Shown one piece after another: positions 1-64,000 of a DNA stretch of 64,000 bases. The notes under the pieces are model-generated. The model ran no database searches, had not been told where the DNA came from, and saw nothing but the letters and a program-made list of their open reading frames with translations. The translations under genes and the position numbers were made by a program. How positions within the stretch are numbered: position 1 is the first letter of the stretch; every line of letters starts with the position of its first letter. The stretch comes from Desulfobulbaceae bacterium (GTDB taxonomy: Bacteria > Desulfobacterota > Desulfobulbia > Desulfobulbales > SURF-16). The stretch lies in the NCBI GenBank assembly GCA_002868945.1, contig PKTX01000005.1, positions 1 through 64,000 of the forward strand. The letters are read 5' to 3'.

Positions 1-186
1 TTGGATATGCTCGGCAATGTCTTTGAGTGGACTTCATCATTGTACGACAACCGCAGGAAAGATGACCTCTACATCCTCAAGGGAGGCTCCTGGGCCACGG
101 CCCATATGACCTGTGCCGACCGCCTCATAGAACCGGCCACCACCTGGTCCAACACCATCGGTTTCCGCTGCGCCGTGGATGGCTGA
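1..186 (+). CDS. Formylglycine-generating enzyme (SUMF1/FGE-sulfatase) family protein, 3' end only
   Basis: C-terminal 61 residues of a gene that begins before the window. The motifs GNVFEW, LKGGSW and a final GFRCA are the signature end of the FGE-sulfatase/SUMF1 fold, where the protein closes with a GFR(C/V) strand. Family members oxidise a Cys or Ser of sulfatases to formylglycine, or act as non-catalytic relatives such as the ergothioneine- or ovothiol-type EgtB partner domains and kinase-linked domains. Which one applies cannot be told from this fragment. The TTG at base 1 is the window edge and not a real start. The gene ends in TGA 24 bp before a family-A repeat element. Confidence 0.8.
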   Translation: MDMLGNVFEWTSSLYDNRRKDDLYILKGGSWATAHMTCADRLIEPATTWSNTIGFRCAVDG

Positions 187-209
187 GAGGCTGCAGGACG
201 ACAGCTCTG

Positions 210-425
210 CTAGCAGCCCGTTGAAAAACGTAGCGAGCGCAGCTGAGGCAAGGAAAAATAGGGCGAAAAAATGCGCGCCCGGAGGAGGTAAGGGAGCCTG
301 CGACACTCCGAGTACCCTTGGGTGCAGTTTACATGTAGTTGAGGAGAATTTCGGAGTCTCGCTTCGCTCAAGCCGAATTTTGACGCCGCATCAGCCAGCG
401 CAGTAGTTTTTCAACAGGCTGCTAG
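210..425. mobile_element. MITE-like element, family A copy 1
   Basis: 216 bp bounded by inverted ends: CTAGCAGCCCGTTGAAAAAC on the left, and GTTTTTCAACAGGCTGCTAG on the right, its reverse complement with one mismatch. The interior has no plausible gene. It carries the shared core twice: GTAAGGGAGCCTGCGACACT near 288 and an inverted TTTCGGAGTCTCGCTTCGCT near 348. A second full copy lies at 24143-24318 and remnants at 5400-5484 and 40539-40960. The TA dinucleotide at each edge fits the target preference of IS630/Tc1-mariner-type elements. No transposase is visible in the window. Confidence 0.75.
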
Positions 426-472
426 TGCAGTGTATCACTTAAAGTTTTGTATATTTATGCAACTATACCTTT

Positions 473-538
473 AACCACAAAGGCACAAAGATCTTCTTGT
501 TTTTATGTTTTTCTTTGTGCCTTCGTACCTTTGTGGTT
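473..538. repeat. Long inverted repeat downstream of aroB
   Basis: The left arm AACCACAAAGGCACAAAG pairs with a right arm near 513-538 that contains the same sequence inverted, with an eight-base insertion. This is an ACCACAAAGGCACAAAG-type palindrome. It sits just past the aroB stop and could act as a weak transcription barrier, although there is no clean U tract. Confidence 0.55.
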
Positions 539-588
539 CGTATGCAATATGTAGAAATTCTACACGTAAATTTAAGTTTTACAGAGTA

Positions 589-1662
589 CTAGGCCAGGGC
601 CGCGTCAATAAGTGCTTCATCAACCTCATCCGTGATGACAACCTTGCCGATTTGAAGAGGCAGGATGAAAAAGGGTTTGCCAGCCACGCTCTTCTTGTCG
701 GTCTTTAAAAATTCCTTCATCTGCTGCCGATCAAGGTCGGCCGGCACCTGGACCGGCAGGCCGAAGCCCTGTAACAACTCCTTGACGCGGCGGGCCTTCT
801 CCTCGGCAAAGAGCCCCTTGCCGACCGCAATGGTATTGACCGCCACCATGCCGATACTGACCGCCATGCCATGGGCAATCTCAAAATTGGAGGCCGCCTC
901 CACGGCATGCCCCAGGGTATGGCCATAGTTGAGAATACGGCGCAGATCCGCCTCCCGTTCGTCCGCCTCAACCACCTGGGCCTTGATGGTGCAGCAATGG
1001 GCCACCACTGCCTCCACCACCGCCGGCTCAAGGGCAAGGATACTCTTTTGATTGGCGGCCAGAAAATGAAAAAAATCAGCATCATAAATGACGCCATACT
1101 TCACCACCTCAGCCAGGCCGTTGAGCAATTCGGCGTGGGGCAACTCAGTCAACACCGTACTGTCGACAAAGACTGCCTTGGGTTGATAGAAACAGCCCAC
1201 CAGATTCTTACCCTCCGGGATATCGACGCCGGTCTTGCCGCCCACCGAGCTGTCAACCTGAGCCAGAAGGGTTGTCGGCACCTGGACAAAGGGAATGCCG
1301 CGCATATAGATAGCAGCCAGAAACCCGGTGATATCGCCGCTGACACCGCCCCCCAGGGCAATGAGACCATCCTGCCGATCAACACCGAGACGAGCCAGTT
1401 CCCTGGCCAGTTTTTCCACTGTGGCCATATTCTTATTGGCCTCGCCATGGCCAAAGGTCAACAGGTCAACCGGGATGTCGGCATTGCGCAATGACTCGAC
1501 AACATGGCCGCCAAAACGCTCAGCCACATTATCATCCGCTATAATAATATAACGCTTGGCTATCTGTCGTAGTTTCAATTCCTTGCCGATCTCGGCGAGC
1601 AGGCCCTCCTTGATCAAAATGGGATAGGCCCGATCCTCTAAACCAACCTGAAGCTGTTTCAT
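589..1662 (-). CDS. aroB: 3-dehydroquinate synthase
   Basis: Cytosolic NAD-dependent enzyme of the shikimate pathway that converts DAHP to 3-dehydroquinate. The 357-residue length is normal. The glycine-rich GGGVSGD motif lies at residues 104-110 and the signature DSSVGGKTGVD at 137-147. Zn-ligand regions are recognisable at DEREADLRRILNYGHTLGHA and in the HG of the following helix. The start ATG has a plausible leader region. It is transcribed alone: upstream is a 566-bp non-coding stretch and downstream an inverted repeat. No irregularity was seen and the assignment is secure. Confidence 0.96.
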   Translation of the reverse strand: MKQLQVGLEDRAYPILIKEGLLAEIGKELKLRQIAKRYIIIADDNVAERFGGHVVESLRNADIPVDLLTFGHGEANKNMATVEKLARELARLGVDRQDGLIALGGGVSGDITGFLAAIYMRGIPFVQVPTTLLAQVDSSVGGKTGVDIPEGKNLVGCFYQPKAVFVDSTVLTELPHAELLNGLAEVVKYGVIYDADFFHFLAANQKSILALEPAVVEAVVAHCCTIKAQVVEADEREADLRRILNYGHTLGHAVEAASNFEIAHGMAVSIGMVAVNTIAVGKGLFAEEKARRVKELLQGFGLPVQVPADLDRQQMKEFLKTDKKSVAGKPFFILPLQIGKVVITDEVDEALIDAALA

Positions 1663-2228
1663 GCTGACACCGTTTTATCTTTTTTCATCCGGCACTCTCA
1701 ACAAATAGTGGTTGAAGCACTGCTGCAAACGCCCTGTGGCACCATCTCTTCATAACATAACTCTAAAAGCATTGTCATTTTTAAGTAGCATCCATCAGGC
1801 CGTTCTTGACAAGCGTGAGCACGATGTCCAAAATACATCCAGACAGGGTAACAGCAACAACACACCACCCTATGGCGATCGAACCTCCGGCGTTCGTACC
1901 TGATGAACGCAGCACCGCCCGAACCTGCCGTAACCGGCACGACTGCTCAAGGGGGGGGAACGATTCGCTCGTTTTAGGCTATCTTGATATAATGAGATAT
2001 TTTATTTTCGTAGCGACGAAAAAATCGGACAGGTAAGCGAGCCTGCGAGACTCCGAAATAGCAATTATGCAAGATGGCCTTTACTCATTTCCGGCACCAG
2101 AGGCTGGAAGGGACACCGACAGTTGCCATTCTTTGTGTGGCCGTCGGCAGGGGGCCAGGCGAACCTCTCCCGGCCAACCGAACCATCTCATACAGCCAGA
2201 CACTGGCCCAGACAGCACGAGGCACCCC
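1663..2228. other. Non-coding stretch between aroB and the winged-helix gene
   Basis: 566 bp between divergent genes. It contains family-C element copy 1 (1977-2079). The remainder has only short open frames of biased composition and no recognisable protein or RNA gene. A GC-rich stretch at 2080-2228 leads into the next gene. Confidence 0.5.
1977..2079. mobile_element. MITE-like element, family C copy 1
   Basis: About 103 bp with imperfect inverted ends: GGCTATCTTGATATAAT on the left and ATTATGCAAGATGGCC on the right. The interior carries GAGATATTTTATTTTCG and the shared core GGTAAGCGAGCCTGCGAGAC followed by TCCGAAATAG. A closely similar copy (about 90% by eye) is at 30986-31087. Single ends occur at 28195-28226 and 49735-49759. 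It is non-coding. Confidence 0.7.
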
Positions 2229-2675
2229 ATGACATCAGAAAAGAAAAACAAACTCACGGAAACCACGGAACGGGTGGGCAAGGCCCTGGCCCGCTCCAGC
2301 TTCAAGGCGGAAACAGTCGGCCGCAGGGCCCAGAAAAGGGTGGAAGACCTGGTGGGCAAGGTTTCCAGGCGGGGCCACCGCACAATGGCAGAAACCGACA
2401 AACCTGCAGCAGCGGAAAAGTTGCCCGAGGCGACAAAGGCCACGCCCCCCTTTACAGCCGGCCCAGGTCTCTCCATTCCGGAGCAATTCGGCTTTATTGC
2501 CGGCGCCATCCACACCTATCTTGACAAAAACGGCCACGTACCCACCAGCAGGTTGATCAACGCGCTCATGCGGCAAAAAAACAGCCGGGCAAACGTCCTG
2601 GCCGCCATCGGCTGGCTGGCCAGAGAGGACAAACTGCAATTCAGCGAAGACGGCGCCATGGTAGCGCTGAAGTAG
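2229..2675 (+). CDS. Winged helix-turn-helix (DUF2582-like) protein
   Basis: A 148-residue protein. The first ~90 residues are basic, then rich in Ala and Pro, and look disordered. The last ~65 residues (IPEQFGFIAGAIHTYL through the end) match the small winged-helix domain called DUF2582, including the typical AIGWLAREDKL motif. Function is unknown; a nucleic-acid-binding role is inferred from the fold only. The ATG at 2229 was chosen over an upstream frame opening at 2067 because the upstream extension has no domain and lies in repeat-derived sequence. The gene appears to stand alone, and a palindromic repeat pair follows it directly. Confidence 0.7.
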   Translation: MTSEKKNKLTETTERVGKALARSSFKAETVGRRAQKRVEDLVGKVSRRGHRTMAETDKPAAAEKLPEATKATPPFTAGPGLSIPEQFGFIAGAIHTYLDKNGHVPTSRLINALMRQKNSRANVLAAIGWLAREDKLQFSEDGAMVALK

Positions 2676-2681
2676 CCCGTG

Positions 2682-2817
2682 CCCCCTCTCCCCGAAGGGG
2701 CGAGGGGAGTTGTCAGTCGTGCCGAGCCATGCCGTTCGCCCATTCGAGCAGAACGATCTTCCCCCAGCACCGCTTCCACTTTCCCCTCTCCCGCCGGGAG
2801 AGGGCCAGGGTGAGGGC
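2682..2817. repeat. G/C-rich palindromic repeat pair left of the DUF559 gene
   Basis: Two copies of a self-complementary repeat: one at 2682-2707 (CCCCTCTCCCCGAAGGGGCG) and one at 2783-2817 (CCCCTCTCCCGCCGGGAGAG, then GGCCAGGGTGAGGG). Each can fold into a hairpin. The same unit recurs three times on the other side of the DUF559 gene. Confidence 0.75.
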
Positions 2818-2826
2818 AAAAATCGC

Positions 2827-3153
2827 ATGAAAGATAAAGCCCGCAGCCTCAGACGCCGGCAAACCGAGGCAGAAAAACGCCTCTGGCAATACTTACGGAA
2901 TCGCCAGCCGGCCGGCTGTAAGTTCAGGCGCCAACATCCGATTAGCCCCTATATTGTCGACTTTGCCTGTCTGGAGAAAAAACTGATCATCGAACTCGAT
3001 GGCAGCCAACACCTGGAGGCTAAAGAGCCTGACAACCGCCGCGACAACTTCCTCAAAGAGAAAGGTTTCACGGTGCTGCGCTTCTGGAACCACGAGATCT
3101 TTGCAGAAACAGAGGCCGTTTTGCAGTTGATTTACCACAAACTTAACAAATAG
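2827..3153 (+). CDS. DUF559 (Vsr-like endonuclease fold) domain protein
   Basis: A 108-residue protein. The segments RRRQTEAEKRLWQYLRNRQ, GCKFRRQHPISPYIVDFAC and KLIIELDGSQHLE are the hallmark of DUF559, a small restriction-endonuclease-like/Vsr-related domain. The putative metal and catalytic residues are the D of IVDF, the E and D of IIELDG, the Q and H after it, and the terminal FTVLRFWNHEI. The start at 2827 was chosen because homology begins at MKDKARSLRRRQ; the longer frame runs through the palindromic repeat. The gene lies between two blocks of G/C-rich palindromes, an arrangement resembling REP sequences with a dedicated nuclease. Cellular role unknown. Confidence 0.85.
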   Translation: MKDKARSLRRRQTEAEKRLWQYLRNRQPAGCKFRRQHPISPYIVDFACLEKKLIIELDGSQHLEAKEPDNRRDNFLKEKGFTVLRFWNHEIFAETEAVLQLIYHKLNK

Positions 3154-3156
3154 ATC

Positions 3157-3441
3157 CCCCTCACCCTAACCCTCTCCCCTGAGGGGCGAGGGAATATCGG
3201 TCATACGAGGCCATATAGCCTGCTCCAGTCCAAAGCAGGTCGATCTCCCATCCCCGGCAATCTCCCACCACAGCTTCCATTTTCCCCTCTCCCGCCGGGA
3301 AAAAGCCAGGGAGAGGGGATTGCCAATCGTGTCCGCGCATATTCCCCTGCGCCAGCCCAAAGCAGGCCAATCCCTTTCCCGCCCCCCATCACTGCTTCCA
3401 CTTTCCCCTCTCCCTGGGGGAGAGGGCCAGGGTGAGGGGAA
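3157..3441. repeat. Three G/C-rich palindromic repeats right of the DUF559 gene
   Basis: Repeat units near 3157-3192 (CCCTCACCCTAACCCTCTCC), 3282-3320 (CCCCTCTCCCGCCGGGAAAA) and 3402-3441 (CCCCTCTCCCTGGGGGAGAG). They are separated by ~85-bp spacers that resemble each other (each contains CAATC or CGATCTC and CAGCTTCCA- or CTGCTTCCA-like text). They match the pair left of the DUF559 gene, so the gene sits inside a five-unit array. Confidence 0.75.
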
Positions 3442-3445
3442 AAAG

Positions 3446-3495
3446 CGCATAAAAAAAGGGGGAAACGCCATATGACGTCTCCCCCTTTTTATGCG
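3446..3495 (-). terminator. Rho-independent terminator of sat
   Basis: Hairpin with stem AAAAAAAGGGGG...CCCCCTTTTT, extended by CGCAT/ATGCG at the base, just past the sat stop. It is symmetrical enough to work in both directions. Confidence 0.8.
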
Positions 3496-3521
3496 GTAAA
3501 CAACAGCCTCAGGCTGATTAC

Positions 3522-4799
3522 TTACATGGAGTCACCGGAAGCGGCACCCTGCATCTTAACCTCCACCTTCTCGGTGAGGCCTTCATAGTACTCGCGCAGG
3601 ATAACCAGAACCTCGTCACGACCGAAGTGATCCGGAATGTCAGCACCCTCGGAAAGGGCCTTGCGCAGCTTGGTACCGGAAAGGATGACGCGGTGCTCTT
3701 TGTCATGGGGACAGGTGCGCAGAGAAGCCATACCATCACACTTGGAGCAGTAGAAGGTCCAGTCGATCTTCATGGGCTTACACTGCAGATCCTTACCCTC
3801 GTCACCGGTGGTGGGGATCTTGTCAAAGATTTCCTGGGCCTCGAACAGACCGTAGAAGTCACCAACGCCGGCATGGTCACGACCGATCAGCATGTTGTTA
3901 ACACCGTAGTTCTGGCGGAAGGTGGCGTGCAGCAGACCTTCACGAGGACCGGCGTAACGCATATCCAGCGGATAACCGGCCTGGATGACGTTGTCTTTGA
4001 CAAAGTGATGCTCAACCAGGGTGTCGATGGCCTTAACGCGAACCTCGGCAGGAATATCACCCGGCTTGAGGTTACCGATGAGGGAGTGGATCAGACAGCC
4101 GTCACACACCTCGATGGCGATCTTGGCCAGGAACTCGTGAGAGCGATGCATGGGGTTACGGAGCTGCAGGGCAGCAACATTGGCCCAACCGCGCTCCTCA
4201 AACATGGTGCGGGTCTCGGCAGGAGTCAGGTAGACGCCTTTGTAGTCCTCGGGATAGCTGCCCTGAGAGAGAACCTTGACGGGACCGGCCAGGTTGACCT
4301 CTTTCTGGTTCATAACCATGATAACGCCGGGATGATCATCCGGGGCAATCTTCCAGAAATTGCCATCCACGGATTCCTCGCCTTCACCTTTGAAAACCTT
4401 CTCACATTCCCACTTCTTGTCAGCGTCGGTCATCTCAAACTTCTCGGTGACCTTCATGGTAGCCATGGGCTGACCATCGGCAAAAAGGGCAACCTCTTCA
4501 CCTTCACTGATGGCATCGGCATCGGCCTTGGAAACGTCAAGGGTAATGGGCACAGGCCAGAAGGTGCCGTCAGCCATCTGGAAGTTCTCACAGACGCCTT
4601 TCCAGTCAGCCTTGGTCATGAAGCCATCAAGCGGAGAGAAACCACCGATACCCATCATAATCAGGTCGCCTTTGGCACGAGCACTAACGTCAATCCTCTT
4701 CAGCCCTTTTGCTTTTTCGAGTTCAGTCTCAAGCTCATTGCCATGCAGCAGGGCACAAACCAGTCCTTTTCCACCATGTGGGGCTACTAATTTAGACAT
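3522..4799 (-). CDS. sat: Sulfate adenylyltransferase (ATP sulfurylase), dissimilatory type
   Basis: Activates sulfate to adenylyl sulfate (APS) with ATP, the first step of sulfate reduction in the cytoplasm. The 425-residue homo-oligomeric form shows [10 protein letters not shown] at 212-221 (the nucleotide/sulfate-binding QxRNPxHxxH motif) and GRDHAG at 306-311. A C-x2-C-x8-C cluster at 351-363 followed by PHD marks the zinc-binding prokaryotic/archaeal class found in sulfate reducers. AAGGAGACC precedes the ATG. The gene has a strong promoter far upstream and its own terminator, so it is a monocistronic, probably highly expressed unit. No aprAB or qmo genes lie nearby. Confidence 0.97.
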
Positions 4800-4990
4800 G
4801 TGATCGGTCTCCTTAAAAAATGAAAATTAAAAGATATAGTGCGCCCGCACTTACGTTGCAGCTTGCACAGCTGGACTAACAGCAGGAGCCCTGGATCGCG
4901 TAAGCTGGCGCTTCGATTAACTAAAAATCGACAATTCGAAAAAAAATGGTCCGCACACCTAATGAACCATTATTCATTTTCGTTGGCCTA

Positions 4991-5018
4991 TATATAGTTA
5001 GTTGGTGGAGTATGTCAA
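4991..5018 (-). promoter_or_regulatory. Sigma-70-type promoter of sat
   Basis: On the minus strand, TTGACA (5013-5018), a 16-bp spacer, then TATATA (4991-4996). The predicted start near 4984 gives a ~185-nt leader before the sat ATG. No known riboswitch was recognised in that leader. Confidence 0.7.
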
Positions 5019-5310
5019 GAAAAACTTACGGCCCGAAACGGATAGAGGGCAGAGGACGCCTTGCCGCGGAACCGAAAAAAAAATTTCTACCGGAATGGAT
5101 TTTCCCTTGTCTGTCTCGCCCGGTTATCCCGCCGACAACGCCCCGAAGCCCCTCCTCACCCACCCGCGTCGCGGCGAGTACCGGAAAGATAACCGGGCCA
5201 GTCAAAAGGCGGGCAGCTCAGCCCTGCACCTTGGACCTTGAACCTCGCACGAGAAGTGTGGTGGTGTGGACAGGGAGAGACGGCGGCGGCAGAGCTGCCC
5301 GGCAGGCGTC

Positions 5311-5354
5311 AAAAAAAACCGCGGCCAGGGCAACGCTGCCTGCGGTTTTTTTTT
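5311..5354. terminator. Terminator-like hairpin between flaG and sat
   Basis: AAAAAAAACCGC ... GCGGTTTTTTTTT with an internal GGC/GCC pairing. The A and T tracts on the two sides make it usable in either direction. It would stop flagellar-operon transcripts running into sat. Confidence 0.6.
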
Positions 5355-5399
5355 GCAATGCCATCGCTGACCACAGAGGGCCTGCCGGCTGCCGGGGTA

Positions 5400-5484
5400 T
5401 ATTGGCCGTTGAAAAGGCGGGTTAGGCGCCCGTTGTTGAGAGAAAAGAGACCTGCGAGCGCAGTAGTTTTTCAACAGGCTGCTA
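5400..5484. repeat. Degenerate family-A element ending on the flaG stop codon
   Basis: The right end GTTTTTCAACAGGCTGCTAA (5465-5484) is intact; a weak left end GGCCGTTGAAAA lies near 5405. The interior GACCTGCGAGCGCAGTAG also matches family A. The flaG stop (TAG, 5482-5484) lies inside the terminal repeat. Confidence 0.55.
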
Positions 5485-5880
5485 AGCCTGTTTATCAAAA
5501 AGCAGGCCGACGAGTTCGTTAAGCTTTTCACGCAGGGCGAGGACTTCTTCGGAAGGTATTTGGCGGATCAATTCACCGCTTTCTCGTTCGGTGACCTCCA
5601 CGACAATATCCTCGGTGGCCTCATGCACGGAAAAGCCCAGTTTGGCGCCCATTGCCTCAAAACGATCCTGAATCTCTTCGGTCAGATCACGCAGATCATC
5701 GGCGGAGAGTTTGCCTGCCTTGCGACCATGCAGGGCCTGATCATTAAGCTCACCTTGGGCGGATTTTTCACCCTTGCCCACCGGAGCGACCCGCGGTCGG
5801 GTCTGATCCTCAATCTCCACCGAGGAGACCAGGGGCTGACCAGCTCCTTTTATCTCCGTACTTATATTGACATCAACCAT
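5482..5880 (-). CDS. flaG: Flagellar protein FlaG
   Basis: A 132-residue protein. The C-terminal half (about residues 70-128) holds the FlaG domain: FSVHEATEDIVVEVTERESG followed by ELIRQIPSEEVLALREKL. The N-terminal ~55 residues are low-complexity. FlaG proteins lie beside flagellin and cap genes and influence filament length. It is the last gene of the fliC-fliD-fliS-fliT-flaG block, all on the minus strand. Its stop codon falls in the end of a family-A repeat element. Confidence 0.88.
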   Translation of the reverse strand: MVDVNISTEIKGAGQPLVSSVEIEDQTRPRVAPVGKGEKSAQGELNDQALHGRKAGKLSADDLRDLTEEIQDRFEAMGAKLGFSVHEATEDIVVEVTERESGELIRQIPSEEVLALREKLNELVGLLFDKQA

Positions 5881-5936
5881 AACATCAACCTCCTCGTTCC
5901 TTGATCAGGCCTTCTCCAGCCTCATCGGAAAGGGTA

Positions 5937-6239
5937 TCAGGCCTGCTTTCCATAAGCAACAAGGGCACGTCTGCCCTTGTTCATGGCCAGGAGCTCTTTC
6001 TGCAAAATATCCATGCGATTCCGGGCCAAGGCCATGCATTTGTCCTCGGCAACCCTGATACGCTTAATCAATACGGCGTGTTCCCTGTCCAGGGGGATAT
6101 CAGCCATTCGGCTGAAAACTTCCCGCCGTTTTTGGAGCAGGGGGGCAAGATGCTCCTCATAGCCTTCTTCCTCCAGGGCCAGGACACCTTCAATCTCTTC
6201 GGTGATAGCCAGGAGTTCCCTGTAAAATGATGCAGCCAT
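5937..6239 (-). CDS. fliT: FliT-like flagellar chaperone
   Basis: A 100-residue, mostly helical protein: FYRELLAITEEIEGVLALEE, then a central helix with LAPLLQKRREVFSRM, then KRIRVAEDKCMALARNRMDI. Size, helical pattern and position directly after fliS fit FliT, the export chaperone for the FliD cap. Sequence conservation in this family is low, so the name rests mainly on position. The ATG at 6239 has GGGGTGG just upstream; a longer frame opens at 6338 but its extension is not protein-like. Confidence 0.6.
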   Translation of the reverse strand: MAASFYRELLAITEEIEGVLALEEEGYEEHLAPLLQKRREVFSRMADIPLDREHAVLIKRIRVAEDKCMALARNRMDILQKELLAMNKGRRALVAYGKQA

Positions 6240-6393
6240 GTATGCCACCCCTTTGCCTCTTGTCCTGTCTCTATGTGCCTCTTCATCCAGCGACCCATTC
6301 AGCCGATGTCGGCACCTCGCGCACCTATTGTCAAACACGTTTTGCCGCGCTTCTGGTACGCGGGCGAAACCGCTTACCGGACACGGTCACTTA

Positions 6394-6852
6394 TCAATAA
6401 ACCGCCTGAAAGGCGCCGCGTTCCACCTTTTCCACCGGCCTATCAGTGGTGGCTCCTTCAGCCGCCCCTGCCCGTCTGTTGGCGGCCAGGGTTACCCAGG
6501 CCTCGGTAAGGGGCTCCACCGTCCGAATGGCATTATCCAGCATACCGGCGTCACCGGCAATATTGCCATGGGTGATCTCGGTGGTCAGGTAGAAATAGAG
6601 GTCGCTCAGGTTGGCGGAGATCTCGCCGCCCTCCTCCATGTTGAGTGCGGAGTGGAGCTCGGTGATAATGGCCAGGGCGCGACTGACGTTCTCGCCCTGC
6701 ACCTTTGTTTGACCGGCAAGAATGGCATCGCGGGCCGTAAGCAGCGAGGCGCCAAGGGCCTGATAGAGACGGGCAACGACCTCGGCCGGATCCAGGTTGT
6801 TGAGTTCATTCTGTTTATAGGCGGAACAGGCCTTGCGCTGATTCTGGTACAT
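6394..6852 (-). CDS. fliS: Flagellar export chaperone FliS
   Basis: A 152-residue protein. The N-terminus YQNQRKACSAYKQNELNNLD followed by PAEVVARLYQALGASLLTAR is the standard FliS start, and the four-helix bundle extends to about residue 125. The family binds the C-terminal region of flagellin in the cytosol and prevents early polymerisation. It lies 19 bp after fliD and precedes the FliT-like gene, as in many flagellar loci. The last ~25 residues are a variable tail. Confidence 0.92.
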   Translation of the reverse strand: MYQNQRKACSAYKQNELNNLDPAEVVARLYQALGASLLTARDAILAGQTKVQGENVSRALAIITELHSALNMEEGGEISANLSDLYFYLTTEITHGNIAGDAGMLDNAIRTVEPLTEAWVTLAANRRAGAAEGATTDRPVEKVERGAFQAVY

Positions 6853-6871
6853 AGTTTTCCTACCTTATTTT

Positions 6872-8287
6872 TTATTTGCCGTAAATGCTTTCGCTGAGCT
6901 GGGCCAGGGAGGTGAGCTGCTGCTCCAGGGCACCGGAGGTCGCCTCATACTCGGCCATCAGTCCCTCCAGGGCCAGAAATTGGTTACGGAGATTCTCCTC
7001 CTTCAGGGACAAACGGTAGTTGATCCGTTCTATCTGTTCTCCGATAGAGTCGATGGAGGATTGCAAGCCCTCTTCCTTGGCGCTCAACACACTGCCCGAG
7101 CCGCTCAGATAACTGTCGAGCATCTCGTCAAACTGAACCGCGATGCCCTTGTTGCCCTCTTCCGTATTGGTAAAGAACGTTATGACGTCGCTGCCGTTAT
7201 TTTCGATTGCCGAGGTCAGCACGTCACTGTCAAGACTCATTTTACCGTCCCGGTCCAGCGCAATACCAAGCTTACTGAGACTGTTGATATCACTTGGCAC
7301 ACCATCCACCCCGGCATAGAGCAGATTGACGAGACGACCTTGCAGCTGGCGGGTGGTGCTGTCGCCCTGCAGGACGCCGCTCTCGCCGGTCTCACTGTCA
7401 TACTTCTGCAGGGTGCCGAAGAGATCCACCAGGGAGTTATAGGCCTCCACAAACTTTTCAACCTTACCGGTAATAGCGCTGTAGCTCTGGCTCACCGTCA
7501 AGGTGAAGGGGGTGCCGGGATCGGCATCCTTCAGGTCGAGGGTGACACCGTCAATAAGATCGCTCACACTGTTGTCGGCCCGCTCAACGTCAATGCCGTT
7601 CAAGCTCAGCTGGGCATTGGCGGCGGCCCGCGTCTCAAATAAACTTTGGGTGGCCGGATCATCATAGAGACTGGAGAGTCCGGCGGCATCGGTATTGACA
7701 CCATCGTCATCCGCCATGGTCAGGCTGATGGTATTATCGGCGCCGGTTGCCGAGGCGGCCAGGGCAAGATAGACATTGCCGGTGCCGTCATCAACCACGG
7801 CAGCGGAAACACCGGCATCCGAGGCGTTAATGGCCTGGGCAATGCCGGCCAGGGTCTGGTTATCGGCATCAATGGTAATATCAACACTCGCCTCACTACC
7901 CACCTGAATAGTCAGGGTGCCGGTCCCCACCACCTCATCAGCGCCGGCAAAAGAGGCGCTGCGCACCATCTGGCTGGCGGCCCGGGAGTTGACTTCAATC
8001 TGGTAGCTGCCCTCAGAGGCATCAGCGGAGGCCGAGGCGGTCAGCACACTGCTGTTACCGGAAACCGCTGAATAGGCAATAAAACCATCCGGCTCGGTCA
8101 GGGCGGCAGCTGTTGTCTGAAAAGCGGAGAGTTCGGACTTTAAAGCCCCCAGGGCGGAGATCTTGGATTGAAAGGTGGCCTCGCGTCGCTGCAGCTGCAG
8201 GATGGGGCGTCTTTCCAGATCCATCATCTGGCTGATGATCGACTCGGTATCCAGTCCGGATGCCAGGCCACCAACACTAAAAGCCAT
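6872..8287 (-). CDS. fliD: Flagellar hook-associated protein 2 (filament cap)
   Basis: A 471-residue protein. FliD N-terminus: FSVGGLASGLDTESIISQMM (residues 3-22), with the usual LERRPILQLQRRE segment next. The central ~240 residues form the variable cap domains. The C-terminal coiled-coil DSIGEQIERINYRLSLKEEN leads to the typical end. FliD caps the growing filament and guides flagellin folding outside the cell. The fliC terminator hairpin lies just upstream, so fliD-fliS-fliT-flaG either depend on readthrough or have a promoter not recognised here. Confidence 0.95.
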   Translation of the reverse strand: MAFSVGGLASGLDTESIISQMMDLERRPILQLQRREATFQSKISALGALKSELSAFQTTAAALTEPDGFIAYSAVSGNSSVLTASASADASEGSYQIEVNSRAASQMVRSASFAGADEVVGTGTLTIQVGSEASVDITIDADNQTLAGIAQAINASDAGVSAAVVDDGTGNVYLALAASATGADNTISLTMADDDGVNTDAAGLSSLYDDPATQSLFETRAAANAQLSLNGIDVERADNSVSDLIDGVTLDLKDADPGTPFTLTVSQSYSAITGKVEKFVEAYNSLVDLFGTLQKYDSETGESGVLQGDSTTRQLQGRLVNLLYAGVDGVPSDINSLSKLGIALDRDGKMSLDSDVLTSAIENNGSDVITFFTNTEEGNKGIAVQFDEMLDSYLSGSGSVLSAKEEGLQSSIDSIGEQIERINYRLSLKEENLRNQFLALEGLMAEYEATSGALEQQLTSLAQLSESIYGK

Positions 8288-8314
8288 GGTGGATTCCTCC
8301 CTCTAGGGTGAAAG

Positions 8315-8350
8315 AAAAACCGAAAGAGGAGGAGAATCCTCCTCTTTCGG
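8315..8350 (-). terminator. Intrinsic terminator of flagellin
   Basis: A perfect 13-bp stem, CCGAAAGAGGAGG with CCTCCTCTTTCGG, and a five-base loop. On the minus strand it is followed by TTTTTCTTTC. It separates fliC from fliD. Confidence 0.88.
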
Positions 8351-8363
8351 GGTACTAGTGAAA

Positions 8364-9809
8364 CTACTGAAGAAGACTCAGGGCTCCCTGCGGGATCTGG
8401 TTGGCCTGGGACAACATGGCCATACCAGCCTGCTGGAGGATCTGAGACTTGGTCAAGGCAGAGGTCTCGGCCGCAAAATCCGCATCAACAATCCGAGAAC
8501 GGGCCGCTGAGATATTCTCGGAGACGTTCATCAGGTTGGCGATGGTGGACTCGAAACGGTTCTGCACCGCACCAAGGGAGGCCCGGTTGGTGTCGATCTT
8601 GGCAATGGCCTCATCGATAACCTTAAGGGCGTCATTGGAACCAGTCTGACTGGAGATATCCACATCAGAAACCGCCTCCAGGCCAGAGTTGCCATCGGTG
8701 ATTACTCCCGAAGTGGTAGTACCATCGGCGATGGAGTAAGAGCGATCACTGTGGAAGGTGACCTGCCCCTCGACAATAGCACTATCTGTTGTGGCAGCAG
8801 CGCCAAGGGAGGTTGCGCCAACATCCAAGGTCGCGGCGCCAACCGTGGCGACATCGGCGAAGATGATGTTTTCACCGCTGGCGTGCTCCAGGCTGATACC
8901 GGTGGTGGTTACCGTGGCGGTGATGCCGGTCTTGGCGCTCTGATCATTAATAGCGGCGGCCAAATCGGTATAGTTACCATTAGAGATAGAGGCAGAGATA
9001 TTGGCCGCGTCGCCACTGCCATTGTCGCCGTAAAGCTCAAAGGAGACACTGTCATCAGCGCTCAGGGCAATATCAACGGTGGTTTTTGCGTCAGCGGTAA
9101 CGCCGGTGCTGGCAGTTTCCAGGTTGACGTTGGCGGCAATATCCTTGGCAGAGTCAGTGTTTGTAGTAGAAATACTCTTACTGCCAACGGGGCCGTTGAT
9201 AGTGAAGGAGCCGGTGGCGATGCTGCCACTCGCTACTGCTGCTGTATAATCAGTTACTGCCGCGCCAACAGTACTCGCGGTTGAGGTGAACTGATTATCA
9301 CCCATGCCATCGGCCCGGGCATTACCAATCGAGACGGAAATGGTCTCACCCGCCTCGGAACCAACATGAAACTTGGCAGCGGTGAAGCTACCGTCAATAA
9401 TCCTTTTACCGTTGAAGGTGGTGGTATCGGCAATACGATTGAGCTCAGCCTTGAGCTGAACAACCTCGTCTTGCAGAGCCTGACGATCGGCAGCAGTATT
9501 GGTATCGTTGGCAGACTGAACAGCCAGTTCCAGCATACGCTGGAGGATGTTGGTGGACTCCTGCATGGCACCTTCAGCGGTCTGGGCCAGGGAGATACCG
9601 TCATTGGCGTTCCGGGCCGCCTGATTCAGGCCACGGATCTGCGAGGTCATCCGGTCGGAGATAGCCAGACCGGCCGCATCATCCTTGGCACTGTTGATCC
9701 GCAGACCAGAAGAAAGACGCTGCAGAGAGGTGTTTAATGTCTTCTGGGAGCCGTTGAGGTTACGCTGGGCGGTCAACGACGCCACATTAGTGTTTACTGT
9801 AATAGCCAT
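8364..9809 (-). CDS. fliC: Flagellin
   Basis: A 481-residue major filament protein. The N-terminal D0/D1 region has [20 protein letters not shown] and [20 protein letters not shown]. The C-terminal D1/D0 region has [20 protein letters not shown] and ends in [14 protein letters not shown]. Residues ~175-370 are a Ser/Thr/Ala-rich variable domain, the usual site of O-glycosylation. The gene has a near-consensus sigma-28 promoter and a strong terminator of its own. The adjacent nonulosonate/maf operon suggests this flagellin is the glycosylated substrate. Confidence 0.97.
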
Positions 9810-9963
9810 GGTTACTAACCTCCGTGTTAGTTTGGTTGTGTTCCATAATGCCGACCGGCATCCTTGCCTGGTCAGCTTTTGCCCTTTAAAACGTTCTTAT
9901 GCTTACATGGCCTTGTTATTCTCACCTCCTCTTTTGCGGCCTTATTTTGTGCTTACACCAAGC

Positions 9964-9990
9964 ATATCGGCACGAAAGAAAACAACTTGA
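9964..9990 (-). promoter_or_regulatory. Sigma-28 (FliA) promoter of flagellin
   Basis: On the minus strand TCAAGTTG (9983-9990), an 11-bp spacer, then GCCGATAT (9964-9971). The FliA consensus is TAAAGTTT-N11-GCCGATAA, so two to three positions differ and the spacing is exact. The predicted leader is ~150 nt. AACACGGAGGTTAG before the ATG gives a strong ribosome-binding site. Confidence 0.85.
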
Positions 9991-10044
9991 ATATTTTTTA
10001 CTTTAAAAAGAGCTGCCGTTGAAAAAAGAAGATGAGAAAGAATG

Positions 10045-10077
10045 AATGAAGAAAACAGGGCCTCGAAAGTGCCCTGT
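10045..10077 (-). terminator. Intrinsic terminator of the leg/maf operon
   Basis: Stem ACAGGGC (10055-10061) with GCCCTGT (10071-10077) and a nine-base loop. On the minus strand TTTTCTTC follows. It lies 35 bp after the maf stop, between that operon and the flagellin promoter. Confidence 0.78.
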
Positions 10078-10111
10078 CAAAAGACAAACAGATTGAAAAA
10101 ATGCCACAAAA

Positions 10112-12088
10112 TCATAGAGGCTCGGCGGCCTTGGGCCATTCCAAACTATCAAGCACCTCTCGCAATGCCTTTAGGCCGTTAGCATAAAGCATCTCGAGCT
10201 CCCCTTCTGTTTTTGCGTAAATCATGGCCCGGTACCACTCTGTCACGACATCGCAGAGAGGATGCAGAAAAACGCGCATGCGCATATCATTGGCACGCGT
10301 ATCACAATATTTATTGACAGTTTGTGTCAAATCTACCTCAATAGCCCGGACAAAAAGCGGCCAACTAAACGTTTCCGCAAATAAATCGCTAATTTCGCGG
10401 CGCATCTCAGCCAACAACTCGTGGCCCCTTTTTGGATAGGGCGCCCAGTCCTTGTCGCTCATCCGAGGGAAAAGACGAGCAACCTCCAAGGCACCCAGCT
10501 TGGCCCCCTCACCGCTAAGCAAAACAGCACCACTCCGCACGGGCACTGTGCCCTTAATAAAAGCGCCGTCAGAAAGATTATAGACGGTGGTCGCCGCCTC
10601 TAATTCAAGTACACATTGCTCCAGAGCGAGCTTGGCAAACCAGAGATAACTGTCGGTTTTGAGGAGTCCTTCCGACTCAGGAAAGTTGCTCTTGGCTACC
10701 GGGACTGTATCCCGCTTTTCATAGTCGAAGGTTGATTGATTGTTCTGCGGGGAGGAGCCAAGGGTCTGAAAGGCATGGGATCCTCCCTCGGCATCCCGCA
10801 TACTTAAATCGGCCCCAGCCAGATATATATTTTGTGGTCGCAACCAACAGGCCACACTCATGGCGGTGTTCAGCGAGGTGGGGCCAATATTAGCTAAAGC
10901 CCTTGTCCACTTAACACTGTTTGGAAAAAGGTTCTGCGCAACCAGAATAGCTTCTGGCGCGGCTGCGACAATATCCGGATCAACCTTGTAATAAAAAACC
11001 GTGGGACATTCGAGGAGGTAGTTAGCCAAAATTGGATCCTGGACATCAAGAAAGGTCTGAATATCGGGCTCAATTCCATTTTGATGTAAAATCAAGCCCG
11101 TTGACATGGCCGTAATAATCAAAAGATTCTTTTGATTGGCACGCAACCATTCCAAATCATTTTTCAGGCTGGGACCACTGCCAACGACAGCTATGTTTGG
11201 CAAGGTCAAAGAAGACCCAGGTTTTTTTTCCCGGCCACAGTAGCGATACCCCTGCCTGACATTATATGCGCCATTTTCGAGGCCTCGCAAGTCCCGACCA
11301 TAAGGGACATGGGCCTGATACTTTGCCTGCCGCAACGCGACTTGCTCGACAATACCTTTAAACAAAGGATCGTTATATACCGGCAAGAATCGCACCCATA
11401 CCCGGGATGTGATATCTACCTCATTAAAAAAATTATCCACCAAGTCAATGGGCAGCTCCCTGCCGACACTCAAAGATAAAGGCTCAAATCTTTTGGCGAG
11501 AAACTCATAATCTAGAAAATAGCAGGACAGTAAAAACGCCTCTATATCGGGCTCAACAAGAATAATCTGGGTTGGTGCAACGTTTTCAAGATAAGAAACA
11601 ATATGCAGACCATGAAAGATGCCAAGGAAGACCACCGGTCCGCTGTGCAGCAAATCATCCTGCCCAGCAGGAAGATCCAGCTCGCCTGTTGTCCTCCTCA
11701 GCTTAATTTCCGGGCAGCCCTCATAGAGGTTATCCAAAAAACCTCTGACAAGATCCCCATGGCTTGTCTCGCCAAAATCCCCATGAAGCGGCTTAACAAC
11801 ATTGATCCAGCCGGAATGATATGGAGCAGCCAGTCTTTGCGCTTGCCCCAACAAATCACCAGCAGGATGACAGTACAATCCTGACTTTTTCTCGATAATA
11901 TCGAGGAAATCTTCGGTAACCTTTACTTCATAGTCACTGACATCGGTTGTTTTGAGCAACTCAGCAAATTTTGCAAACGCTTTTTCCTTTTCAAAAAAAC
12001 GCTGATTCTTCTGGCGCATACGCCGCAAAATCTTCAGTCGTTTTTTGGGCGGTGCAGCTTGCAATTTTTGAATAATATTTATAGCCAT
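10112..12088 (-). CDS. maf: Motility accessory factor (Maf) flagellin glycosyltransferase
   Basis: A 658-residue protein. The central MAF_flag10/DUF115 (MptE-like) domain is marked by NIAVVGSGPSLKNDLEWLRA (about residues 295-315), LIITAMSTGLILHQNGIEPD and a later GADLSM. Maf enzymes transfer CMP-activated nonulosonic acids (pseudaminic or legionaminic) to Ser/Thr of flagellin in the cytosol before export. It is the last gene of the nonulosonate operon and lies next to fliC, which supports this role. The ATG at 12088 was preferred to the frame start at 12097. The C-terminal ~170 residues are helical and less conserved. Confidence 0.9.
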   Translation of the reverse strand: MAINIIQKLQAAPPKKRLKILRRMRQKNQRFFEKEKAFAKFAELLKTTDVSDYEVKVTEDFLDIIEKKSGLYCHPAGDLLGQAQRLAAPYHSGWINVVKPLHGDFGETSHGDLVRGFLDNLYEGCPEIKLRRTTGELDLPAGQDDLLHSGPVVFLGIFHGLHIVSYLENVAPTQIILVEPDIEAFLLSCYFLDYEFLAKRFEPLSLSVGRELPIDLVDNFFNEVDITSRVWVRFLPVYNDPLFKGIVEQVALRQAKYQAHVPYGRDLRGLENGAYNVRQGYRYCGREKKPGSSLTLPNIAVVGSGPSLKNDLEWLRANQKNLLIITAMSTGLILHQNGIEPDIQTFLDVQDPILANYLLECPTVFYYKVDPDIVAAAPEAILVAQNLFPNSVKWTRALANIGPTSLNTAMSVACWLRPQNIYLAGADLSMRDAEGGSHAFQTLGSSPQNNQSTFDYEKRDTVPVAKSNFPESEGLLKTDSYLWFAKLALEQCVLELEAATTVYNLSDGAFIKGTVPVRSGAVLLSGEGAKLGALEVARLFPRMSDKDWAPYPKRGHELLAEMRREISDLFAETFSWPLFVRAIEVDLTQTVNKYCDTRANDMRMRVFLHPLCDVVTEWYRAMIYAKTEGELEMLYANGLKALREVLDSLEWPKAAEPL

Positions 12089-12125
12089 AAAAACCATTTG
12101 TCATGGGGATGCAAAGAACTATAGG

Positions 12126-12836
12126 TCAGCCCTTCTTCGTTATACTTTCTCTATCAGAGTCTAAAAAAAACTCCGCCATTTTAAAATCCCACTCTGTATC
12201 AATATCCACGGCCTCTTGCGGCGATTCTATTAATAAAGGTACTGCCATTTTCCCTATGAAAGACCGAGTTGATCGCAATTCCGAGGGAGAAATCAAATAA
12301 AAACCACCGTTGACCACATAGACTAGTGGAAGATCCTGAGATCTTTTCTGAAAGCCATGCTCTTCCAGGAAAGGAACCAGACACCCTCCCTCCTTCTTCA
12401 GCATCCACATCGGATGGGCATAGGCAGGCGAGACCCCCAGCACAGCTTGTTGATCACACTCGGCAAACAATTTAATGCCTTTTCGCACCGTCTCTTTGGT
12501 TCTCAATGGCGATGTCGGCTGCAACAAGAGAATACCATCAACTTTGCCCCTGGTCGATTCATACCAATCAAGGGCATGCAGCGCCACATCAACGGAGCTG
12601 GCAGTATCGGTCGCCAACCTATGTGGTCGCAGCCACGGCACAAACGCACCGGCCCTTTTGCTTACCTCGGCAATCGTAGGATCATCTGTAGAGACAAGAA
12701 TGTCGCAAATCTCTGGGATTTCTAAGGCAACAGCGATAGACCAAACGATCAGAGGTTTTCCACCCAGCATCTGAATATTTTTCCCCGGCAGACGTTTGGA
12801 ACCGCCACGCGCCGGGATGAGAGCGAGAATCTTCAC
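12126..12836 (-). CDS. legF: CMP-nonulosonate (legionaminate) cytidylyltransferase
   Basis: A 236-residue protein of the NeuA/PseF/LegF family. The CTP-binding loop ALIPARGGSKRLPGKNI is at residues 5-21, followed by LVSTDDPTIAEV and LLLQPTSPLR. It activates the nonulosonic acid with CMP so that Maf can transfer it. It overlaps the preceding ptmE-like gene by 4 bp. LegF rather than PseF is inferred from the LegB/LegC/LegI neighbours, since the sequence itself does not settle the substrate. Confidence 0.88.
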   Translation of the reverse strand: MKILALIPARGGSKRLPGKNIQMLGGKPLIVWSIAVALEIPEICDILVSTDDPTIAEVSKRAGAFVPWLRPHRLATDTASSVDVALHALDWYESTRGKVDGILLLQPTSPLRTKETVRKGIKLFAECDQQAVLGVSPAYAHPMWMLKKEGGCLVPFLEEHGFQKRSQDLPLVYVVNGGFYLISPSELRSTRSFIGKMAVPLLIESPQEAVDIDTEWDFKMAEFFLDSDRESITKKG

Positions 12837-13918
12837 AATTTTTTCTTAGTTGAACTTAAGCGTGCTGCAGCCAAATCATCTGGTCTCCCCACATCAAGCC
12901 AGGGTTCGTGCATGGGATAGGCCACTGTCCGTTTCCCTTGAGCCTGCAGACGCTCAAAGAGAGTCGGCATATCGCAATGGACATTGGCACTCAAGACATT
13001 CAGGGCATCCGGGTCGAGGACATAGACACCGGCATTGACATGACTGCGGGCCACGGGCTTTTCCTCAAATCCGACAATTTCGACGCCTTTGGTCTGTACA
13101 ACTCCAAAGGGGTGCTGCCATTCATGGACGCGCACAGCCATGGTGGCAGCAGCATTATGGCGGATGTGGAAATCGAGCAGTTCGCCGTAGTGTATATCCG
13201 TAATAACATCACCGTTGGTGACCACAAAGGGGATATCTGGACCTGGATCGAGCAACCCAAGTGCACCAGCAGTCCCCAAGGGAGACGACTCCCGCAGATA
13301 ATCGATCTGTACATCCAGGCGCCCTCCATCACCAAAATAATCTTCAATCATTTTGCCCAGGTAATGAATAGACAGTATAAAATGACTGAAGCCCTCCAGT
13401 TTGGCGCGCTCAATGATATGCTCAAGCATCGGTTTCCCTGCCACGGGCAACAAAGGCTTAGGGCAGTTTTGAGTGTGTGGCCGGAGGCGTGTACCCATAC
13501 CACCGGCCATAATAACCATCATATTGGAACGCGTTGGTGGCGTGGTGATTGTATCCCATAAATGCAATCCGACGACGTGATGGGATCCATCAACAACCGG
13601 AATCTGCTGAATCTTATTGGCAATCATCAGCTGCATGACCATCTTACGTCCCATCTCAGGCGGCACCACCAATGGATTACGATTGATAACGCTTGCAATA
13701 GGACTATTGAGGTCCAGCCCCTTGAGCAAGCCACGCCGTATATCTCCGTCAGAAATTGTGCCTTCCAACTCACCAACTCCATTGACCACCATGACAATCT
13801 TGATCGCAACCAGATCTAAATTCTTGATCGCCTGCTGACAACTTGCACTAGCAGGGAGAATGGCCTGGCGCCAAATTTCCTCGGTCAAGGTGTTAACTTT
13901 TTCGTGCATTGCAGACAT
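12833..13918 (-). CDS. CBS-domain sugar-nucleotide nucleotidyltransferase (PtmE-like)
   Basis: A 361-residue protein with two CBS motifs in residues ~1-125, the first reading GTISDGDIRRGLLKGLD. A nucleotidyltransferase follows: MVIMAGGMGTRLRPHTQN then CPKPLLPVAGKPMLEHII, with VTNGDVITD further on. This CBS plus NTP-transferase fusion is the architecture of PtmE, which makes GDP-glucosamine for the Campylobacter legionaminate route. Here it may supply the hexosamine nucleotide that starts the pathway. It lies in the operon with a 4-bp overlap into legF and a 6-bp gap after the deacetylase. Confidence 0.82.
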   Translation of the reverse strand: MSAMHEKVNTLTEEIWRQAILPASASCQQAIKNLDLVAIKIVMVVNGVGELEGTISDGDIRRGLLKGLDLNSPIASVINRNPLVVPPEMGRKMVMQLMIANKIQQIPVVDGSHHVVGLHLWDTITTPPTRSNMMVIMAGGMGTRLRPHTQNCPKPLLPVAGKPMLEHIIERAKLEGFSHFILSIHYLGKMIEDYFGDGGRLDVQIDYLRESSPLGTAGALGLLDPGPDIPFVVTNGDVITDIHYGELLDFHIRHNAAATMAVRVHEWQHPFGVVQTKGVEIVGFEEKPVARSHVNAGVYVLDPDALNVLSANVHCDMPTLFERLQAQGKRTVAYPMHEPWLDVGRPDDLAAARLSSTKKKL

Positions 13919-13924
13919 CCTGAG

Positions 13925-14587
13925 TTACGACCTTTCCCGCAACAACTCAAAGGCCTCAGCAGCTTTAAATCCAGAGGCCGCACCACGAAGGCTAGCCAAG
14001 GCGTGAATGGCCTCATGACTACGAGGGAAAGGGAATAGCCCTTGTTCTGAGGCGTAAATACCCATTGCCCGCAATTTGTCATTGAGAAAAGGCTCTATAT
14101 TGATGAACACATTCGGACGAAAACCCTGATGCGGCCCCAAGCCGAAATCTGTTTCAGAAAGCGTTTCATAGGCCAGAATACGTTTAACGAAGGGATAGCG
14201 AAACCATTTCGTACAACCTGTCACCGCATCGAAGACAATGCGGTGATCAGTGTGAACATCAGATGGATGGGGCACAAAGACCTCTTCCGGCTCAAACAAT
14301 TTAAAGACTCCAGAAATTGCAGCGACCAAATCACTCATTGAGACTTGGTCAAGCTGGGCGGGTGGAAAATTGAGGGTAAAGACTTCATCAAAGCCAAACA
14401 GGTCAGTGACCCGCTTAATCTCCTCTGTCCGTTGCTTGACTTTTTCAGAATCCCAGCCGTAGTCCACAGAGATAGCCGTCACAATCAGCCAGGCCACTTT
14501 TGCGCCCTCTGCTTTACGGCGCAAGATTGTGCCACCAACGCCGAGGACCTCGTCGTCTGGATGGGGAGCAACAATAATTTGCCTCAT
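13925..14587 (-). CDS. PIG-L/LmbE family N-deacetylase
   Basis: A 220-residue protein. The zinc-binding motif HPDDEVLGVGG is at residues 9-19, with the downstream HPSDVHTDHRIVF carrying the second His set. The family removes acetyl groups from N-acetylated sugars. In a nonulosonate operon it could deacetylate the C5 or C7 amino group to allow another acyl group, or act on a sugar-nucleotide precursor; that is inference. It overlaps the upstream legG-like gene by 4 bp. Confidence 0.85.
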   Translation of the reverse strand: MRQIIVAPHPDDEVLGVGGTILRRKAEGAKVAWLIVTAISVDYGWDSEKVKQRTEEIKRVTDLFGFDEVFTLNFPPAQLDQVSMSDLVAAISGVFKLFEPEEVFVPHPSDVHTDHRIVFDAVTGCTKWFRYPFVKRILAYETLSETDFGLGPHQGFRPNVFINIEPFLNDKLRAMGIYASEQGLFPFPRSHEAIHALASLRGAASGFKAAEAFELLRERS

Positions 14588-15753
14588 GCTATATTTGCCT
14601 CGTCAAGATTAGGAAGGGGATTATTTTTTTGTACCAAAATATTGCGCGGCAAATTATTTAGCTGCCCAACCACCTCAACAATTTTCCGAGAAACCCCAGG
14701 GACACCATAATCTTCACAAGGAGCTGGTGCCTCCGACTTGAGCATACCTAAAATAGTATTTTTTATAAAAAAAGCGTCAGCTACACAGGGCACATGAACA
14801 ACACTGGCAGGCCTGTGCCTTCCTTTCTGTCGATCACCAATTAACAAACAGCGTTGGCCCAACAACGGCACCTCAAGTACCTGGCTAGAGGAATTTCCGA
14901 CAACAATCTTAGATTCTTTGATTGCATAAAGATACTTTGGGGAACCAAGAGATTCGACAAGTTGGAACCATTCCTTCCCCTCAAATTCATTATAAACATC
15001 AAGTAACTCTTGAACTCCAGGTTCGTGATTAGGACACGTTGCAAGACATCGAAGTTTCATTTGACTTTGTATCAACTCTAATGCTTCTAGGGTTAACCGC
15101 AAATCCCTGGCAACAGCATTTGATGCTTGCAATGTCATGGGATTGAATGAAATTAACACATCGCAAATACTTTCCCCCCCTGACGTTTGAGTTATACATA
15201 CCATGTCATCAACTACTGGAGAACCGACCAAAAACACTCTAGATTCTTCCTGTTTCATTGCAATCAAATTATCGTATGCGGTCTTATTAACAGGAAAATG
15301 AACACTTGCTAAATGACTCATGGCATGTCTAACATGATCATCAAAATGCCCGCCATTCGAGATATCACCACCGAACAAATGGGCGATTGGAATACGTTGG
15401 TAGAAAGCAGACTGCTCCAAGGCGAAAGATTCATATCTATCACCAGCGACCATTAACAAGTCACATTTAAAGAAATCATTTCGTGAAAATCCATAAACCA
15501 ATCTACCAAAATGCTCATTAAGTGATTCATCTTTTTTTATTTTTGTCTCCCTCCATTGCACGATTTCAATAGAAGATTTTTTAAAATCTCTGAATGCATC
15601 CTCGCTACAGTTATTTAAAGCATCAGAATAGAGGATAAGCGTTCCGCGTAGGACATACTCATACTCCGCCCTCTCCGTCATTTCCTTCAAGAGAGGTCTA
15701 ATTAGGCCGTACTCACTTCTATTCGAACATGATATCCAGACACTTTTGATCAT
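14584..15753 (-). CDS. legG: Hydrolysing UDP-sugar 2-epimerase, NeuC/LegG-like
   Basis: A 389-residue protein. SNRSEYGLIRPLLKEM near the N-terminus, VAGDRYES, and HVRHAMSHLASVHFPVN are NeuC/LegG landmarks. The family removes UDP and epimerises C2, here presumably giving a 2,4-diamino-trideoxy-mannose for LegI. The conserved HxHGGE loop reads HLFGGDISNGG, so the catalytic Glu appears as Asp. The gene is clearly richer in A+T than its neighbours, which suggests separate acquisition. It starts on the last base of the methyltransferase gene and overlaps the deacetylase by 4 bp. Confidence 0.75.
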   Translation of the reverse strand: MIKSVWISCSNRSEYGLIRPLLKEMTERAEYEYVLRGTLILYSDALNNCSEDAFRDFKKSSIEIVQWRETKIKKDESLNEHFGRLVYGFSRNDFFKCDLLMVAGDRYESFALEQSAFYQRIPIAHLFGGDISNGGHFDDHVRHAMSHLASVHFPVNKTAYDNLIAMKQEESRVFLVGSPVVDDMVCITQTSGGESICDVLISFNPMTLQASNAVARDLRLTLEALELIQSQMKLRCLATCPNHEPGVQELLDVYNEFEGKEWFQLVESLGSPKYLYAIKESKIVVGNSSSQVLEVPLLGQRCLLIGDRQKGRHRPASVVHVPCVADAFFIKNTILGMLKSEAPAPCEDYGVPGVSRKIVEVVGQLNNLPRNILVQKNNPLPNLDEANIA

Positions 15754-16529
15754 TATTTCCTGGCCGTCACCACGGTTATATATTTAGAGACTAATAGACA
15801 ATTATTCGTCTCACTATATTCAGTTGCCCGTGCCAACAATTCCTCGGCATGTAAGTCTGAACACTCTCTGACTTGTGGCGTAGAACAAACGTACTTAGCC
15901 CACTCCTCTGAACTGGGGAAATATAATGAACCATCAACTTCATCCAGATTTGCAGTTGAAAATCGACGAAAAATTTCAGGTACAATTTTAGAATGAAAAT
16001 TATCTATTCTGACATTTTTTTTAACAACCGGTCCTTTGCCAACTATTATTTTTTTGCAAAATTCATTAATTTCTACTGCATGGGTCGATTTTGATGGCCC
16101 GACCACAAAAAGATACCCATCATCACTAAGCAAGGAATGCAAGTTTTTAACAAGGTCAACCGGTCTCATCGTATAATAAATTGAGTAAACAGAAAAAATA
16201 GCATCAAAACTACCGTGTTGGAATACCGGCAACGCGTCCATGCTTGAGTTTATAAGAAGAGCACCCTGTTGCCGCTTACAGGAAAACTCTTGCAGTAAAT
16301 CTTTGGAAATATCAATCCCGACATAGCATTGGGCTTTACTGGCAAATAATTCATAAAAATTCCCCGAGCCACAACCAAGATCTAATATTTTTGAGTTATT
16401 ATGAACGTGATCAAGACATGCTTTTAAGACTTTTTCCAGTGAGGTTTTAGAAAACCGTTTATGGGCCCTAATGCGGTTTTCGAGATCACTGACGGACTCA
16501 TTGTATTCCACTGACCTTGCTCCTGTCAT
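15753..16529 (-). CDS. Class I SAM-dependent methyltransferase
   Basis: A 258-residue protein. Motif I ILDLGCGSGNFYELF lies at residues ~48-62, followed by YVGIDISKDLL and a post-motif region FDAIFSVYSIYYTMRPVDLV. The acceptor is unknown. Its place inside the nonulosonate operon suggests O- or N-methylation of the sugar or of an acyl amino group. The coding sequence is A+T-rich, like the adjoining legG-like gene. The spacing to legI is 16 bp. Confidence 0.82.
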   Translation of the reverse strand: MTGARSVEYNESVSDLENRIRAHKRFSKTSLEKVLKACLDHVHNNSKILDLGCGSGNFYELFASKAQCYVGIDISKDLLQEFSCKRQQGALLINSSMDALPVFQHGSFDAIFSVYSIYYTMRPVDLVKNLHSLLSDDGYLFVVGPSKSTHAVEINEFCKKIIVGKGPVVKKNVRIDNFHSKIVPEIFRRFSTANLDEVDGSLYFPSSEEWAKYVCSTPQVRECSDLHAEELLARATEYSETNNCLLVSKYITVVTARK

Positions 16530-16545
16530 TTAACGTCTTTCTTGT

Positions 16546-17541
16546 TCATATCAATTCATCTTCCCTGTAGTTACGCAGGGCACTCTGACCGATGACTTCA
16601 TCCCAGCGCATCGGGGAGATGCCGGTGCCGGGACGCTTAGCGGTAATGTTCTTTACTGTGAAGGCCTCACCCACTTTGATGGCTTGGTTGGCCACCAATG
16701 ATTTCCGGGCAACAAGTTTGTTCCTGGATTCACTCGGGGTAAGGCGTTTGATCCCATCTCCAAGTGCAACTTCAATATTACGAATAGCGGCGACCATGGC
16801 CTTGAACTCTTCTGGTTCAAGGCTGGCCTTGTGATCGGGTCCAGGCAGGTTGCGATCTAAGGTGATGTGCTTCTCAATGACAACAGCCCCCAAGGCGACG
16901 GCGGCAATGGCAACCTCGATACCGACCGTATGGTCGGAATAACCTACCGCGACGCCAAATGCTGTTTGAATGCTCTGCATGGCACGCAGATTGACTTCCA
17001 CCATGGCCGCGGGATATTCAGTGGTGCAATGCAACACCGTGATTTGGGCACGCGGCGTGCCGAATTGTTCAAGCACCTCAATTGCCGCCTCTATCTCACC
17101 CATGTTCGCCATGCCAGTGGACATAATAACGCCCTTGCCGAGCCTGCCGACATGGCGCAGGTAGGGCAGATTGGTAATCTCACCGGAAGGAATCTTGAAG
17201 AGATCCTGACCAAGATCTACAAGCAGATCAATGCTGTCGACATCAAACCCAGTGGAAAAAAAACGGATACTGCGTGCAGCACAATGGGCCATAAGCTCCT
17301 TATGCATCTCGGCAGAAAGTTCCAACCGGTGGAGCATCTCGTATTGCGATTCCGAGCTGTCCGAGGTCTGGGTCTGGTAGTCAGCCTTTTTAGCATTATG
17401 GGTGGCAAGACGATCGCTGTTAAACGTCTGAAACTTGACAAGATCCGCTCCGGCCTCGGCGGCCACATCGATCAACTGCTTGGCCAGATCAATATCGCCG
17501 TTATGGTTGACGCCGGCTTCGGCGATAATGAGTGTTCTCAA
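16546..17541 (-). CDS. legI: Legionaminic/sialic acid synthase
   Basis: About 331 residues, NeuB family. The TIM-barrel start is IIAEAGVNHNGDIDLAKQLI, with VKFQTFNSDRL and later GYSDHTVGIEV and VIEKHITLD. A C-terminal SAF/antifreeze-like domain contains RKSLVANQAI and ITAKRPGTGISP. It condenses phosphoenolpyruvate with the aminosugar to form the nonulosonate. I chose the TTG at 17541 because it overlaps the preceding TGA as TTGA, matching the ATGA overlaps elsewhere in the operon. GGGGG lies at a suitable distance, and homology begins there. An in-frame ATG at 17574 would overlap the upstream gene by 37 bp. Confidence 0.92.
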   Translation of the reverse strand: MRTLIIAEAGVNHNGDIDLAKQLIDVAAEAGADLVKFQTFNSDRLATHNAKKADYQTQTSDSSESQYEMLHRLELSAEMHKELMAHCAARSIRFFSTGFDVDSIDLLVDLGQDLFKIPSGEITNLPYLRHVGRLGKGVIMSTGMANMGEIEAAIEVLEQFGTPRAQITVLHCTTEYPAAMVEVNLRAMQSIQTAFGVAVGYSDHTVGIEVAIAAVALGAVVIEKHITLDRNLPGPDHKASLEPEEFKAMVAAIRNIEVALGDGIKRLTPSESRNKLVARKSLVANQAIKVGEAFTVKNITAKRPGTGISPMRWDEVIGQSALRNYREDELI

Positions 17542-18431
17542 CGGAGACGATCCCCCATTCGTGGTCGTGAGCAACCACTGTATTCCGTAACCTTAATATA
17601 ACTATCCGAAGTTTTAACAAAAAAGGAATTATTATCGAGACCAACAACAGCGCCAACGACACCTTTGTAAACCGGCGCATCTGGTAAATATTGAACCCTA
17701 TTAATTTTTATTTCTTTATCTCCCAAAAAAGTTCTGGCTTCAGGCCCAGGGCGACAAATGGCCCTAACAAAGTTAAAAATATCGCGCGATTTTTGGTTCC
17801 AATCGAGCTGCTCATCACCCTCACTTCGCGCAGAACAGTAAAAACCCAATGGGTGAATTTTGGTTTGCACGATGGGTTTCACATTATTGCTTTGCACAAC
17901 TTTAATTGCATCATAAAGTGTGCTAGCACATCCCTCATATGCAGACTTAAGCAATGTCGAATAATTATCATCATCAGTGATTGGGAAACAACGCTGCAAA
18001 ATTATGTCTCCAGTATCTATACCTTCATCAACATAATGAACTGTTATTCCGAACTCTTTTTCGTCATTGATAAGCGCCCAGTTTAGAATATTGCGACCAC
18101 GGTAAAAAGGTAGCTTCCCTGCGTGACAATTAATTGTTTTCAGTGGCGGTAATTGTATAAGTTCATGACGAAAAATCTGATTAAAGGACATAGACACATG
18201 CAAATCGCAATCAAAAGCCCTCATTTGTTCTAAAAATTCTTTTGAATTAATGTTGGGATGAGTAATAAATTTCAGACTTTTTTCTGCGGATTTAGACCTG
18301 AGTACGGGGTCAGGAACATCATCACGCGCACAGACAAAGACAACTTCTAATGTTTCATCGGAAAGCAACTTGACCAAAGTCAGGTGAGCCCAAGGACCAT
18401 CTGCAAAATAACCAATTCTCATTGTTTTCAT
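17538..18431 (-). CDS. Sugar-nucleotide N-formyltransferase
   Basis: A 297-residue protein of the Formyl_trans_N fold, as in ArnA-N, WlaRD and VioF. NCHAGKLPFYRGRN holds the catalytic Asn and His, and HYVDEGIDTGDIILQ holds the catalytic Asp of the N-H-D triad. It would use N10-formyl-tetrahydrofolate to formylate an amino sugar. It directly follows the legC-type aminotransferase with a 4-bp overlap, where LegH acetyltransferase would be expected. The likely substrate is therefore the 4-amino sugar nucleotide. It is A+T-rich relative to flanking legC and legI. Confidence 0.87.
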   Translation of the reverse strand: MKTMRIGYFADGPWAHLTLVKLLSDETLEVVFVCARDDVPDPVLRSKSAEKSLKFITHPNINSKEFLEQMRAFDCDLHVSMSFNQIFRHELIQLPPLKTINCHAGKLPFYRGRNILNWALINDEKEFGITVHYVDEGIDTGDIILQRCFPITDDDNYSTLLKSAYEGCASTLYDAIKVVQSNNVKPIVQTKIHPLGFYCSARSEGDEQLDWNQKSRDIFNFVRAICRPGPEARTFLGDKEIKINRVQYLPDAPVYKGVVGAVVGLDNNSFFVKTSDSYIKVTEYSGCSRPRMGDRLR

Positions 18432-19606
18432 ATCACCCCCCTTACGTTACTCGGAATATTAATCAAACTCTGCGACAACAACTGGGCACATGTCAGCTCC
18501 ATGCGCGGACACTCGCTAAAAGGGGGCAGCTCGTGCATTAAAACCCAAACAGGGCGCGTCATGAACCCTGCGGCATTGGCCTGTTCCAATATACGGTCTC
18601 GCTGGTTAGCCTGTTCGGCGTCCAGCATGAGTGCCTGTAACCAGTAATTACTTTGACATTGTTTGGGTTCTGCCATGAGTGTTACCCCCTCCACGGATGC
18701 AAATGCCGCAGAGTAGCGCTGAAACAACTCCCTTTTCCCGGCAAGAATCAAGGGCAATTCCTCCAACTGGGCACAACCCAAGGCCGCATTAAGATTAGGC
18801 ATACGATAGTTATAACCAATTTCATCATGACGATATTCCCAGGCGTGCGGCAGTTTGGCAGTGGTGGTCAGATGCTTGGCATGGCGTGCAAGTTCGCCAT
18901 CATTGGTCAGAAGAGCTCCACCGCCGCCAGTGGTGATGGTTTTGTTGCCGTTAAAACTCAGGGTTCCCATCAATCCAAATGTCCCTGTATGCTGACTATG
19001 ATAGTAACTTCCCAGCGACTCTGCTGCATCTTCGACCAGCACAAGATTAAAGTCCCGCGCAACGGCCAGCAAGCCTTCCAAATCCACCGGGTGGCCAAAG
19101 GTGTGCATGGGCACGAGGGCACGAATGACTCGGCCGGTGCTGCGGTTGACGCAGTGGCCGCTACGTTGCTCAGTTTGGCGGGCCAAGTAGTCGCGTAGTT
19201 GTGTGGCATCCACGCCTAGCGTACGAGCTTCGCTATCAACGAAATGCGGCATGGCACCGCAATAAGTAACGGCATTGGCGGTGGCAACAAAGGTGAGTGC
19301 TGGGACCAATACCTCCTCATGGGCTTTCACCCCCGCCAGCTTCAAGGCAACATGCAGTGCTGCCGTACCGTTAACGACGGCAATTGCATGATTGGCACCG
19401 GTAAAATCTGCCAATTCAACCTCGAAACGATTAACAAACTTGCCCACGGAGGAAACGAAGGTAGAATCGAGACACTCCTTGACATATTCCCACTCATTGC
19501 CAGCAAAACTCGGTTCATGCAGAGTCACCGGCCCCGGACCAACGACGGAACGTATCGCATCAACTACTTGTTCAGCAACGGCAGTGTGCATACTTACCAT
19601 AGTCAT
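18428..19606 (-). CDS. legC: DegT/DnrJ/EryC1 sugar aminotransferase, LegC type
   Basis: A 392-residue PLP enzyme. VLVPALTFVATANAVTYCGA and LVEDAAESLG are family motifs, and LSFNGNKTITTGGGG carries the Schiff-base Lys. The N-terminus EPSFAGNEWEYVKECLDSTF, leading into VSSVGKFVNRFE, is typical of LegC/PglE-like enzymes. It aminates C4 of the UDP-4-keto-6-deoxy-hexosamine made by the LegB product. It overlaps legB by 4 bp (ATGA) and the formyltransferase by 4 bp. Confidence 0.9.
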   Translation of the reverse strand: MTMVSMHTAVAEQVVDAIRSVVGPGPVTLHEPSFAGNEWEYVKECLDSTFVSSVGKFVNRFEVELADFTGANHAIAVVNGTAALHVALKLAGVKAHEEVLVPALTFVATANAVTYCGAMPHFVDSEARTLGVDATQLRDYLARQTEQRSGHCVNRSTGRVIRALVPMHTFGHPVDLEGLLAVARDFNLVLVEDAAESLGSYYHSQHTGTFGLMGTLSFNGNKTITTGGGGALLTNDGELARHAKHLTTTAKLPHAWEYRHDEIGYNYRMPNLNAALGCAQLEELPLILAGKRELFQRYSAAFASVEGVTLMAEPKQCQSNYWLQALMLDAEQANQRDRILEQANAAGFMTRPVWVLMHELPPFSECPRMELTCAQLLSQSLINIPSNVRGVI

Positions 19607-20610
19607 AGGTTATAGACATCTGACTTGTAAACACGAAGATTATCAGGCTGCAGGAACCATTCGGCTGTTTCAGTTAGACCATGTTTGAATCCCTCGCGTC
19701 CGCCATATTTGGGCTGCCAGGCAAAAAGCTGCTTAGCCTTAGCGTTATCGGCGCACAAACGTTCGACCTCGGAATTTTCAGGTCGGAAACGGGTTTCGTC
19801 AGCGAGGATTTCAACCTCAACATTCATGGCTTCCGCAATTAATTGAACCGTGTCGCCAATGGAAATCTCAAAATTACTGCCGAAGTTAACCACCTGCCCC
19901 AGCCCCTGTTCGGAATTCAGCGCGGCAATAAAACCTGACACCGTGTCCAAAACAAAATTAAAATCTCGGGTAGGCGTCACTGCGCCGAGTTTGATCTGGC
20001 GTCGCCCATTAGCGATCTGGGTGATGATGGTCGGGACAACGGCACGGGCGGACTGACGCGGACCATATGTATTAAAGGGGCGTGCAATCACCACAGGCAG
20101 GCCGAAAGATGCGTAGAAAGAGTACGCTAATTGATCAGCAGCGATCTTAGTGGCCGAATACGGAGACTGCCCCTGCACGGGATGCTCTTCGGTAATCGGT
20201 ACAAATCGAGCCGTTCCGTAAACCTCGCTGGTTGAGGTATGAACGACTCTTTTAACACCTAGTTCTCGCGCAGCTTGCAGCACATTAAGTGTACCTTTGA
20301 CATTGGTGTCGACATAGGTGTCAGGTGAGTGGTAGGAGTATGGAATAGCTATCAGAGCGGCCAAGTGCAGCACAGCGTCACACCCGTTCATTGCTTCTTT
20401 GACGCCATGGGGATCACGGATATCTCCGGCGAAAACCTCGAACTGCCCCTTAACATCGGCTGCGCAATGATCCAGCCACCCCCAAGAGTTGAAAGAGTTA
20501 TAGAGAACAAAAGCACGGACTTTGTAGCCTTCACGAACCAAAGCTTCGGTGAGGTGCGAACCGATGAAGCCGTCAGCCCCGGTAACAAGGATGGAGGAAT
20601 TATTAATCAT
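19603..20610 (-). CDS. legB: NAD-dependent sugar-nucleotide 4,6-dehydratase, LegB type
   Basis: A 335-residue extended short-chain dehydrogenase. The Rossmann motif TGADGFIGSHL is at residues 10-20, the catalytic STSEVYGTA near 125 and YSATK near 150. LegB converts UDP-N-acetylglucosamine to the 4-keto-6-deoxy intermediate, the first committed step. It is the promoter-proximal gene of a ten-gene minus-strand operon ending with maf. No clear sigma-28, sigma-54 or sigma-70 promoter could be assigned upstream. Confidence 0.92.
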   Translation of the reverse strand: MINNSSILVTGADGFIGSHLTEALVREGYKVRAFVLYNSFNSWGWLDHCAADVKGQFEVFAGDIRDPHGVKEAMNGCDAVLHLAALIAIPYSYHSPDTYVDTNVKGTLNVLQAARELGVKRVVHTSTSEVYGTARFVPITEEHPVQGQSPYSATKIAADQLAYSFYASFGLPVVIARPFNTYGPRQSARAVVPTIITQIANGRRQIKLGAVTPTRDFNFVLDTVSGFIAALNSEQGLGQVVNFGSNFEISIGDTVQLIAEAMNVEVEILADETRFRPENSEVERLCADNAKAKQLFAWQPKYGGREGFKHGLTETAEWFLQPDNLRVYKSDVYNL

Positions 20611-20970
20611 TGCTGTTTGCCTCTTTCTTTTCCTGCTGCATTCATATCGAAATTCCGGGGCCCCGACTTAATCTGCATGAGCTCTTTTTTTGACACCGAG
20701 CAGCACAAAGGCTACACCAGCCAAGATCTTCCTCGCCTTACATCTCTCAACTATTAATAGCATGGATACTCACTAGAATGATTGAGGTTGGCAAAAAAGT
20801 GGTAATCGTACCTTTATCTTATAGTTACTTAAATCTTGTCGGGTTGCGGAGATACAACTTTAAAAAAAGTTACCGAGATGGAGTAATCTCCCATGCGGAA
20901 AAGAACAAGGAAAGAGACAACGTTAATCACGGAAAGAATTGCCGAACAATACGGAATTTGTGTACGTAAA
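20611..20970. other. Non-coding stretch upstream of legB
   Basis: 360 bp, A+T-rich in 20770-20960. It must hold the leg operon promoter, but no -35/-10 pair was convincing. No gene was recognised. Confidence 0.4.
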
Positions 20971-21389
20971 TTAAGGAATTGCGTGACCGGGACAGACCAC
21001 GTTTTCCTTCTGCATATCACTATTTATAACCGGACACCAGTGATCTCGCACCGGCATGGTCAAGGAAATAGGCGGGCCGCCATACGTCGGCTCATATTGG
21101 AACCGGCATATTTTGCCGTCATCCATTTCAACAAGTCGGCCGGCAAGTGTACCATCAAAATAGACCTCAGCCCTGCGCACTGCTATCCTCCCGCTCAAAT
21201 TCCTCACGCAGGGGGCTCTTGAAATCAAGCTCTATGTTGAGCACCTGCAGAATCTTCAACAGATTTTCAAGCCGTACGTTTTGCCGGCCCTTTTCAAGGC
21301 CATACACCGTATTCTTCCCCACCCGGCCAAATGGGCCAGCTCCTGCTGGGGTAAGCCAGCTCTTTTTGCGGTGAAATAAAACTATTCAT
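20971..21389 (-). pseudogene. Remnant of a hipB-hipA toxin-antitoxin pair
   Basis: On the minus strand the 5' part encodes pieces of a HipB-like HTH antitoxin. QQELAHLAG is in one frame and GKNTVYGLEKGRQNVRLENL in another, joined where one G seems missing in a GGGTGGGG run. A GTG at 21178-21180 then starts a HipA N-terminal domain (AEVYFDGTLAGRLVEMDDGK, then GPPISLTMPVRDH), cut off after about 45 residues. A full HipA kinase has over 400 residues, so the catalytic part is gone. Both genes are non-functional as read. Confidence 0.75.
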
Positions 21390-21588
21390 GCCACTTTGTC
21401 CGTCACAAAATCACCCCATGATGTGCTTTTAATGGATTAACTGTCACACCACAGTGAAGCTCACAATGTTTTCCCCACAAAGATGGGAAAAATCAACGAT
21501 TACTGACAAAACACAAGCTACCAAGGCGTAATAAGGTGATATTATTCCCAGAATAAGGGGAAATATTGTCTCCTCAAACACCGCCTAA

Positions 21589-22406
21589 CTATGAAGATGA
21601 CGACAGGTCGTGACCGGAATCCTCATTTTCCCCACCCTGACCAGGTACCACCTCTTTCTCCTGGCCCTTCTCAAAGCCGGGTAGGCGCTTGCGGCCGAAG
21701 AGGGCGATGGCAATGATGGAGACCTCGTAGAGGATGACCAGGGGGCCGGCCATGAGGAGCTGGTTGACCACGTCCGGGGTGGGGGTGAGGATGGCGGCGA
21801 TGACAAAGGAGATGAGGAAGGCGTACTTTCTGTTCTTTCGCAGGAAGGGGCCGTCAATGATGCCGATTTTGGCAAGGATGACCATGGCCACCGGTAGTTC
21901 AAAGATGGCGCCAAAGGCAATGAGCAGCCTGAGCGCCAGTGAAAAGTACTCCTTCACCGTGGGCGTGGCCTGCAGAAAGTCGGTGGAGTAGCCCATGAGA
22001 AACTTGAAGGCCGGCGGAAAGACCACATAATAGCCGAACAGGGCGCCGCCCAGAAAACAGCAGGAGGAGAGGATAATAAAGGGAAGGGCCAGCCGTTTTT
22101 CATGCCGGTAGAGGCCGGGGGCGACAAAGCGCCAGATCTGCCAGAGGATGACAGGCGAGGCCATGAGGATACCGCTGGTCAGGGCTAATTTCAGGTAAAA
22201 AAAAAGGCGTCCTGGTAAGAGGTAAAGATCAGGCTCGATCCTTCCGGCAATACCGCAAAGAGCGGCCTGAAGAACCAGTCGCCAAGGGGGTCGATAAAAT
22301 GATAGGCCACGGCAAAGCAGACCACAACGGCCAGCAGGCTCCGAACCAGACAGCTGCGCAGATCTGCCAGATGCTCGGGCAGCCCTTGGGTTTCCATATC
22401 TTGCAT
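21589..22406 (-). pseudogene. tatC: tatC with a frameshift at a T9 homopolymer
   Basis: Two adjoining frames give the halves of TatC, the multi-spanning receptor of the twin-arginine translocase. The first (to ~22191) has LPEHLADLRSCLVRSLLAVV and ends at SYQDAFFFT. The second carries the rest, with ASPVILWQIWRFVAPGLYRH and the later TM segments. They meet at T9 (22197-22205). One extra T restores a 272-residue protein with AFFFYLKLAL, matching the usual TatC segment in length. It is a mutation, a sequencing error or a slippage site. An intact tatC lies at 49792-50529. Confidence 0.8.
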
Positions 22407-22440
22407 ACTTGCTTCTTCGCGTTAAAAAAGGATATTTACC

Positions 22441-22552
22441 GGGTAACTGTCCAGCAGCGCCCCATCTTGCGGCGATCGGTACGGCTCACGTAGCCGATGT
22501 ACGCTTCGCCGTACCGCTTACCACAATCTGTGGCTCTGCTGGACAGTTACCC
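22441..22552. mobile_element. MITE-like element, family E
   Basis: 112 bp with perfect 17-bp inverted ends: GGGTAACTGTCCAGCAG and CTGCTGGACAGTTACCC. The interior is self-complementary (CGGTACGGC with GCCGTACCG). No coding content. Confidence 0.7.
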
Positions 22553-22990
22553 TTTGGGTGGTTTTAGGCATTTTCGGCATTAAGCTGGATAGTTACTTTG
22601 CCAGTAACTATTGCAGCAACACCCCAGCACCCCACCTTGCGGCCCTTCGGCACGGCTCAGGCAAGCCGATGGACGCTGCATCGTATCGCCTGCGGCAATC
22701 CGTGACACTGCTGGGCAGGTTAGCCTTTGGTGGTTGTCGTCATTTCCGACACCAGGCCGGAGTGTTACTTTGCCGCATAATACAGAGTGTTGGCGAGACG
22801 GTCAAGGAGGGAGTGGCACGCCTTGCGGCCTGGTTAAAAAAAAGGTAAGAGTGGTGGTCAAACCGGCGAAAAACGATACCCGTGCAACAGCACCACATCT
22901 TCGGATGATCGGTCCGGCTTAGGTACACTAGCATGGGCGGCGCCGGTCCAATCCGCAGCACCGCTGAACGATTACCAATAGATGACAGCC
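22553..22990. repeat. Degenerate tandem copies of the family-E element
   Basis: A second, diverged copy runs about 22605-22720 (CCCACCTTGCGG, CACGGCTCAGGCAAGCCGAT, ACACTGCTGGGCAGGTTAGC). A third, weaker one lies about 22885-22970. The link sequences TGGATAGTTACTTTGCC and GGAGTGTTACTTTGCC are also related. This explains the 22407-23075 gap, and no gene is seen in it. Confidence 0.5.
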
Positions 22991-23075
22991 AAGTGCCACT
23001 TGTCCTGTAACATGTGCTGAATTGTTCCCAGAGTCGTTTGCCACCCTCCACTCTCTCCTACCCCCCCAAACCGCC

Positions 23076-23969
23076 ATGCTTTCACGTCAACAGATAGAAC
23101 AATGCCGCGCCGGTACCGACCGGTTGGCCCAACCGATTCTGCCCCTGGTGCGCCTGGCGGGTATGCTCTACCTCACCGGCCCCTTCAACAGGCTGCCGGA
23201 TCTGTTCGCCGAACTCAATGAACCGGTGGAGACAGGCGGCATCACCTATGACAGACCTGCCGATCTGTTACGCCCATACCTTGAGGACATGGCCCCCTAT
23301 GAACGCTTCAAGCATCCCCAGGCGCCCAGCCGCATCATTTTGTCGTCGCAACGCACCGGTCTGGACCAATTTGAGGCCTTGGACGGCTGGGTGACCCAGA
23401 ACGTCCTGATCCGGGAACTGGAAGAGATCAACAGCCTGCTCTGCGGACCGTGCAACTGCCGGCTCTGCTGCATTGGACCAGAAGAAAACATGGCCCAGGA
23501 TTTTTTTGAGATCCCCTTGAGCGCCCAGGAAAAAAGCTTTTTCCAGCTGACCGAGATCAACAATACCACCAGCAGACAGACAAGTTCCGAGTCGGAAACG
23601 CCGCTCATGATCCAGGGCCACCCTTTTTACCTGAGCAACGATCCTCTTCTGGTTCATTGGCAGCAGGGCTGGAGCATGATCCTGCCGCGCCGCAGCAGCT
23701 GTCCCAATCTGGAGCAAGACAGCGGCGGCTGCACCATTTACAGGAAACGACCCGATGTCTGTCGCCGCCCCCAGATATTTGCCTATGCCCTGGAACGCCT
23801 GGCAGAGCTTGATCAGGAGTATGAAGGACGCCGGCTGCCGGCCTTCTGCCGCCGAGACACGATCCTGGCCATCTGGGACTGCCCCTATGTAAAACAGTTT
23901 CAGGAAGAGATCGGCGTCTATGCCCAGCTCTGCGGCATGGAGCCGATCTTCAAGGAAAACAAGGGATAA
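23076..23969 (+). CDS. YkgJ-family cysteine-cluster protein
   Basis: A 297-residue protein. Two Cys clusters, CGPCNCRLCC near residue 128 and CPNLEQDSGGCTIYRKRPDVCR near 208, follow the YkgJ (UPF0153) pattern of Fe/Zn-chelating CxxCxxCC proteins. The order CxxL...C.IY..RP..CR is the family signature. The biochemical role is unknown; metal or Fe-S binding is inferred. The ATG at 23076 is used because upstream residues are not conserved-looking and lie in repeat-derived sequence. The gene stands alone between repeat regions. Confidence 0.75.
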   Translation: MLSRQQIEQCRAGTDRLAQPILPLVRLAGMLYLTGPFNRLPDLFAELNEPVETGGITYDRPADLLRPYLEDMAPYERFKHPQAPSRIILSSQRTGLDQFEALDGWVTQNVLIRELEEINSLLCGPCNCRLCCIGPEENMAQDFFEIPLSAQEKSFFQLTEINNTTSRQTSSESETPLMIQGHPFYLSNDPLLVHWQQGWSMILPRRSSCPNLEQDSGGCTIYRKRPDVCRRPQIFAYALERLAELDQEYEGRRLPAFCRRDTILAIWDCPYVKQFQEEIGVYAQLCGMEPIFKENKG

Positions 23970-24028
23970 CTCTTCAGCAGCACCCTCTTGCTCGCCATAA
24001 CGCGAGGCTGTCGCAGGGCGAAGATCTC

Positions 24029-24077
24029 ATTCTGGATTCTGGATTCTGGATTCTGGATTCTGGATTCTGGATTCTGG
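24029..24077. repeat. Heptanucleotide tandem array ATTCTGG x7
   Basis: Seven perfect, contiguous copies of ATTCTGG (49 bp) in a non-coding gap. A second 7 x 7 bp array with another heptamer is at 35320-35368. Confidence 0.95.
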
Positions 24078-24142
24078 AAAAAATAACGAAATTTCGAGCC
24101 ATGAACAAACCCGGGAAATTGACAAGAACGATTTTCATCCTG

Positions 24143-24318
24143 TTAACAGCCCGTTGAAAAACGTAGCGAGCACAGCTGAGGCAAGGAAAAATGAGGCGAA
24201 AAAATGCGCGCCCGGAGGAAGTACCCTTGGGGTGCAGTTTACATGGGGTAAATGAGCATTTTGAGCCGAATTTTGACGCCGCATCAGCAAGCGTAGTAGT
24301 TTTTCAACGGGCTGTTAA
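24143..24318. mobile_element. MITE-like element, family A copy 2
   Basis: 176 bp with perfect inverted ends TTAACAGCCCGTTGAAAAAC and GTTTTTCAACGGGCTGTTAA. The interior closely follows copy 1 (GTAGCGAGCACAGCTGAGGC, AATGCGCGCCCGGAGG, TTTTGACGCCGCATCAGC) but is 40 bp shorter. Its right end supplies the TAA of the folate cyclo-ligase gene. Confidence 0.8.
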
Positions 24319-24995
24319 GCCGGAAAGCGGGCCTGCGAGAGCCGCCACAGCAGTTCGATCTTACGAATCCGCCTCGTCTCCAGATTTTCCCACCTGACAG
24401 CCGGCTGCTGCCGTCCGGCTGCGAGCTCCTGCAGACCATGCTGGTGGCAAAAGAAATTCATGCGCACGTCCCAGGGGTCTTGTTTCAGCGCATCCGCAAC
24501 AAGCTGTTCCGGCCATCCCAGTGCCACAAACAGCGCCTCCTCCCCCACTGCCCCCATCTCAGCCAGAATGGCCATGGCCAAATCAAAGAAGCCGGTGCCG
24601 TGACCAAGGCGAGCGCCGCTAGCATCCACAGCCAGACAATCGGTCAGGGCCAGATCGACATGCAGATCAGCAAGCGCTGCCTGATCAAGCAAGGTAGCAC
24701 GGCTCGCCAGGCCCTTGAAGGTAACGGCATGGCCCAGCTCCTTGAAGGAAAGGCTATAGGGCTGCAGGCGGTAGAAACCGTCTTTTAAGCCGGGTCCCGG
24801 CATGAGCAGGACCTTACCGTCAAGCAGGGCATTGATTCTCACCTGCTGCAGAAGGGGGGCCGGTGAGACAAAGATGGTTTGAGCGGCACGATAGATGTTC
24901 TGTCGCCGCAGAGTTTCGGCAAGTTTTCCTGCACCTGCAACAGGCAAAGCCATCTGCTCAAGCTGCCGACGCCTGCTGCTTTTGTCATTTTCCAT
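24315..24995 (-). CDS. 5-formyltetrahydrofolate cyclo-ligase family protein
   Basis: A 226-residue protein. The C-terminal signature GARLGHGTGFFDLAMAIL (about residues 137-154) matches the RLGxGxGxYD motif of MTHFS, which converts 5-formyl-THF to methenyl-THF with ATP. SSRRRQLEQMALPV at the N-terminus resembles the KxxLRxxxR helix. The final residues (RLSQARFPA) and the stop are encoded by sequence related to the intergenic repeat core and the family-A end, so the native C-terminus may be lost. Folate supply is relevant to the formyltransferase at 17538, though the two are not linked in an operon. Confidence 0.8.
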   Translation of the reverse strand: MENDKSSRRRQLEQMALPVAGAGKLAETLRRQNIYRAAQTIFVSPAPLLQQVRINALLDGKVLLMPGPGLKDGFYRLQPYSLSFKELGHAVTFKGLASRATLLDQAALADLHVDLALTDCLAVDASGARLGHGTGFFDLAMAILAEMGAVGEEALFVALGWPEQLVADALKQDPWDVRMNFFCHQHGLQELAAGRQQPAVRWENLETRRIRKIELLWRLSQARFPA

Positions 24996-25046
24996 CTCTG
25001 ATCACCAATGGGAATTGCCCGACACCGCCAGCCAGGCATCTCACAC

Positions 25047-25076
25047 AAAAAAAACCCCTGCATCCCATAGCAGGGG
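25047..25076 (-). terminator. Rho-independent terminator of the D-Ala-D-Ala carboxypeptidase gene
   Basis: On the minus strand CCCCTGC, an eight-base loop, GCAGGGG, then eight T. It lies 50 bp past the stop at 25126. Confidence 0.9.
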
Positions 25077-25125
25077 ATGACAGAGGTGGAAACAAGGTGT
25101 GGCGCCGGCTGAGACGCCGGAACAC

Positions 25126-26262
25126 CTACATCTTTGATTGCTTACTGACCTGGGAAAGAATCCGGCGTGCCGAGACACGGCCCTGGGCGGCAGAGCCCTG
25201 CTCGTCGGCTAGCGGTTTAAGCGAGGCGATCATGGCAGGTTTACTGGCCAGTTTGCCCTCGGCAATCAATTGGCTGCGGCGCTTAAAGCCATACTCCACC
25301 AGAGTAGCCACATCATCCCACATGGTCTCACTGCCCATAATGGCAACGGTGATTGCCCCGCCACGCCTTTCAAACATTCCCACATAGGTCTGGCGCGCCG
25401 CATGGGTATAGCCTGTTTTACCGCCCTTGGCCCCCTCAATGGCCCAGAGGGCCTTGTTGTGATTGTTGAGACGTCTGCCATAGCTGGTATTGACCCGGAC
25501 CGTGCTGATCCGCCGGGCAAACTCGGCATCCTCCATGGCCCGGGTAAAGACAACGGCCAGATCACGGACAGTGGAACGCTGGCCCCGGACAGTCAGACCC
25601 GAGGCGGACTTGCACACCGTGGAACGGGCCCCAAGCTCTCTTGCCTTCCGATTCATGAGCTTGGCAAAGGTCTTCTCACTGCCGGCCACCCACTCGGCCA
25701 GGGCCACACTGGCGTCATTGGCCGAGGCAATCAACACCGCATTAATCAGATCATCGGCCCGGTATTGCCTGCCCTGATGAAGATAGATCTTTGAACGCGG
25801 CATCTTGGCGGCCCTGTGGCTCACCTTGATCAGAGAGGAATCACGCAGGGCATTCATGGCCACCAGGCCGGTTAAGACCTTGATGGTGGAGGCGGGCTGG
25901 CCGGCACGGTCAGGCTCGTGGGCATAGATAATCTGCCCTGTTCCCGCATCCATTATAATGGCACTGCGGGCCGTCAGTCTGGTGCGCAGGCCCGCAGGGG
26001 CCAGCGGCGTAGCATCAAAGGCCGAACCCTGCGCGGTAGAGGGTCTTCTTTTGGCCGTATCTGAAATCTTGCCCGAGATGGCAAGGGGGCCAAGTTGCTG
26101 CACGGAGGTACGCCGGACCTGGGGAGCGTCCGGTTTCTGTTTGACGACACTGGTGATCACCGCAGCGGTGGAAGAGATATCAGCCAAGGCATTGTGTGCC
26201 GTAAAAAAACAGACCACCGCTGACACAAAAATGGCCACAAAGGATTTCAAACAAAATATCAT
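25126..26262 (-). CDS. D-alanyl-D-alanine carboxypeptidase (PBP5/6-like)
   Basis: A 378-residue periplasmic serine peptidase (S11) that trims the terminal D-Ala of peptidoglycan stem peptides. A signal peptide covers residues ~1-27 (hydrophobic core VAIFVSAVVCFFTA, cleavage after ALA). Active-site motifs are STIK (S125-K128), SAN (180-182) and KTG (282-284), in normal spacing. Residues 28-90 are a low-complexity linker. The last ~50 residues are short compared with PBP5, so the C-terminal membrane-anchoring domain seems absent. It is monocistronic with a strong terminator. Confidence 0.92.
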   Translation of the reverse strand: MIFCLKSFVAIFVSAVVCFFTAHNALADISSTAAVITSVVKQKPDAPQVRRTSVQQLGPLAISGKISDTAKRRPSTAQGSAFDATPLAPAGLRTRLTARSAIIMDAGTGQIIYAHEPDRAGQPASTIKVLTGLVAMNALRDSSLIKVSHRAAKMPRSKIYLHQGRQYRADDLINAVLIASANDASVALAEWVAGSEKTFAKLMNRKARELGARSTVCKSASGLTVRGQRSTVRDLAVVFTRAMEDAEFARRISTVRVNTSYGRRLNNHNKALWAIEGAKGGKTGYTHAARQTYVGMFERRGGAITVAIMGSETMWDDVATLVEYGFKRRSQLIAEGKLASKPAMIASLKPLADEQGSAAQGRVSARRILSQVSKQSKM

Positions 26263-26522
26263 AATCGCTGACTCGCCGTGGCGCCCCCATGTTGTCTACG
26301 ATTTCGCGGGAAAAAAGAGTGTACAATATCAGCAAGCCTACTGATCGAGTCGGGCAAAGACAAGCCTTTTCAAAGCCGTAACAAGGCCATTTGGTGGGAA
26401 AAAACTTCAAAACAGCCGTTTTGGGGCGCCCTGAACTTTTGGCGGTGGCCCTGTTGTTGGGGTTGCTGTTCCTTATGGTGTATCATGTGGTATGGTGGAG
26501 ATTTTTTGAGCGAAATGGGGAG

Positions 26523-27044
26523 ATGATGCAAGAAAAGCAGCCGAAAATCAGAGGGTACCACTTCTCCTGGCGCTGGCAGGAGCTGGTCATATGGGGCGTG
26601 GCGGCGGCCGACAAGATCATCCATCTCAGCTTTGACAACAACCGGCACCTTGAGGTGTGCCGATCACTCTCCTGCCGACCTCTCAACACGACCCAACACC
26701 TGATAGTCGAGACCTTTCTCCTGGATATTCTGCAGGGCAAGGCAGCCGCCTTCCCGGCCCACTCGCCTTTTATCCGCTGCGGCACGGCCTTTCAGCAACA
26801 GGTCTGGCGCCTCCTGAGCCACATCCCCTATGGTGCCACCCGAACCTATGGCGATATCGCCAAGGATCTGGGTAATGCCGGCCTGGCCCGGGCCGTGGGC
26901 CGGGCCTGCAACAGAAACCCCTTGCCGCTCATTATCCCCTGCCACCGGGTGGTGAGCAGCAGCGGCCTCGGTGGCTTTGCCGGCGGCGCGCAGCTGAAAA
27001 GATGGCTGCTGGCCTTTGAGCAGGAAAACGTCAGACCATCTTGA
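26523..27044 (+). CDS. ogt: Methylated-DNA-[protein]-cysteine S-methyltransferase
   Basis: A 173-residue DNA-repair protein that accepts alkyl groups from O6-alkylguanine. The active site is PLIIPCHRVVSSSGLGGFAG with the acceptor Cys, and the helix-turn-helix Y-G-A-T-R-T-Y-G-D-I region precedes it. The frame opens earlier (26391) and would add a hydrophobic N-terminus. I chose the ATG at 26523 because the family fold begins there and a membrane segment is not expected. The overlapping ATGATG leaves 26523 or 26526 open. Confidence 0.9.
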   Translation: MMQEKQPKIRGYHFSWRWQELVIWGVAAADKIIHLSFDNNRHLEVCRSLSCRPLNTTQHLIVETFLLDILQGKAAAFPAHSPFIRCGTAFQQQVWRLLSHIPYGATRTYGDIAKDLGNAGLARAVGRACNRNPLPLIIPCHRVVSSSGLGGFAGGAQLKRWLLAFEQENVRPS

Positions 27045-27080
27045 AAAATCGGCTGCAGGAGCCTCAGAACCGGAGCTCCC

Positions 27081-28184
<1,104 letters not shown>

Positions 28185-28194
28185 TCACATATTA

Positions 28195-28326
28195 GGCCAT
28201 CTTGAATAATTGCCGTTTCGGAGGTGTGGTTCATCAAGAATTCAGAAGTCTGAAGTCAGGAAAAAGCAGAAAAGATTACAAAGCAGTTGTTCTGACTTCT
28301 GCATTCTGATTCTTGACTCCTCTTAT
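28195..28326. repeat. Family-C end plus heptamer-phased imperfect palindrome
   Basis: 28195-28226 is a single family-C end (GGCCATCTTGAATAATTGCC, then GTTTCGGAG). From ~28232 to 28326 an imperfect inverted repeat is built of heptamers. The right arm TTCTGAC TTCTGCA TTCTGA repeats every 7 bp, and the left arm AATTCAG AAGTCTG AAGTCA is its inverse. It is related in style to the arrays at 24029 and 35320. The rest of the 28113-28515 gap shows no gene. Confidence 0.6.
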
Positions 28327-28515
28327 GAAACTTCAATTAGTTTCATTAACGTTCGAACCGGTCAGAGCCCGGCGGCGCTGAATTCCGACATGTTGAAGAA
28401 AACGGCGTCATAACAGCCTTTATTTCGCCCGAGCGGAGGCCTCCTACACCTACAAAAGCAAGCCGGTCAGGCAATAAGATGCCATACATGATGACTGGCT
28501 GAGCTGGGCCGGCAA

Positions 28516-29361
28516 TCACATATTAAGAAGCTCTTCCGCCCTCGCCATCTCGTCAAGCAGGTCCGCCATGAGCAATTGCACATCCATTTCCGTGATACCA
28601 AAACGGCCCAACATCTCACCGTGCACAGGCGTTGCCAAACCATCAACCCCCACACCGATACCCATGGAAACCACCAGAACATTGGCCAGGGCCACCAGGG
28701 CAACCAAACCACCCTGGTCCAGGGCATCGGCGTCATGGTGCCTCTCCACCGCCTCTCGCATCTCCTCTGGAAACTCCCAGTTGCCGAGGATCATGCCGCC
28801 GAGTCGGGCATGATCAATACCGACGATCTTCTGCTCGGCCTCCACAAAGGAGCACTGCTCCTTTTCCACCATGGCCACCACCAGCTCCTGCTCCTCGGCA
28901 ATAAAACCGGACATGAAGCGCTTACCGATATCATGGAGCAGGGCGGTGGTAAAAGCGCTGGACGGGTTGACGTCCGGAAAAAATCTAATCAGCATCTTGG
29001 CCATGATGCCACTGGCCACGGAATGCTTCCACAGCTCGCCCTGCCCCAGGTCATAACCGGCCCCCACCGTGCCCTTATAAAATTTGGCGCTGCAACTGGT
29101 ACTGATAATATCCTTGAGAATATCCTGCCCCACCACCACCAGGGCCTCATCCAGGGAAGAGACCTTCCGCGGCAGACCGAAATAGGCGGCATTGCATATC
29201 TTCAAGACATTGGCGGTGATGGCCGAATCATAATGAATGACCTCGGCAAGTTGGGCCGCAGTGGTATTGGGGTCCTCAAGCAGCTCCATGACACGTTGCG
29301 CAACCTTGGGATAGGGCGGCACATGCTTTACCATCATCAAAACTTCGTCAACGCGACTCAT
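28516..29361 (-). CDS. HDOD-domain signalling protein
   Basis: A 281-residue protein filled by an HDOD domain. HVPPYPKVAQRVMELLED opens the domain, and ALLHDIGKRFMSGFIAEEQ retains an H-D pair. VLKICNAAYFGLPRKVSSLD is the HDOD-typical loop. HDOD proteins lack secure phosphodiesterase activity and often act as protein-binding regulators of two-component or motility systems. It overlaps cheD by 4 bp and lies within the chemotaxis operon, so a role in chemotaxis signalling is likely. Confidence 0.88.
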   Translation of the reverse strand: MSRVDEVLMMVKHVPPYPKVAQRVMELLEDPNTTAAQLAEVIHYDSAITANVLKICNAAYFGLPRKVSSLDEALVVVGQDILKDIISTSCSAKFYKGTVGAGYDLGQGELWKHSVASGIMAKMLIRFFPDVNPSSAFTTALLHDIGKRFMSGFIAEEQELVVAMVEKEQCSFVEAEQKIVGIDHARLGGMILGNWEFPEEMREAVERHHDADALDQGGLVALVALANVLVVSMGIGVGVDGLATPVHGEMLGRFGITEMDVQLLMADLLDEMARAEELLNM

Positions 29362-29837
29362 AGCTCAAACACTCCCTTTCCCGATACCTTCAGTACTATT
29401 TTCGTTGTTGCCATCTCAATACTGATGGTGCGATTCACCGAGCCCCCGATATCCTCCTTCACCGGCTTGATACCGTTCCTGGCAAAGAGGCGACAGACCA
29501 CTTCATAATTCCGGACACCGATATTGAAGATCCCTCCGGAATCCATCAACTGCGAACCACCGACCACATACACCTGCAGCCGCTCTTTGGCGGCGCCAAG
29601 CCCATAGGCAGCCCTGAAAAGCATGGGGACGCCGGTATCGCCGAACATGTAGGGCTGTTTTTTGGCGCGAGCCGGATCAATTTTCGACTCTGGCAGCATA
29701 AAGTGTAATAATCCGGCCACCTTGACCTTGGGGTCCCAAAGGAGAACACCGATGCACGAACCAAGCGAATAGGTGATCAGGGTATCCTTTGGATTCTTGC
29801 TCACCTTCATATCAGATATTCCAACAATCTGTTTCAT
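29358..29837 (-). CDS. cheD: Chemoreceptor glutamine deamidase CheD
   Basis: A 159-residue protein. The catalytic Cys28 is in SLGSCIGVLLWDP and His45 in GLLHFMLPES, with the Thr in DTLITYS. VVGGSQLMDSGGIFNIGVRN is the conserved C-terminal half. CheD deamidates receptor glutamines and, in CheC-containing systems, helps adaptation. It lies between cheR and the HDOD gene, to which it is translationally coupled by a 4-bp overlap. Confidence 0.95.
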   Translation of the reverse strand: MKQIVGISDMKVSKNPKDTLITYSLGSCIGVLLWDPKVKVAGLLHFMLPESKIDPARAKKQPYMFGDTGVPMLFRAAYGLGAAKERLQVYVVGGSQLMDSGGIFNIGVRNYEVVCRLFARNGIKPVKEDIGGSVNRTISIEMATTKIVLKVSGKGVFEL

Positions 29838-30004
29838 ACTACCTTCCTATACTGAAAACCACCCTGCAAAAGAGGGTTTAGAAAACTTTTTTGTTGCATG
29901 GCCTGGCCAAAAATCGTCTGAGTCCGGACAGTTGCCCCACAAACCCCTTTGACCGACCTCTACCAAAACTTCCTTGCCGCCAAGCGGACCCTCACCCAGA
30001 ATTT

Positions 30005-30832
30005 CTATTTTTTGTAACCCGTGGTGGTCACCTGGTTAAAGCGGTGATTAATGGCGGTGAGGCTTTCCGAATGGCCTATAAAGAGGTAGCCGCCCGGCTT
30101 CAGGCTGTTATAAAACTTGTCAACAAGCTGCTGCTGGGTTTCCCGGTTGAAATAGATCATCACATTACGGCAGAAGATAACATCAAGCTCGGCCCGCCAG
30201 GGGTAGCTATCCATCAAATTGAAACGCCGGAAGGAAATGGGTCGGCTCAGCTCCTTTTTCACCTTCACATAGCCCTCGCTTTTCCCCCTGCCTCTCTGGA
30301 AATAACGTCTGAGCAGTTCCGGCGGCACGGTTTGCACCTTGTCCAGGGCATAAACCCCTCGCTGGGCAATGGCCAAGACCTTGGTGGAGATATCCGTGGC
30401 ATGGATGGCAAAACGAAACTTAGGCTCCCGGACGGCAAACTCATTTAAAACAATAGACAGGGTATAGGGTTCTTCTCCGGACGAACAGGCTGCCGACCAG
30501 ACGCTAAACTCTCCGGGCATCCCCCGGGCGGCAAACTCCCGCAAGACACTTGCGGCAAGGAAATCAAAATGGGTCTTTTCCCGATAAAAGCTGGTGAAGT
30601 TCGTTGAGACGGCATCAATCAGATGAATGAGCTCTTCACCGCTTTTATCATTCAGGACATAGTCATAATACTCTTGAAACGAGGCAATTTGACACTGTCG
30701 TAAACGTTTACCGATTCTGGCGTTAAGAAGCTCTTTTTTCTCCGGTTTCAGAAAGATACCGGCATGTTGAAAAACAAGGGCGCTGAATTGCTGAAACAGT
30801 TTATCTGTCAAGGGTTTGTAGGATACAACCAT
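30005..30832 (-). CDS. cheR: Chemotaxis protein methyltransferase CheR
   Basis: A 275-residue protein. The N-terminal helical domain (1-~75) is followed by NFTSFYREKTHFDFL and the SAM-binding FSVWSAACSSGEEPYTLSIV. VIFCRNVMIYFNRETQQQLV and GGYLFIGHSESL complete the signature. It methylates receptor glutamates with S-adenosylmethionine. No receptor-binding tail such as a TPR is fused. Part of the che operon; the gap to cheW contains a family-C element. Confidence 0.96.
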   Translation of the reverse strand: MVVSYKPLTDKLFQQFSALVFQHAGIFLKPEKKELLNARIGKRLRQCQIASFQEYYDYVLNDKSGEELIHLIDAVSTNFTSFYREKTHFDFLAASVLREFAARGMPGEFSVWSAACSSGEEPYTLSIVLNEFAVREPKFRFAIHATDISTKVLAIAQRGVYALDKVQTVPPELLRRYFQRGRGKSEGYVKVKKELSRPISFRRFNLMDSYPWRAELDVIFCRNVMIYFNRETQQQLVDKFYNSLKPGGYLFIGHSESLTAINHRFNQVTTTGYKK

Positions 30833-30985
30833 GCAGGAAGACCATGGACCTCTTCACAGGACGCGCCGGCCGGGCGATCAGTCAAAACCGATCCCAACAT
30901 CCCCAACAACTGCAGCCCCTGCAAAAGGCCTCCACAATAAGGGGAGCAGCCTGTGGCGCTCCAACCTCTTTAATGAATGACAAAA

Positions 30986-31087
30986 GGGTATCTTGAATAA
31001 TGAGATATTTTATTTTCGCAGCAACGAAAAAACCGGGCAGGTAAGTGAGCCTGCGAGACTCCGAAATAGCAATTATTCAAGATGGCC
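30986..31087. mobile_element. MITE-like element, family C copy 2, inside the che operon
   Basis: 102 bp with ends GGGTATCTTGAATAAT and ATTATTCAAGATGGCC (13 bp of perfect inversion). The interior nearly equals copy 1 at 1977-2079, including GGTAAGTGAGCCTGCGAGAC and TCCGAAATAG. It sits between cheW and cheR. The remaining ~270 bp up to cheW (31088-31359) hold family-A-like debris and no gene. Confidence 0.75.
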
Positions 31088-31359
31088 AAAAGACCAACTA
31101 TCCAAAAAAAGATGGCCTCGTAAAAAGCCGATTTCGGGGATGGCCAAGCAAAAAACACCGGCAGTAAAGCAGCAAAGACAAGGCGGGCACCTCCGCAAAC
31201 GCTCCATGCCCACCGCCTGGTTCACGCTGCGCAGCAAGGCCTGAAAAACTACGCCGCTTGCCCTTTTTTAACGGGCCGTTAGGTGCTGCCATGGATCACG
31301 CCCACAACACCTGGCCACTGCTCACATTTCCCGCCGCCCGACACGGCAGGAAGCCGGGG

Positions 31360-31872
31360 TTAGAGGTCGGACAGCTGATTGACGAGCCCTTCCCCCACCA
31401 CACTGTTGACATCAAGCAAGATTTTCACATCACCCTTGATCTTCGCCATACCGAGAATGGCGCTGGTGTCCACCTGGGCCGAACCAAAGGAAGGTGGCGC
31501 CTCAATCTCTTCGGCGGCAATGTTAAGAACCTCGGAAACGGAGTCGACCAGCATGCCCACCTGAATGGTGCCGCCCGAGCGCCTCACCTCAACAACAATT
31601 ATACAGGTACGGTCATTATACTCCTGGGCCGGCATGCCGAACTTGCTGCGCAATTCCAGGACAGGGATAACCCGGCCGCGCAGATTGATGACCCCCTTGA
31701 CATAGGAGGGGGTCTGCGGCACGGCGGTAATCTCCATGAGACCGATAATCTCGCGCACCTTGAGAATGCTTATGCCATACTCCTCGTCGGCAAGGGCAAA
31801 GGTCAGATATTTTCCGGCCAGCTCCTTAACCCCGCCTCGTGACTCCTCGCGTGTTGCTGTTTCACTGCTCAT
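31360..31872 (-). CDS. cheW: Chemotaxis coupling protein CheW
   Basis: A 170-residue scaffold linking receptors to CheA. The CheW fold runs from YLTFALADEEYGISILKVRE to about residue 165. VKGVINLRGRVIPVLELRSK is the hallmark hairpin. Residues 1-20 form a short disordered tail. It lies 138 bp after cheA in the same operon. Confidence 0.95.
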   Translation of the reverse strand: MSSETATREESRGGVKELAGKYLTFALADEEYGISILKVREIIGLMEITAVPQTPSYVKGVINLRGRVIPVLELRSKFGMPAQEYNDRTCIIVVEVRRSGGTIQVGMLVDSVSEVLNIAAEEIEAPPSFGSAQVDTSAILGMAKIKGDVKILLDVNSVVGEGLVNQLSDL

Positions 31873-32010
31873 CCTTACAACCCTCCAGGAAGATATTTCT
31901 TAATGGCGGTAAAAAACTCCATGCCACCGCTTCATGCCTGAGAATTTGGACCCTGTCAGGCGAAACAAACAGAGGCCTGCTGCCCGCATTGCCGCTGCCG
32001 ACAGGCAGAA

Positions 32011-34809
32011 CTACGTGGTGGTTTCCTCTTCGAAAGACGCGGCATCTTTCTCCTCACGACCATGCTGCAGAACAAAAGGCTCCTTGGCCTCACTGGCGAC
32101 AATGAGTCCGGCCAGATCAAGAATAAGACCAACCCTGCCATCGCCGAGGATGGTGCCGCCGGCCAGGCCCTTGATATCCTTCAGGTAACCGCCCAGGCTT
32201 TTAATCACCACCTCCTGCTTGCCGAGCAGTTCATCCACCAGCAAAGCGCGCTGTCTGCCCTCGTTTTCCACCACCACGACAATACCTTCGGTGAGCCTGG
32301 CACAGGAATTCTCCACATCAAAAACATGGCTGAGGCGGATAACCTGGATCAAACTGTCGCGGATCATCAGGGTTTCACCCTGGCCCTGGACCGTCTTGTA
32401 ATGCTCGGCCCTGGGGCGGATGGACTCCTGCACGGCAATGGTGGGGATAATATAACGCTCCTCACCGACCCGCACAATGATGCCGTCAATAATGGCCAGG
32501 GTCAGCGGCAGACGCATGAGAAACTGGGTGCCCTCGCCCGGCGTGGAGATAAGCTCCACCTTGCCGCGCAGCTTCTCAACACCCTTCTTGACCACATCCA
32601 TGCCAACGCCACGCCCCGAGACATCGGTGATTTTGTCCGCCGTGGAAAAGCCGGGCAGAAATATCATATTGTTGACCTCGTGATCGCTGACATTATCCGA
32701 GGCGTTCATCAAACCACGATCAATGGCCTTGGCCCTGATCTTGTCGGTATTAAGGCCCTGGCCGTCGTCATGGATCTCAATAATGATATTGCCGCCCTTA
32801 TGATAGGCGGCCAGCTTCACCGTCCCTTTGGCCGGCTTACCCACCGCCTCTCTCTCATGGGGTACCTGCACGCCATGATCCACCGAGTTACGCATCATGT
32901 GAACCAGCGGATCATAGATGGAATCAACCATGTTGCGATCAATCTCGGTCTCCTCGCCCTCCATGACCAGGTCCACCTGCTTGCCCGACTTCTTGGAGAG
33001 ATCCCGCACCAGGCGGGTCATCTTCTGGAAGGTCTGGCGGATAGGTACCATGCGCATGGACATCGCTGTTTTCTGGAGCTCCGTGGTGATGCGGCTCAGT
33101 TGACCGAAGTCCTTGTTCAGTTTGGGGTCGGAGATGTCGGTGATGAGTGGATTCTGGCGAACCATGGCCTGCATGATCACCAATTCGCCAACGGCATTGA
33201 CCAAACCATCCAACTTTTCAACATCGACCTTGATGGAGGCACCGATCTTCTGTTTAGCCGGGGCTGCCGATCCGCTTGGCGGGGCTGCTGGAGCCGCCGC
33301 TGGCCGGGGCGAGGCCGTCGCTGTCTGTGCCTGGGCGGCTGGAGGTTGGGCTGGGCTGACCGGAGGCTGGGACGGCGCCGGAGGGGCCGAGGCGGCCGGC
33401 TCTTTTTCCTGGTCACCCGCCGCATCAGCAGCAAGATCACCACCCTGCTGCAGGGTCTCGATCTTGGCGATCCACTCGCTGATATCAAACTCTTTATAGA
33501 CGGCGGGTCCCTGTTCCAGCATATCACTGAGATTCTGGACCATGTTGCGCAGATAATCGCCCACGCCCAGGACAACATCAATGGTATCGGCTGACATGGG
33601 CAATTTGTTGTTGCGCACGTCATCAAGCAGGTTTTCCGTGCTGTGGGCCAACTTGTTAATGGTGGTCAGATTGAGAAAACCGGAGACTCCCTTGATGGTG
33701 TGGAAGGGTCGAAAAATATTATTTATAATATCAATATCATCCGGCGCCTGCTCCAGTTCGAGAACGTTGGCCTCAATGGTCTCAAGATGCTCAAAGGCCT
33801 CGGCAATAAATCCGGCTACCAAGTCGGCATCCTGCATAAAATCAGGGATATCACCGCTCCCCAGATCAATCTTCTCCTCGGTGGGGGGCTCAACGGCTTC
33901 TCCGGCCCGGTCGGTCTCTGCCGGGGCCTCTTCCTTTACGGAACAGGCGGCCGGCGGCGTCTCGGCTTCAGGCAGAACCTGCCGATCTGCTCCGGCCATG
34001 ACCTCACCGACCTGGGCAATAAGGTCGTCCACCTGATAATTGACAAAATGGTCCACCCCTTTCTCAAAAACCACCTGCACGTTTTCCACCATCCGCTCCA
34101 GGCGATCACAGACGGCCAGCACAACATCGGTGGCGGCCTGGTCCAAGGCGAGGCGATTGTTGCGCACCTCATCAAGGAGGTTTTCCGTGGCATGGGCAAG
34201 ATGGCTGATCCGATCAAGATCAGTACAGCTGGCAATGCCCTTGATGGTATGAAAGGATCGAAAGATGGTGTTGATGATTTCACTATCATCCGGACTTTTT
34301 TCCAGGGCAAGGATATTTGACTCAACGCTGTTGAGATGCTCATCCGCCTCCTCGATAAAGGCGGTGAGAAGCTCCGGGTCGGCAAGAAAGCGGGTATCAA
34401 TCTCCTCCTCCGCTCCGGAGGCCTCAGCGTCCGATGAATCCATCTCCACGCCGCCGAAGTCGGCCGGATCAACGCTATATCCCATGGCTGTCAGCAGCGC
34501 GGTGAAAGCGTGCGGATCAGCCGCGTCATCGCGGTTTACCTCCTGCATCAGGCTGACCGCCTGCCCCAGTCGATCGAAATTCTCCGGGCTGTCGGGTATC
34601 TCACCCATGATCACGGCCTCAAGCGCCTTTTTAAAGGCGTCAGCCATCTTCGCCAGCACGGGTTTGTCCACTACCTCGGCATGGCCGAGCAGTTTTTCGG
34701 AAACCTCAAGGAGGTCGCCTACTGCCGACAGGTCTCCCGGCTCAACCACCAAAATCTTTATTGCTAAATCATCAAGCAACTGGCTGACTGATATCTGCTC
34801 ATCCGCCAT
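32011..34809 (-). CDS. cheA: Chemotaxis histidine kinase CheA with two Hpt domains
   Basis: A 932-residue protein, longer than the usual ~650-700. An N-terminal helical region (1-~125) of unknown role is followed by Hpt1 with His187 (RSFHTIKG) and Hpt2 with His370 (RPFHTIKG). A Pro/Ala-rich linker (~470-520) leads to the dimerisation domain (LDGLVNAVGELVIMQAM). The ATP-binding domain has MMRNSVDHGVQ, and a CheW-like domain ends the protein. Both phosphorylation histidines are intact. No canonical CheY-binding P2 domain was recognised. First gene of the che operon. Confidence 0.95.
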   Translation of the reverse strand: MADEQISVSQLLDDLAIKILVVEPGDLSAVGDLLEVSEKLLGHAEVVDKPVLAKMADAFKKALEAVIMGEIPDSPENFDRLGQAVSLMQEVNRDDAADPHAFTALLTAMGYSVDPADFGGVEMDSSDAEASGAEEEIDTRFLADPELLTAFIEEADEHLNSVESNILALEKSPDDSEIINTIFRSFHTIKGIASCTDLDRISHLAHATENLLDEVRNNRLALDQAATDVVLAVCDRLERMVENVQVVFEKGVDHFVNYQVDDLIAQVGEVMAGADRQVLPEAETPPAACSVKEEAPAETDRAGEAVEPPTEEKIDLGSGDIPDFMQDADLVAGFIAEAFEHLETIEANVLELEQAPDDIDIINNIFRPFHTIKGVSGFLNLTTINKLAHSTENLLDDVRNNKLPMSADTIDVVLGVGDYLRNMVQNLSDMLEQGPAVYKEFDISEWIAKIETLQQGGDLAADAAGDQEKEPAASAPPAPSQPPVSPAQPPAAQAQTATASPRPAAAPAAPPSGSAAPAKQKIGASIKVDVEKLDGLVNAVGELVIMQAMVRQNPLITDISDPKLNKDFGQLSRITTELQKTAMSMRMVPIRQTFQKMTRLVRDLSKKSGKQVDLVMEGEETEIDRNMVDSIYDPLVHMMRNSVDHGVQVPHEREAVGKPAKGTVKLAAYHKGGNIIIEIHDDGQGLNTDKIRAKAIDRGLMNASDNVSDHEVNNMIFLPGFSTADKITDVSGRGVGMDVVKKGVEKLRGKVELISTPGEGTQFLMRLPLTLAIIDGIIVRVGEERYIIPTIAVQESIRPRAEHYKTVQGQGETLMIRDSLIQVIRLSHVFDVENSCARLTEGIVVVVENEGRQRALLVDELLGKQEVVIKSLGGYLKDIKGLAGGTILGDGRVGLILDLAGLIVASEAKEPFVLQHGREEKDAASFEEETTT

Positions 34810-35420
34810 TTTTTCCCTCGCTCAAAATAACCCCCTCAACATCGTATCCTTACCCTGAACCCGCAGGAACGGGGCATCAGCAAGCCGCCTGGAATGCTCG
34901 CGTGCTGATCAGGTGCCAAAATTTCCGACTCGGCAGGGCCCTTCCCTGAACCCGGAATGTTCTTGTGCCCATATAAGCCAGGCTGCTGCGTGAAACACCC
35001 TGCCAGCTGCATTTTATCTCATTTGCCTCGTATAAACACCACTCGCGATCTCTTTCAGGTGGCTTTTGGCCAGCCCTCTATCCCCTTTAGGATGGCCGTA
35101 TCATCAGGGTTTTGCAAGTATTTTAATTGCGAAAAGGTGATGATCCTGCCCTATTCACTCCTGTCTCGCCATGGCCAAACAGAGCCGCCATGGCACAGCG
35201 GTTGTGCGGCTCTCTTGCGTGACATCCCGATGTCGAAACAGCCCTGCCTTAGGGCTTCGCAGGCCCGATTACCCGCCCAACCTCGGCGTTTCGAAAGGCT
35301 CCAACACTCCCTCCTCACTCTTGAACCTTGAACCTTGAACCTTGAACCTTGAACCTTGAACCTTGAACCGACATGAAATCATTTTACAGCCCGGCTGGCA
35401 ATTTAAAAATGATTACTGTT
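34810..35420. other. Non-coding stretch upstream of cheA
   Basis: 611 bp between cheA (minus) and the lipoprotein gene (minus). The only strong feature is the CTTGAAC array at 35320-35368. No promoter was assigned for cheA and no gene was seen. Confidence 0.45.
35320..35368. repeat. Heptanucleotide tandem array CTTGAAC x7
   Basis: Seven contiguous copies of CTTGAAC (49 bp). Degenerate heptamer relatives occur at ~5228-5252 (CCTTGGACCTTGAACCTCGC), ~45693-45715 (inverted) and ~47917-47932. Confidence 0.95.
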
Positions 35421-37046
35421 TCAGTTTCCCTCCAGGGCCATTAACTGCTCATCAATAACCTGCAGGTTGACAACCACTTTCTCGGCAATCTCCACCTGGG
35501 GGTAGCGGGCCAGAATCGTCTCCAGCAGGTCCCGGGACTCATTGAGCAAAGCCTTGCGGGCCGTGGGGTCATTGGTATTTCTGGCCCGCACAAAAATCGC
35601 CGCAGCCTTTTTCCGCAAGGCGCGGGCCGCCTGCAGTGAGGCCTGTTCGATTTCCGCCGCTGCCCTGGCGTCATATTCAGTACCCAGCAGCCCCATAAAA
35701 ACCGTGATGGCATCATCATAAAGCTCCATATCAATAAGATTGAGCCCCTCCTGCCACTGATCTGCCAGATCCCTGATCTTTTTCTCCTTCTCCAGCTGGA
35801 TATGATGTTCACGGGAGGCATTGATCGCTGAAATCGCCATTTCCACCTGGGTCATACTATCGGCGGGCAGCCGACCATCCTTGAGCTCCTTGAGCAGATC
35901 CAGAGCCCGTTTGAACTCCTTGGCCCTGGCCAGCTGCTCGGCGGTTGCCAGGGTGTCGCCGGCATTCTGACGCACCGTCTCTTGCGCCTGGCGAAACAAT
36001 CTTGCCGCCGCATCGGTATGAACAGTGCCGGGATATGCCTGTTCCAGCTCACGAAAACCCTCCTCCAGGGCAAGGGGCATGGAGCTGCCGTCAAAGGAGA
36101 GGAAGGCCTTGAGAACCTTGCTGTAGAGGGCGAGTTCCCTGACATGCCTATCGGCATCAAAGAGCAGCGCCAATTTGCCGGTCACGGTTTTGTCAATCTC
36201 TTCCCAATAGTTCAGGATATCAGCCAGATGAAGATATTCGGCCCGTGCCTTCTCATATTGACCGGCAGCAATGAGCAATTCGGCAGCCTCAAGACGCAGC
36301 GGCCATTTTTCATATGGGCCGCTGGTCGTCAGCACCTGGGAGAAGACCATGGCCGCCTTTTCCAGCTGGCCGGTATGAAGCAGGGCCCGACCGTAAATCT
36401 CTTTGAGCCGCAGGTCCTGCGGCTCCTCCCCCAGAAACCGGACAGCATTTTCATAGGCAGCCACAACCTGGCTATATTGCCTGTCCGCAGCGTAATAATC
36501 GATAATCGCCGCCACCTGCCCGGCCGCCTCCTGCCGATAGTCGGCAAGCAACTCGGGAATACGGGACGCCTGCACGGCAAACATTTGCCGACAATCGCTC
36601 TCGGCAAAGGCAATATCCTTTCGCATGACCTCCGGAGCGGCCCCCTGTTGTTCAGCAACAGCAGCATAGCCGTTGTACAACTCTTCAAGGAGAGCCGTGC
36701 ATTGCCGCCACTGCTCTTCCTGTTCATAGCCCAGACCATAGGCACGCATCTTGGTGCCCAAGCTTTGCCATTTAGCCACTTTCTGCCGGTAGAGCTGCAG
36801 GCGTGACTCAACAAAGGCGGGGTCAAAACGACCCGCATCAATATTGGCCATAAAAACAGCTTCCGCCTCATCCGCTGCGGCCCCCTCCGCCTCGGAGCTG
36901 TCACCCTCGGGGCTGCCGTCATCAGCCAACACCGGGCTCGCTGTCTGCTCCACCTCATCAGGCGCAGAGTAGACCACCTTCTTGGGAGCGGACTGACAAC
37001 CAGTCAGCAACATCCCGATAACCACCGCCAGACACAACAGCCTCAT
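35421..37046 (-). CDS. TPR-like outer-membrane lipoprotein
   Basis: A 541-residue protein with a lipoprotein signal: MRLLCLAVVIGMLLTGC, with lipobox LLTG-C at about residue 17. The rest is almost all helical with repeat-like Ala/Leu spacing, for example AEKAVVNLQ-type helices and LYGRALLHTGQLEKAAMVFS-like TPR motifs around residue 240. No catalytic motif was seen. The ATG at 37046 was chosen because the signal peptide starts there. It follows the large PBP gene by 128 bp on the same strand, so it may be a LpoA-like activator or organiser of that enzyme; that is inference. Confidence 0.65.
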   Translation of the reverse strand: MRLLCLAVVIGMLLTGCQSAPKKVVYSAPDEVEQTASPVLADDGSPEGDSSEAEGAAADEAEAVFMANIDAGRFDPAFVESRLQLYRQKVAKWQSLGTKMRAYGLGYEQEEQWRQCTALLEELYNGYAAVAEQQGAAPEVMRKDIAFAESDCRQMFAVQASRIPELLADYRQEAAGQVAAIIDYYAADRQYSQVVAAYENAVRFLGEEPQDLRLKEIYGRALLHTGQLEKAAMVFSQVLTTSGPYEKWPLRLEAAELLIAAGQYEKARAEYLHLADILNYWEEIDKTVTGKLALLFDADRHVRELALYSKVLKAFLSFDGSSMPLALEEGFRELEQAYPGTVHTDAAARLFRQAQETVRQNAGDTLATAEQLARAKEFKRALDLLKELKDGRLPADSMTQVEMAISAINASREHHIQLEKEKKIRDLADQWQEGLNLIDMELYDDAITVFMGLLGTEYDARAAAEIEQASLQAARALRKKAAAIFVRARNTNDPTARKALLNESRDLLETILARYPQVEIAEKVVVNLQVIDEQLMALEGN

Positions 37047-37174
37047 CCTGCCCCCGAAAAACGAGTCCGCCCCCCTCTGCTTTATAATTTCATATGACAT
37101 TTCAAACACTGCTCCTTGTCCGTGCGGCCTTCTGAACTTATCAGGACCTCGGGACAGTTCGATGTTTCATGGCC

Positions 37175-40100
37175 CTACTGCAACCAATAGGGGCGAAAGA
37201 CCCGCTGCAACTTGACCTCGCCACCGGAGACAATTTCGCCGAAGGTGACCACCGGCGCCTTTTCGGTTGCCGATGCCGCTGCGGCACCGCTCAGCAGCAG
37301 TCCTCCGCCATGTACGGCCACCGGCACCTCAATCTGCCCCACCTCCGGGTAAAAGAGAGGTAACTCCTTGACGCCGGAAAAGGAGAGATCCGCCAGGTCA
37401 AGGGCTTTGCCATAATCACGGTTGAGAATGTGATCGGCGGCAACCCGGGACCAAACCGGCAAGGCGCCGGAAGAACCGGTAATATGGGTGGTCCCCCTGG
37501 TCATCGGTTTATTGTCGTCATAACCGACATAAGAGGCCAGCACCAGGCCGTTATGCAGAGCAACGCCGTTTTCCCGGCCATGCTGCGAGGCGGGCACCAG
37601 GCCGGCAAAAGTCGCATTGGTAAAACGGTTCGCCGTCCCTGTCTTGCCCAATACCGGCACGGTAATGTCCATCTGCTGCAGCTGGTTTTCCAGCTCGGGA
37701 TTACGGCTGTGCAGCTGCACATTGCGATAGGCATAGCGGCCGGTACCCAGCTTGACCACATTCCTGAGAATATCATTGACAGCCAGATTGGTCTGCCGAT
37801 CAATCACCCTCTTTTGTACCGGATTGGCCGAATAGACAACCTCGCCGTCAGAGGTCTCAATACGGGCAATGATATCAAGACCGGCATTCTGCTGGCCATC
37901 CACCGTATATACCATACCCGAGGTGAGCCCCTCATACATTCTGGCCACCTCATAAAGGCTGATCACATTGGACCCCAGGGGAAAGGAAAGCACCGCATCA
38001 AGCTCACTCTCAATGCCAAGCTCCCGACACATGCCGATAATATAGCGGAGACCGGCCAGGATACGGAAGTCGCGCAAGGAGTGGAGCACATCAGGACTGT
38101 ATGGCTTCAGGGAGGAGAGGCGCTGCAACTCCCTGGCCATGGCAGTGGCGACCACTTCCACCGTGGAGACCTTGAGCCGGTTGTCAAGTCGAACCCGGCC
38201 CCAGAATCCGTCCCTGTCGGCGGGCCGCATGCCTTTCATCATGACGCTGAAGAGCTGGCTGGTCACCGGCCGCCAGCCCGGTTGCGGTTCATCCGAATAG
38301 ATAAAGCGATAGCGGCTGAAATCCTGAGTGACAACAGCGCCGGCGCTGCCGGCCATGGGCTGGTAGTAGAGGTTGGGGACGTGGGTCTCCATGGTGGCGT
38401 CCGGAAAGGTGCGGAGGCGCCGCAGCTCATCATAGAGATCTTGCAGGCGCTCAAAGCTCCGCAGTGCCAGGTCCATACGCAACTCGGCTTCGGCAATCTC
38501 AGCCTTGGTCAAGGATTCGACACCCTTTTCATCTTCTAGCCGAGCCTCCTCTTCCTCCTGCAGCATAAGGACATATTCCTTGCTGTAGTGCATCTTGCGC
38601 AGCCGCTCCACCTCGCCATCCTCCCCGTCAAAGATGAGGTCACTCTCCACCAGGAGGCGGGCCTGCTCAAAGGCCAGCTGCTGCAGGGCACGCCGATCAA
38701 CGACAATGCCCATCTCATCCCGTACCCGGCGCATGTAATGGGTATACGACTCGCCATCATCGCGACCCATGCCGAGCTGCGAGATCACCTCTTTGAACTG
38801 CCCCGGGGTCAGTTTGTCACAGAGGTGAGACACCAGCCATACCGTGGCCAGGTTTTCGGAATAAACACCGGCCCAACTCATGGACACCTTGTCGTGCGGG
38901 CTGTCATGGTCAGGGCGCGGGAAATAGGGCTCGTCGTGATAAACAAACATGGCCCGGTCATTGTTCAGGGGATCAAGGGAATTCCAGCCCAGCTGCAGAG
39001 CCGCCGCATAGACCAGGGGTTTAAAGACCGAACCCATGGGGCGCCGGGCCGTCACCGCCCTGTTGAAGTAATGATTGTCCATTCCGCCCACCATGGAGCG
39101 AATCTTGCCGTTTTGCATACTGATAACAGCACCTTGCACCTCGGGATACTTCTCCAGGTTAAAAAGAGTGGTGCCGCTCAGCTCGTCAAGCTCACGAACG
39201 CTGACGTAGACCAGGTCGCCCTCATTGATCTCCTTCAAGAGCACCTTGTCCAGGTCGCCCTGCACCGGCATGGACCAGCGCTGCCGCCTGTAGCGCACCA
39301 GGGCGGTGAGAGCGGTCTGCAGGCCATCCTCGTCAATAATACCCACAGGGTCATCAGCCCCCCCCTCATCCAGGGAAAGGATGATCTTCACCGGATCCTT
39401 TTCAATTCTCACAACCCTGGCCAGCAAAAACCGGCCCACCTGCAGGGCACCGGCACTGCCCAGCGTCATGTCGGCATAGCTCTTTTGTAAGCTCTGCCGA
39501 TCATAACCGGCCAGGCGGATGTCGAGGCGCGACAGCTCACTTTTCAGAGAGGAGAGGCTGCTCTCCTGCAGATCCTTGTCAATGGTGGTGATCACCCTGA
39601 TGCCCGAGGTGGCAATATTGTCTATGCCATGTCGGACAAAGGCATCCTCAATAAGGGGATTGCTCATGGCATCGCGGACCAGGTCCATAACCGTATTCAA
39701 GGAATACCTGGTGCGGCCCTGCTTAAAGGCAATCTCCTGATTAAGGGCGCGTTGATAGGTATTGGCGTCAATGTAGCCATGCTTATACATCTGCCCCAAC
39801 ACATAGGCCGTTCGATGCTTACTCTCCAGTATGGCCTTGCGGACATCTTCCTCTGTTTTCTGGATATGGGGATTATAGAAGTTTGGTCGCTTGACCGAAC
39901 CGGCAATAAAAGCCGCCTCCACCAGGCTGAGATCCCGAGCCTCTTTATCAAAATAGTAGCGGGCCGCCACCCCTAAGCCGCGGCCATTACCACTGACATA
40001 AAACTGGTTGGCATAAAACTCCAGGATCTTCTCCTTTGAATAGTGGTATTCAAGACGCAGGGCATTGATAAGCTCCCGAAGTTTGGCCTGTATGGAGCGT

Positions 40101-40519
40101 CCCTGTCGCTTAAAGAGATTTTTGGCGGTCTGCTGGGTAATGGTGGAGCCGCCCTGCACCACCCGACCGGCCTTGATATTGGCCAGCATGGCACGGCTGA
40201 GTCCCTTGAAATTAACGCCGTAATGACTAAAAAAGGTGTGATCCTCCGAAGAGACAATGGCATGGACAAAATGTTTGGGGATCTGTTCATAGGGGAGATA
40301 CTGCCGATGGGCCTGTTCGAAAAACACGCCTATCTTGGCTGTGCCGTCACTGTAATAAACCGGACTCTCCATGGTGAGAATATTCTCAATGGCGTCCCGG
40401 CTGATATTTTCACCCGGCTCACGGACAATGAACCAGTAATACCCCGCCACAACAGCCACAAGACCAAGGAGCACGGCAAGCAGGGATCCCTTAAATATAA
40501 ACGACAAGAGTTTCTTCAT
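37175..40519 (-). CDS. Bifunctional penicillin-binding protein 1A, enlarged
   Basis: A 1114-residue class A PBP. The TM anchor covers ~12-32. Glycosyltransferase domain: SEDHTFFSHYGVN with catalytic Glu92, then GGSTITQQTAKN. Transpeptidase domain: GSVFKPLVYA with Ser ~496 and GKTGTANRFTN ~958. The gap of ~460 residues between these motifs is much larger than normal and includes a charged, predicted coiled-coil insert (around EEEEARLEDEKG, LTKAEIAEAELRMD). It builds and crosslinks peptidoglycan in the periplasm. Probably the first gene of a two-gene unit with the downstream lipoprotein. Confidence 0.93.
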   Translation of the reverse strand: MKKLLSFIFKGSLLAVLLGLVAVVAGYYWFIVREPGENISRDAIENILTMESPVYYSDGTAKIGVFFEQAHRQYLPYEQIPKHFVHAIVSSEDHTFFSHYGVNFKGLSRAMLANIKAGRVVQGGSTITQQTAKNLFKRQGRSIQAKLRELINALRLEYHYSKEKILEFYANQFYVSGNGRGLGVAARYYFDKEARDLSLVEAAFIAGSVKRPNFYNPHIQKTEEDVRKAILESKHRTAYVLGQMYKHGYIDANTYQRALNQEIAFKQGRTRYSLNTVMDLVRDAMSNPLIEDAFVRHGIDNIATSGIRVITTIDKDLQESSLSSLKSELSRLDIRLAGYDRQSLQKSYADMTLGSAGALQVGRFLLARVVRIEKDPVKIILSLDEGGADDPVGIIDEDGLQTALTALVRYRRQRWSMPVQGDLDKVLLKEINEGDLVYVSVRELDELSGTTLFNLEKYPEVQGAVISMQNGKIRSMVGGMDNHYFNRAVTARRPMGSVFKPLVYAAALQLGWNSLDPLNNDRAMFVYHDEPYFPRPDHDSPHDKVSMSWAGVYSENLATVWLVSHLCDKLTPGQFKEVISQLGMGRDDGESYTHYMRRVRDEMGIVVDRRALQQLAFEQARLLVESDLIFDGEDGEVERLRKMHYSKEYVLMLQEEEEARLEDEKGVESLTKAEIAEAELRMDLALRSFERLQDLYDELRRLRTFPDATMETHVPNLYYQPMAGSAGAVVTQDFSRYRFIYSDEPQPGWRPVTSQLFSVMMKGMRPADRDGFWGRVRLDNRLKVSTVEVVATAMARELQRLSSLKPYSPDVLHSLRDFRILAGLRYIIGMCRELGIESELDAVLSFPLGSNVISLYEVARMYEGLTSGMVYTVDGQQNAGLDIIARIETSDGEVVYSANPVQKRVIDRQTNLAVNDILRNVVKLGTGRYAYRNVQLHSRNPELENQLQQMDITVPVLGKTGTANRFTNATFAGLVPASQHGRENGVALHNGLVLASYVGYDDNKPMTRGTTHITGSSGALPVWSRVAADHILNRDYGKALDLADLSFSGVKELPLFYPEVGQIEVPVAVHGGGLLLSGAAAASATEKAPVVTFGEIVSGGEVKLQRVFRPYWLQ

Positions 40520-40538
40520 GAATTACTTTTATGGGGCG

Positions 40539-40960
40539 TGACAGCCTGTTGAAAAGGAGAACGAGGCCCCTTAAGGCGAGGCGCAGCAGCCCTTAACGGT
40601 GAAAAATGCGGCGAAAAAAAGCGCGCCGGGTGGAACTTGTCCCTAGGAGCCTGTCGGACTTAGACATAAATCTACTGCAAATTCGAAAAATCGGTCCATA
40701 TTCCCATGGCTTTTCGTTAAATAGCTCTGCTATTCGCCTCAAATCCATGTAAATCTGGCCTTGATTTTTCGAATTTTCGCTACGATTCTCTAAGTCCGAC
40801 AGGCTCCAGGGCTAATTTTACACTGATTTAGGGGCATCTCGGGATCTCGCTTACCTCATGCCGAATCTTGACGCCGCATCAGCAGATAGCGAACGAAGAG
40901 AGACCTTCGAGCTCCCTCATTTTCCAGGCGGGCTGGTAAGCAAGCCTGCGAGACTTCGAA
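40539..40960. repeat. Degenerate family-A element interrupted by a family-D element
   Basis: The left part at 40540-40640 (ACAGCCTGTTGAAAA, AAATGCGGCGAAAAAAAGCG) and the right part at ~40830-40890 (TCTCGCTTACCTCATGCCGA, TTGACGCCGCATCAGCAGA) together match the family-A interior. The family-D element lies between them. A further core copy, GTAAGCAAGCCTGCGAGACT, is at ~40936. The 40520-41401 gap has no gene; 40960-41400 looks like plain intergenic sequence. Confidence 0.6.
40646..40807. mobile_element. MITE-like element, family D, nested in family A
   Basis: 162 bp with perfect 19-bp inverted ends GGAGCCTGTCGGACTTAGA and TCTAAGTCCGACAGGCTCC. An inner perfect inversion AAATTCGAAAAATC / GATTTTTCGAATTT makes the whole unit foldable into one long hairpin. 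No coding content. Confidence 0.85.
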
Positions 40961-41401
40961 ACAACCTCTTTCTGGACAGAGACCAACGAGACGCCCTCAA
41001 CCAACCAGACAAAAAAAGAGCCCTCATCACAGAGCAGGGCAAGAGAGCGTAAGCACACTATTTTGGACATTTATTCTCAACAAGGGTATAATTCCCCAAA
41101 ACACCAACAACTTCAACACAAAAGCGGCAGTAAGCCGTTTTTCCGAAACAGACCGACACACCGGCACGACTGCCCGGCAAAAGCGGGCCGTTCCGGAGTT
41201 GGCGCTGCCCCACCAAGATCATGGCAGCGAAAGCCGCCATTGCCCAACAGGGCCTCATTGCCGCCCACCATCAACCTGAAAAGTGTTGCCTGTTGGCTGA
41301 TCCTCAGGTAAAAAGAGGGCCATTATTGTATGCAAACACTCAACATGTCGTTGTTTCAAAGAGATCTCTCCTCTTTTTCACTCTGTCCCCGGTTTCATAG
41401 T

Positions 41402-43060
41402 ATGCGCCATATCCTACCTTTTTTCCTCTTTTTCTGCATCGCAGTGCTGAGCGGCTGCCTGAACACCAACTCGCGTCAAGCAGCTTTGCCGCCCAACCAG
41501 AATCTTGAGCTGGTCCAGATTCCCGCCATCGACAACCTGATTGAGGAAACCACCATTCCGGAACCGGAGACCACGGTCAACGAGGAGATTGCCGAACTTG
41601 AACAGCTTGGCAGCTGGGAGCAGGGCGCAGCCGCCTCCGAAGAGATGGCCAGTGCGGAAATCAGCTATGATTTCCCGATAACCATCAACAAACAGGTCGA
41701 ATTTTACCTCGACTTTTTCCAGAACCGTCAACGCGCCACCTTTAGCAAGTGGCTGGAACGCTCCACACGCTACCTGCCCATGATCCAGGCCCGCCTCCAA
41801 GAGGCAGGGCTTCCCCTGGACCTGGCCTACCTGCCCATGATCGAAAGCGGCTTCAGCCTGACCGCCTATTCCCGGGCCAGAGCTGCCGGTCCCTGGCAAT
41901 TTATCAGTTCCACCGCCCGCCATTACGGTCTCAAGATCAACAATTACGAAGATGAACGGCGTGACCCAATCAAATCCACCGATGCCGCCATTGCCTTTTT
42001 AAGCGACCTGCATGGCCGCTTTAACGACTGGCACCTGGCCGTTGCCGCCTATAACGCCGGTGGCGGCAAGATCAACCGCGGCCTGCGCCGCTACAAGGTG
42101 GACAACTTTTGGGATCTGGCCCAGCAGCGTTACCTCCACAGCGAGACAAAACTCTACGTGCCCAAGCTCATTGCCGCAATCATCATTGCCAAGGATCCGG
42201 CCAGCTACGGTTTCAGCGACATCAACTACCAGAAGCCCCTGGAGTACGAAGTGGTCAATGTGCCGCGCTGGACCTCGCTGCGTGCCGTGGTCGCGGCCCA
42301 GGGCGGCGACTTTGAAGAACTTCGAGAGCTTAACCGTCAGCTCCGCAAGACAATCACCCCGCCCGACAGGGCCTCCTACCCCCTCAAGGTACCGAAGGGC
42401 AAAAAAGAGATCGTGGCCCGGAATATCAAAAAGGTGTATCCGGTGGTGGGGACCAACTACAAGACCCATGTGGTGCGCAGCAACGACACCCTGACAGCGA
42501 TCTGCAACACCTACAACATCAGCAAGCTGACCCTCCTCAAGACCAACAAACTGGAGAGCGCCAAGCTTCGTAAGGGCCAGCGTCTGCGCATCCCCTACCA
42601 GACCACGGAATATGTCCTCTGGGATAAGGAGAGCAGTCCGCCGGTGGTCCTGGCCGATGCCGACCTGATCCTGCATAAGATCAAGGCCGGCGAGACCGTC
42701 TCTCTTATTGCCAGACGCTACGACGTGCCCCAACACATGATCGCCATCTGGAATAATCTCGATGACCTGGGCAGAATCAGGGCAGGGCAACAGCTTGCCA
42801 TCTATCTGGACGATGCCAGTCAGGCCCATAGAGAGCAGGAACGTCTGGCCAGGATGGCCCGAAGCAGCACACCACCCCGCAACGCCTCGGCAAACCTGGA
42901 CGGCAAGGTCATTTACTACCAGGTCAAACAGGGCGACAGCCTCTGGACCATCGCCCGCCGCTTCAACCTGGAGATGGATCAAATCAGGCGCTGGAATACC
43001 CTCAAGGATGATACGATCCATCCGGGCACCAAGCTGCTGATCCGCACCGCCTCCCTCTAA
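41402..43060 (+). CDS. mltD: Membrane-bound lytic murein transglycosylase D with three LysM repeats
   Basis: A 552-residue lipoprotein (MRHILPFFLFFCIAVLSGC, lipobox LSG-C) that cleaves the peptidoglycan glycan backbone. The SLT domain has MIESGFSLTAYSRARAAGPW, with the catalytic Glu, then FISSTARHYGL and VAAYNAGGGK. Three LysM modules follow at the C-terminus: THVVRSNDTLTAICNTYN, LHKIKAGETVSLIARRYD and YYQVKQGDSLWTIARRFN. MltD of E. coli carries two, so three is slightly more. The ATG at 41402 fits the signal peptide. The SDR gene follows 6 bp downstream. Confidence 0.93.
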   Translation: MRHILPFFLFFCIAVLSGCLNTNSRQAALPPNQNLELVQIPAIDNLIEETTIPEPETTVNEEIAELEQLGSWEQGAAASEEMASAEISYDFPITINKQVEFYLDFFQNRQRATFSKWLERSTRYLPMIQARLQEAGLPLDLAYLPMIESGFSLTAYSRARAAGPWQFISSTARHYGLKINNYEDERRDPIKSTDAAIAFLSDLHGRFNDWHLAVAAYNAGGGKINRGLRRYKVDNFWDLAQQRYLHSETKLYVPKLIAAIIIAKDPASYGFSDINYQKPLEYEVVNVPRWTSLRAVVAAQGGDFEELRELNRQLRKTITPPDRASYPLKVPKGKKEIVARNIKKVYPVVGTNYKTHVVRSNDTLTAICNTYNISKLTLLKTNKLESAKLRKGQRLRIPYQTTEYVLWDKESSPPVVLADADLILHKIKAGETVSLIARRYDVPQHMIAIWNNLDDLGRIRAGQQLAIYLDDASQAHREQERLARMARSSTPPRNASANLDGKVIYYQVKQGDSLWTIARRFNLEMDQIRRWNTLKDDTIHPGTKLLIRTASL

Positions 43061-43066
43061 ACAACC

Positions 43067-43903
43067 ATGCACCTCTCCGGCAAAACAGCTCTGGTTATCG
43101 GTGCCAGCCGCGGTCTTGGCCGGGCCGTGGCTCGCCGGTTGGGCACGGACGGTTGCCGTCTCATCCTGCCCTATTACGACTGGCCCGAGTCGGTTCGCGA
43201 AATGGAAGAGGAGTTCACGGCGCGCGCCTTTGACTACCTGGCCCTCTCCACCGATCTGCGTCGGGAGCAGGAGGTGGCACAACTACTCAACCGCGCCATG
43301 GCACGCTATGGCCGCCTTGATATCGTCATTAACAATATCGAGCGAGGCGGCATGCCCATTGTCCACGGGCCTTACAGTGAGGAACAGTGGCAGCGGGAAA
43401 TGGCCACCACCCTGAAGGCCAAGTGGAACGTCTTTCAACAGAGCCTGCCCCTCCTGCAGCAGCAGTCGGAGGCGGTGATGGTGGTCATCTCTTCCATTGC
43501 CGGCCTCACCGGTCGCAGCGGCCCGGCCGGTCTCCTCTTTAACGACGGTTATGCCGCCGCCAACCGGGCCGTCAGCTCTTTTATCGAGACCTGGGCCCGA
43601 CAGGGCGCCCCCCGGGTACGGGTCAACGAGATCATGCTCGGTTTTTTTGCGCAACGCCACGCCGAAGAGACACGGGGCTGGGCCCTGCTGGAAAAAACTC
43701 AGCAGCAGGAGATCATCCACCACACCCTGCTGGCGCGGACCGGCAAGGCGGATGACCTGGTCAAGGCCGTGCTCTTTCTCATCAAGGATGCCGACTTCAT
43801 GACCGGCAGTACCCTGCGCCTGGACGGCGGCTATATCCTGGGGGGCGAAAAAATCCCCCCCATGCCGCAGGGCATCGGGGGGGATCTCTCCATAAAGACC
43901 TGA
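43067..43903 (+). CDS. Short-chain dehydrogenase/reductase-like protein lacking the catalytic Lys
   Basis: A 278-residue protein. The N-terminal NAD(P)-binding motif ALVIGASRGLGRAVARRLG is intact, and INNIERGGMP fits the usual NNAG-type strand. The catalytic Ser region VVISSIAGLTGRSG is present, but the expected YxxxK reads YAAANRAV, with Asn in place of Lys. A closing GSTLRLDGGYILGG is FabG-like. Activity is therefore doubtful or altered. It follows mltD by 6 bp and is probably cotranscribed with it. Substrate unknown. Confidence 0.8.
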   Translation: MHLSGKTALVIGASRGLGRAVARRLGTDGCRLILPYYDWPESVREMEEEFTARAFDYLALSTDLRREQEVAQLLNRAMARYGRLDIVINNIERGGMPIVHGPYSEEQWQREMATTLKAKWNVFQQSLPLLQQQSEAVMVVISSIAGLTGRSGPAGLLFNDGYAAANRAVSSFIETWARQGAPRVRVNEIMLGFFAQRHAEETRGWALLEKTQQQEIIHHTLLARTGKADDLVKAVLFLIKDADFMTGSTLRLDGGYILGGEKIPPMPQGIGGDLSIKT

Positions 43904-44093
43904 ACGGAGATCGGGTTGCCTTATCGCCATATTCAACATGGCAGGGCCATAGTGAACACGCCTTTTCCACGCATCCGCGACAACCAGAGCCCCTTTTGTC
44001 CTTGACGACTGCTCTCTTTTACCATCAAGACCTGATGGTTCTCTCTTACGAGCCTCAACAGAATGACGAGACTGCGGCAATGGCCGATGTTAT

Positions 44094-44408
44094 TCAGCCC
44101 TGGCCGGGCTCCTTCTGCCTTTCCACCTCGGCCTTCTTGCGCTTGAGGAGATCCTCCAGGGCCCATTTGGGAATCTGATGCATGATCACCTCAACGCAGG
44201 CGGTCTTCACGGCATCCTTGTCCTTGGGATTGTCAATGACCGCCTCCTGTATAATCTCCTCGGCATCATACCAGCACAACTCCTGCCCCTCCTTGTCGTA
44301 GACGGTCAGCACGCGACGATTGAGCTCATGAAGATGCTCCTCCTCGACAATATTACCGACAACCTGCATGGCCACCTCATAGGGAACAAACTCTACTTCA
44401 TCAGACAT
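44094..44408 (-). CDS. Conserved-looking hypothetical protein
   Basis: A 104-residue acidic protein starting SDEVEFVPYEVAMQVVGNIV. It has a Glu/His-rich EEEHLHELNRR segment and a basic coiled end (LLKRKKAEVERQKEPGQG). No family was recognised. The ATG at 44408 is preferred to 44444 because it gives a compact start with acidic coding bias. It lies 152 bp downstream of dGTPase on the same strand and could share its transcript. Confidence 0.55.
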   Translation of the reverse strand: MSDEVEFVPYEVAMQVVGNIVEEEHLHELNRRVLTVYDKEGQELCWYDAEEIIQEAVIDNPKDKDAVKTACVEVIMHQIPKWALEDLLKRKKAEVERQKEPGQG

Positions 44409-44559
44409 TGCATACACCTTCTTGTTTACTTTCCTGACCTGCAAAGGTCACCATTTGGCAGAACATCCCACCCCGGCGGCAGAAGTGCCGCCTCCGGGAT
44501 ATTCAAAAACATAATGCCGGCAAAACTCGGCCCGGCAGTGCCGCCTGCGGCGCCGGCCT

Positions 44560-45600
44560 TCAAACCCCTTTTTTGGGCCAGAATATCCTGGCATACATAT
44601 CCTGGGCATAACGATCCGTCATACTTGCCACAAAATCACCCACCCTTCGTTCCAGGGAGGTAGATTCGGCATAGGATCCCATATAGGAATCCAGAAATTC
44701 CCGATTTTCCATAAAATAGACAAAGAGCTCCCGCAGCATCTTGGAGGCCTTGACAAACTCCTCATGCACCTGCTTGGCCCGATAGACGTTTTCATAGAGA
44801 AACCAGCGTAACTCCTGCATGGCCTGGCCGATCCGCTCCTCAACGCCAAAGAGAAGATGGCCACCCTGGGGGGCGGTACCGGCCAGGACGCCCTCCACCA
44901 TGGTAACAATGCGGCGTGAGTGGTTCTTGCCGAGGAGATCCTGACAGGTCAGGGGAATATCGGCCTCGGCAATGACGCCGCTGCGGATGGCATCATCAAG
45001 ATCATGGGCCAGGTAGGCAATAATATCGGCATAGCGTACCACACAGCCCTCGGCGGTCTGCGGCATATCCTTGCTGTTTTTGGGCAACACCTCGCCATAC
45101 CCCTTGGAGTGCTTGACAATACCGTCCCGCACCTCATAGGTGAGATTGAGTCCCATGCCGTCGTTTTCCAGGACATCAACCACCCGCAGACTCTGCCGGT
45201 AATGGGAAAAACCGCCGGTCATCAGCTCATTGAGCACCGCCTCGCCGGCATGGCCGAAGGGGGTATGACCCAGATCGTGCCCCAGAGCAATGGCCTCCAG
45301 CAGATCCTCGTTGAGAAAAAGGGCTCGTCCCAAGGTGCGGGCGATTTCCGAGACCTCCAGGGTATGGGTCAGTCGTGTCCGATAATGATCGCCGGTGGGG
45401 GCGAGAAAAACCTGGGTCTTATACTTCAAACGCCGAAAGGCCTTGCTGTAGACAATACGATTGCGGTCCCGTTGAAAGGCGGTGCGAATGGGACAGGGCT
45501 CCTCCAGCACGGCCCGGCCTTTGGTACGAACGCTGGGACAGCTATAGGGAGAGAGATAGTCCAGCTCCCGCTGTTCTATGGTTTGCCGTACATTGAGCAT
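44560..45600 (-). CDS. dgt: Deoxyguanosinetriphosphate triphosphohydrolase-like protein
   Basis: A 346-residue HD-superfamily enzyme. FQRDRNRIVYSKAFRRLKYK and RTRLTHTLEVSEIARTLGRA lead to the HD pair in AIALGHDLGHTPFGHAGE. A second Asp near YADIIAYLAHDLDDAI completes the metal site. It removes triphosphate from dNTPs and controls pool balance. The length matches the short bacterial subgroup. Start ATG at 45600. Probably monocistronic or with the small gene downstream. Confidence 0.93.
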   Translation of the reverse strand: MLNVRQTIEQRELDYLSPYSCPSVRTKGRAVLEEPCPIRTAFQRDRNRIVYSKAFRRLKYKTQVFLAPTGDHYRTRLTHTLEVSEIARTLGRALFLNEDLLEAIALGHDLGHTPFGHAGEAVLNELMTGGFSHYRQSLRVVDVLENDGMGLNLTYEVRDGIVKHSKGYGEVLPKNSKDMPQTAEGCVVRYADIIAYLAHDLDDAIRSGVIAEADIPLTCQDLLGKNHSRRIVTMVEGVLAGTAPQGGHLLFGVEERIGQAMQELRWFLYENVYRAKQVHEEFVKASKMLRELFVYFMENREFLDSYMGSYAESTSLERRVGDFVASMTDRYAQDMYARIFWPKKGV

Positions 45601-46144
45601 ATCTTTCTTGAGAACTCAACCTTCTGAGTTGGTTGATAGTTCGAAATTTCGTCCTCTTTACAAATTTTCAGCTTAACGCAGCGATGGCGTGGCTCGAGGT
45701 GCAAGATGCGAGGCACTACTCAAATATCACTCCATGACAAATGGATAACAAAAGAGGTGAAAAGTGTGCTCCAAAATAGAGTTTATCCCCGCCTCTCTAT
45801 TTTACCCATCCCTTAATAACGACAATTTCCGAAAAAATCGATGTTTTTTCCCCGCCGACGGCCTCCTCCAAAAGAGAGAAGGCGCTCTTTTACTTGACGC
45901 TGCCCCTTTTCCCTTTATGATAAGCTTGGCATTAACCTAGTGCCTGTCCATAAATGGCCCTTTCGCCCGATCTCGGCGTCATGCTCAAAAAATAATGCTC
46001 GGAATATCGAATATATGCCTGCGCTTATTTTTTTCGCAGTCCTTGATCTCGAACGAAATGACCTATTTCTGGACAGACACTAACCTAGCCTTGCCAGGTC
46101 TTACAGCGTAGAGACGCCCCTGGCCGAAAAACCCGGACCCCACC
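45601..46144. other. Non-coding stretch between dgt and the deaminase gene
   Basis: 544 bp between divergent genes. It holds a family-B element (45940-46080) and an inverted heptamer-type remnant near 45693-45715. No gene was recognised. Confidence 0.45.
45940..46080. mobile_element. MITE-like element, family B copy 1
   Basis: 141 bp with ends GTGCCTGTCCATAAATGGCC and, inverted, GTGTCTGTCCAGAAATAGGT (16 of 20 match). TA flanks both ends, and the longer flanks AACCTA / TAACCTA look like a target duplication. The interior contains CATGCTCAAAAAATAATGCT and TTTCGCAGTCCTTGATCTCG. It is non-coding. Other copies: 49620-49734, 52767-53051, 56517-56678 and 59272-59488. Confidence 0.75.
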
Positions 46145-46651
46145 ATGAAGAACGAGCACGACCATTATATGCAGGAGGCCCTGTACGAGGCTGCCGAGGC
46201 CCTGGCCAAGGGCGAATTTCCGGTTGGTTGCGTGATTACCCGCAACAGGCGGATCGTGGCACGCGCCCATCGCACCAACAGCCGTGATCATGCCAATGAA
46301 CTGGATCATGCCGAAGTCACGGCCCTGCGCCATCTCTTCCGCCAGGAAGCCGGCACATCAGACAGTCCCTTGACCATCTACTCCACCATGGAGCCGTGCC
46401 TCATGTGTTTTGCCACCCTGATCCTCAACAATGTGCGGACCATTGTCTACGGCTATGAGGATGCCATGGGCGGCGGCACCGGCCTTGACCTGAGCAGCCT
46501 GCCACCTCTCTACCGCACCATGAAGATCAGCGTTATTCCCCATGTCATGCGACAAGAATCCCTGGTCCTGTTCAAGGAGTTTTTCAGCAACCCGGCCTTC
46601 AACTACTGGCCCGACAGTCTGCTGGCCGACTATACCCTCAAGCAACCTTAA
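46145..46651 (+). CDS. Nucleoside deaminase (TadA/CDA fold)
   Basis: A 168-residue zinc-dependent deaminase. The LDHAEVTAL motif gives the His ligand and catalytic Glu, and MEPCLMCFATLI the two Cys ligands. An alternating AEALAKGEFPVGCVI start matches TadA-like enzymes, including GuaD. The C-terminal third differs from tRNA adenosine deaminase TadA, so the substrate (tRNA adenosine, guanine or cytosine) is not settled. It lies 60 bp before the radical-SAM gene on the same strand. Confidence 0.85.
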   Translation: MKNEHDHYMQEALYEAAEALAKGEFPVGCVITRNRRIVARAHRTNSRDHANELDHAEVTALRHLFRQEAGTSDSPLTIYSTMEPCLMCFATLILNNVRTIVYGYEDAMGGGTGLDLSSLPPLYRTMKISVIPHVMRQESLVLFKEFFSNPAFNYWPDSLLADYTLKQP

Positions 46652-46711
46652 CCAGCGAGGGCAGGGAGAACCGCTACATTTTCGCTCATCCTGCCCCTCA
46701 TTCCGAAAACT

Positions 46712-47710
46712 ATGGCCCTCAAACCTACGACCCTGCAGTTCAAGGCCAGGGAGCGCAACGTCTTTTTCCACCTGCTCACCGCCTGCAACCTCGCCTGTCG
46801 TCACTGCTATATCAACACCAGCCAGCACGGCAGCGAGACCGTTTCCCGAGAGACCATGGAGGAGTGGCTCAAGCTCTTTTACACCCCTGAGAAAGAGAGC
46901 AATATCATCTTTCTGGGTGGCGAGCCCACCCTGCATCCGGATCTGGCCCACGGCATCCACTATGCACGCAAACTCGGTTATGCCACCATTACAGTGGACA
47001 GCAACGGCTTTCTCTTCCACGATCTCCTGGACAAAATAGGACCGCAGGATGCCGTACTCAGCTTCAGCCTGGACGGCCCGGACGCCCGGGTCAACGACCC
47101 CATCCGCGGCCGGGGTGTTTTTGAGACCTGCACAACAAACCTGAAAAAGGCCATTGCCCTCGGCTTTGATGTCAGCCTGATCTACACGGTGAGCCGCATG
47201 AATCTGGCCCACCTTGCCCGCATGCCGGCCCTGCTCCAGGAGCTCGGTGTCAAACGGTTTTTCATCCAGGTGATCGGCATCCGCGGCAAATCGACGGCAA
47301 GCGAGGCGCCCCTGCAGCTCAGCCCGGATGAGTGGCTCTCCGTTATCCCGCCGGTGGCCCGCCAAGCGGCCGAGCTGGGCATCCATGTCATCTACCCCAA
47401 GGTCTTTCTGGAGGAAGGGGAAGACTTTGCCTGTGCCGGCTAGGTGGCGGACAACTTCTTTATCTTCCCCAATGGCCGGGTCTACAAATGCCCCCTGTGC
47501 GAGGATTTCCCCATCCACGCTCTGGAGATCAGAGAGAACCGTCTCGTTGCCACCGGAGGCCTCAACGAGGAACGCTTCTTTCAGCTCCATATTGCCGAAG
47601 GTTGTGTGATGAACAAGCTCCTGCAACCCGGCAACCTGCAATACAATGCCGACGGCACGCCCAGACACCGTATCTCCTGCTGTCTCCTCAAACAGGAAAT
47701 GAAAAGATAG
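46712..47710 (+). CDS. Radical SAM protein with SPASM-like C-terminus, interrupted by in-frame UAG
   Basis: The open frame at 46712-47443 encodes the radical-SAM core: TACNLACRHCYINT carries CxxxCxxC, and IFLGGEPTLHPDL is the GGE motif. After FACAG comes TAG (47441-47443), and the same frame continues as VADNFFIFPNGRVYKCPLCE up to 47710 with further Cys (GCVMNKLL, ISCCLLKQ). These resemble the auxiliary Fe-S (SPASM/twitch) half of such enzymes. The downstream half has no good start or ribosome-binding site of its own. The TAG may be a nonsense mutation, a read error or a recoded codon such as pyrrolysine. Substrate unknown. Confidence 0.7.
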
Positions 47711-48036
47711 GCACGGACATCTCTTTCCCGAGCCTTTCTCCAGCTGTTGCCTCCTGCCGGAGTGATGACGATGGTCAGGCGCCCTCCTCAAGAAGGGCCG
47801 GGGCTCACGACCGGCCTCGTTGCGCCTGCTGTGCCGGATCTTTTTCCCGGCCAAACAGCTCCCGCCACTGCCGACCCGCCTGCCTTTCGGCACGCCCAAG
47901 GCACTGGGAGCCAACCTTGGAACCTTGAATTTCATACACTCGGTGGCTGAACAGATAACGAATCAGGATGATAAAGATGCGGTCCTTGAAGACTGAAGAA
48001 AAGACGTCAGAAAAAATTGCCGGCCCGATCGGGCCG
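47711..48036. other. Non-coding gap with heptamer remnant
   Basis: 326 bp between convergent genes. It contains only a short CCTTGGAACCTTGAA heptamer remnant near 47917; no gene or terminator was recognised. Confidence 0.4.
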
Positions 48037-49248
48037 TCAGAGGGGAGACTGGCAGACTCGTTTGATCTTTGGGATATTTTTTTCAAACAGATCAACAAGT
48101 TTCGGATCAAAATAGATATTCTTGAGCCGTTTCACCTCATGGACGGCATCCTCAAAACGCCAAGCCGGCTTGTAGGGCCTCTCCGAGGTCAACGCGTCAA
48201 AGACATCGCAAATGGAGGTAATACGGCTGGCCAGGGGAATCTGCAACCTGGCCAGGCCCTGCGGATAGCCGCTGCCGTCCCAGCGCTCATGATGGGTCAG
48301 GGCAATGCTCCGCGCCACCTGCAAGAGTGACGAGCTGCTCTCCTGCAACAACTCGGCCCCCACCTGGCAGTGGGACTTGATCACCTCAAACTCCTGGAAG
48401 GAGAGCGGTCCCGGTTTGCGCAGGATGGAATCATCAATGCCCAGCTTACCGATATCATGCATGGGCACGGCATGAAATAAAATCCAGTTGGCCTTTTTAC
48501 TTAAGCCGGCCGAGCGCCCGAGGATGGCGCAATATCTGCTCAACCGCTTGATATGGGAACCGGTATCACCATCGCGGCAGGCAGCGGCCTGGGCCAGTCT
48601 GCGCACCACGTCCAGCTGGGCCTGGCGCAGATCCTTGGTGCGCTCAGCCACCAACAGTTCCAGATTATCCTTGTGAAAGGAAAGCTCTCCCTGCAGCTCA
48701 AAGAGCCTCTCCTCAAGACGCATCTCCTTGGTAACATTGATCAACGAACCATAGGAAAGGACGATGCCGTCGCGCTCATGGCTCTCGATCCGGGCCAGGT
48801 CCTTGAGCCATAGCGGTTTCCCGTTAACATCAAATTCATAGACCGCCTCAACGGCGCCGCCCCGTTCGGCCCGGCGCCGCAGGGCATCCCGCATTCGATC
48901 AAGCTGCTGCCGGTCCCGAATAATCCGGTCGACAGAGGGCGGGTTTTTATGGGTCTTGTAGAGATAACGGGTAATGATATTTGTGCGAACCGCATCAGAG
49001 AGGGCTGCTGTCTTCGTGCCGAGCAACCTGTGCAGACGCGGGCCGGTATACTCATACCAGATATGACCGCCCTCGGCGCGCCAGGCGGCAATGTAAGGAA
49101 TTATGGGAGAACCGATTTTGCCCAGACCCTCAAGATGCACTATGGCCTGGGAGAGACTTTTCTTCAGCTCAGGACTGTATGCACCGGCCAGCACCTGGCC
49201 GGTATACCTGTAGCGTTTGCAAAAGTGGGCAAGAGTGTTTTCAGTCAT
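48037..49248 (-). CDS. PAS/HD-GYP domain cyclic-di-GMP phosphodiesterase-like protein
   Basis: A 403-residue protein. A ~100-residue N-terminal sensor-like region precedes a PAS-like segment (AVYEFDVNGKPLWLKDLARI, VLSYGSLINVTKEM) and a coiled linker. The HD-GYP domain follows from ~residue 225: the HD pair is in AVPMHDIGKLGID, and HHERWDGSGYPQGL holds the GYP. The domain hydrolyses cyclic-di-GMP in characterised members. The domain reads intact, so activity is plausible. The start at 49248 is chosen over a GTG at 49257; both are weak. It could oppose flagellar-to-sessile signalling. Confidence 0.88.
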   Translation of the reverse strand: MTENTLAHFCKRYRYTGQVLAGAYSPELKKSLSQAIVHLEGLGKIGSPIIPYIAAWRAEGGHIWYEYTGPRLHRLLGTKTAALSDAVRTNIITRYLYKTHKNPPSVDRIIRDRQQLDRMRDALRRRAERGGAVEAVYEFDVNGKPLWLKDLARIESHERDGIVLSYGSLINVTKEMRLEERLFELQGELSFHKDNLELLVAERTKDLRQAQLDVVRRLAQAAACRDGDTGSHIKRLSRYCAILGRSAGLSKKANWILFHAVPMHDIGKLGIDDSILRKPGPLSFQEFEVIKSHCQVGAELLQESSSSLLQVARSIALTHHERWDGSGYPQGLARLQIPLASRITSICDVFDALTSERPYKPAWRFEDAVHEVKRLKNIYFDPKLVDLFEKNIPKIKRVCQSPL

Positions 49249-49575
49249 ATTCACCACAGAGCATCAAAAAGACTCCAACCCTATCGCTTCAGGCAGTAAA
49301 AAAAAACCAGGCAACAACCGGACCCTGCACAAAATTGCGCTCACCGTCCCTCCCCATTACCAGAAAACATCGCCCGAGAAAAGCACATAAGCGACATTCC
49401 GCCTCTTAAGGCATCCACCGAGACATGACACAATGCCGCATCTGGAACTATTGCCATATCAAGACGGCAAACACAACACCTTTTGCCTGAGATCCCGGAT
49501 AATTGCAGCAGAGAATTTACAGCAGAGAACACCAAAACACCTCTTTTGTTCCCGAATTTGATCAATTTGTACCTG

Positions 49576-49759
49576 ACCGGAAACGGTTATTTCGGAGTCT
49601 CGCTTCGCTCGCCTACCTGTTCTCGAGATCAAGGAGTGTAAAAAAACAAGACCAGGCATATATCTGATATTCCGAGCATTATTTTTCTCGCAGTCCTTGA
49701 TCTCGAACGAAATGACCTATTTCTGGACAGACACGAAATAGCAATTACTCAAGATGGCC
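49576..49759. repeat. Composite of family-B and family-C ends
   Basis: 49588-49617 is a core copy (TTTCGGAGTCTCGCTTCGCT). 49620-49734 follows family B and ends TTTCTGGACAGACAC. Directly joined at 49735-49759 is a family-C right end (GAAATAGCAATTACTCAAGA). This explains most of the 49258-49791 gap; the rest has no gene. Confidence 0.55.
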
Positions 49760-49791
49760 TCAAGATGGCCTACATACATATCAACAAGATA

Positions 49792-50529
49792 TTAGAGGTC
49801 AGCCGCCCTTTTCTTACCGGAAAAGATCCGCATAACAACGAGTCCCAGCTCGTAGAGCACAAAAAGCGGCAAGACCAGGAGCAGGGTGGACATCAGGTCA
49901 CCGGCAGCCAGCAGAAAGGAAAGAATGATGATGGCCAGATAGAAATACTTGCGCTGCCTGGAAAAATAACGACGCTCCACAAAGCCGGCCTTGCCGGCCA
50001 TAACCATCAGAAAGGGGATTTCAAAGGCCAGACCGAATGCCAGGCCGGAACGGGCCACAAAGCTGAGATAGGAGTCAAGCTTGGGCATGGCGGTAAGGTT
50101 CTCGCCGGCAAAGCTCATCAGATAGGTGAGGGCCCGGGGTAAAACAGCGCCATAGGCAAAGAATACCCCAAAGACAAAGAGAAGGGTGGCCCAGAAGACC
50201 ACCAGCAAGGCAAAGCGTTTCTCGTGGGCATGCAGGCCGGGGGCCATAAACATCCAGCACTGATAAAGCACCACCGGAAAAGAAACGATCACGCCAATCA
50301 GCACCGACATCTTCAGATAGGTGATAAAGGCCTCGGTGAGATTGGTATAGACCAGATGGGAGAGTTCGGGGCTGGCCCGAAAGAGGGGTGCGATAAAAAA
50401 GAGGGAAATATCTTCCGCAAAAAAATAGGCGCCGCAGCTGGCCAGGACAACCGCCAGAAAGGCGATGGTTACCCGGCGCCGCAACTCCAGGAGATGGCCC
50501 TGGAAGTGGCCTGACAAGACATCACTCAT
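49792..50529 (-). CDS. tatC: Sec-independent protein translocase TatC
   Basis: A 245-residue inner-membrane protein with six predicted TM helices. The N-terminus SGHFQGHLLELRRRVTIAFL carries the conserved HLxELRxR motif, and VYTNLTEAFITYLKMS and FPVVLYQCWMFMAPGLHAHE are family marks. TatC recognises twin-arginine signal peptides of folded exports. It overlaps tatB by 4 bp, giving a complete TatB(A)C pair. The other tatC at 21589-22406 is frame-broken, so this copy may be the functional one. Confidence 0.93.
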   Translation of the reverse strand: MSDVLSGHFQGHLLELRRRVTIAFLAVVLASCGAYFFAEDISLFFIAPLFRASPELSHLVYTNLTEAFITYLKMSVLIGVIVSFPVVLYQCWMFMAPGLHAHEKRFALLVVFWATLLFVFGVFFAYGAVLPRALTYLMSFAGENLTAMPKLDSYLSFVARSGLAFGLAFEIPFLMVMAGKAGFVERRYFSRQRKYFYLAIIILSFLLAAGDLMSTLLLVLPLFVLYELGLVVMRIFSGKKRAADL

Positions 50530-50927
50530 ACCTTGCTCGACGGCTCATCCGGCCTGCTGGGGGCGGAGTACGCCGACTCATGGGCAGTGGCGGCCTCCTC
50601 CTGTTCAATATCCGGCCGGACCTGATCCATGGCCTCATCCTCGCCCGCCGCATGAGGGGATGATGAGTGCTCCGGGGTCTTATCGGCCGGGGCCGAATCG
50701 GTCAGCGAAACATCAATATCATCGAGGCTGCCGGTCAACTCCTTGAAACTCTCCTTTTCCTCGGCAATCTCGTCCTGCAGGGAGTCCTTCAACTCGTTGG
50801 CGGCCTTTTTCAACTCGAGGATCTGCTTGGCCACCGTCTTGGCCAGGCCCGGCAGCTTATCGGGTCCGACAACAATGAGGGCCAATGCCATAATCAGAAT
50901 AAATTCCGGAAGTCCGATCCCAAACAT
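50526..50927 (-). CDS. tatB: Twin-arginine translocase subunit TatB
   Basis: A 133-residue single-span protein. MFGIGLPEFILIMALALIVV, then GPDKLPGLAKTVAKQ, is the TatA/B N-terminus with the conserved GP(D/E)KLP hinge. An amphipathic helix follows, and the tail beyond residue ~70 is long, acidic and low-complexity, which fits TatB better than TatA. It is cotranscribed with tatC. Confidence 0.85.
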   Translation of the reverse strand: MFGIGLPEFILIMALALIVVGPDKLPGLAKTVAKQILELKKAANELKDSLQDEIAEEKESFKELTGSLDDIDVSLTDSAPADKTPEHSSSPHAAGEDEAMDQVRPDIEQEEAATAHESAYSAPSRPDEPSSKV

Positions 50928-51140
50928 AGGTCCTCGACCAGGCCGTGTCAGGCTGGATAATCAAGCCATAACAGATCAGCACCATAAAATTTCAAAAGAG
51001 ATACCGCCCGCGGCAGTAAAAACAGCAGGAAATTTACGTTATTTACCGGAGCGTGTCAAGCAGACTCACCGTTGCCTCTGCCAATCGATGTGCTCTCCGC
51101 CTCTGGCGGCCCACCGCAAAAACTTCCCACGGCCATTATA

Positions 51141-51169
51141 TTGACATTTTCCCGACGGTTGGCTATCCT
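51141..51169 (+). promoter_or_regulatory. Sigma-70 promoter of purA
   Basis: TTGACA (51141-51146), a 17-bp spacer and TATCCT (51164-51169). The predicted start is ~80 nt before the purA ATG. Confidence 0.75.
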
Positions 51170-51211
51170 TGCCAGGTTTGTCTGGACTACCGACCAGACC
51201 CCTATTGCTGA

Positions 51212-52555
<1,344 letters not shown>

Positions 52556-52581
52556 AGAGGGCACAGCCCTGCACTTCCCAT

Positions 52582-52617
52582 AAAAAAAGGAGACGCCACT
52601 CGGCGTCTCCTTTTTTT
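52582..52617 (+). terminator. Intrinsic terminator of purA
   Basis: AAAAAAAGGAGACGCC, loop ACTC, GGCGTCTCCTTTTTTT. A strong, bidirectional-looking hairpin 26 bp past the stop. Confidence 0.92.
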
Positions 52618-52766
52618 ATGGGCAAACCTTCCTCAACCACCCTTATCCCTTTGCACCCCGTTGGCGAGGCAGGCCCTGCTTCGTCTCTTCTTCACACAAG
52701 ATTCCCGCAAGAGAGCGTTGCCGGCAGCCGGCGGCGCGAGAGGATGCCTGGCGCAAGGGCGAGCTA

Positions 52767-53051
52767 GTGCCTGTCCAGAAACAGGTCATTTCGTTCGAGA
52801 TCAAGGAGTGCGAGAAAAATAAGCGCGCCCTGAAAGAGGTAAGGGAGCCTGCGACACTCCGAGTGCCCTTGGGGTGCAGGCATATATGCGATATCGGAGT
52901 CTCCACTTCGTTTCGCTTACCTCCGAGCATTATTTTTGCGCCTGACGATCGGGCCGGTACGCGAGTTTGCGAGACTCCCGGTAAGCGAGTTTACGAGACT
53001 CCCGGTAAGCGAGTTTACGAGACTCCGAGAGGGCCATTTCTGGACAGGCAC
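52767..53051. mobile_element. MITE-like element, family B copy 2, with an internal 24-bp triplication
   Basis: 285 bp bounded by GTGCCTGTCCAGAAA and TTTCTGGACAGGCAC (perfect inversion). The interior has the core twice (52841 and inverted at ~52891). A 24-bp unit (GGTAAGCGAGTTTACGAGAC plus TCCC) occurs in three tandem copies at 52957-52980, 52981-53004 and 53005-53028. It ends three bases before the stop of the next gene. Confidence 0.8.
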
Positions 53052-53054
53052 GAA

Positions 53055-53690
53055 CTAGCGCGTCTTGCGGCTGACCAGACGGGCCCCTGCCATGACCTCG
53101 CTCATATCCACGGCAATATGGGCCAACATGTTGGGCAGGCTGGCGGCACCGCTGGAGGTGCGCACCTCCGGGACATTAAAGACGGAGAGGAGGCGATTAG
53201 GCAGGGTCAAATCGGGATGATCCATGAGCTGATCCATCACCTGACTGATAAACCAGACCGTGTTACCGCTCTGGACATTGACCACCCGCAGGGAGACATC
53301 GGCCCGAGCACCGCCCAGCTGACCGCCGGACATGGCGTAATTGATGCGGCCCGCCACCACCAGATCGACGCCGGCCTCTTGACCCATCTCCATGGCCTCG
53401 TCAATGGTGCCGTAAAAGCGCTCACCAAAACGGATGGTACTGAAGGTCTGCTTGGACAAGAAGACCTCATGAAAAAGGGCGCCCACCTGCAAACCGTAGG
53501 AGGGCTGAATGCCGGCCGGCACCTGAAAGGGCAGAACCAGGGCCGTGGCCTGATCATAACGCCCCCCCGTCGGGTAGATATGAACCACGGGCGAGCCGGT
53601 GCGCACCGCCACATGATCGGCCTCTTTAATGGCACAGCCGTTGAGGAGCAGGCAGCCCAGCAGCGCCAAGAGCGTTATACGATTCTTCAT
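53055..53690 (-). CDS. Lipoprotein of the FlgO-linked cluster
   Basis: A 211-residue protein with a lipoprotein signal (MKNRITLLALLGCLLLNGC, lipobox LLNG-C). The mature part has VVHIYPTGGRYDQATALVLP, AGVDLVVAGRINYAMSGGQL and DVSLRVVNVQSGNTVWF. This looks like a CsgG/TolB-N-type alternating alpha-beta fold found in many envelope proteins. No named family was certain. It is the last gene of a minus-strand run of five, 9 bp after the FlgO-domain gene. A family-B repeat abuts its stop. Confidence 0.6.
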   Translation of the reverse strand: MKNRITLLALLGCLLLNGCAIKEADHVAVRTGSPVVHIYPTGGRYDQATALVLPFQVPAGIQPSYGLQVGALFHEVFLSKQTFSTIRFGERFYGTIDEAMEMGQEAGVDLVVAGRINYAMSGGQLGGARADVSLRVVNVQSGNTVWFISQVMDQLMDHPDLTLPNRLLSVFNVPEVRTSSGAASLPNMLAHIAVDMSEVMAGARLVSRKTR

Positions 53691-53699
53691 GATGTCACC

Positions 53700-54296
53700 C
53701 TAGCGTTCATAGGCAGAGATCCGACCATCCACCAAGGCGGTGTCACGGGCCAGCAGATAGTTGATATTATGACTGCGCTGCAGCTCCATACCGGCCACGG
53801 ACAACACCTCCTGCGAACCGGCATCAAGCAGCCTGACATTGATAATCACCGTGGTGGGCGTCAGGGAATAGGTTCCGGTAACAATCCCCTGAACGGCCTG
53901 ACTTTTGGCCACCAGGGCGGCGTCACGGCTCAGCAGCAACTCCCCCTCCCGGTCACGGATAAAGAGTGACGGCGCCTTGCGCACCTCGGCTACCCGAAAG
54001 CCGTAACGGAAGAGACAGGTGGAGAGCGACTCGGTCATGGTGCGGCCAAAGGCCGAACTTTCATAAAGATTGTCCAGATTGACCATGCTGGTGAGCAGGA
54101 TCCGTTCACCCCGACCGCCATGGCCGCCCCGGCCCGCCACAAGCTGCCGGGCCAGGTAATCACCAAATCCGAAAAAATCGGGGGTGGCAACGGACACGGT
54201 TCCGCCCGGTTTTGCCCCCCATCCCCCACAACCGCACAGGCCAAAGAGCAGGACCAGAAGCAGCAGGACGGTATATACAGGTTGTGCTCTCTTCAA
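53700..54296 (-). CDS. FlgO-family outer-membrane lipoprotein
   Basis: A 198-residue protein, lipoprotein-type signal (lipobox LFGLCGC region near residue 22). The FlgO domain (PF17680-type) runs from ILLTSMVNLDNLYESSAFGR through LSRDAALVAKSQAVQGIVTG, TYSLTPTTVIINVRLLDAGS. In Vibrio, FlgO is an outer-membrane lipoprotein needed for normal flagellar function. A second FlgO-like gene lies at 54601-55350. Confidence 0.75.
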   Translation of the reverse strand: MKRAQPVYTVLLLLVLLFGLCGCGGWGAKPGGTVSVATPDFFGFGDYLARQLVAGRGGHGGRGERILLTSMVNLDNLYESSAFGRTMTESLSTCLFRYGFRVAEVRKAPSLFIRDREGELLLSRDAALVAKSQAVQGIVTGTYSLTPTTVIINVRLLDAGSQEVLSVAGMELQRSHNINYLLARDTALVDGRISAYER

Positions 54297-54302
54297 ATCT
54301 CA

Positions 54303-54596
54303 CTACCTCCGCTGGGCTATAATCTTTTCCACCCGACCCAGGCCGGCCAGGGCGTCATCATGCAACTGCTGACTCATGGCCAGGGCCACAGCCTCGGCAA
54401 AGTGCTGCCGGGCCAAAAGGTAATGCCCCCGCTCCATATAGGCGACAGCATGCTCATAGGCGTGGCGCGCCTTTCTCTCAATGGCCATTCCACCGGCACT
54501 GAGCCGGTCCCCGTTGCCGGTGGCTCCACAGCCGCCAAGGGCAGTACCGAGGAGTATCAAGGCCAGCATCGCTGTTCGACAAAAAAGCCGCATCAT
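54303..54596 (-). CDS. Small TPR-like lipoprotein
   Basis: A 97-residue protein with a lipoprotein signal (LALILLGTALGGC). The mature ~72 residues contain one helix-turn-helix TPR-like unit: AYEHAVAYMERGHYLLARQH, FAEAVALAMS. Too short for a full TPR superhelix. It lies between two FlgO-like genes with gaps of 4-6 bp and is clearly cotranscribed. Confidence 0.6.
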   Translation of the reverse strand: MMRLFCRTAMLALILLGTALGGCGATGNGDRLSAGGMAIERKARHAYEHAVAYMERGHYLLARQHFAEAVALAMSQQLHDDALAGLGRVEKIIAQRR

Positions 54597-54600
54597 CCTC

Positions 54601-55350
54601 TCACCTCTCCCCTGCCCGCCTGGCCGGTCCCCTCTCCACCATCACCTCATGCATGGGCGCCTGATAGGGTTGCCCGGCATGCTTCAGCATGGCTGCTGTC
54701 AGAGCGTCTGCCTCAAAGACCATGGAGGCGCCGGTCAGAACCAGGCCGCTGTTGTTTTCCAGGAGACGGACGTTGACAAAGATCTGGCCGTCGGCCACGG
54801 AATAGGTGCCGGCCACCACCGCGTCGGCATGATGGGCATAGTTGAGTTGCGCCATATCCCTGGACAGGACATATTCGCCATACCCCTTACTGATCTGCAT
54901 GGACGGCATCATGCGCACATCAATGACGTCAACACGCAGGCGATGCAACTCATGCAGCATCTGCTCTGCCAAATAGCGTCCCAGGGCCGATGTTTCATAG
55001 ACCTGATCAAGGCTGACAAAGCTTGCCACGGCCAGACGCATTTCACCCGGAATGGGCTCCTTGCTGCCGGCCAGCAGCTGGCTGGCCAACTCGCCCACCC
55101 GCAGCTTGAGCTGGGTGCCGGTCTCGGCCGGCATGACATCTTTCTTGTCACCGGACAGCCAATTCCAGGAAAAATCAACGCCGCCTCTCTCCGGGGCAAA
55201 GACGCGGGGCGTTCGATAGACGTAATCACCCGGCACCTGGTGAGGATAGTCGACAACATACCGGTGCAAGGTCACAGCATCAGAGGCCTGCGCCGCAGCA
55301 GCGCCGGCCAGAAGAATCAACACCGCCAGACCCCATGTTTTTTTTTGCAT
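54601..55350 (-). CDS. FlgO-domain exported protein
   Basis: A 249-residue protein. A Sec signal (MQKKTWGLAVLILLAGAAAA then QA) precedes a mature part with an FlgO domain: RLAVASFVSLDQVYETSALG, RYLAEQMLHELHRL and later VVAGTYSVADGQIFVNVRLL. No lipobox Cys is visible, so it may be periplasmic. The ATG at 55350 was chosen over 55371. Close to the upstream lipoprotein gene. Confidence 0.72.
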   Translation of the reverse strand: MQKKTWGLAVLILLAGAAAAQASDAVTLHRYVVDYPHQVPGDYVYRTPRVFAPERGGVDFSWNWLSGDKKDVMPAETGTQLKLRVGELASQLLAGSKEPIPGEMRLAVASFVSLDQVYETSALGRYLAEQMLHELHRLRVDVIDVRMMPSMQISKGYGEYVLSRDMAQLNYAHHADAVVAGTYSVADGQIFVNVRLLENNSGLVLTGASMVFEADALTAAMLKHAGQPYQAPMHEVMVERGPARRAGER

Positions 55351-55367
55351 TGCTCTCACCGTTGATC

Positions 55368-55667
55368 TCAATTCTTTCGAGGGTATCTTGAATAATCAGA
55401 TGTTTCGGAGTCATCATATATATAGGGCGGATAGCCCCGGCTGATCACCTGCCACTGCCGGTCTTGGACACCACCCGACGGCGCACCGTCCGGATAGACC
55501 ACCGGCACCGGTCGTCTGCTGTCGACCTCGTGAAGGATGGGATTAAAATCGAGGCCCAGGGGATTGGCCAGGCGGGACGAGGAGGTGCACCCCCCCACAA
55601 TAAGAACGATGCCCAGACAAGCCAGGGCCATTATCGGCGCTGCAGCGTACCACCTGCGCAGCGTCAT
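55368..55667 (-). CDS. Small lipoprotein with a repeat-derived C-terminus
   Basis: A 99-residue protein. MTLRRWYAAAP, then MALACLGIVLIVGGC, is a lipoprotein signal. The mature part is Pro/Tyr-rich (YPPYIYDDSE) and no family was recognised. The final residues (DSETSDYSRYPRKN) are encoded by a family-C-like repeat end at ~55384-55411 (inverted TATCTTGAATAATCAGAT, TTTCGGAGTC). The gene's 3' end thus seems to have been extended or replaced by the repeat. First gene of the FlgO/lipoprotein run. Confidence 0.55.
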   Translation of the reverse strand: MTLRRWYAAAPIMALACLGIVLIVGGCTSSSRLANPLGLDFNPILHEVDSRRPVPVVYPDGAPSGGVQDRQWQVISRGYPPYIYDDSETSDYSRYPRKN

Positions 55668-55754
55668 ACTTTTATCCCTGCGCCAGTATCCTGACGGTGC
55701 CGGTAATTTTTTCCCACCACGCAAGCCCATCACACACCCCTCGAAAAACAACAA

Positions 55755-56245
55755 AAAATCAACAATAACGAACTATTACCAAAGCAGGGCCCCTCAACAG
55801 GAGTCCTGAAGAGTGCCTGAACCCACCTCTACACCTTGCACGACTCATGCCAAAACCAGTTACCCCGCCTCCCCATCCGCCTTTCCACAAAAAGCTATTG
55901 CCAAAAATAAAAAAATGTATATGGTTATCAGGTTCTGGTTAGGGAAAAGGCACCTTTATTTTTCCGCTATTTATGGTGGTTCTTTAAAGAAGAGGCGAAA
56001 AAGTCCCCCTGCAGATTGTGCCGCCACGACACATGGCCTCACAGGTCCAAGAGCATGGCGCCCCTTGTAAGGCGCGCACATTCCGAGGAATGCGGCGTAC
56101 CTGGTACGCCGCAGTGACGAGATAGCGTCTGGCCGGAAAGAGTTCGTTTCCGACCAGAAACGAGATAATATGCAGCAACGAAGCAGTTGGCGACCCTTTG
56201 CGACGCCATCGAGACTTCTTATATTTTCCAGGAGGAAATGTACCA
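55755..56245. other. Gap upstream of rpoZ
   Basis: 491 bp between divergent genes. It contains the four-hairpin segment at 56058-56158 and a weak TTGCCA-N16-TATGGT at 55898-55925 that could be a promoter. No coding gene is seen. Confidence 0.45.
56058..56158 (+). ncRNA. Four consecutive hairpins upstream of rpoZ, candidate structured RNA
   Basis: In ~100 bp: GCGCC/GGCGC (56058-56075), ATTCCGAGGAAT (56080-56091), GCGGCGTAC-ctg-GTACGCCGC (56092-56112) and TCTGGcCGGAAA/TTTCCGaCCAGA (56128-56158). All are perfect or nearly perfect. No known RNA family was recognised. It may be an rpoZ leader, an independent RNA or a degraded element; strand is a guess from rpoZ. Confidence 0.35.
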
Positions 56246-56515
56246 ATGGCCCGAATTACTGTAGAAGATTGCCTCTCCCAGATTGGCAACGAAAATCGTT
56301 TTTCCCTTATCCACCTTGGCGTCGCCCGGGTAAAACAACACCGCAAGGGCCAGCCCTTCCTGGTCAAGGCCAAGAATAAGGAAATCGTTACCACCCTGCG
56401 AGAGATTGCCGCCGGTAAGGTGACCTTTGACAATATTCAGACCATGGGGCAGCCCCCGGAGGTTGCCGCTGAAAAAGGCTCCGAACTCGAGCCCCAGGTT
56501 GGCGAAACGAATTAG
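56246..56515 (+). CDS. rpoZ: RNA polymerase omega subunit
   Basis: An 89-residue protein. MARITVEDCLSQIGNENRFS is the omega start, and VARVKQHRKGQPF the conserved core. AGGAGGAAATGTACCA precedes the ATG (a strong SD), so an earlier frame opening is rejected. Omega helps assemble the polymerase and takes part in the (p)ppGpp response. No gmk is linked. A family-B element follows at the stop. Confidence 0.92.
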   Translation: MARITVEDCLSQIGNENRFSLIHLGVARVKQHRKGQPFLVKAKNKEIVTTLREIAAGKVTFDNIQTMGQPPEVAAEKGSELEPQVGETN

Positions 56516-56516
56516 A

Positions 56517-56678
56517 GCCTCTGTTGAAACAGGTCATTTCGGAGTCTGGCAGGCATCCATGCGACTTGCGAGCATTATTTTTTGAGCATGACGAGGGAAT
56601 CGAGCTCGCCCGACTCCGGGAGATCGGGCCGGTAAGCGAGTTGACGAGATTCCGAGAGGGCCATTACTGGACAGGCAC
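56517..56678. mobile_element. MITE-like element, family B copy 3
   Basis: Degenerate left end, intact right end (CATTACTGGACAGGCAC). The interior has TTTCGGAGTCTGGCAGGC, GAGCATTATTTTTTGAGCAT and AAGCGAGTTGACGAGATTCC. It starts directly after the rpoZ stop. Confidence 0.6.
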
Positions 56679-56836
56679 GAATCAATAACCTGTGACGACA
56701 TTCGGCCAGCCGCATTTCCCGCAAAGGTCGTTGCCGGAAACAGCACAGTGTCGCCCGGCCAGGCGGCAGATTGCCTGCGCCCATTGCGACACAGCCCCCC
56801 TTTATACTGCAACCAAAACCTATTTATTGTTTTTTT

Positions 56837-57943
56837 ATGGAACAAGATTTCTACGCCACCCTTGAGGTTGATCGCTCCGCCTCTGCCGCTGAAATAAAAA
56901 AAGCCTATCGCAAACTGGCGATGAAGTATCACCCGGATCGCAATCCCGGTGACAAGGAGGCTGAAGATAAATTCAAGGCAGCCGCCGAGGCCTATGAGGT
57001 CCTCTGCGATACGGAAAAAAGGCAAATCTACGACCAGTATGGCGCCGAAGGTCTGCGTAGCAGCGGCTTCCGGGGCGGCCCGGGCAATTTCGAGGATATC
57101 TTCTCCAGCTTCGGCGATGTATTCAGCGACCTGTTCGGCTTTGGCGGCGGCGGACGCCGCGACCACAACGCTCCCATGCAGGGCGCCGACCTGCGCTATG
57201 ATCTGACCATCTCTTTTATGGATGCCGTGCACGGCTGCGAGCAGGAGGTGGAGATCACCAAACGCGACACCTGCTGGACCTGTGAAGGCAGCGGCGTGCG
57301 GCCCGGCTACAAGCCGGAGACGTGCGGCATGTGCCACGGCAGCGGCCAGATCACCCGCTCCCAGGGATTCTTCCGGGTGGCCACCCCCTGTCCCGAGTGC
57401 CGCGGCCAGGGCCAGGTCATCAAGGAGCCCTGCACCGATTGTAACGGCGGTGGCCTGGTGCGCAAGACCAAAACCGTTTCCCTGAGAATTCCCGGCGGCG
57501 TCGACACCGGCGCCCGCATGCGTTTACGCGGCGAGGGTGAGGGGGGCAGACGCGGCGGCCCGGCCGGCGACCTCTACGTTGTCATCCATGTGGAACCACA
57601 CGACTTTTTTGAACGGGATGGCGAACGCATTTTTTGCGAAATCCCGCTCAGCATGACCCAGGCGGCCTTGGGCTGCACCCTGGATATTCCCACCGCCCAC
57701 GGCAACACCTCATTCACCTTTCCCAAGGGTGTCCAGTCAGGCCAGAGCTTTACTCTTTCCGGCCAGGGCGCCCCCAGCCTCCGATCAAAAAACAACGGCG
57801 ACATGATCATCAGCGTCAAGGTGGTTACCCCCACCAAGCTCACCAAAAAACAGGTGGAACTGTTGGAGGAATTCAGCGCCATTGAGGATGCCAAGGAATC
57901 CGACAGCGGATTTTTCACGCGGCTTTTCAAAAAAGCGGAGTAG
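56837..57943 (+). CDS. dnaJ: Chaperone protein DnaJ
   Basis: A 368-residue Hsp70 co-chaperone. J domain at 1-~70 with [18 protein letters not shown] (HPD). G/F region [20 protein letters not shown]. Four zinc-finger repeats CxxCxGx[33 protein letters not shown]. The C-terminal substrate domains follow with a dimerising end. The ATG at 56837 gives the standard N-terminus. moaC follows after 12 bp. No dnaK or grpE is seen here. Confidence 0.95.
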
Positions 57944-57955
57944 GCAAACAACGGC

Positions 57956-58438
57956 ATGAAGGACGACAAGAAGTTCAATCACTTTGACGCGGCCGGCAAC
58001 GCCCGCATGGTGGACGTCAGCGCTAAGCTTGACACCACTCGCCAGGCCACGGCCCAGGCGGCCATCACCATGAGCAGCGACTGTTTTGCCCTGGTCAAGG
58101 AGGGTTCGGTGGCCAAGGGTGACGTTCTGGGCGTTGCCAGACTGGCCGGCATCATGGCCGCCAAGAAGGTGGACGGCCTTATCCCCCTCAGCCACCCGTT
58201 GCCCATCACCAAGGCGGATATCGAATTTGATCTGGACGAACAGTCCAGCACCATTACCGTCTACGCCACGGTGGGCATCACCGGCAAGACCGGTGTGGAA
58301 ATGGAGGCCCTCACTGCTGCCTCCATCGCAGCGCTGACCATATACGACATGTGCAAGGCCGTTGATAAAGGCATGGAGATTTCAAATATCTATCTCCTGA
58401 AAAAAACAGGTGGCAAAAGCGGCACCTATATACGATAG
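57956..58438 (+). CDS. moaC: Cyclic pyranopterin monophosphate synthase
   Basis: A 160-residue enzyme of molybdopterin synthesis acting after Moa[21 protein letters not shown] and [20 protein letters not shown] are the family core, and the C-terminal K-rich end closes the active site. Sulfate reducers use the cofactor in formate dehydrogenases and others. Likely cotranscribed with dnaJ, an unusual pairing. Confidence 0.95.
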
Positions 58439-58847
58439 TTTCAGATGCCACGCCTCTGCGTTTATGCCGGTGTCGGCACGAAAAGAGGGTTTCATTCAAA
58501 ATTTAGGGTATCATTTGATATAGTGAGATATTTCGGAGTCGCTCAGGCTCGCTTACCTGTTCGAGCTTAAGAAGCACAGAAAACTCTGAACATCAAGGAT
58601 ATGCGAGCTGTTTTTTCTGGCTCTGGACGAATCGAGCAAAATAACAAGTATCAAAAATGGCCTTGAGAAAGGCGAAGAGAAGAGCCCCGAACGGGCCGTC
58701 GGCATATGAAAAATAAGGTTTCCCCGGCTTAGCCGTGGCCAGACCGGGCACCTTTCATCCGACAAGATCAACAAGAGGCTGCAGCTGCCCCTAAACTCAA
58801 GAAAAGTCTGGTGTCTGTTTCCTGCCAGCAAAATATGGAGATATGCC
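58439..58847. other. Non-coding stretch with core repeat
   Basis: 409 bp. Contains a family-C-like end and core near 58509-58565 (TATCATTTGATATAGTGAGA, TTTCGGAGTCGCTCAGGCTC). The rest shows no gene or known RNA. Confidence 0.4.
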
Positions 58848-59210
58848 ATGAACGAAGAGAGACTGGCCTATTTTAAAGACAAGCTCGAAAATATGAGTGC
58901 GGAAATCACCGAAGGCGCCAACAAGACTCTTCAGGAGATGACCGACAGTGCCGGCAACTATCCCGATCCTGCCGATCGCGCCACCGCCGAATCTGATCGC
59001 AACTTTGAGCTGCGTATCCGCGACCGGGAACGCAAACTCCTCTCCAAGATCAAGGACGCCATGGAGCGCATTGACAATGAAACATTCGGCATCTGCGATG
59101 AGTGCGGCGACGACATCTCTGAAAAACGTCTTGAGGCCAGACCGGTGACCACCCTGTGCATCCAGTGCAAGACCAAACAGGAAAACTATGAAAAAGCCAA
59201 GGGCGGCTGA
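58848..59210 (+). CDS. dksA: RNA polymerase-binding transcription factor DksA
   Basis: A 120-residue DksA/TraR protein. A coiled coil carries DPADRATAESDRNFELRIRD, with the acidic tip residues that enter the polymerase secondary channel. The C4 zinc finger is CDECGDD...CIQCKTK. It adjusts transcription with (p)ppGpp. TGGAGATATGCC precedes the ATG. Stands alone. Confidence 0.94.
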   Translation: MNEERLAYFKDKLENMSAEITEGANKTLQEMTDSAGNYPDPADRATAESDRNFELRIRDRERKLLSKIKDAMERIDNETFGICDECGDDISEKRLEARPVTTLCIQCKTKQENYEKAKGG

Positions 59211-59271
59211 ACCTTCACAAGGCCGCAATAACGCCACGGCAGGGCCCACTCTCCCAAATATTGTCTCATAC

Positions 59272-59488
59272 GTCTCTGTCCGGAAAGAGGTCATTCCTGA
59301 ATCCGGCAGGCTCGCTTAGCTGTTCGCGATCCAGGAGTGCGAAAAAAATAAGCACGCCCGGAAAGAAGCGCCCCTTGGCGTGCAGGCATGAATTCGATAT
59401 GCCGAGCATTATTTTTTGAGGATGACAAGGTAAACGAGCTCGCGAGACTCCGGTAGATCGAGTGAAAGGGTCCTTGCCGGACAGACAC
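59272..59488. mobile_element. MITE-like element, family B copy 4
   Basis: Ends GTCTCTGTCCGGAAAGAGGT and GCCGGACAGACAC. The interior has AGGAGTGCGAAAAAAATAAG and GAGCATTATTTTTTGAGGAT, as in the other copies, and a core fragment CTCGCGAGACTCCGG. It ends 18 bp before the galT-like start. Confidence 0.7.
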
Positions 59489-59506
59489 AAACAAGCCAGG
59501 ATAATA

Positions 59507-60508
59507 ATGCCCGAGTTACGAAAAGATCCTGTCCTGGGACGCTGGATTATTATTGCCAAGGAGCGCGGCAAGCGTCCCACCGACTTCATCATCAACGAGA
59601 GTCCGACCACGGGAGGCTTCTGCCCCTTGTGCCCCGGCAATGAGAGGACAACGCCGCCCGAGGTCCTGGGCTACGGCGCCCCCGGCCGTCTTCCCAACAC
59701 CCCGGGCTGGACACTGCGAGCCGTGCCGAACAAATACCCTGCCCTGGTCATTGAAGGCGACCTCAACAAGGAGGGCGAAGGCCTCTATGACAAGATGAAC
59801 GGTATCGGCGCCCATGAGGTGATCATCGAAACACCCAACCATGATGAGACCTTTACCAAGCTGCCTTTTGAGCGCATGAAGGATGTCTTTCTGGCCTTCC
59901 GCGACCGGCTGGTGGATCTCAGCCGCGACGACCGTTTCAAATATGTCATGGTCTTCAAGAATCACGGCCGGGCGGCCGGCGCCTCCCTGGAGCATTCCCA
60001 CTCCCAGATGGTGGCCCTGCCCATTCTACCGAGGATGATCGTCTCCGAACTGTCCGGCAGCCTCTCCTACTACAAGTACAAGGAACGCTGCGTTTTCTGC
60101 GATATCATTCGCCAGGAACTCAAACAACAGATCCGGCTGGTCTGCGAGAATGAGCACTTCGTGGTTATCACCCCTTGGGCGCCGCGTTCACCTTTTGAAA
60201 TGTGGGTGCTGCCCAGGCACCACGCTTCCTCTTATATCACCCAGACCGACGAGCAATTCCAGGACCTGACCCGCATCTTTGCCGAGGCCATGTACCGCCT
60301 GGAGAGCTGTATACCCAACGTGCCCTATAATTTTGTTCTGCACGGTGCGCCGCTGCGCTCCGAGCCCATGCGTCACTACCACTGGCACTTTGAAATCATG
60401 CCCAAGCTCACCAATATTGCCGGTTTTGAATGGGGTTCCGGGTTTTACATCAACCCCACCCCCCCTGAAGATGCCGCCAGATTTTTGCGTGAGGTCTCCA
60501 TTGCCTGA
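59507..60508 (+). CDS. galT: GalT-like nucleotidyl-sugar phosphorylase/uridylyltransferase
   Basis: A 333-residue HIT-superfamily protein. MPELRKDPVLGRWIIIAKER is the GalT start, CPLCPGNE and CVFCDI are metal-binding Cys pairs, and the active site reads LEHSHSQMVALP rather than the HPHGQ of classic GalT. HSHSQ is also seen in the plant enzyme first called GalT and later shown to be ADP-glucose phosphorylase, and in related APS-using enzymes. The substrate is therefore open. The start at 59507 fits the family; upstream is a repeat element. No other Leloir genes are near. Confidence 0.82.
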   Translation: MPELRKDPVLGRWIIIAKERGKRPTDFIINESPTTGGFCPLCPGNERTTPPEVLGYGAPGRLPNTPGWTLRAVPNKYPALVIEGDLNKEGEGLYDKMNGIGAHEVIIETPNHDETFTKLPFERMKDVFLAFRDRLVDLSRDDRFKYVMVFKNHGRAAGASLEHSHSQMVALPILPRMIVSELSGSLSYYKYKERCVFCDIIRQELKQQIRLVCENEHFVVITPWAPRSPFEMWVLPRHHASSYITQTDEQFQDLTRIFAEAMYRLESCIPNVPYNFVLHGAPLRSEPMRHYHWHFEIMPKLTNIAGFEWGSGFYINPTPPEDAARFLREVSIA

Positions 60509-60558
60509 GCAGGCTGACAGCATGCGGCGCAAGCAATCTCAACAAGGTGAGGTGCCTT

Positions 60559-60909
60559 ATGAAAAAAATTCTTCTGGTTGATGATGAAGAGTCCATCCAT
60601 CTCCTCTACCGTGACGAACTTGAGGAGGCAGGTTATGAGGTGCACTCCGCCCTGTCGGGCGATGAGGCCTTGCACACCTTTGACATACTGAAGCCGGACC
60701 TGGTTATCCTGGACATCAACATGCCGGGCCTAAACGGTATAGACACCCTGCGCTGCATGAAGGAAAAAAAACCAGACCTCCCCATTATCCTCAGCTCCGC
60801 CTACCAGGAGTTCAAACAGGATCTGGCCTCCTGGGCCTCTGACGACTATATTGTCAAGTCAGCCGATCTCAGCGAACTGATGGACGCGGTGCGTAAGCAT
60901 CTCTCCTGA
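60559..60909 (+). CDS. Stand-alone receiver-domain response regulator
   Basis: A 116-residue single REC domain. KKILLVDDEESIHLLYRDEL gives the acidic pocket, Asp52 in DLVILDINMPGLNG is the phospho-acceptor, and YIVKSADLSEL the conserved Lys. It has no output domain. It sits between the galT-like and folE2-like genes, and its partner kinase is not apparent here. AAGGTGAGGTGCC precedes the ATG. Confidence 0.93.
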   Translation: MKKILLVDDEESIHLLYRDELEEAGYEVHSALSGDEALHTFDILKPDLVILDINMPGLNGIDTLRCMKEKKPDLPIILSSAYQEFKQDLASWASDDYIVKSADLSELMDAVRKHLS

Positions 60910-60932
60910 GGCATTGCCCAGCCTCCCCCATC

Positions 60933-61670
60933 ATGAAAGACATCCAGAGCCAACATGACCACCGCCGCATCAGTATTGAAAAGGTGGGGGTCAAGGAGAT
61001 CTCCTACCCGATAACCGTGCTCGACAAGGCCCATCATCATCAGCACAGTGTGGCCACGGTCAACATGTCCGTTAACCTCCCCCACCACTTCAAGGGGACC
61101 CACATGAGCCGCTTTATCGAGATCCTCAACCGCTTCCATGGCGAAATAAACCTGCGCAGCTTCCATCTCATCCTTGAGGAGATGAAGGAAAAACTGGAGG
61201 CGCAACAGGCCCACATGGAAGTAAAGTTCCCCTATTTTCTCCAGCGCAAGACACCGAACAAAACCGGCCTGCTGCGCGAATACAGCTGCAAGATGCACGG
61301 CGCCTATGACTCGGAGGATGACCTTACCCTGGAGTTTCGTGTGCCCATTGCGCCGCCCGGCATGGAGCAGACCGGCGAGGGCCTGCCAAAGTCCCTGGGC
61401 CATTGGGGCAATGCCGATATCTGCCTGCGCTTCCGTCACTTTATCTGGATCGAGGACCTCATTGAAATGGTGGAGGAAGTTACCAGCCACAACCTCCAGT
61501 GGCCCACCAGCCAACCCAGGACAAGCCAGAAGACCCTCTCCGTTGAAGAGCTGGCCAAGGAACTCGGCCGGCGCCTCAACAACCATCCGGCCATTTCCTG
61601 GTTCTCGGTAACCGTGGAAAACCTCTCCGAGGGGTTTTCCACCTTTGCAACCCTTGAGGGGCCGCAGTAA
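60933..61670 (+). CDS. FolE2/MptA-family protein lacking the catalytic site
   Basis: A 245-residue T-fold protein of the GTP cyclohydrolase FolE2 family. The first half fits well: KVGVKEISYPITVLDK, GTHMSRFIEILNRFHGE and VKFPYF. The region that should hold the catalytic Cys (LCPCSKEIS in true FolE2) reads IAPPGMEQTGEGLPK, and the metal-ligand His of the C-terminal ENF...HNH segment is missing (ENLSEGFSTFATL). The LKRPDEK motif is also absent. As read it should not be a normal GTP cyclohydrolase, so it may be a non-catalytic or new-function paralogue. It would have been annotated folE2 by homology. Confidence 0.82.
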   Translation: MKDIQSQHDHRRISIEKVGVKEISYPITVLDKAHHHQHSVATVNMSVNLPHHFKGTHMSRFIEILNRFHGEINLRSFHLILEEMKEKLEAQQAHMEVKFPYFLQRKTPNKTGLLREYSCKMHGAYDSEDDLTLEFRVPIAPPGMEQTGEGLPKSLGHWGNADICLRFRHFIWIEDLIEMVEEVTSHNLQWPTSQPRTSQKTLSVEELAKELGRRLNNHPAISWFSVTVENLSEGFSTFATLEGPQ

Positions 61671-61853
61671 TCCGGCCCCAGCGCCCGCTATCTTCCGGCG
61701 CCCTCCTGTCCCTGTCTGTGCCGCCTCAAAAACGGACTCGCCCCTGCCGAATTTTCTCTTGTTTTCCTCTGGTCTATTACGCCAAGTAGGGTATAGTAGA
61801 CGGTTTTTGAAGCAGGGAAGACCTTTTAAACCACACATCATGATGGGATCGTC
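61671..61853. other. Gap upstream of glyS
   Basis: 183 bp between folE2-like and glyS. No gene and no clear promoter were seen; glyQ is not present in it. Confidence 0.4.
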
Positions 61854-63929
61854 ATGCAGCATGAATTCTTACTTGAAATAGGCACTGAAGAGATTCCGGC
61901 CGGTTATATCGAGCCGGCCCTCAAATACCTCAAGGAGGCCATGGCCAAGAAACTTGCCGACCTGGACCTCGCCTTTACCGCCATTACCACCGCGGCAACA
62001 CCGCGCCGTCTCAGCCTCTGCGTCAGTGACCTTGCCGAACGGCAGGAGGATCAGCGCCGTGAGGTTATGGGACCGCCCAAACAGGCCGGTTTTGATGCGG
62101 ACAACCAGCCCACCAAGGCTGCCATCGGTTTTGCCAAATCCCGTGGTGCCGGCGTCGATGATATCCAGGTGGTCAGCACCGACAAGGGCGACTACCTCAT
62201 GGTGGTCCAGGAGATCAAGGGCCGGCAGACCATCTACATTCTCCAGGAATTTCTGCCTGAGCTGATCCTGAACACGCCCTTTGCCAAATCCATGCGCTGG
62301 GCTGCCAACACCACCCATTTTGCCCGCCCCATCCAGTGGCTGCTCGCCCTTTTCGGCGGTCGAATCGTCCCCTTTGCCATCAATGATCTACAGAGCGGCA
62401 ATACCACCCGTGGTCACCGCTTCACCCACCCGGAGGATGTGGAAATCCGCGATTTCGAGCACTACAAAGATACCCTGCTGAGCCTGGATGTAATGGTGGA
62501 GATCGACAGGCGCCGCACCCTCATTGAACGCCAGGTCAGCGAGACTGCCACGGCAGGCGGCGGTCAGGTGGTGCTTGATCGGGACCTGCTTGACACCGTC
62601 ACCCATCTGGTTGAATCACCCCACGCCATCTGCGGCGCCTTTGATAAAAAATTTCTGGCCCTGCCCAAGGAGGTGCTCACCACCTCCATGCGGGTCAACC
62701 AAAAATATTTCACCGTGGCGGATAAGGCCGGCACGCTGCTGCCCGCCTTTGTGGCGGTCAACAACACGCCGGTCAAGGATGAGGCCGTCTCACGTCAGGG
62801 CCACGAGCGCGTCCTGCGAGCCCGCCTGGAAGACGGCCTCTTCTTCTTTAATGAAGACCGCCGTCACAGCCTGGCCCACTACAGAGGCAAACTTGCCGGC
62901 GTTGTTTTTCAGGCCAAACTGGGCACAATGGCGGAGAAGAACGAGCGTCTCACCTCCCTCACCGGCCATCTGGCCCAGGAGCTGGAAAGCGGTCTGCTGG
63001 CCACGGCCACCAGGGCGGCCGAGCTCTGCAAGGCGGACCTGGTCACCGACATGGTTGGGGAATTCCCCTCCCTGCAAGGGGTAATGGGTAAGTATTACGC
63101 CCTGCATGACGGTGAAGAAAGCGCCGTGGCCGAGGCCATCATGGAGCATTACCGCCCCCTGCGCTCCGGCAGCACCTTGCCCCGGAGCAAGGCCGGTGCC
63201 CTGGTCAGCCTGGCCGACCGTATTGATACCATGGCCGGCTGTTTCGCCATCGGCAAGACACCCACCGGCGCCACAGATCCTTACGGCCTGCGACGCCATG
63301 CCCTGGCCCTTCTGCACATCATCAGCGACCAGGGTTGGCATCTCTCTCTTGATGCCGTCTTTGACCTGGCCCTGGAGCTCTATGGCGATAAGATAGAGAT
63401 GAACAAGGAAAGCACCAAACAGGCCATCATCGCCTTTATCAAGGGCCGTTATATAAATGATCGCCTGGGCGCCGGTCATGCCGCCGGCACCGTGGAGGCT
63501 GCCACCTCGGTACTTTTTGACGACATCAGCAACTGCGACCAACGCCTTGCCGCCTTAAACGCCATTGCCGGCCATGAGAGCTTTACCACCCTGGCCGGGG
63601 CCTTTAAACGGGTCACCAATATCATCAAGGATCATACCGATACGGAGATCAACACGGATCTGTTCGACGAAGAGGCGGAACGCCGCCTCTTCACGGTATT
63701 TGAAAAGGTTCAAGGGGAGTGTGAACCACTCCTGGCCGAACGGGCCTATGGCGAGGCCCTCCAGGTTATTCTGCGGATGAAGGAGCCGGTGGATCGTTTT
63801 TTTGACGAGGTCATGGTAATGGCGGACGATGCGGCGGTCAGGAAAAACCGCCTGGCCCTGCTCACGGCCATTGCCCGGCTTTTCCTGCGCATCGGCGATT
63901 TCTCAAAGATGTACATCCAGAAGGGCTAG
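61854..63929 (+). CDS. glyS: Glycine--tRNA ligase beta subunit
   Basis: A 691-residue subunit of the bacterial alpha2-beta2 glycyl-tRNA synthetase. QHEFLLEIGTEEIPAGYIEP is the family start, FAKSMRWAANTTHFARPIQW and YFTVADKAGTLLPAFVAVNN are internal motifs, and an HD-like/anticodon-binding region lies at the C-terminus. It needs the GlyQ alpha subunit, usually encoded just upstream; here that place is taken by folE2-like. Terminates just before a hairpin at the window end. Confidence 0.95.
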   Translation: MQHEFLLEIGTEEIPAGYIEPALKYLKEAMAKKLADLDLAFTAITTAATPRRLSLCVSDLAERQEDQRREVMGPPKQAGFDADNQPTKAAIGFAKSRGAGVDDIQVVSTDKGDYLMVVQEIKGRQTIYILQEFLPELILNTPFAKSMRWAANTTHFARPIQWLLALFGGRIVPFAINDLQSGNTTRGHRFTHPEDVEIRDFEHYKDTLLSLDVMVEIDRRRTLIERQVSETATAGGGQVVLDRDLLDTVTHLVESPHAICGAFDKKFLALPKEVLTTSMRVNQKYFTVADKAGTLLPAFVAVNNTPVKDEAVSRQGHERVLRARLEDGLFFFNEDRRHSLAHYRGKLAGVVFQAKLGTMAEKNERLTSLTGHLAQELESGLLATATRAAELCKADLVTDMVGEFPSLQGVMGKYYALHDGEESAVAEAIMEHYRPLRSGSTLPRSKAGALVSLADRIDTMAGCFAIGKTPTGATDPYGLRRHALALLHIISDQGWHLSLDAVFDLALELYGDKIEMNKESTKQAIIAFIKGRYINDRLGAGHAAGTVEAATSVLFDDISNCDQRLAALNAIAGHESFTTLAGAFKRVTNIIKDHTDTEINTDLFDEEAERRLFTVFEKVQGECEPLLAERAYGEALQVILRMKEPVDRFFDEVMVMADDAAVRKNRLALLTAIARLFLRIGDFSKMYIQKG

Positions 63930-63957
63930 CCAACCGAGGAATTGTCCTCGGCTGGCC
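63927..63957 (+). terminator. Hairpin after glyS
   Basis: GCCAaCCGAGGA, loop ATTG, TCCTCGGcTGGC: a strong stem with one mismatch. No U tract follows, so termination is uncertain. Confidence 0.5.
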
Positions 63958-64000
63958 ACAGGCAGTCATCCTCTCGCCCGCTCGGCAAGCCGTCCTAGTC

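Follow-up and report, generated by a model that had tools for sequence, protein, structure and literature searches.

The window analysed here, a stretch of 64,000 nucleotides from a Desulfobulbaceae bacterium, carries five G/C-rich palindromes around an intact DUF559 gene, two to its left and three to its right. Do the gene and the repeats belong together, and if so, as what kind of element? A preliminary description had reported this arrangement, with similar linkers between the palindromes, had likened it to REP sequences and RAYT enzymes, and had suggested that a DUF559 protein moving or processing its own repeats would be a new type of selfish element. The number and placement of the palindromes held when checked against the sequence and its shuffles. 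The similarity of the linkers held only in part, for the three palindrome sites of family D1, which share a CTTCCACTTTCCCCTCTCCC-like left flank and have a mutual identity of 68-89%.

The palindrome array and its nuclease gene

The sequence CCCCTCTCCC was found five times in the 64 kb window, with all copies within 2683-3414. Among 100 dinucleotide shuffles of the window its mean count was 0.31 and its largest 2, and a count of 5 was reached by none; the shuffles together with local control positions ruled out chance or base composition as the source of the array. All five palindromes are hairpins, three of them with an adjacent tag. The gene-proximal tags are reverse complements of each other, and the DUF559 gene is therefore bracketed by inverted repeats. 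Folded as single-stranded DNA, the five palindromes gave -8.2 to -16.2 kcal/mol, with z values of -1.04 to -3.91 against shuffles, so that only some of them are exceptional in this respect. For the right outer palindrome an alternative longer hairpin is possible, which takes in its tag. The left tag may conceivably double as a ribosome-binding sequence, although this is inferred, and a degenerate tag, CCCGTGCCC, may precede the left outer palindrome directly after the DUF2582 stop codon, an inference from sequence alone.

Features of the array and its neighbours (window coordinates)
Feature	Position	Strand	Evidence
DUF2582 gene, left neighbour of the array	2067..2675		
Left outer palindrome, CCCCTCTCCCC-GAA-GGGGCGAGGGG	2682..2707	+	sequence, folding
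Left inner palindrome, CCCTCTCCC-GCC-GGGAGAGGG	2784..2804	+	sequence
Left tag, GGGTGAGGG, 10 nt 5' of the DUF559 start codon	2808..2816	+	
DUF559 (PF04480) nuclease gene, 108 aa, first ATG frame	2827..3153	+	Pfam, family alignment, AlphaFold model
Right tag, CCCTCACCC, 4 nt 3' of the DUF559 stop, reverse complement of the left tag	3158..3166	+	
Right inner palindrome, CCCTCTCCCC-TGA-GGGGCGAGGG	3170..3192	+	sequence, folding
Right middle palindrome, CCCTCTCCC...GGGAGAGGG, wide loop	3285..3317	+	sequence, folding
Right outer palindrome, CCCTCTCCC-TGG-GGGAGAGGG	3406..3426	+	sequence, folding
Right outer tag, GGGTGAGGG	3430..3438	+	
Right neighbour, taken to be sat (sulfate adenylyltransferase)	3522..4799	-	sequence reading

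A longer frame of the gene, starting with TTG at 2710, crosses a repeat. An Rfam search of window positions 2000-5000 gave no match. The DUF2582 gene encodes a winged-helix domain, and a relative of the gene stands beside sat in 7 of the 16 loci examined, the window's own included. Elsewhere in the same genome no second DUF559 gene was found, and exact-type copies of the repeat number seven in all. The other strong palindromes of this genome are inverted pairs without DUF559 on contigs C38 and C43. These pairs (L018, 2900-3120; L019, 2940-3120) come after the same GACTTTTGC-like stretch, nested in a larger inverted-repeat element whose ends resemble CCAGTGTTGTCCGGTTAG.

The membership of the gene product in PF04480 is clear (147.3 bits, cut-off 20.6), and PF04480 and MTES_1575 were its only Pfam matches. 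All of the invariant DUF559 columns of a 49-sequence alignment are present (W20, Q36, D45, E56, D58, H62, D69, R72 and R85); residue conservation was also computed over 172 DUF559 loci. An AlphaFold model built from the 49-sequence alignment had a pLDDT of 89.0, and its nearest fold was the gonococcal DUF559 protein 3hrl (VIA Z 16.8). The model also matched the catalytic domain of the homing endonuclease I-Bth0305I, 3r3p (VIA Z 11.9, rmsd 2.6, 91 residues), which was found as well by Foldseek (E 2.8e-4) and by sequence profile (E 4.7e-6), and Vsr structures (VIA Z 9.6 and 9.2). YcjD was earlier assigned to the PD-(D/E)XK superfamily, close to Vsr (PMC1189080). A domain like that of the model was seen in mitochondrial ribosomal proteins of Toxoplasma and Tetrahymena (VIA Z about 9).

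Several other identities were considered and rejected. The NCBIfam model of the Vsr mismatch endonuclease, TIGR00632, was not met (21.3 of 97.85 bits); a GIY-YIG domain was absent from the Pfam matches of the window gene, and an HUH/Y1 tyrosine transposase found no support among them. Matches to known anti-phage defence proteins in PADLOC were weak or partial, the best being DpdF (E 4.7e-4 over 49 residues), and the PDB sequence matches to toxin B chains, none with an E value below 0.19, were noise.

Association and pairing of repeats and protein across phyla

The survey of DUF559 genes for flanking palindromes that had been suggested as a check was carried out on 172 distinct DUF559 loci, drawn from the same phylum, four other phylum samples, genome contigs and plasmid records. 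DUF559 matches were present in 57 of 148 genomes of the same phylum and in 53/99, 46/150, 48/101 and 24/96 genomes of the other four samples. The loci are the best matches of each search, and the sample is thus biased toward full-length genes. Three plasmid-labelled records (NZ_CP141089.1, NZ_OL790696.1 and NZ_CP119142.1) are 2.2-4.9 Mb long and look like mislabelled chromosomes. Bracketing was scored without any motif, by locally aligning the 200 nt upstream to the reverse-complemented 200 nt downstream; three of the 172 loci were skipped because of short flanks. A score of at least 28 was reached by 119 of the 169 DUF559 loci, compared with 6 of 325 control positions taken within these loci. 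By group the proportions were 36/41, 20/27, 19/29, 17/27, 14/23, 10/16 and 3/6, and bracketing was present in every phylum sample. In 132 of the 169 loci the score was higher than in any of 20 dinucleotide shuffles of the locus itself. Many of the 50 loci under the threshold have palindromes by eye and a few have none (for example L076).

The threshold of 28 was picked after the results of an earlier, weaker version of the test were known. Other thresholds gave 132 loci versus 13 controls (24), 104 versus 2 (32) and 71 versus 2 (40). The earlier version had taken the next stop codon as the end of the gene and so lost repeats overlapping the gene end; at a score of at least 30 it found 17 of 39 DUF559 genes against 9 of 418 ORFs, and it is superseded by the core-based test.

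The idea would have been refuted by palindromes equally common away from DUF559 genes. The exact-type pattern CCCTCACCCNNNCCCTCTCCC, with one mismatch allowed, was searched in 148 genomes of the same phylum and was present in 72 of them. Exact-type repeats no more than 250 nt from a DUF559 gene numbered 22 over 41 such genes, against 0.21 expected from the genome density, an enrichment of about 103-fold, and the refutation did not apply. In absolute number most copies are still away from the gene, namely 520 of the 542 in the 30 genomes concerned. At least one copy was found in 30 of the 33 genomes with a full-length DUF559 gene, compared with 42 of the 115 without, and at least three copies in 24 of the 33 compared with 31 of the 115 (p 3e-6). 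Since these 31 genomes keep three or more copies, the repeats persist without a resident gene. The repeats are thus strongly tied to the DUF559 gene, REP-like in their dispersal and able to outlive the gene.

The type of repeat also tracks the protein. Among the 129 loci whose repeats are clear, the similarity of the repeats increased with protein identity, between phylum samples too (partial Mantel r 0.31 after controlling for phylum and GC; none of 500 within-phylum permutations was as high). In 97 of the 129 loci the repeat was more similar to that of the nearest cross-phylum protein than to the others of that phylum, and where a genome has two or three DUF559 genes, the repeat often differs from gene to gene. 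The DUF559 gene and its repeat are inherited or transferred as one unit. The simplest explanation of the pairing, though not the sole one, would be direct recognition of the repeat by DUF559; this is an inference, and transfer of the cassette as a unit could produce the cross-phylum correlation without any direct recognition. Associations between residues and repeats were found at columns 25, 31 and 33. They are uncorrected for kinship and rest on crude regular-expression repeat classes, and are only a lead.

These data bear on a first alternative, in which other machinery, such as a RAYT or an IS, moves the palindromes, and DUF559 inserts into the arrays or is captured by them. It is supported by the 520 copies away from DUF559, by the repeats in genomes without the gene, and by a precedent, ISPpu9, an insertion sequence targeting REPs. 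Against it, no recurrent second gene was found near DUF559, the largest neighbour family touching only 6 of the 172 loci; the repeat type tracks the DUF559 protein and not the host; and for a generic target the inverted pairing of the two ends, seen in five phylum samples, would be unexpected. We consider this alternative unlikely.

Insertion polymorphism and in-frame copies

Within the genus of the window, G606 and G607 have DUF2582 beside sat with neither repeats nor DUF559, and in G608 this place holds repeats together with a DUF559 gene whose frame is broken. The array is also missing from three other members of the family (L223, L225 and L235); 2 of the 7 syntenic DUF2582-sat loci carry it. 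The polymorphism within the genus could represent loss instead of gain, and the two cannot be distinguished here. In E. coli no clean empty site is available, as strains without ycjD have an efflux operon after sapF.

The window copy of DUF559 is intergenic; in-frame insertion was seen only in relatives. The DUF559 frame runs at least 100 aa past the domain in 33 of the 172 loci, some of these being chance open frames. A Pfam scan covered 21 of the 33 long frames, and in 14 of the 21 host-protein domains flank DUF559 on both sides. The hosts are LeuRS (L017, L098, L117 and L120), MetH (L102, L109, L114, L174 and L182) and, at a single locus each, PriA (L007), RecO (L011), UDP-galactopyranose mutase (L015), RecG (L123) and HsdR (L100). 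Six further long frames (L106, L138, L187, L189, L190 and L207) have a domain of another protein or of an intein on one side of DUF559 or around it, and the long frame of L082 has no host domain on either side by the Pfam scan. The MetH insertions occupy at least three distinct positions, in two phylum samples. In L189 and L190, from the G155 phylum sample, DNA methylase genes are interrupted by intein-like segments that contain DUF559; in L190 DUF559 stands where an intein endonuclease would sit, and the match to PF14890 (E 2e-5) is below the Pfam cut-off.

The leuS site was followed in Bacteroidota relatives of G216, where 19 of 23 loci were readable and 4 had no readable motif. Fifteen of the readable sites were empty, two carried a lone in-frame palindrome (L253 and L257), and two carried an in-frame palindrome-DUF559-palindrome cassette (L252 and L260). 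The start of the L257 palindrome is identical to that of the palindrome left of DUF559 in L252. G216 and G626 have a single LeuRS each above the family cut-off, and the interrupted gene must therefore work. No clear target-site duplication was seen in either the leuS or the DUF2582-sat comparisons. Association, specificity, joint travel of gene and repeat, insertion polymorphism and in-frame entry into essential genes are thus shown.

In a second alternative DUF559 is a nuclease of mismatch or very-short-patch repair, and the palindromes act only as terminators or mRNA-stabilising hairpins. It is supported by the Vsr fold of the model and by Caulobacter VsrA, a DUF559 protein that triggers the SOS response in a strain without a cytosine methylase, for which VSP repair was proposed (PMC12907096). 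Against it, the window protein falls short of the NCBIfam vsr cut-off by the margin given above, and terminators leave unexplained the upstream inverted copy, the enrichment over controls, the in-frame palindromes of LeuRS and MetH and the insertion polymorphism. We regard it as very improbable.

Equally hard to sustain is a third alternative, a DUF559/repeat system beneficial to the host, for example one that limits uptake or recombination of foreign DNA with or without the repeat, or one that organises repair at dispersed repeats. In its favour are the analogy to the stand-alone GIY-YIG nuclease with repeats of Neisseria, Ssn/NTS, and the retention of the region of ycjD, a DUF559 gene of E. 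coli, in 3363 of 5426 E. coli genomes, with high conservation in phylogroups A, B1 and C (PMC12817139). Against it, an element that enters essential genes in frame and occurs only patchily among members of a genus looks selfish, and the PADLOC matches are weak and partial.

The reading we prefer, and judge likely, is that the DUF559 gene and its flanking hairpin repeats form one mobile, probably selfish, transposase-free element. Recognition and cutting of the repeats by DUF559, as well as the copying route, are inferred, no cleavage or movement having been observed. The element would end in a hairpin with a short gene-facing tag, the two ends being inverted copies of each other. DUF559, as a Vsr-fold nuclease of the homing-endonuclease type, would recognise its own tag-and-hairpin and cut or nick at that site, perhaps while the DNA is single-stranded during replication or uptake; the whole cassette, or the repeat alone, would then be copied to new places by repair or recombination of the host. 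Solitary repeats and repeats in inverted pairs would be non-autonomous, REP/REPIN-like offspring. The suggestion of a new type of selfish element accordingly fits the evidence, except that its mechanistic part, a DUF559 protein that moves or processes its own repeats, is not shown and remains an inference.

A bolder reading, on which we would not lean to either side, is that DUF559 proteins, as homing-type nucleases, are the missing enzymes of pan-bacterial transposase-free mobile elements, which would spread themselves with their own recognised tag-and-hairpin ends, also in frame into LeuRS, MetH and other essential proteins, and would have seeded many unexplained G/C-rich palindromes, perhaps including E. 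coli box C, with GIY-YIG nucleases maybe as a parallel. With an element of the kind described here, abundant dispersed palindromes that had no enzyme would be supplied with one, a widespread domain still named as of unknown function would gain a likely function, and a second, independent route to REP-like repeats would exist, with a nuclease in place of a tyrosine transposase. That a cell's sole LeuRS can hold a nuclease cassette in frame is a striking example of an essential protein tolerating selfish DNA.

Comparison with known systems

No link between DUF559 and repeats was found in the open-access literature searched, subscription papers and preprints being outside its scope. Among free-standing GIY-YIG genes (L264-L293, for example L266, L271, L280 and L284), 9 of 29 were bracketed compared with 0 of 53 controls. 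Like the DUF559 loci, these pairs have a small nuclease gene between hairpin repeats; the nuclease fold differs, however, and the repeats are mostly of another type (GTCATTCCCGCG..CGGGAATCCAG; TTCGACAGGCTCAGGG). In the E. coli ycjD loci that were read, CCCTCACCC-type repeats lie 3' of the gene, as in the window, but the upstream bracket is a different inverted repeat. The box C repeat adjoins fabI in E. coli.

I-Bth0305I provides the nearest solved homing-endonuclease fold, and one DUF559 domain was found in an intein-like domain, as intein endonucleases are. Unlike I-Bth0305I and the intein endonucleases, DUF559 is mostly free-standing and has hairpin ends, with no splicing element and no single empty target site proven.

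The likeness to REP sequences and RAYT enzymes held as an analogy, and one that is general far beyond the window, on the strength of bracketing, enrichment, pairing, polymorphism and the leuS series. As in the REP/RAYT 'REPtrons' (PMC3733652), the gene lies between short-tagged hairpin repeats in inverted orientation, single and paired copies are dispersed elsewhere, some of them intragenic, and there are several repeat families, each paired to its own protein. In contrast to the REPtrons, the enzyme is a Vsr-fold DUF559 nuclease and not an HUH tyrosine transposase, and the tags read CCCTCACCC / GGGTGAGGG instead of GTAG at the hairpin foot. Because this transposase and the GTAG tag are missing, the DUF559 system lies outside the REP/RAYT family. 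The same source, which makes no mention of DUF559, describes CGTC-class REPs without a dedicated transposase (PMC3733652). It also describes the Rickettsia palindromic elements, which resemble the present case in placing in-frame palindromes inside conserved proteins; unlike them, some of the DUF559-related insertions bring a nuclease gene in frame.

Follow-up and report, generated by a model that had tools for sequence, protein, structure and literature searches.

The Locus and Its Reading Frame

The window, i.e., the whole stretch of 64,000 nucleotides of contig PKTX01000005.1 from a Desulfobulbaceae bacterium, harbors a radical-SAM gene interrupted by a single in-frame TAG codon. The parts of this gene and its conserved upstream neighbor are as follows:

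46145..46651, + strand: TadA-like deaminase gene, intact, directly upstream of the radical-SAM gene
46712..47710, + strand: radical-SAM gene, 332 codons as conserved across the order, broken by one in-frame TAG
46712..47443, + strand: upstream open part, 243 aa, with the radical-SAM core, its CxxxCxxC motif (C25, C29, C32) and C241, the first of the conserved auxiliary-region cysteines
47441..47443, + strand: premature TAG, codon 244 of 332; GAG (Glu) in three congeners, a variable residue order-wide
47444..47710, + strand: downstream open part, 88 codons, GTG first, abutting the TAG, with five invariant cysteines (C260, C263, C298, C323, C324) of a Twitch/SPASM-like auxiliary-cluster domain
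47708..47710, + strand: normal stop TAG, the same terminal TAG as in two congeners

The open reading frame starts with ATG at 46712, meets TAG at 47441–47443 after 243 residues, and is then open in the same frame up to 47708–47710. When the congener proteins were compared with the window (tblastn), they aligned at 82–84% identity over residues 1–332, straight across the stop and with no gap. Both the coordinates and the frame given in the preliminary description, where an in-frame TAG splitting an otherwise intact radical-SAM gene had been noticed, are therefore correct. A frameshift is ruled out, since the alignment passes the stop within one frame. The part following the stop is homologous to the orthologues along its whole length and contains many invariant columns; hence, the in-frame continuation is more than a matter of chance. 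Congener ORFs could be matched to 36 regions of the window (ca. 10,700 aligned codons), and the radical-SAM gene is the only one of these with an internal stop. The Rfam search found no RNA element within the window.

The product of the upstream gene matches PF00383, scoring only 71 of the 150 bits required for the TadA equivalog. In 91 of the 109 loci compared, among which are identical records drawn from two collections, this deaminase gene immediately precedes the radical-SAM gene (same strand, within 400 bases); in 11 more it is found on the same strand but farther away. On the minus strand, an antisense ORF of 525 aa (46358–47935) in a codon-aligned frame spans the radical-SAM gene together with the terminal part of the deaminase gene; it probably arises as a side effect of G+C-rich codon usage.

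Protein Family and Domain Organization

The presence of the radical-SAM core is certain, as evidenced by the match to PF04055 (Radical_SAM; E = 1.4e-20) and by the CxxxCxxC cysteines (C25, C29, C32), which do not vary among 83 orthologues. Beyond the core, C241, C260, C263, C298, C323 and C324 are likewise invariant in these orthologues. The consensus of the SPASM/Twitch domains was given as C-X9-15-G-X4-C ... C-X2-C-X5-C-X3-C ... C (PMC6231123). Its first part is matched by C241-x13-G255-x4-C260, all of these residues being invariant, whereas the spacing of C263, C298, C323 and C324 does not match the second part. When an orthologue was modeled with AlphaFold2 (mean pLDDT 89), the best structural matches of the model in PDB were SkfB, a Twitch enzyme, and SuiB, a SPASM enzyme.

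Overall, the orthologous protein resembles the Twitch/SPASM enzymes (SkfB, SuiB, anSME, PqqE, MoaA) in having C-x13-G-x4-C-x2-C and additional cysteines after the radical-SAM core, and in its fold. It differs from them in the spacing of the later cysteines, in the lack of a match to the Pfam SPASM model in any of 46 orthologues, and in that no NCBIfam equivalog names the enzyme: the best 25 of the 62 matching families all scored far below their cut-offs. The SPASM label used in the preliminary description is therefore approximate, although both the pattern of cysteines and the fold are Twitch/SPASM-like. Codon 244 belongs to a predicted short helix (residues 242–245) between C241 and a beta hairpin, so the stop takes away the auxiliary-cluster domain except for its first cysteine.

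Codon 244 in Related Organisms

The best 150 matches listed from 194 genomes include the window's own copy; none of the 149 other orthologues among them has an internal stop. In all three congeners, codon 244 is GAG (Glu), so a single G-to-T transversion is sufficient to explain the TAG. Across the 109 loci, identical records included, the position is occupied by N, R, L, V, E, Q, K, I or A, i.e., by nine residues, and in 83 distinct orthologues it ranks as the 25th most variable of 332. Given this variability, no special or unusual amino acid is expected there. An alignment of orthologues had been proposed as a check, with Trp or Gln guessed at this position; the residues found are indeed ordinary, but the nearest kin carry Glu, which leaves the logic of the check unchanged.

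UAG as an Ordinary Terminator

Of the 36 matched regions of the window, 12 end in TAG, and seven of these, not counting the radical-SAM gene, have their stop at precisely the position where the congener orthologue has its own. The earlier argument that TAG-ended neighbors speak against a general reassignment is thereby upheld. The genome also encodes the release factor RF1 (prfA, 545 bits), and this factor together with the conserved TAG termini rules out general reassignment of UAG, which is a normal terminator here.

Origin and Age of the Premature Stop

The gene is very probably an otherwise intact one in which a single G-to-T change converted GAG to TAG at codon 244. This change would be either a nonsense mutation of recent date, whether fixed or polymorphic, or a base error of the assembly. 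The preliminary description had favored a single nonsense mutation or a read error as the simpler option, and this preference is supported by the lack of any pylS, pylB or pylD match above its cut-off and of a CUA anticodon among 42 typed tRNAs (see below), together with GAG in the three congeners. The recent mutation and the base error are judged about equally likely.

In comparison with the congeners, the pN/pS ratio is 0.19–0.24 upstream of the stop and 0.15–0.18 downstream, and no second lesion was found in the gene. No intact second copy that would relax the selection was found in the genome, where the next best match is only 27% identical. The lack of decay and of a second lesion, along with equal purifying selection on both sides of the stop, shows that the change is either very recent or a base error existing only in the assembly. 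At the same time, fixation of a null would be surprising in a gene that is present nearly throughout the order and strongly constrained by purifying selection. This consideration slightly favors an error in the sequence, a polymorphism or a null that has only just arisen.

Should the stop be genuine, RF1 would terminate translation after 243 residues, and the product would represent a radical-SAM core without the C-terminal domain, on which five of the six cysteines conserved in the auxiliary region reside. Given how well these five cysteines are conserved, such a product would most likely be inactive, i.e., the allele would be a null.

The case shares with ordinary nonsense mutations and young pseudogene alleles a codon one base away from a sense codon, an intact frame and downstream part, a single gene copy and the lack of decoding machinery. 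No tested feature sets it apart from them; it is just unusually fresh, which makes a base-call error equally possible. The phenomenon is an ordinary one.

Readthrough, Reinitiation and Recoding as Alternatives

One could suppose that the UAG is fixed in the species and tolerated there, because leaky termination with readthrough by near-cognate tRNAs yields enough of the full-length enzyme. The downstream part shows no decay, and since position 244 accepts nine residues or more, most readthrough insertions would be harmless. Still, the absence of decay would equally be expected of a recent change or of a base error, and the stop occurs in no relative among the matches listed, so there is no conserved readthrough context; leaky termination is therefore regarded as very improbable.

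An equally slim chance is given to a two-piece gene, in which ribosomes ending at the TAG would restart at GTG 47444 and the resulting 88-residue auxiliary domain would join the 243-residue core. The downstream part had been described as lacking both a start and a Shine-Dalgarno sequence of its own. The former does not hold, as the GTG abuts the TAG in a geometry compatible with termination–reinitiation; the latter does, as no Shine-Dalgarno sequence is well placed. The only purine-rich stretch nearby, GGAGGAAGGGG (47410–47420), lies 23 nt upstream of the GTG, too far for a normal Shine-Dalgarno sequence. Moreover, this GTG is merely the ancestral codon of Val-245 (Val in 74 of 83 orthologues), which, together with the distance to the purine-rich stretch, makes independent initiation unlikely. 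The split form is met in no relative (149 other orthologues among the matches listed), and it would part the auxiliary-region cysteines, leaving C241 on the core and the others on the fragment.

Finally, in view of the frame that is open and conserved on either side of the TAG, a full-length recoded radical-SAM protein has been considered, made by inserting pyrrolysine at the UAG or with the help of some other dedicated suppressor tRNA. This in-frame UAG within a conserved coding frame is what the gene has in common with the pyrrolysine genes mtmB, mtbB and mttB. Unlike them, it belongs to another client family, its UAG is not conserved among orthologues, and no pylS, pylB, pylD or suppressor tRNA was detected. 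In the organism's own genome, the best scores were 25.8 bits for PylS (TIGR02367, cut-off 178), 68.7 bits for PylB (cut-off 348) and 22 bits for PylD (cut-off 150), whereas in a set of 14 control genomes each of these searches did reach its cut-off, in exactly one genome. PylS was above the cut-off in none of the 22 genomes of the family, and no MttB, the usual pyrrolysine client, was above the cut-off in the genome. None of the 42 tRNAs identified with RF00005 and then typed with ARAGORN has a CUA anticodon; this set comprises what RF00005 can detect, and a highly divergent tRNA-Pyl could escape it.

A tRNA-Sec with the CUA anticodon is ruled out as well: the single tRNA-Sec (contig C36, positions 901–994) has the anticodon TCA and reads UGA. 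It follows that the organism may use UGA to encode selenocysteine.

Also speaking against pyrrolysine are the presence of RF1, the TAG termini of other genes, and the nature of codon 244, a variable Glu/Asn/Arg/Leu site rather than a catalytic one. The possibility of pyrrolysine raised in the preliminary description is contradicted by the sub-cut-off scores of PylS, PylB and PylD, by the anticodons of the 42 tRNAs and by the ordinary residues of the orthologues. Pyrrolysine decoding is thus refuted, as far as an assembly of 99.99% completeness can show, and dedicated decoding of this UAG in general retains the smallest probability of all the readings.

Implications for Annotation

With the single G-to-T change as the preferred explanation, the locus is to be annotated as a single gene that is broken or possibly misread, and neither as two genes nor as a pyrrolysine protein. 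It also serves as a caution that an in-frame UAG followed by perfect downstream conservation is not in itself evidence of recoding.
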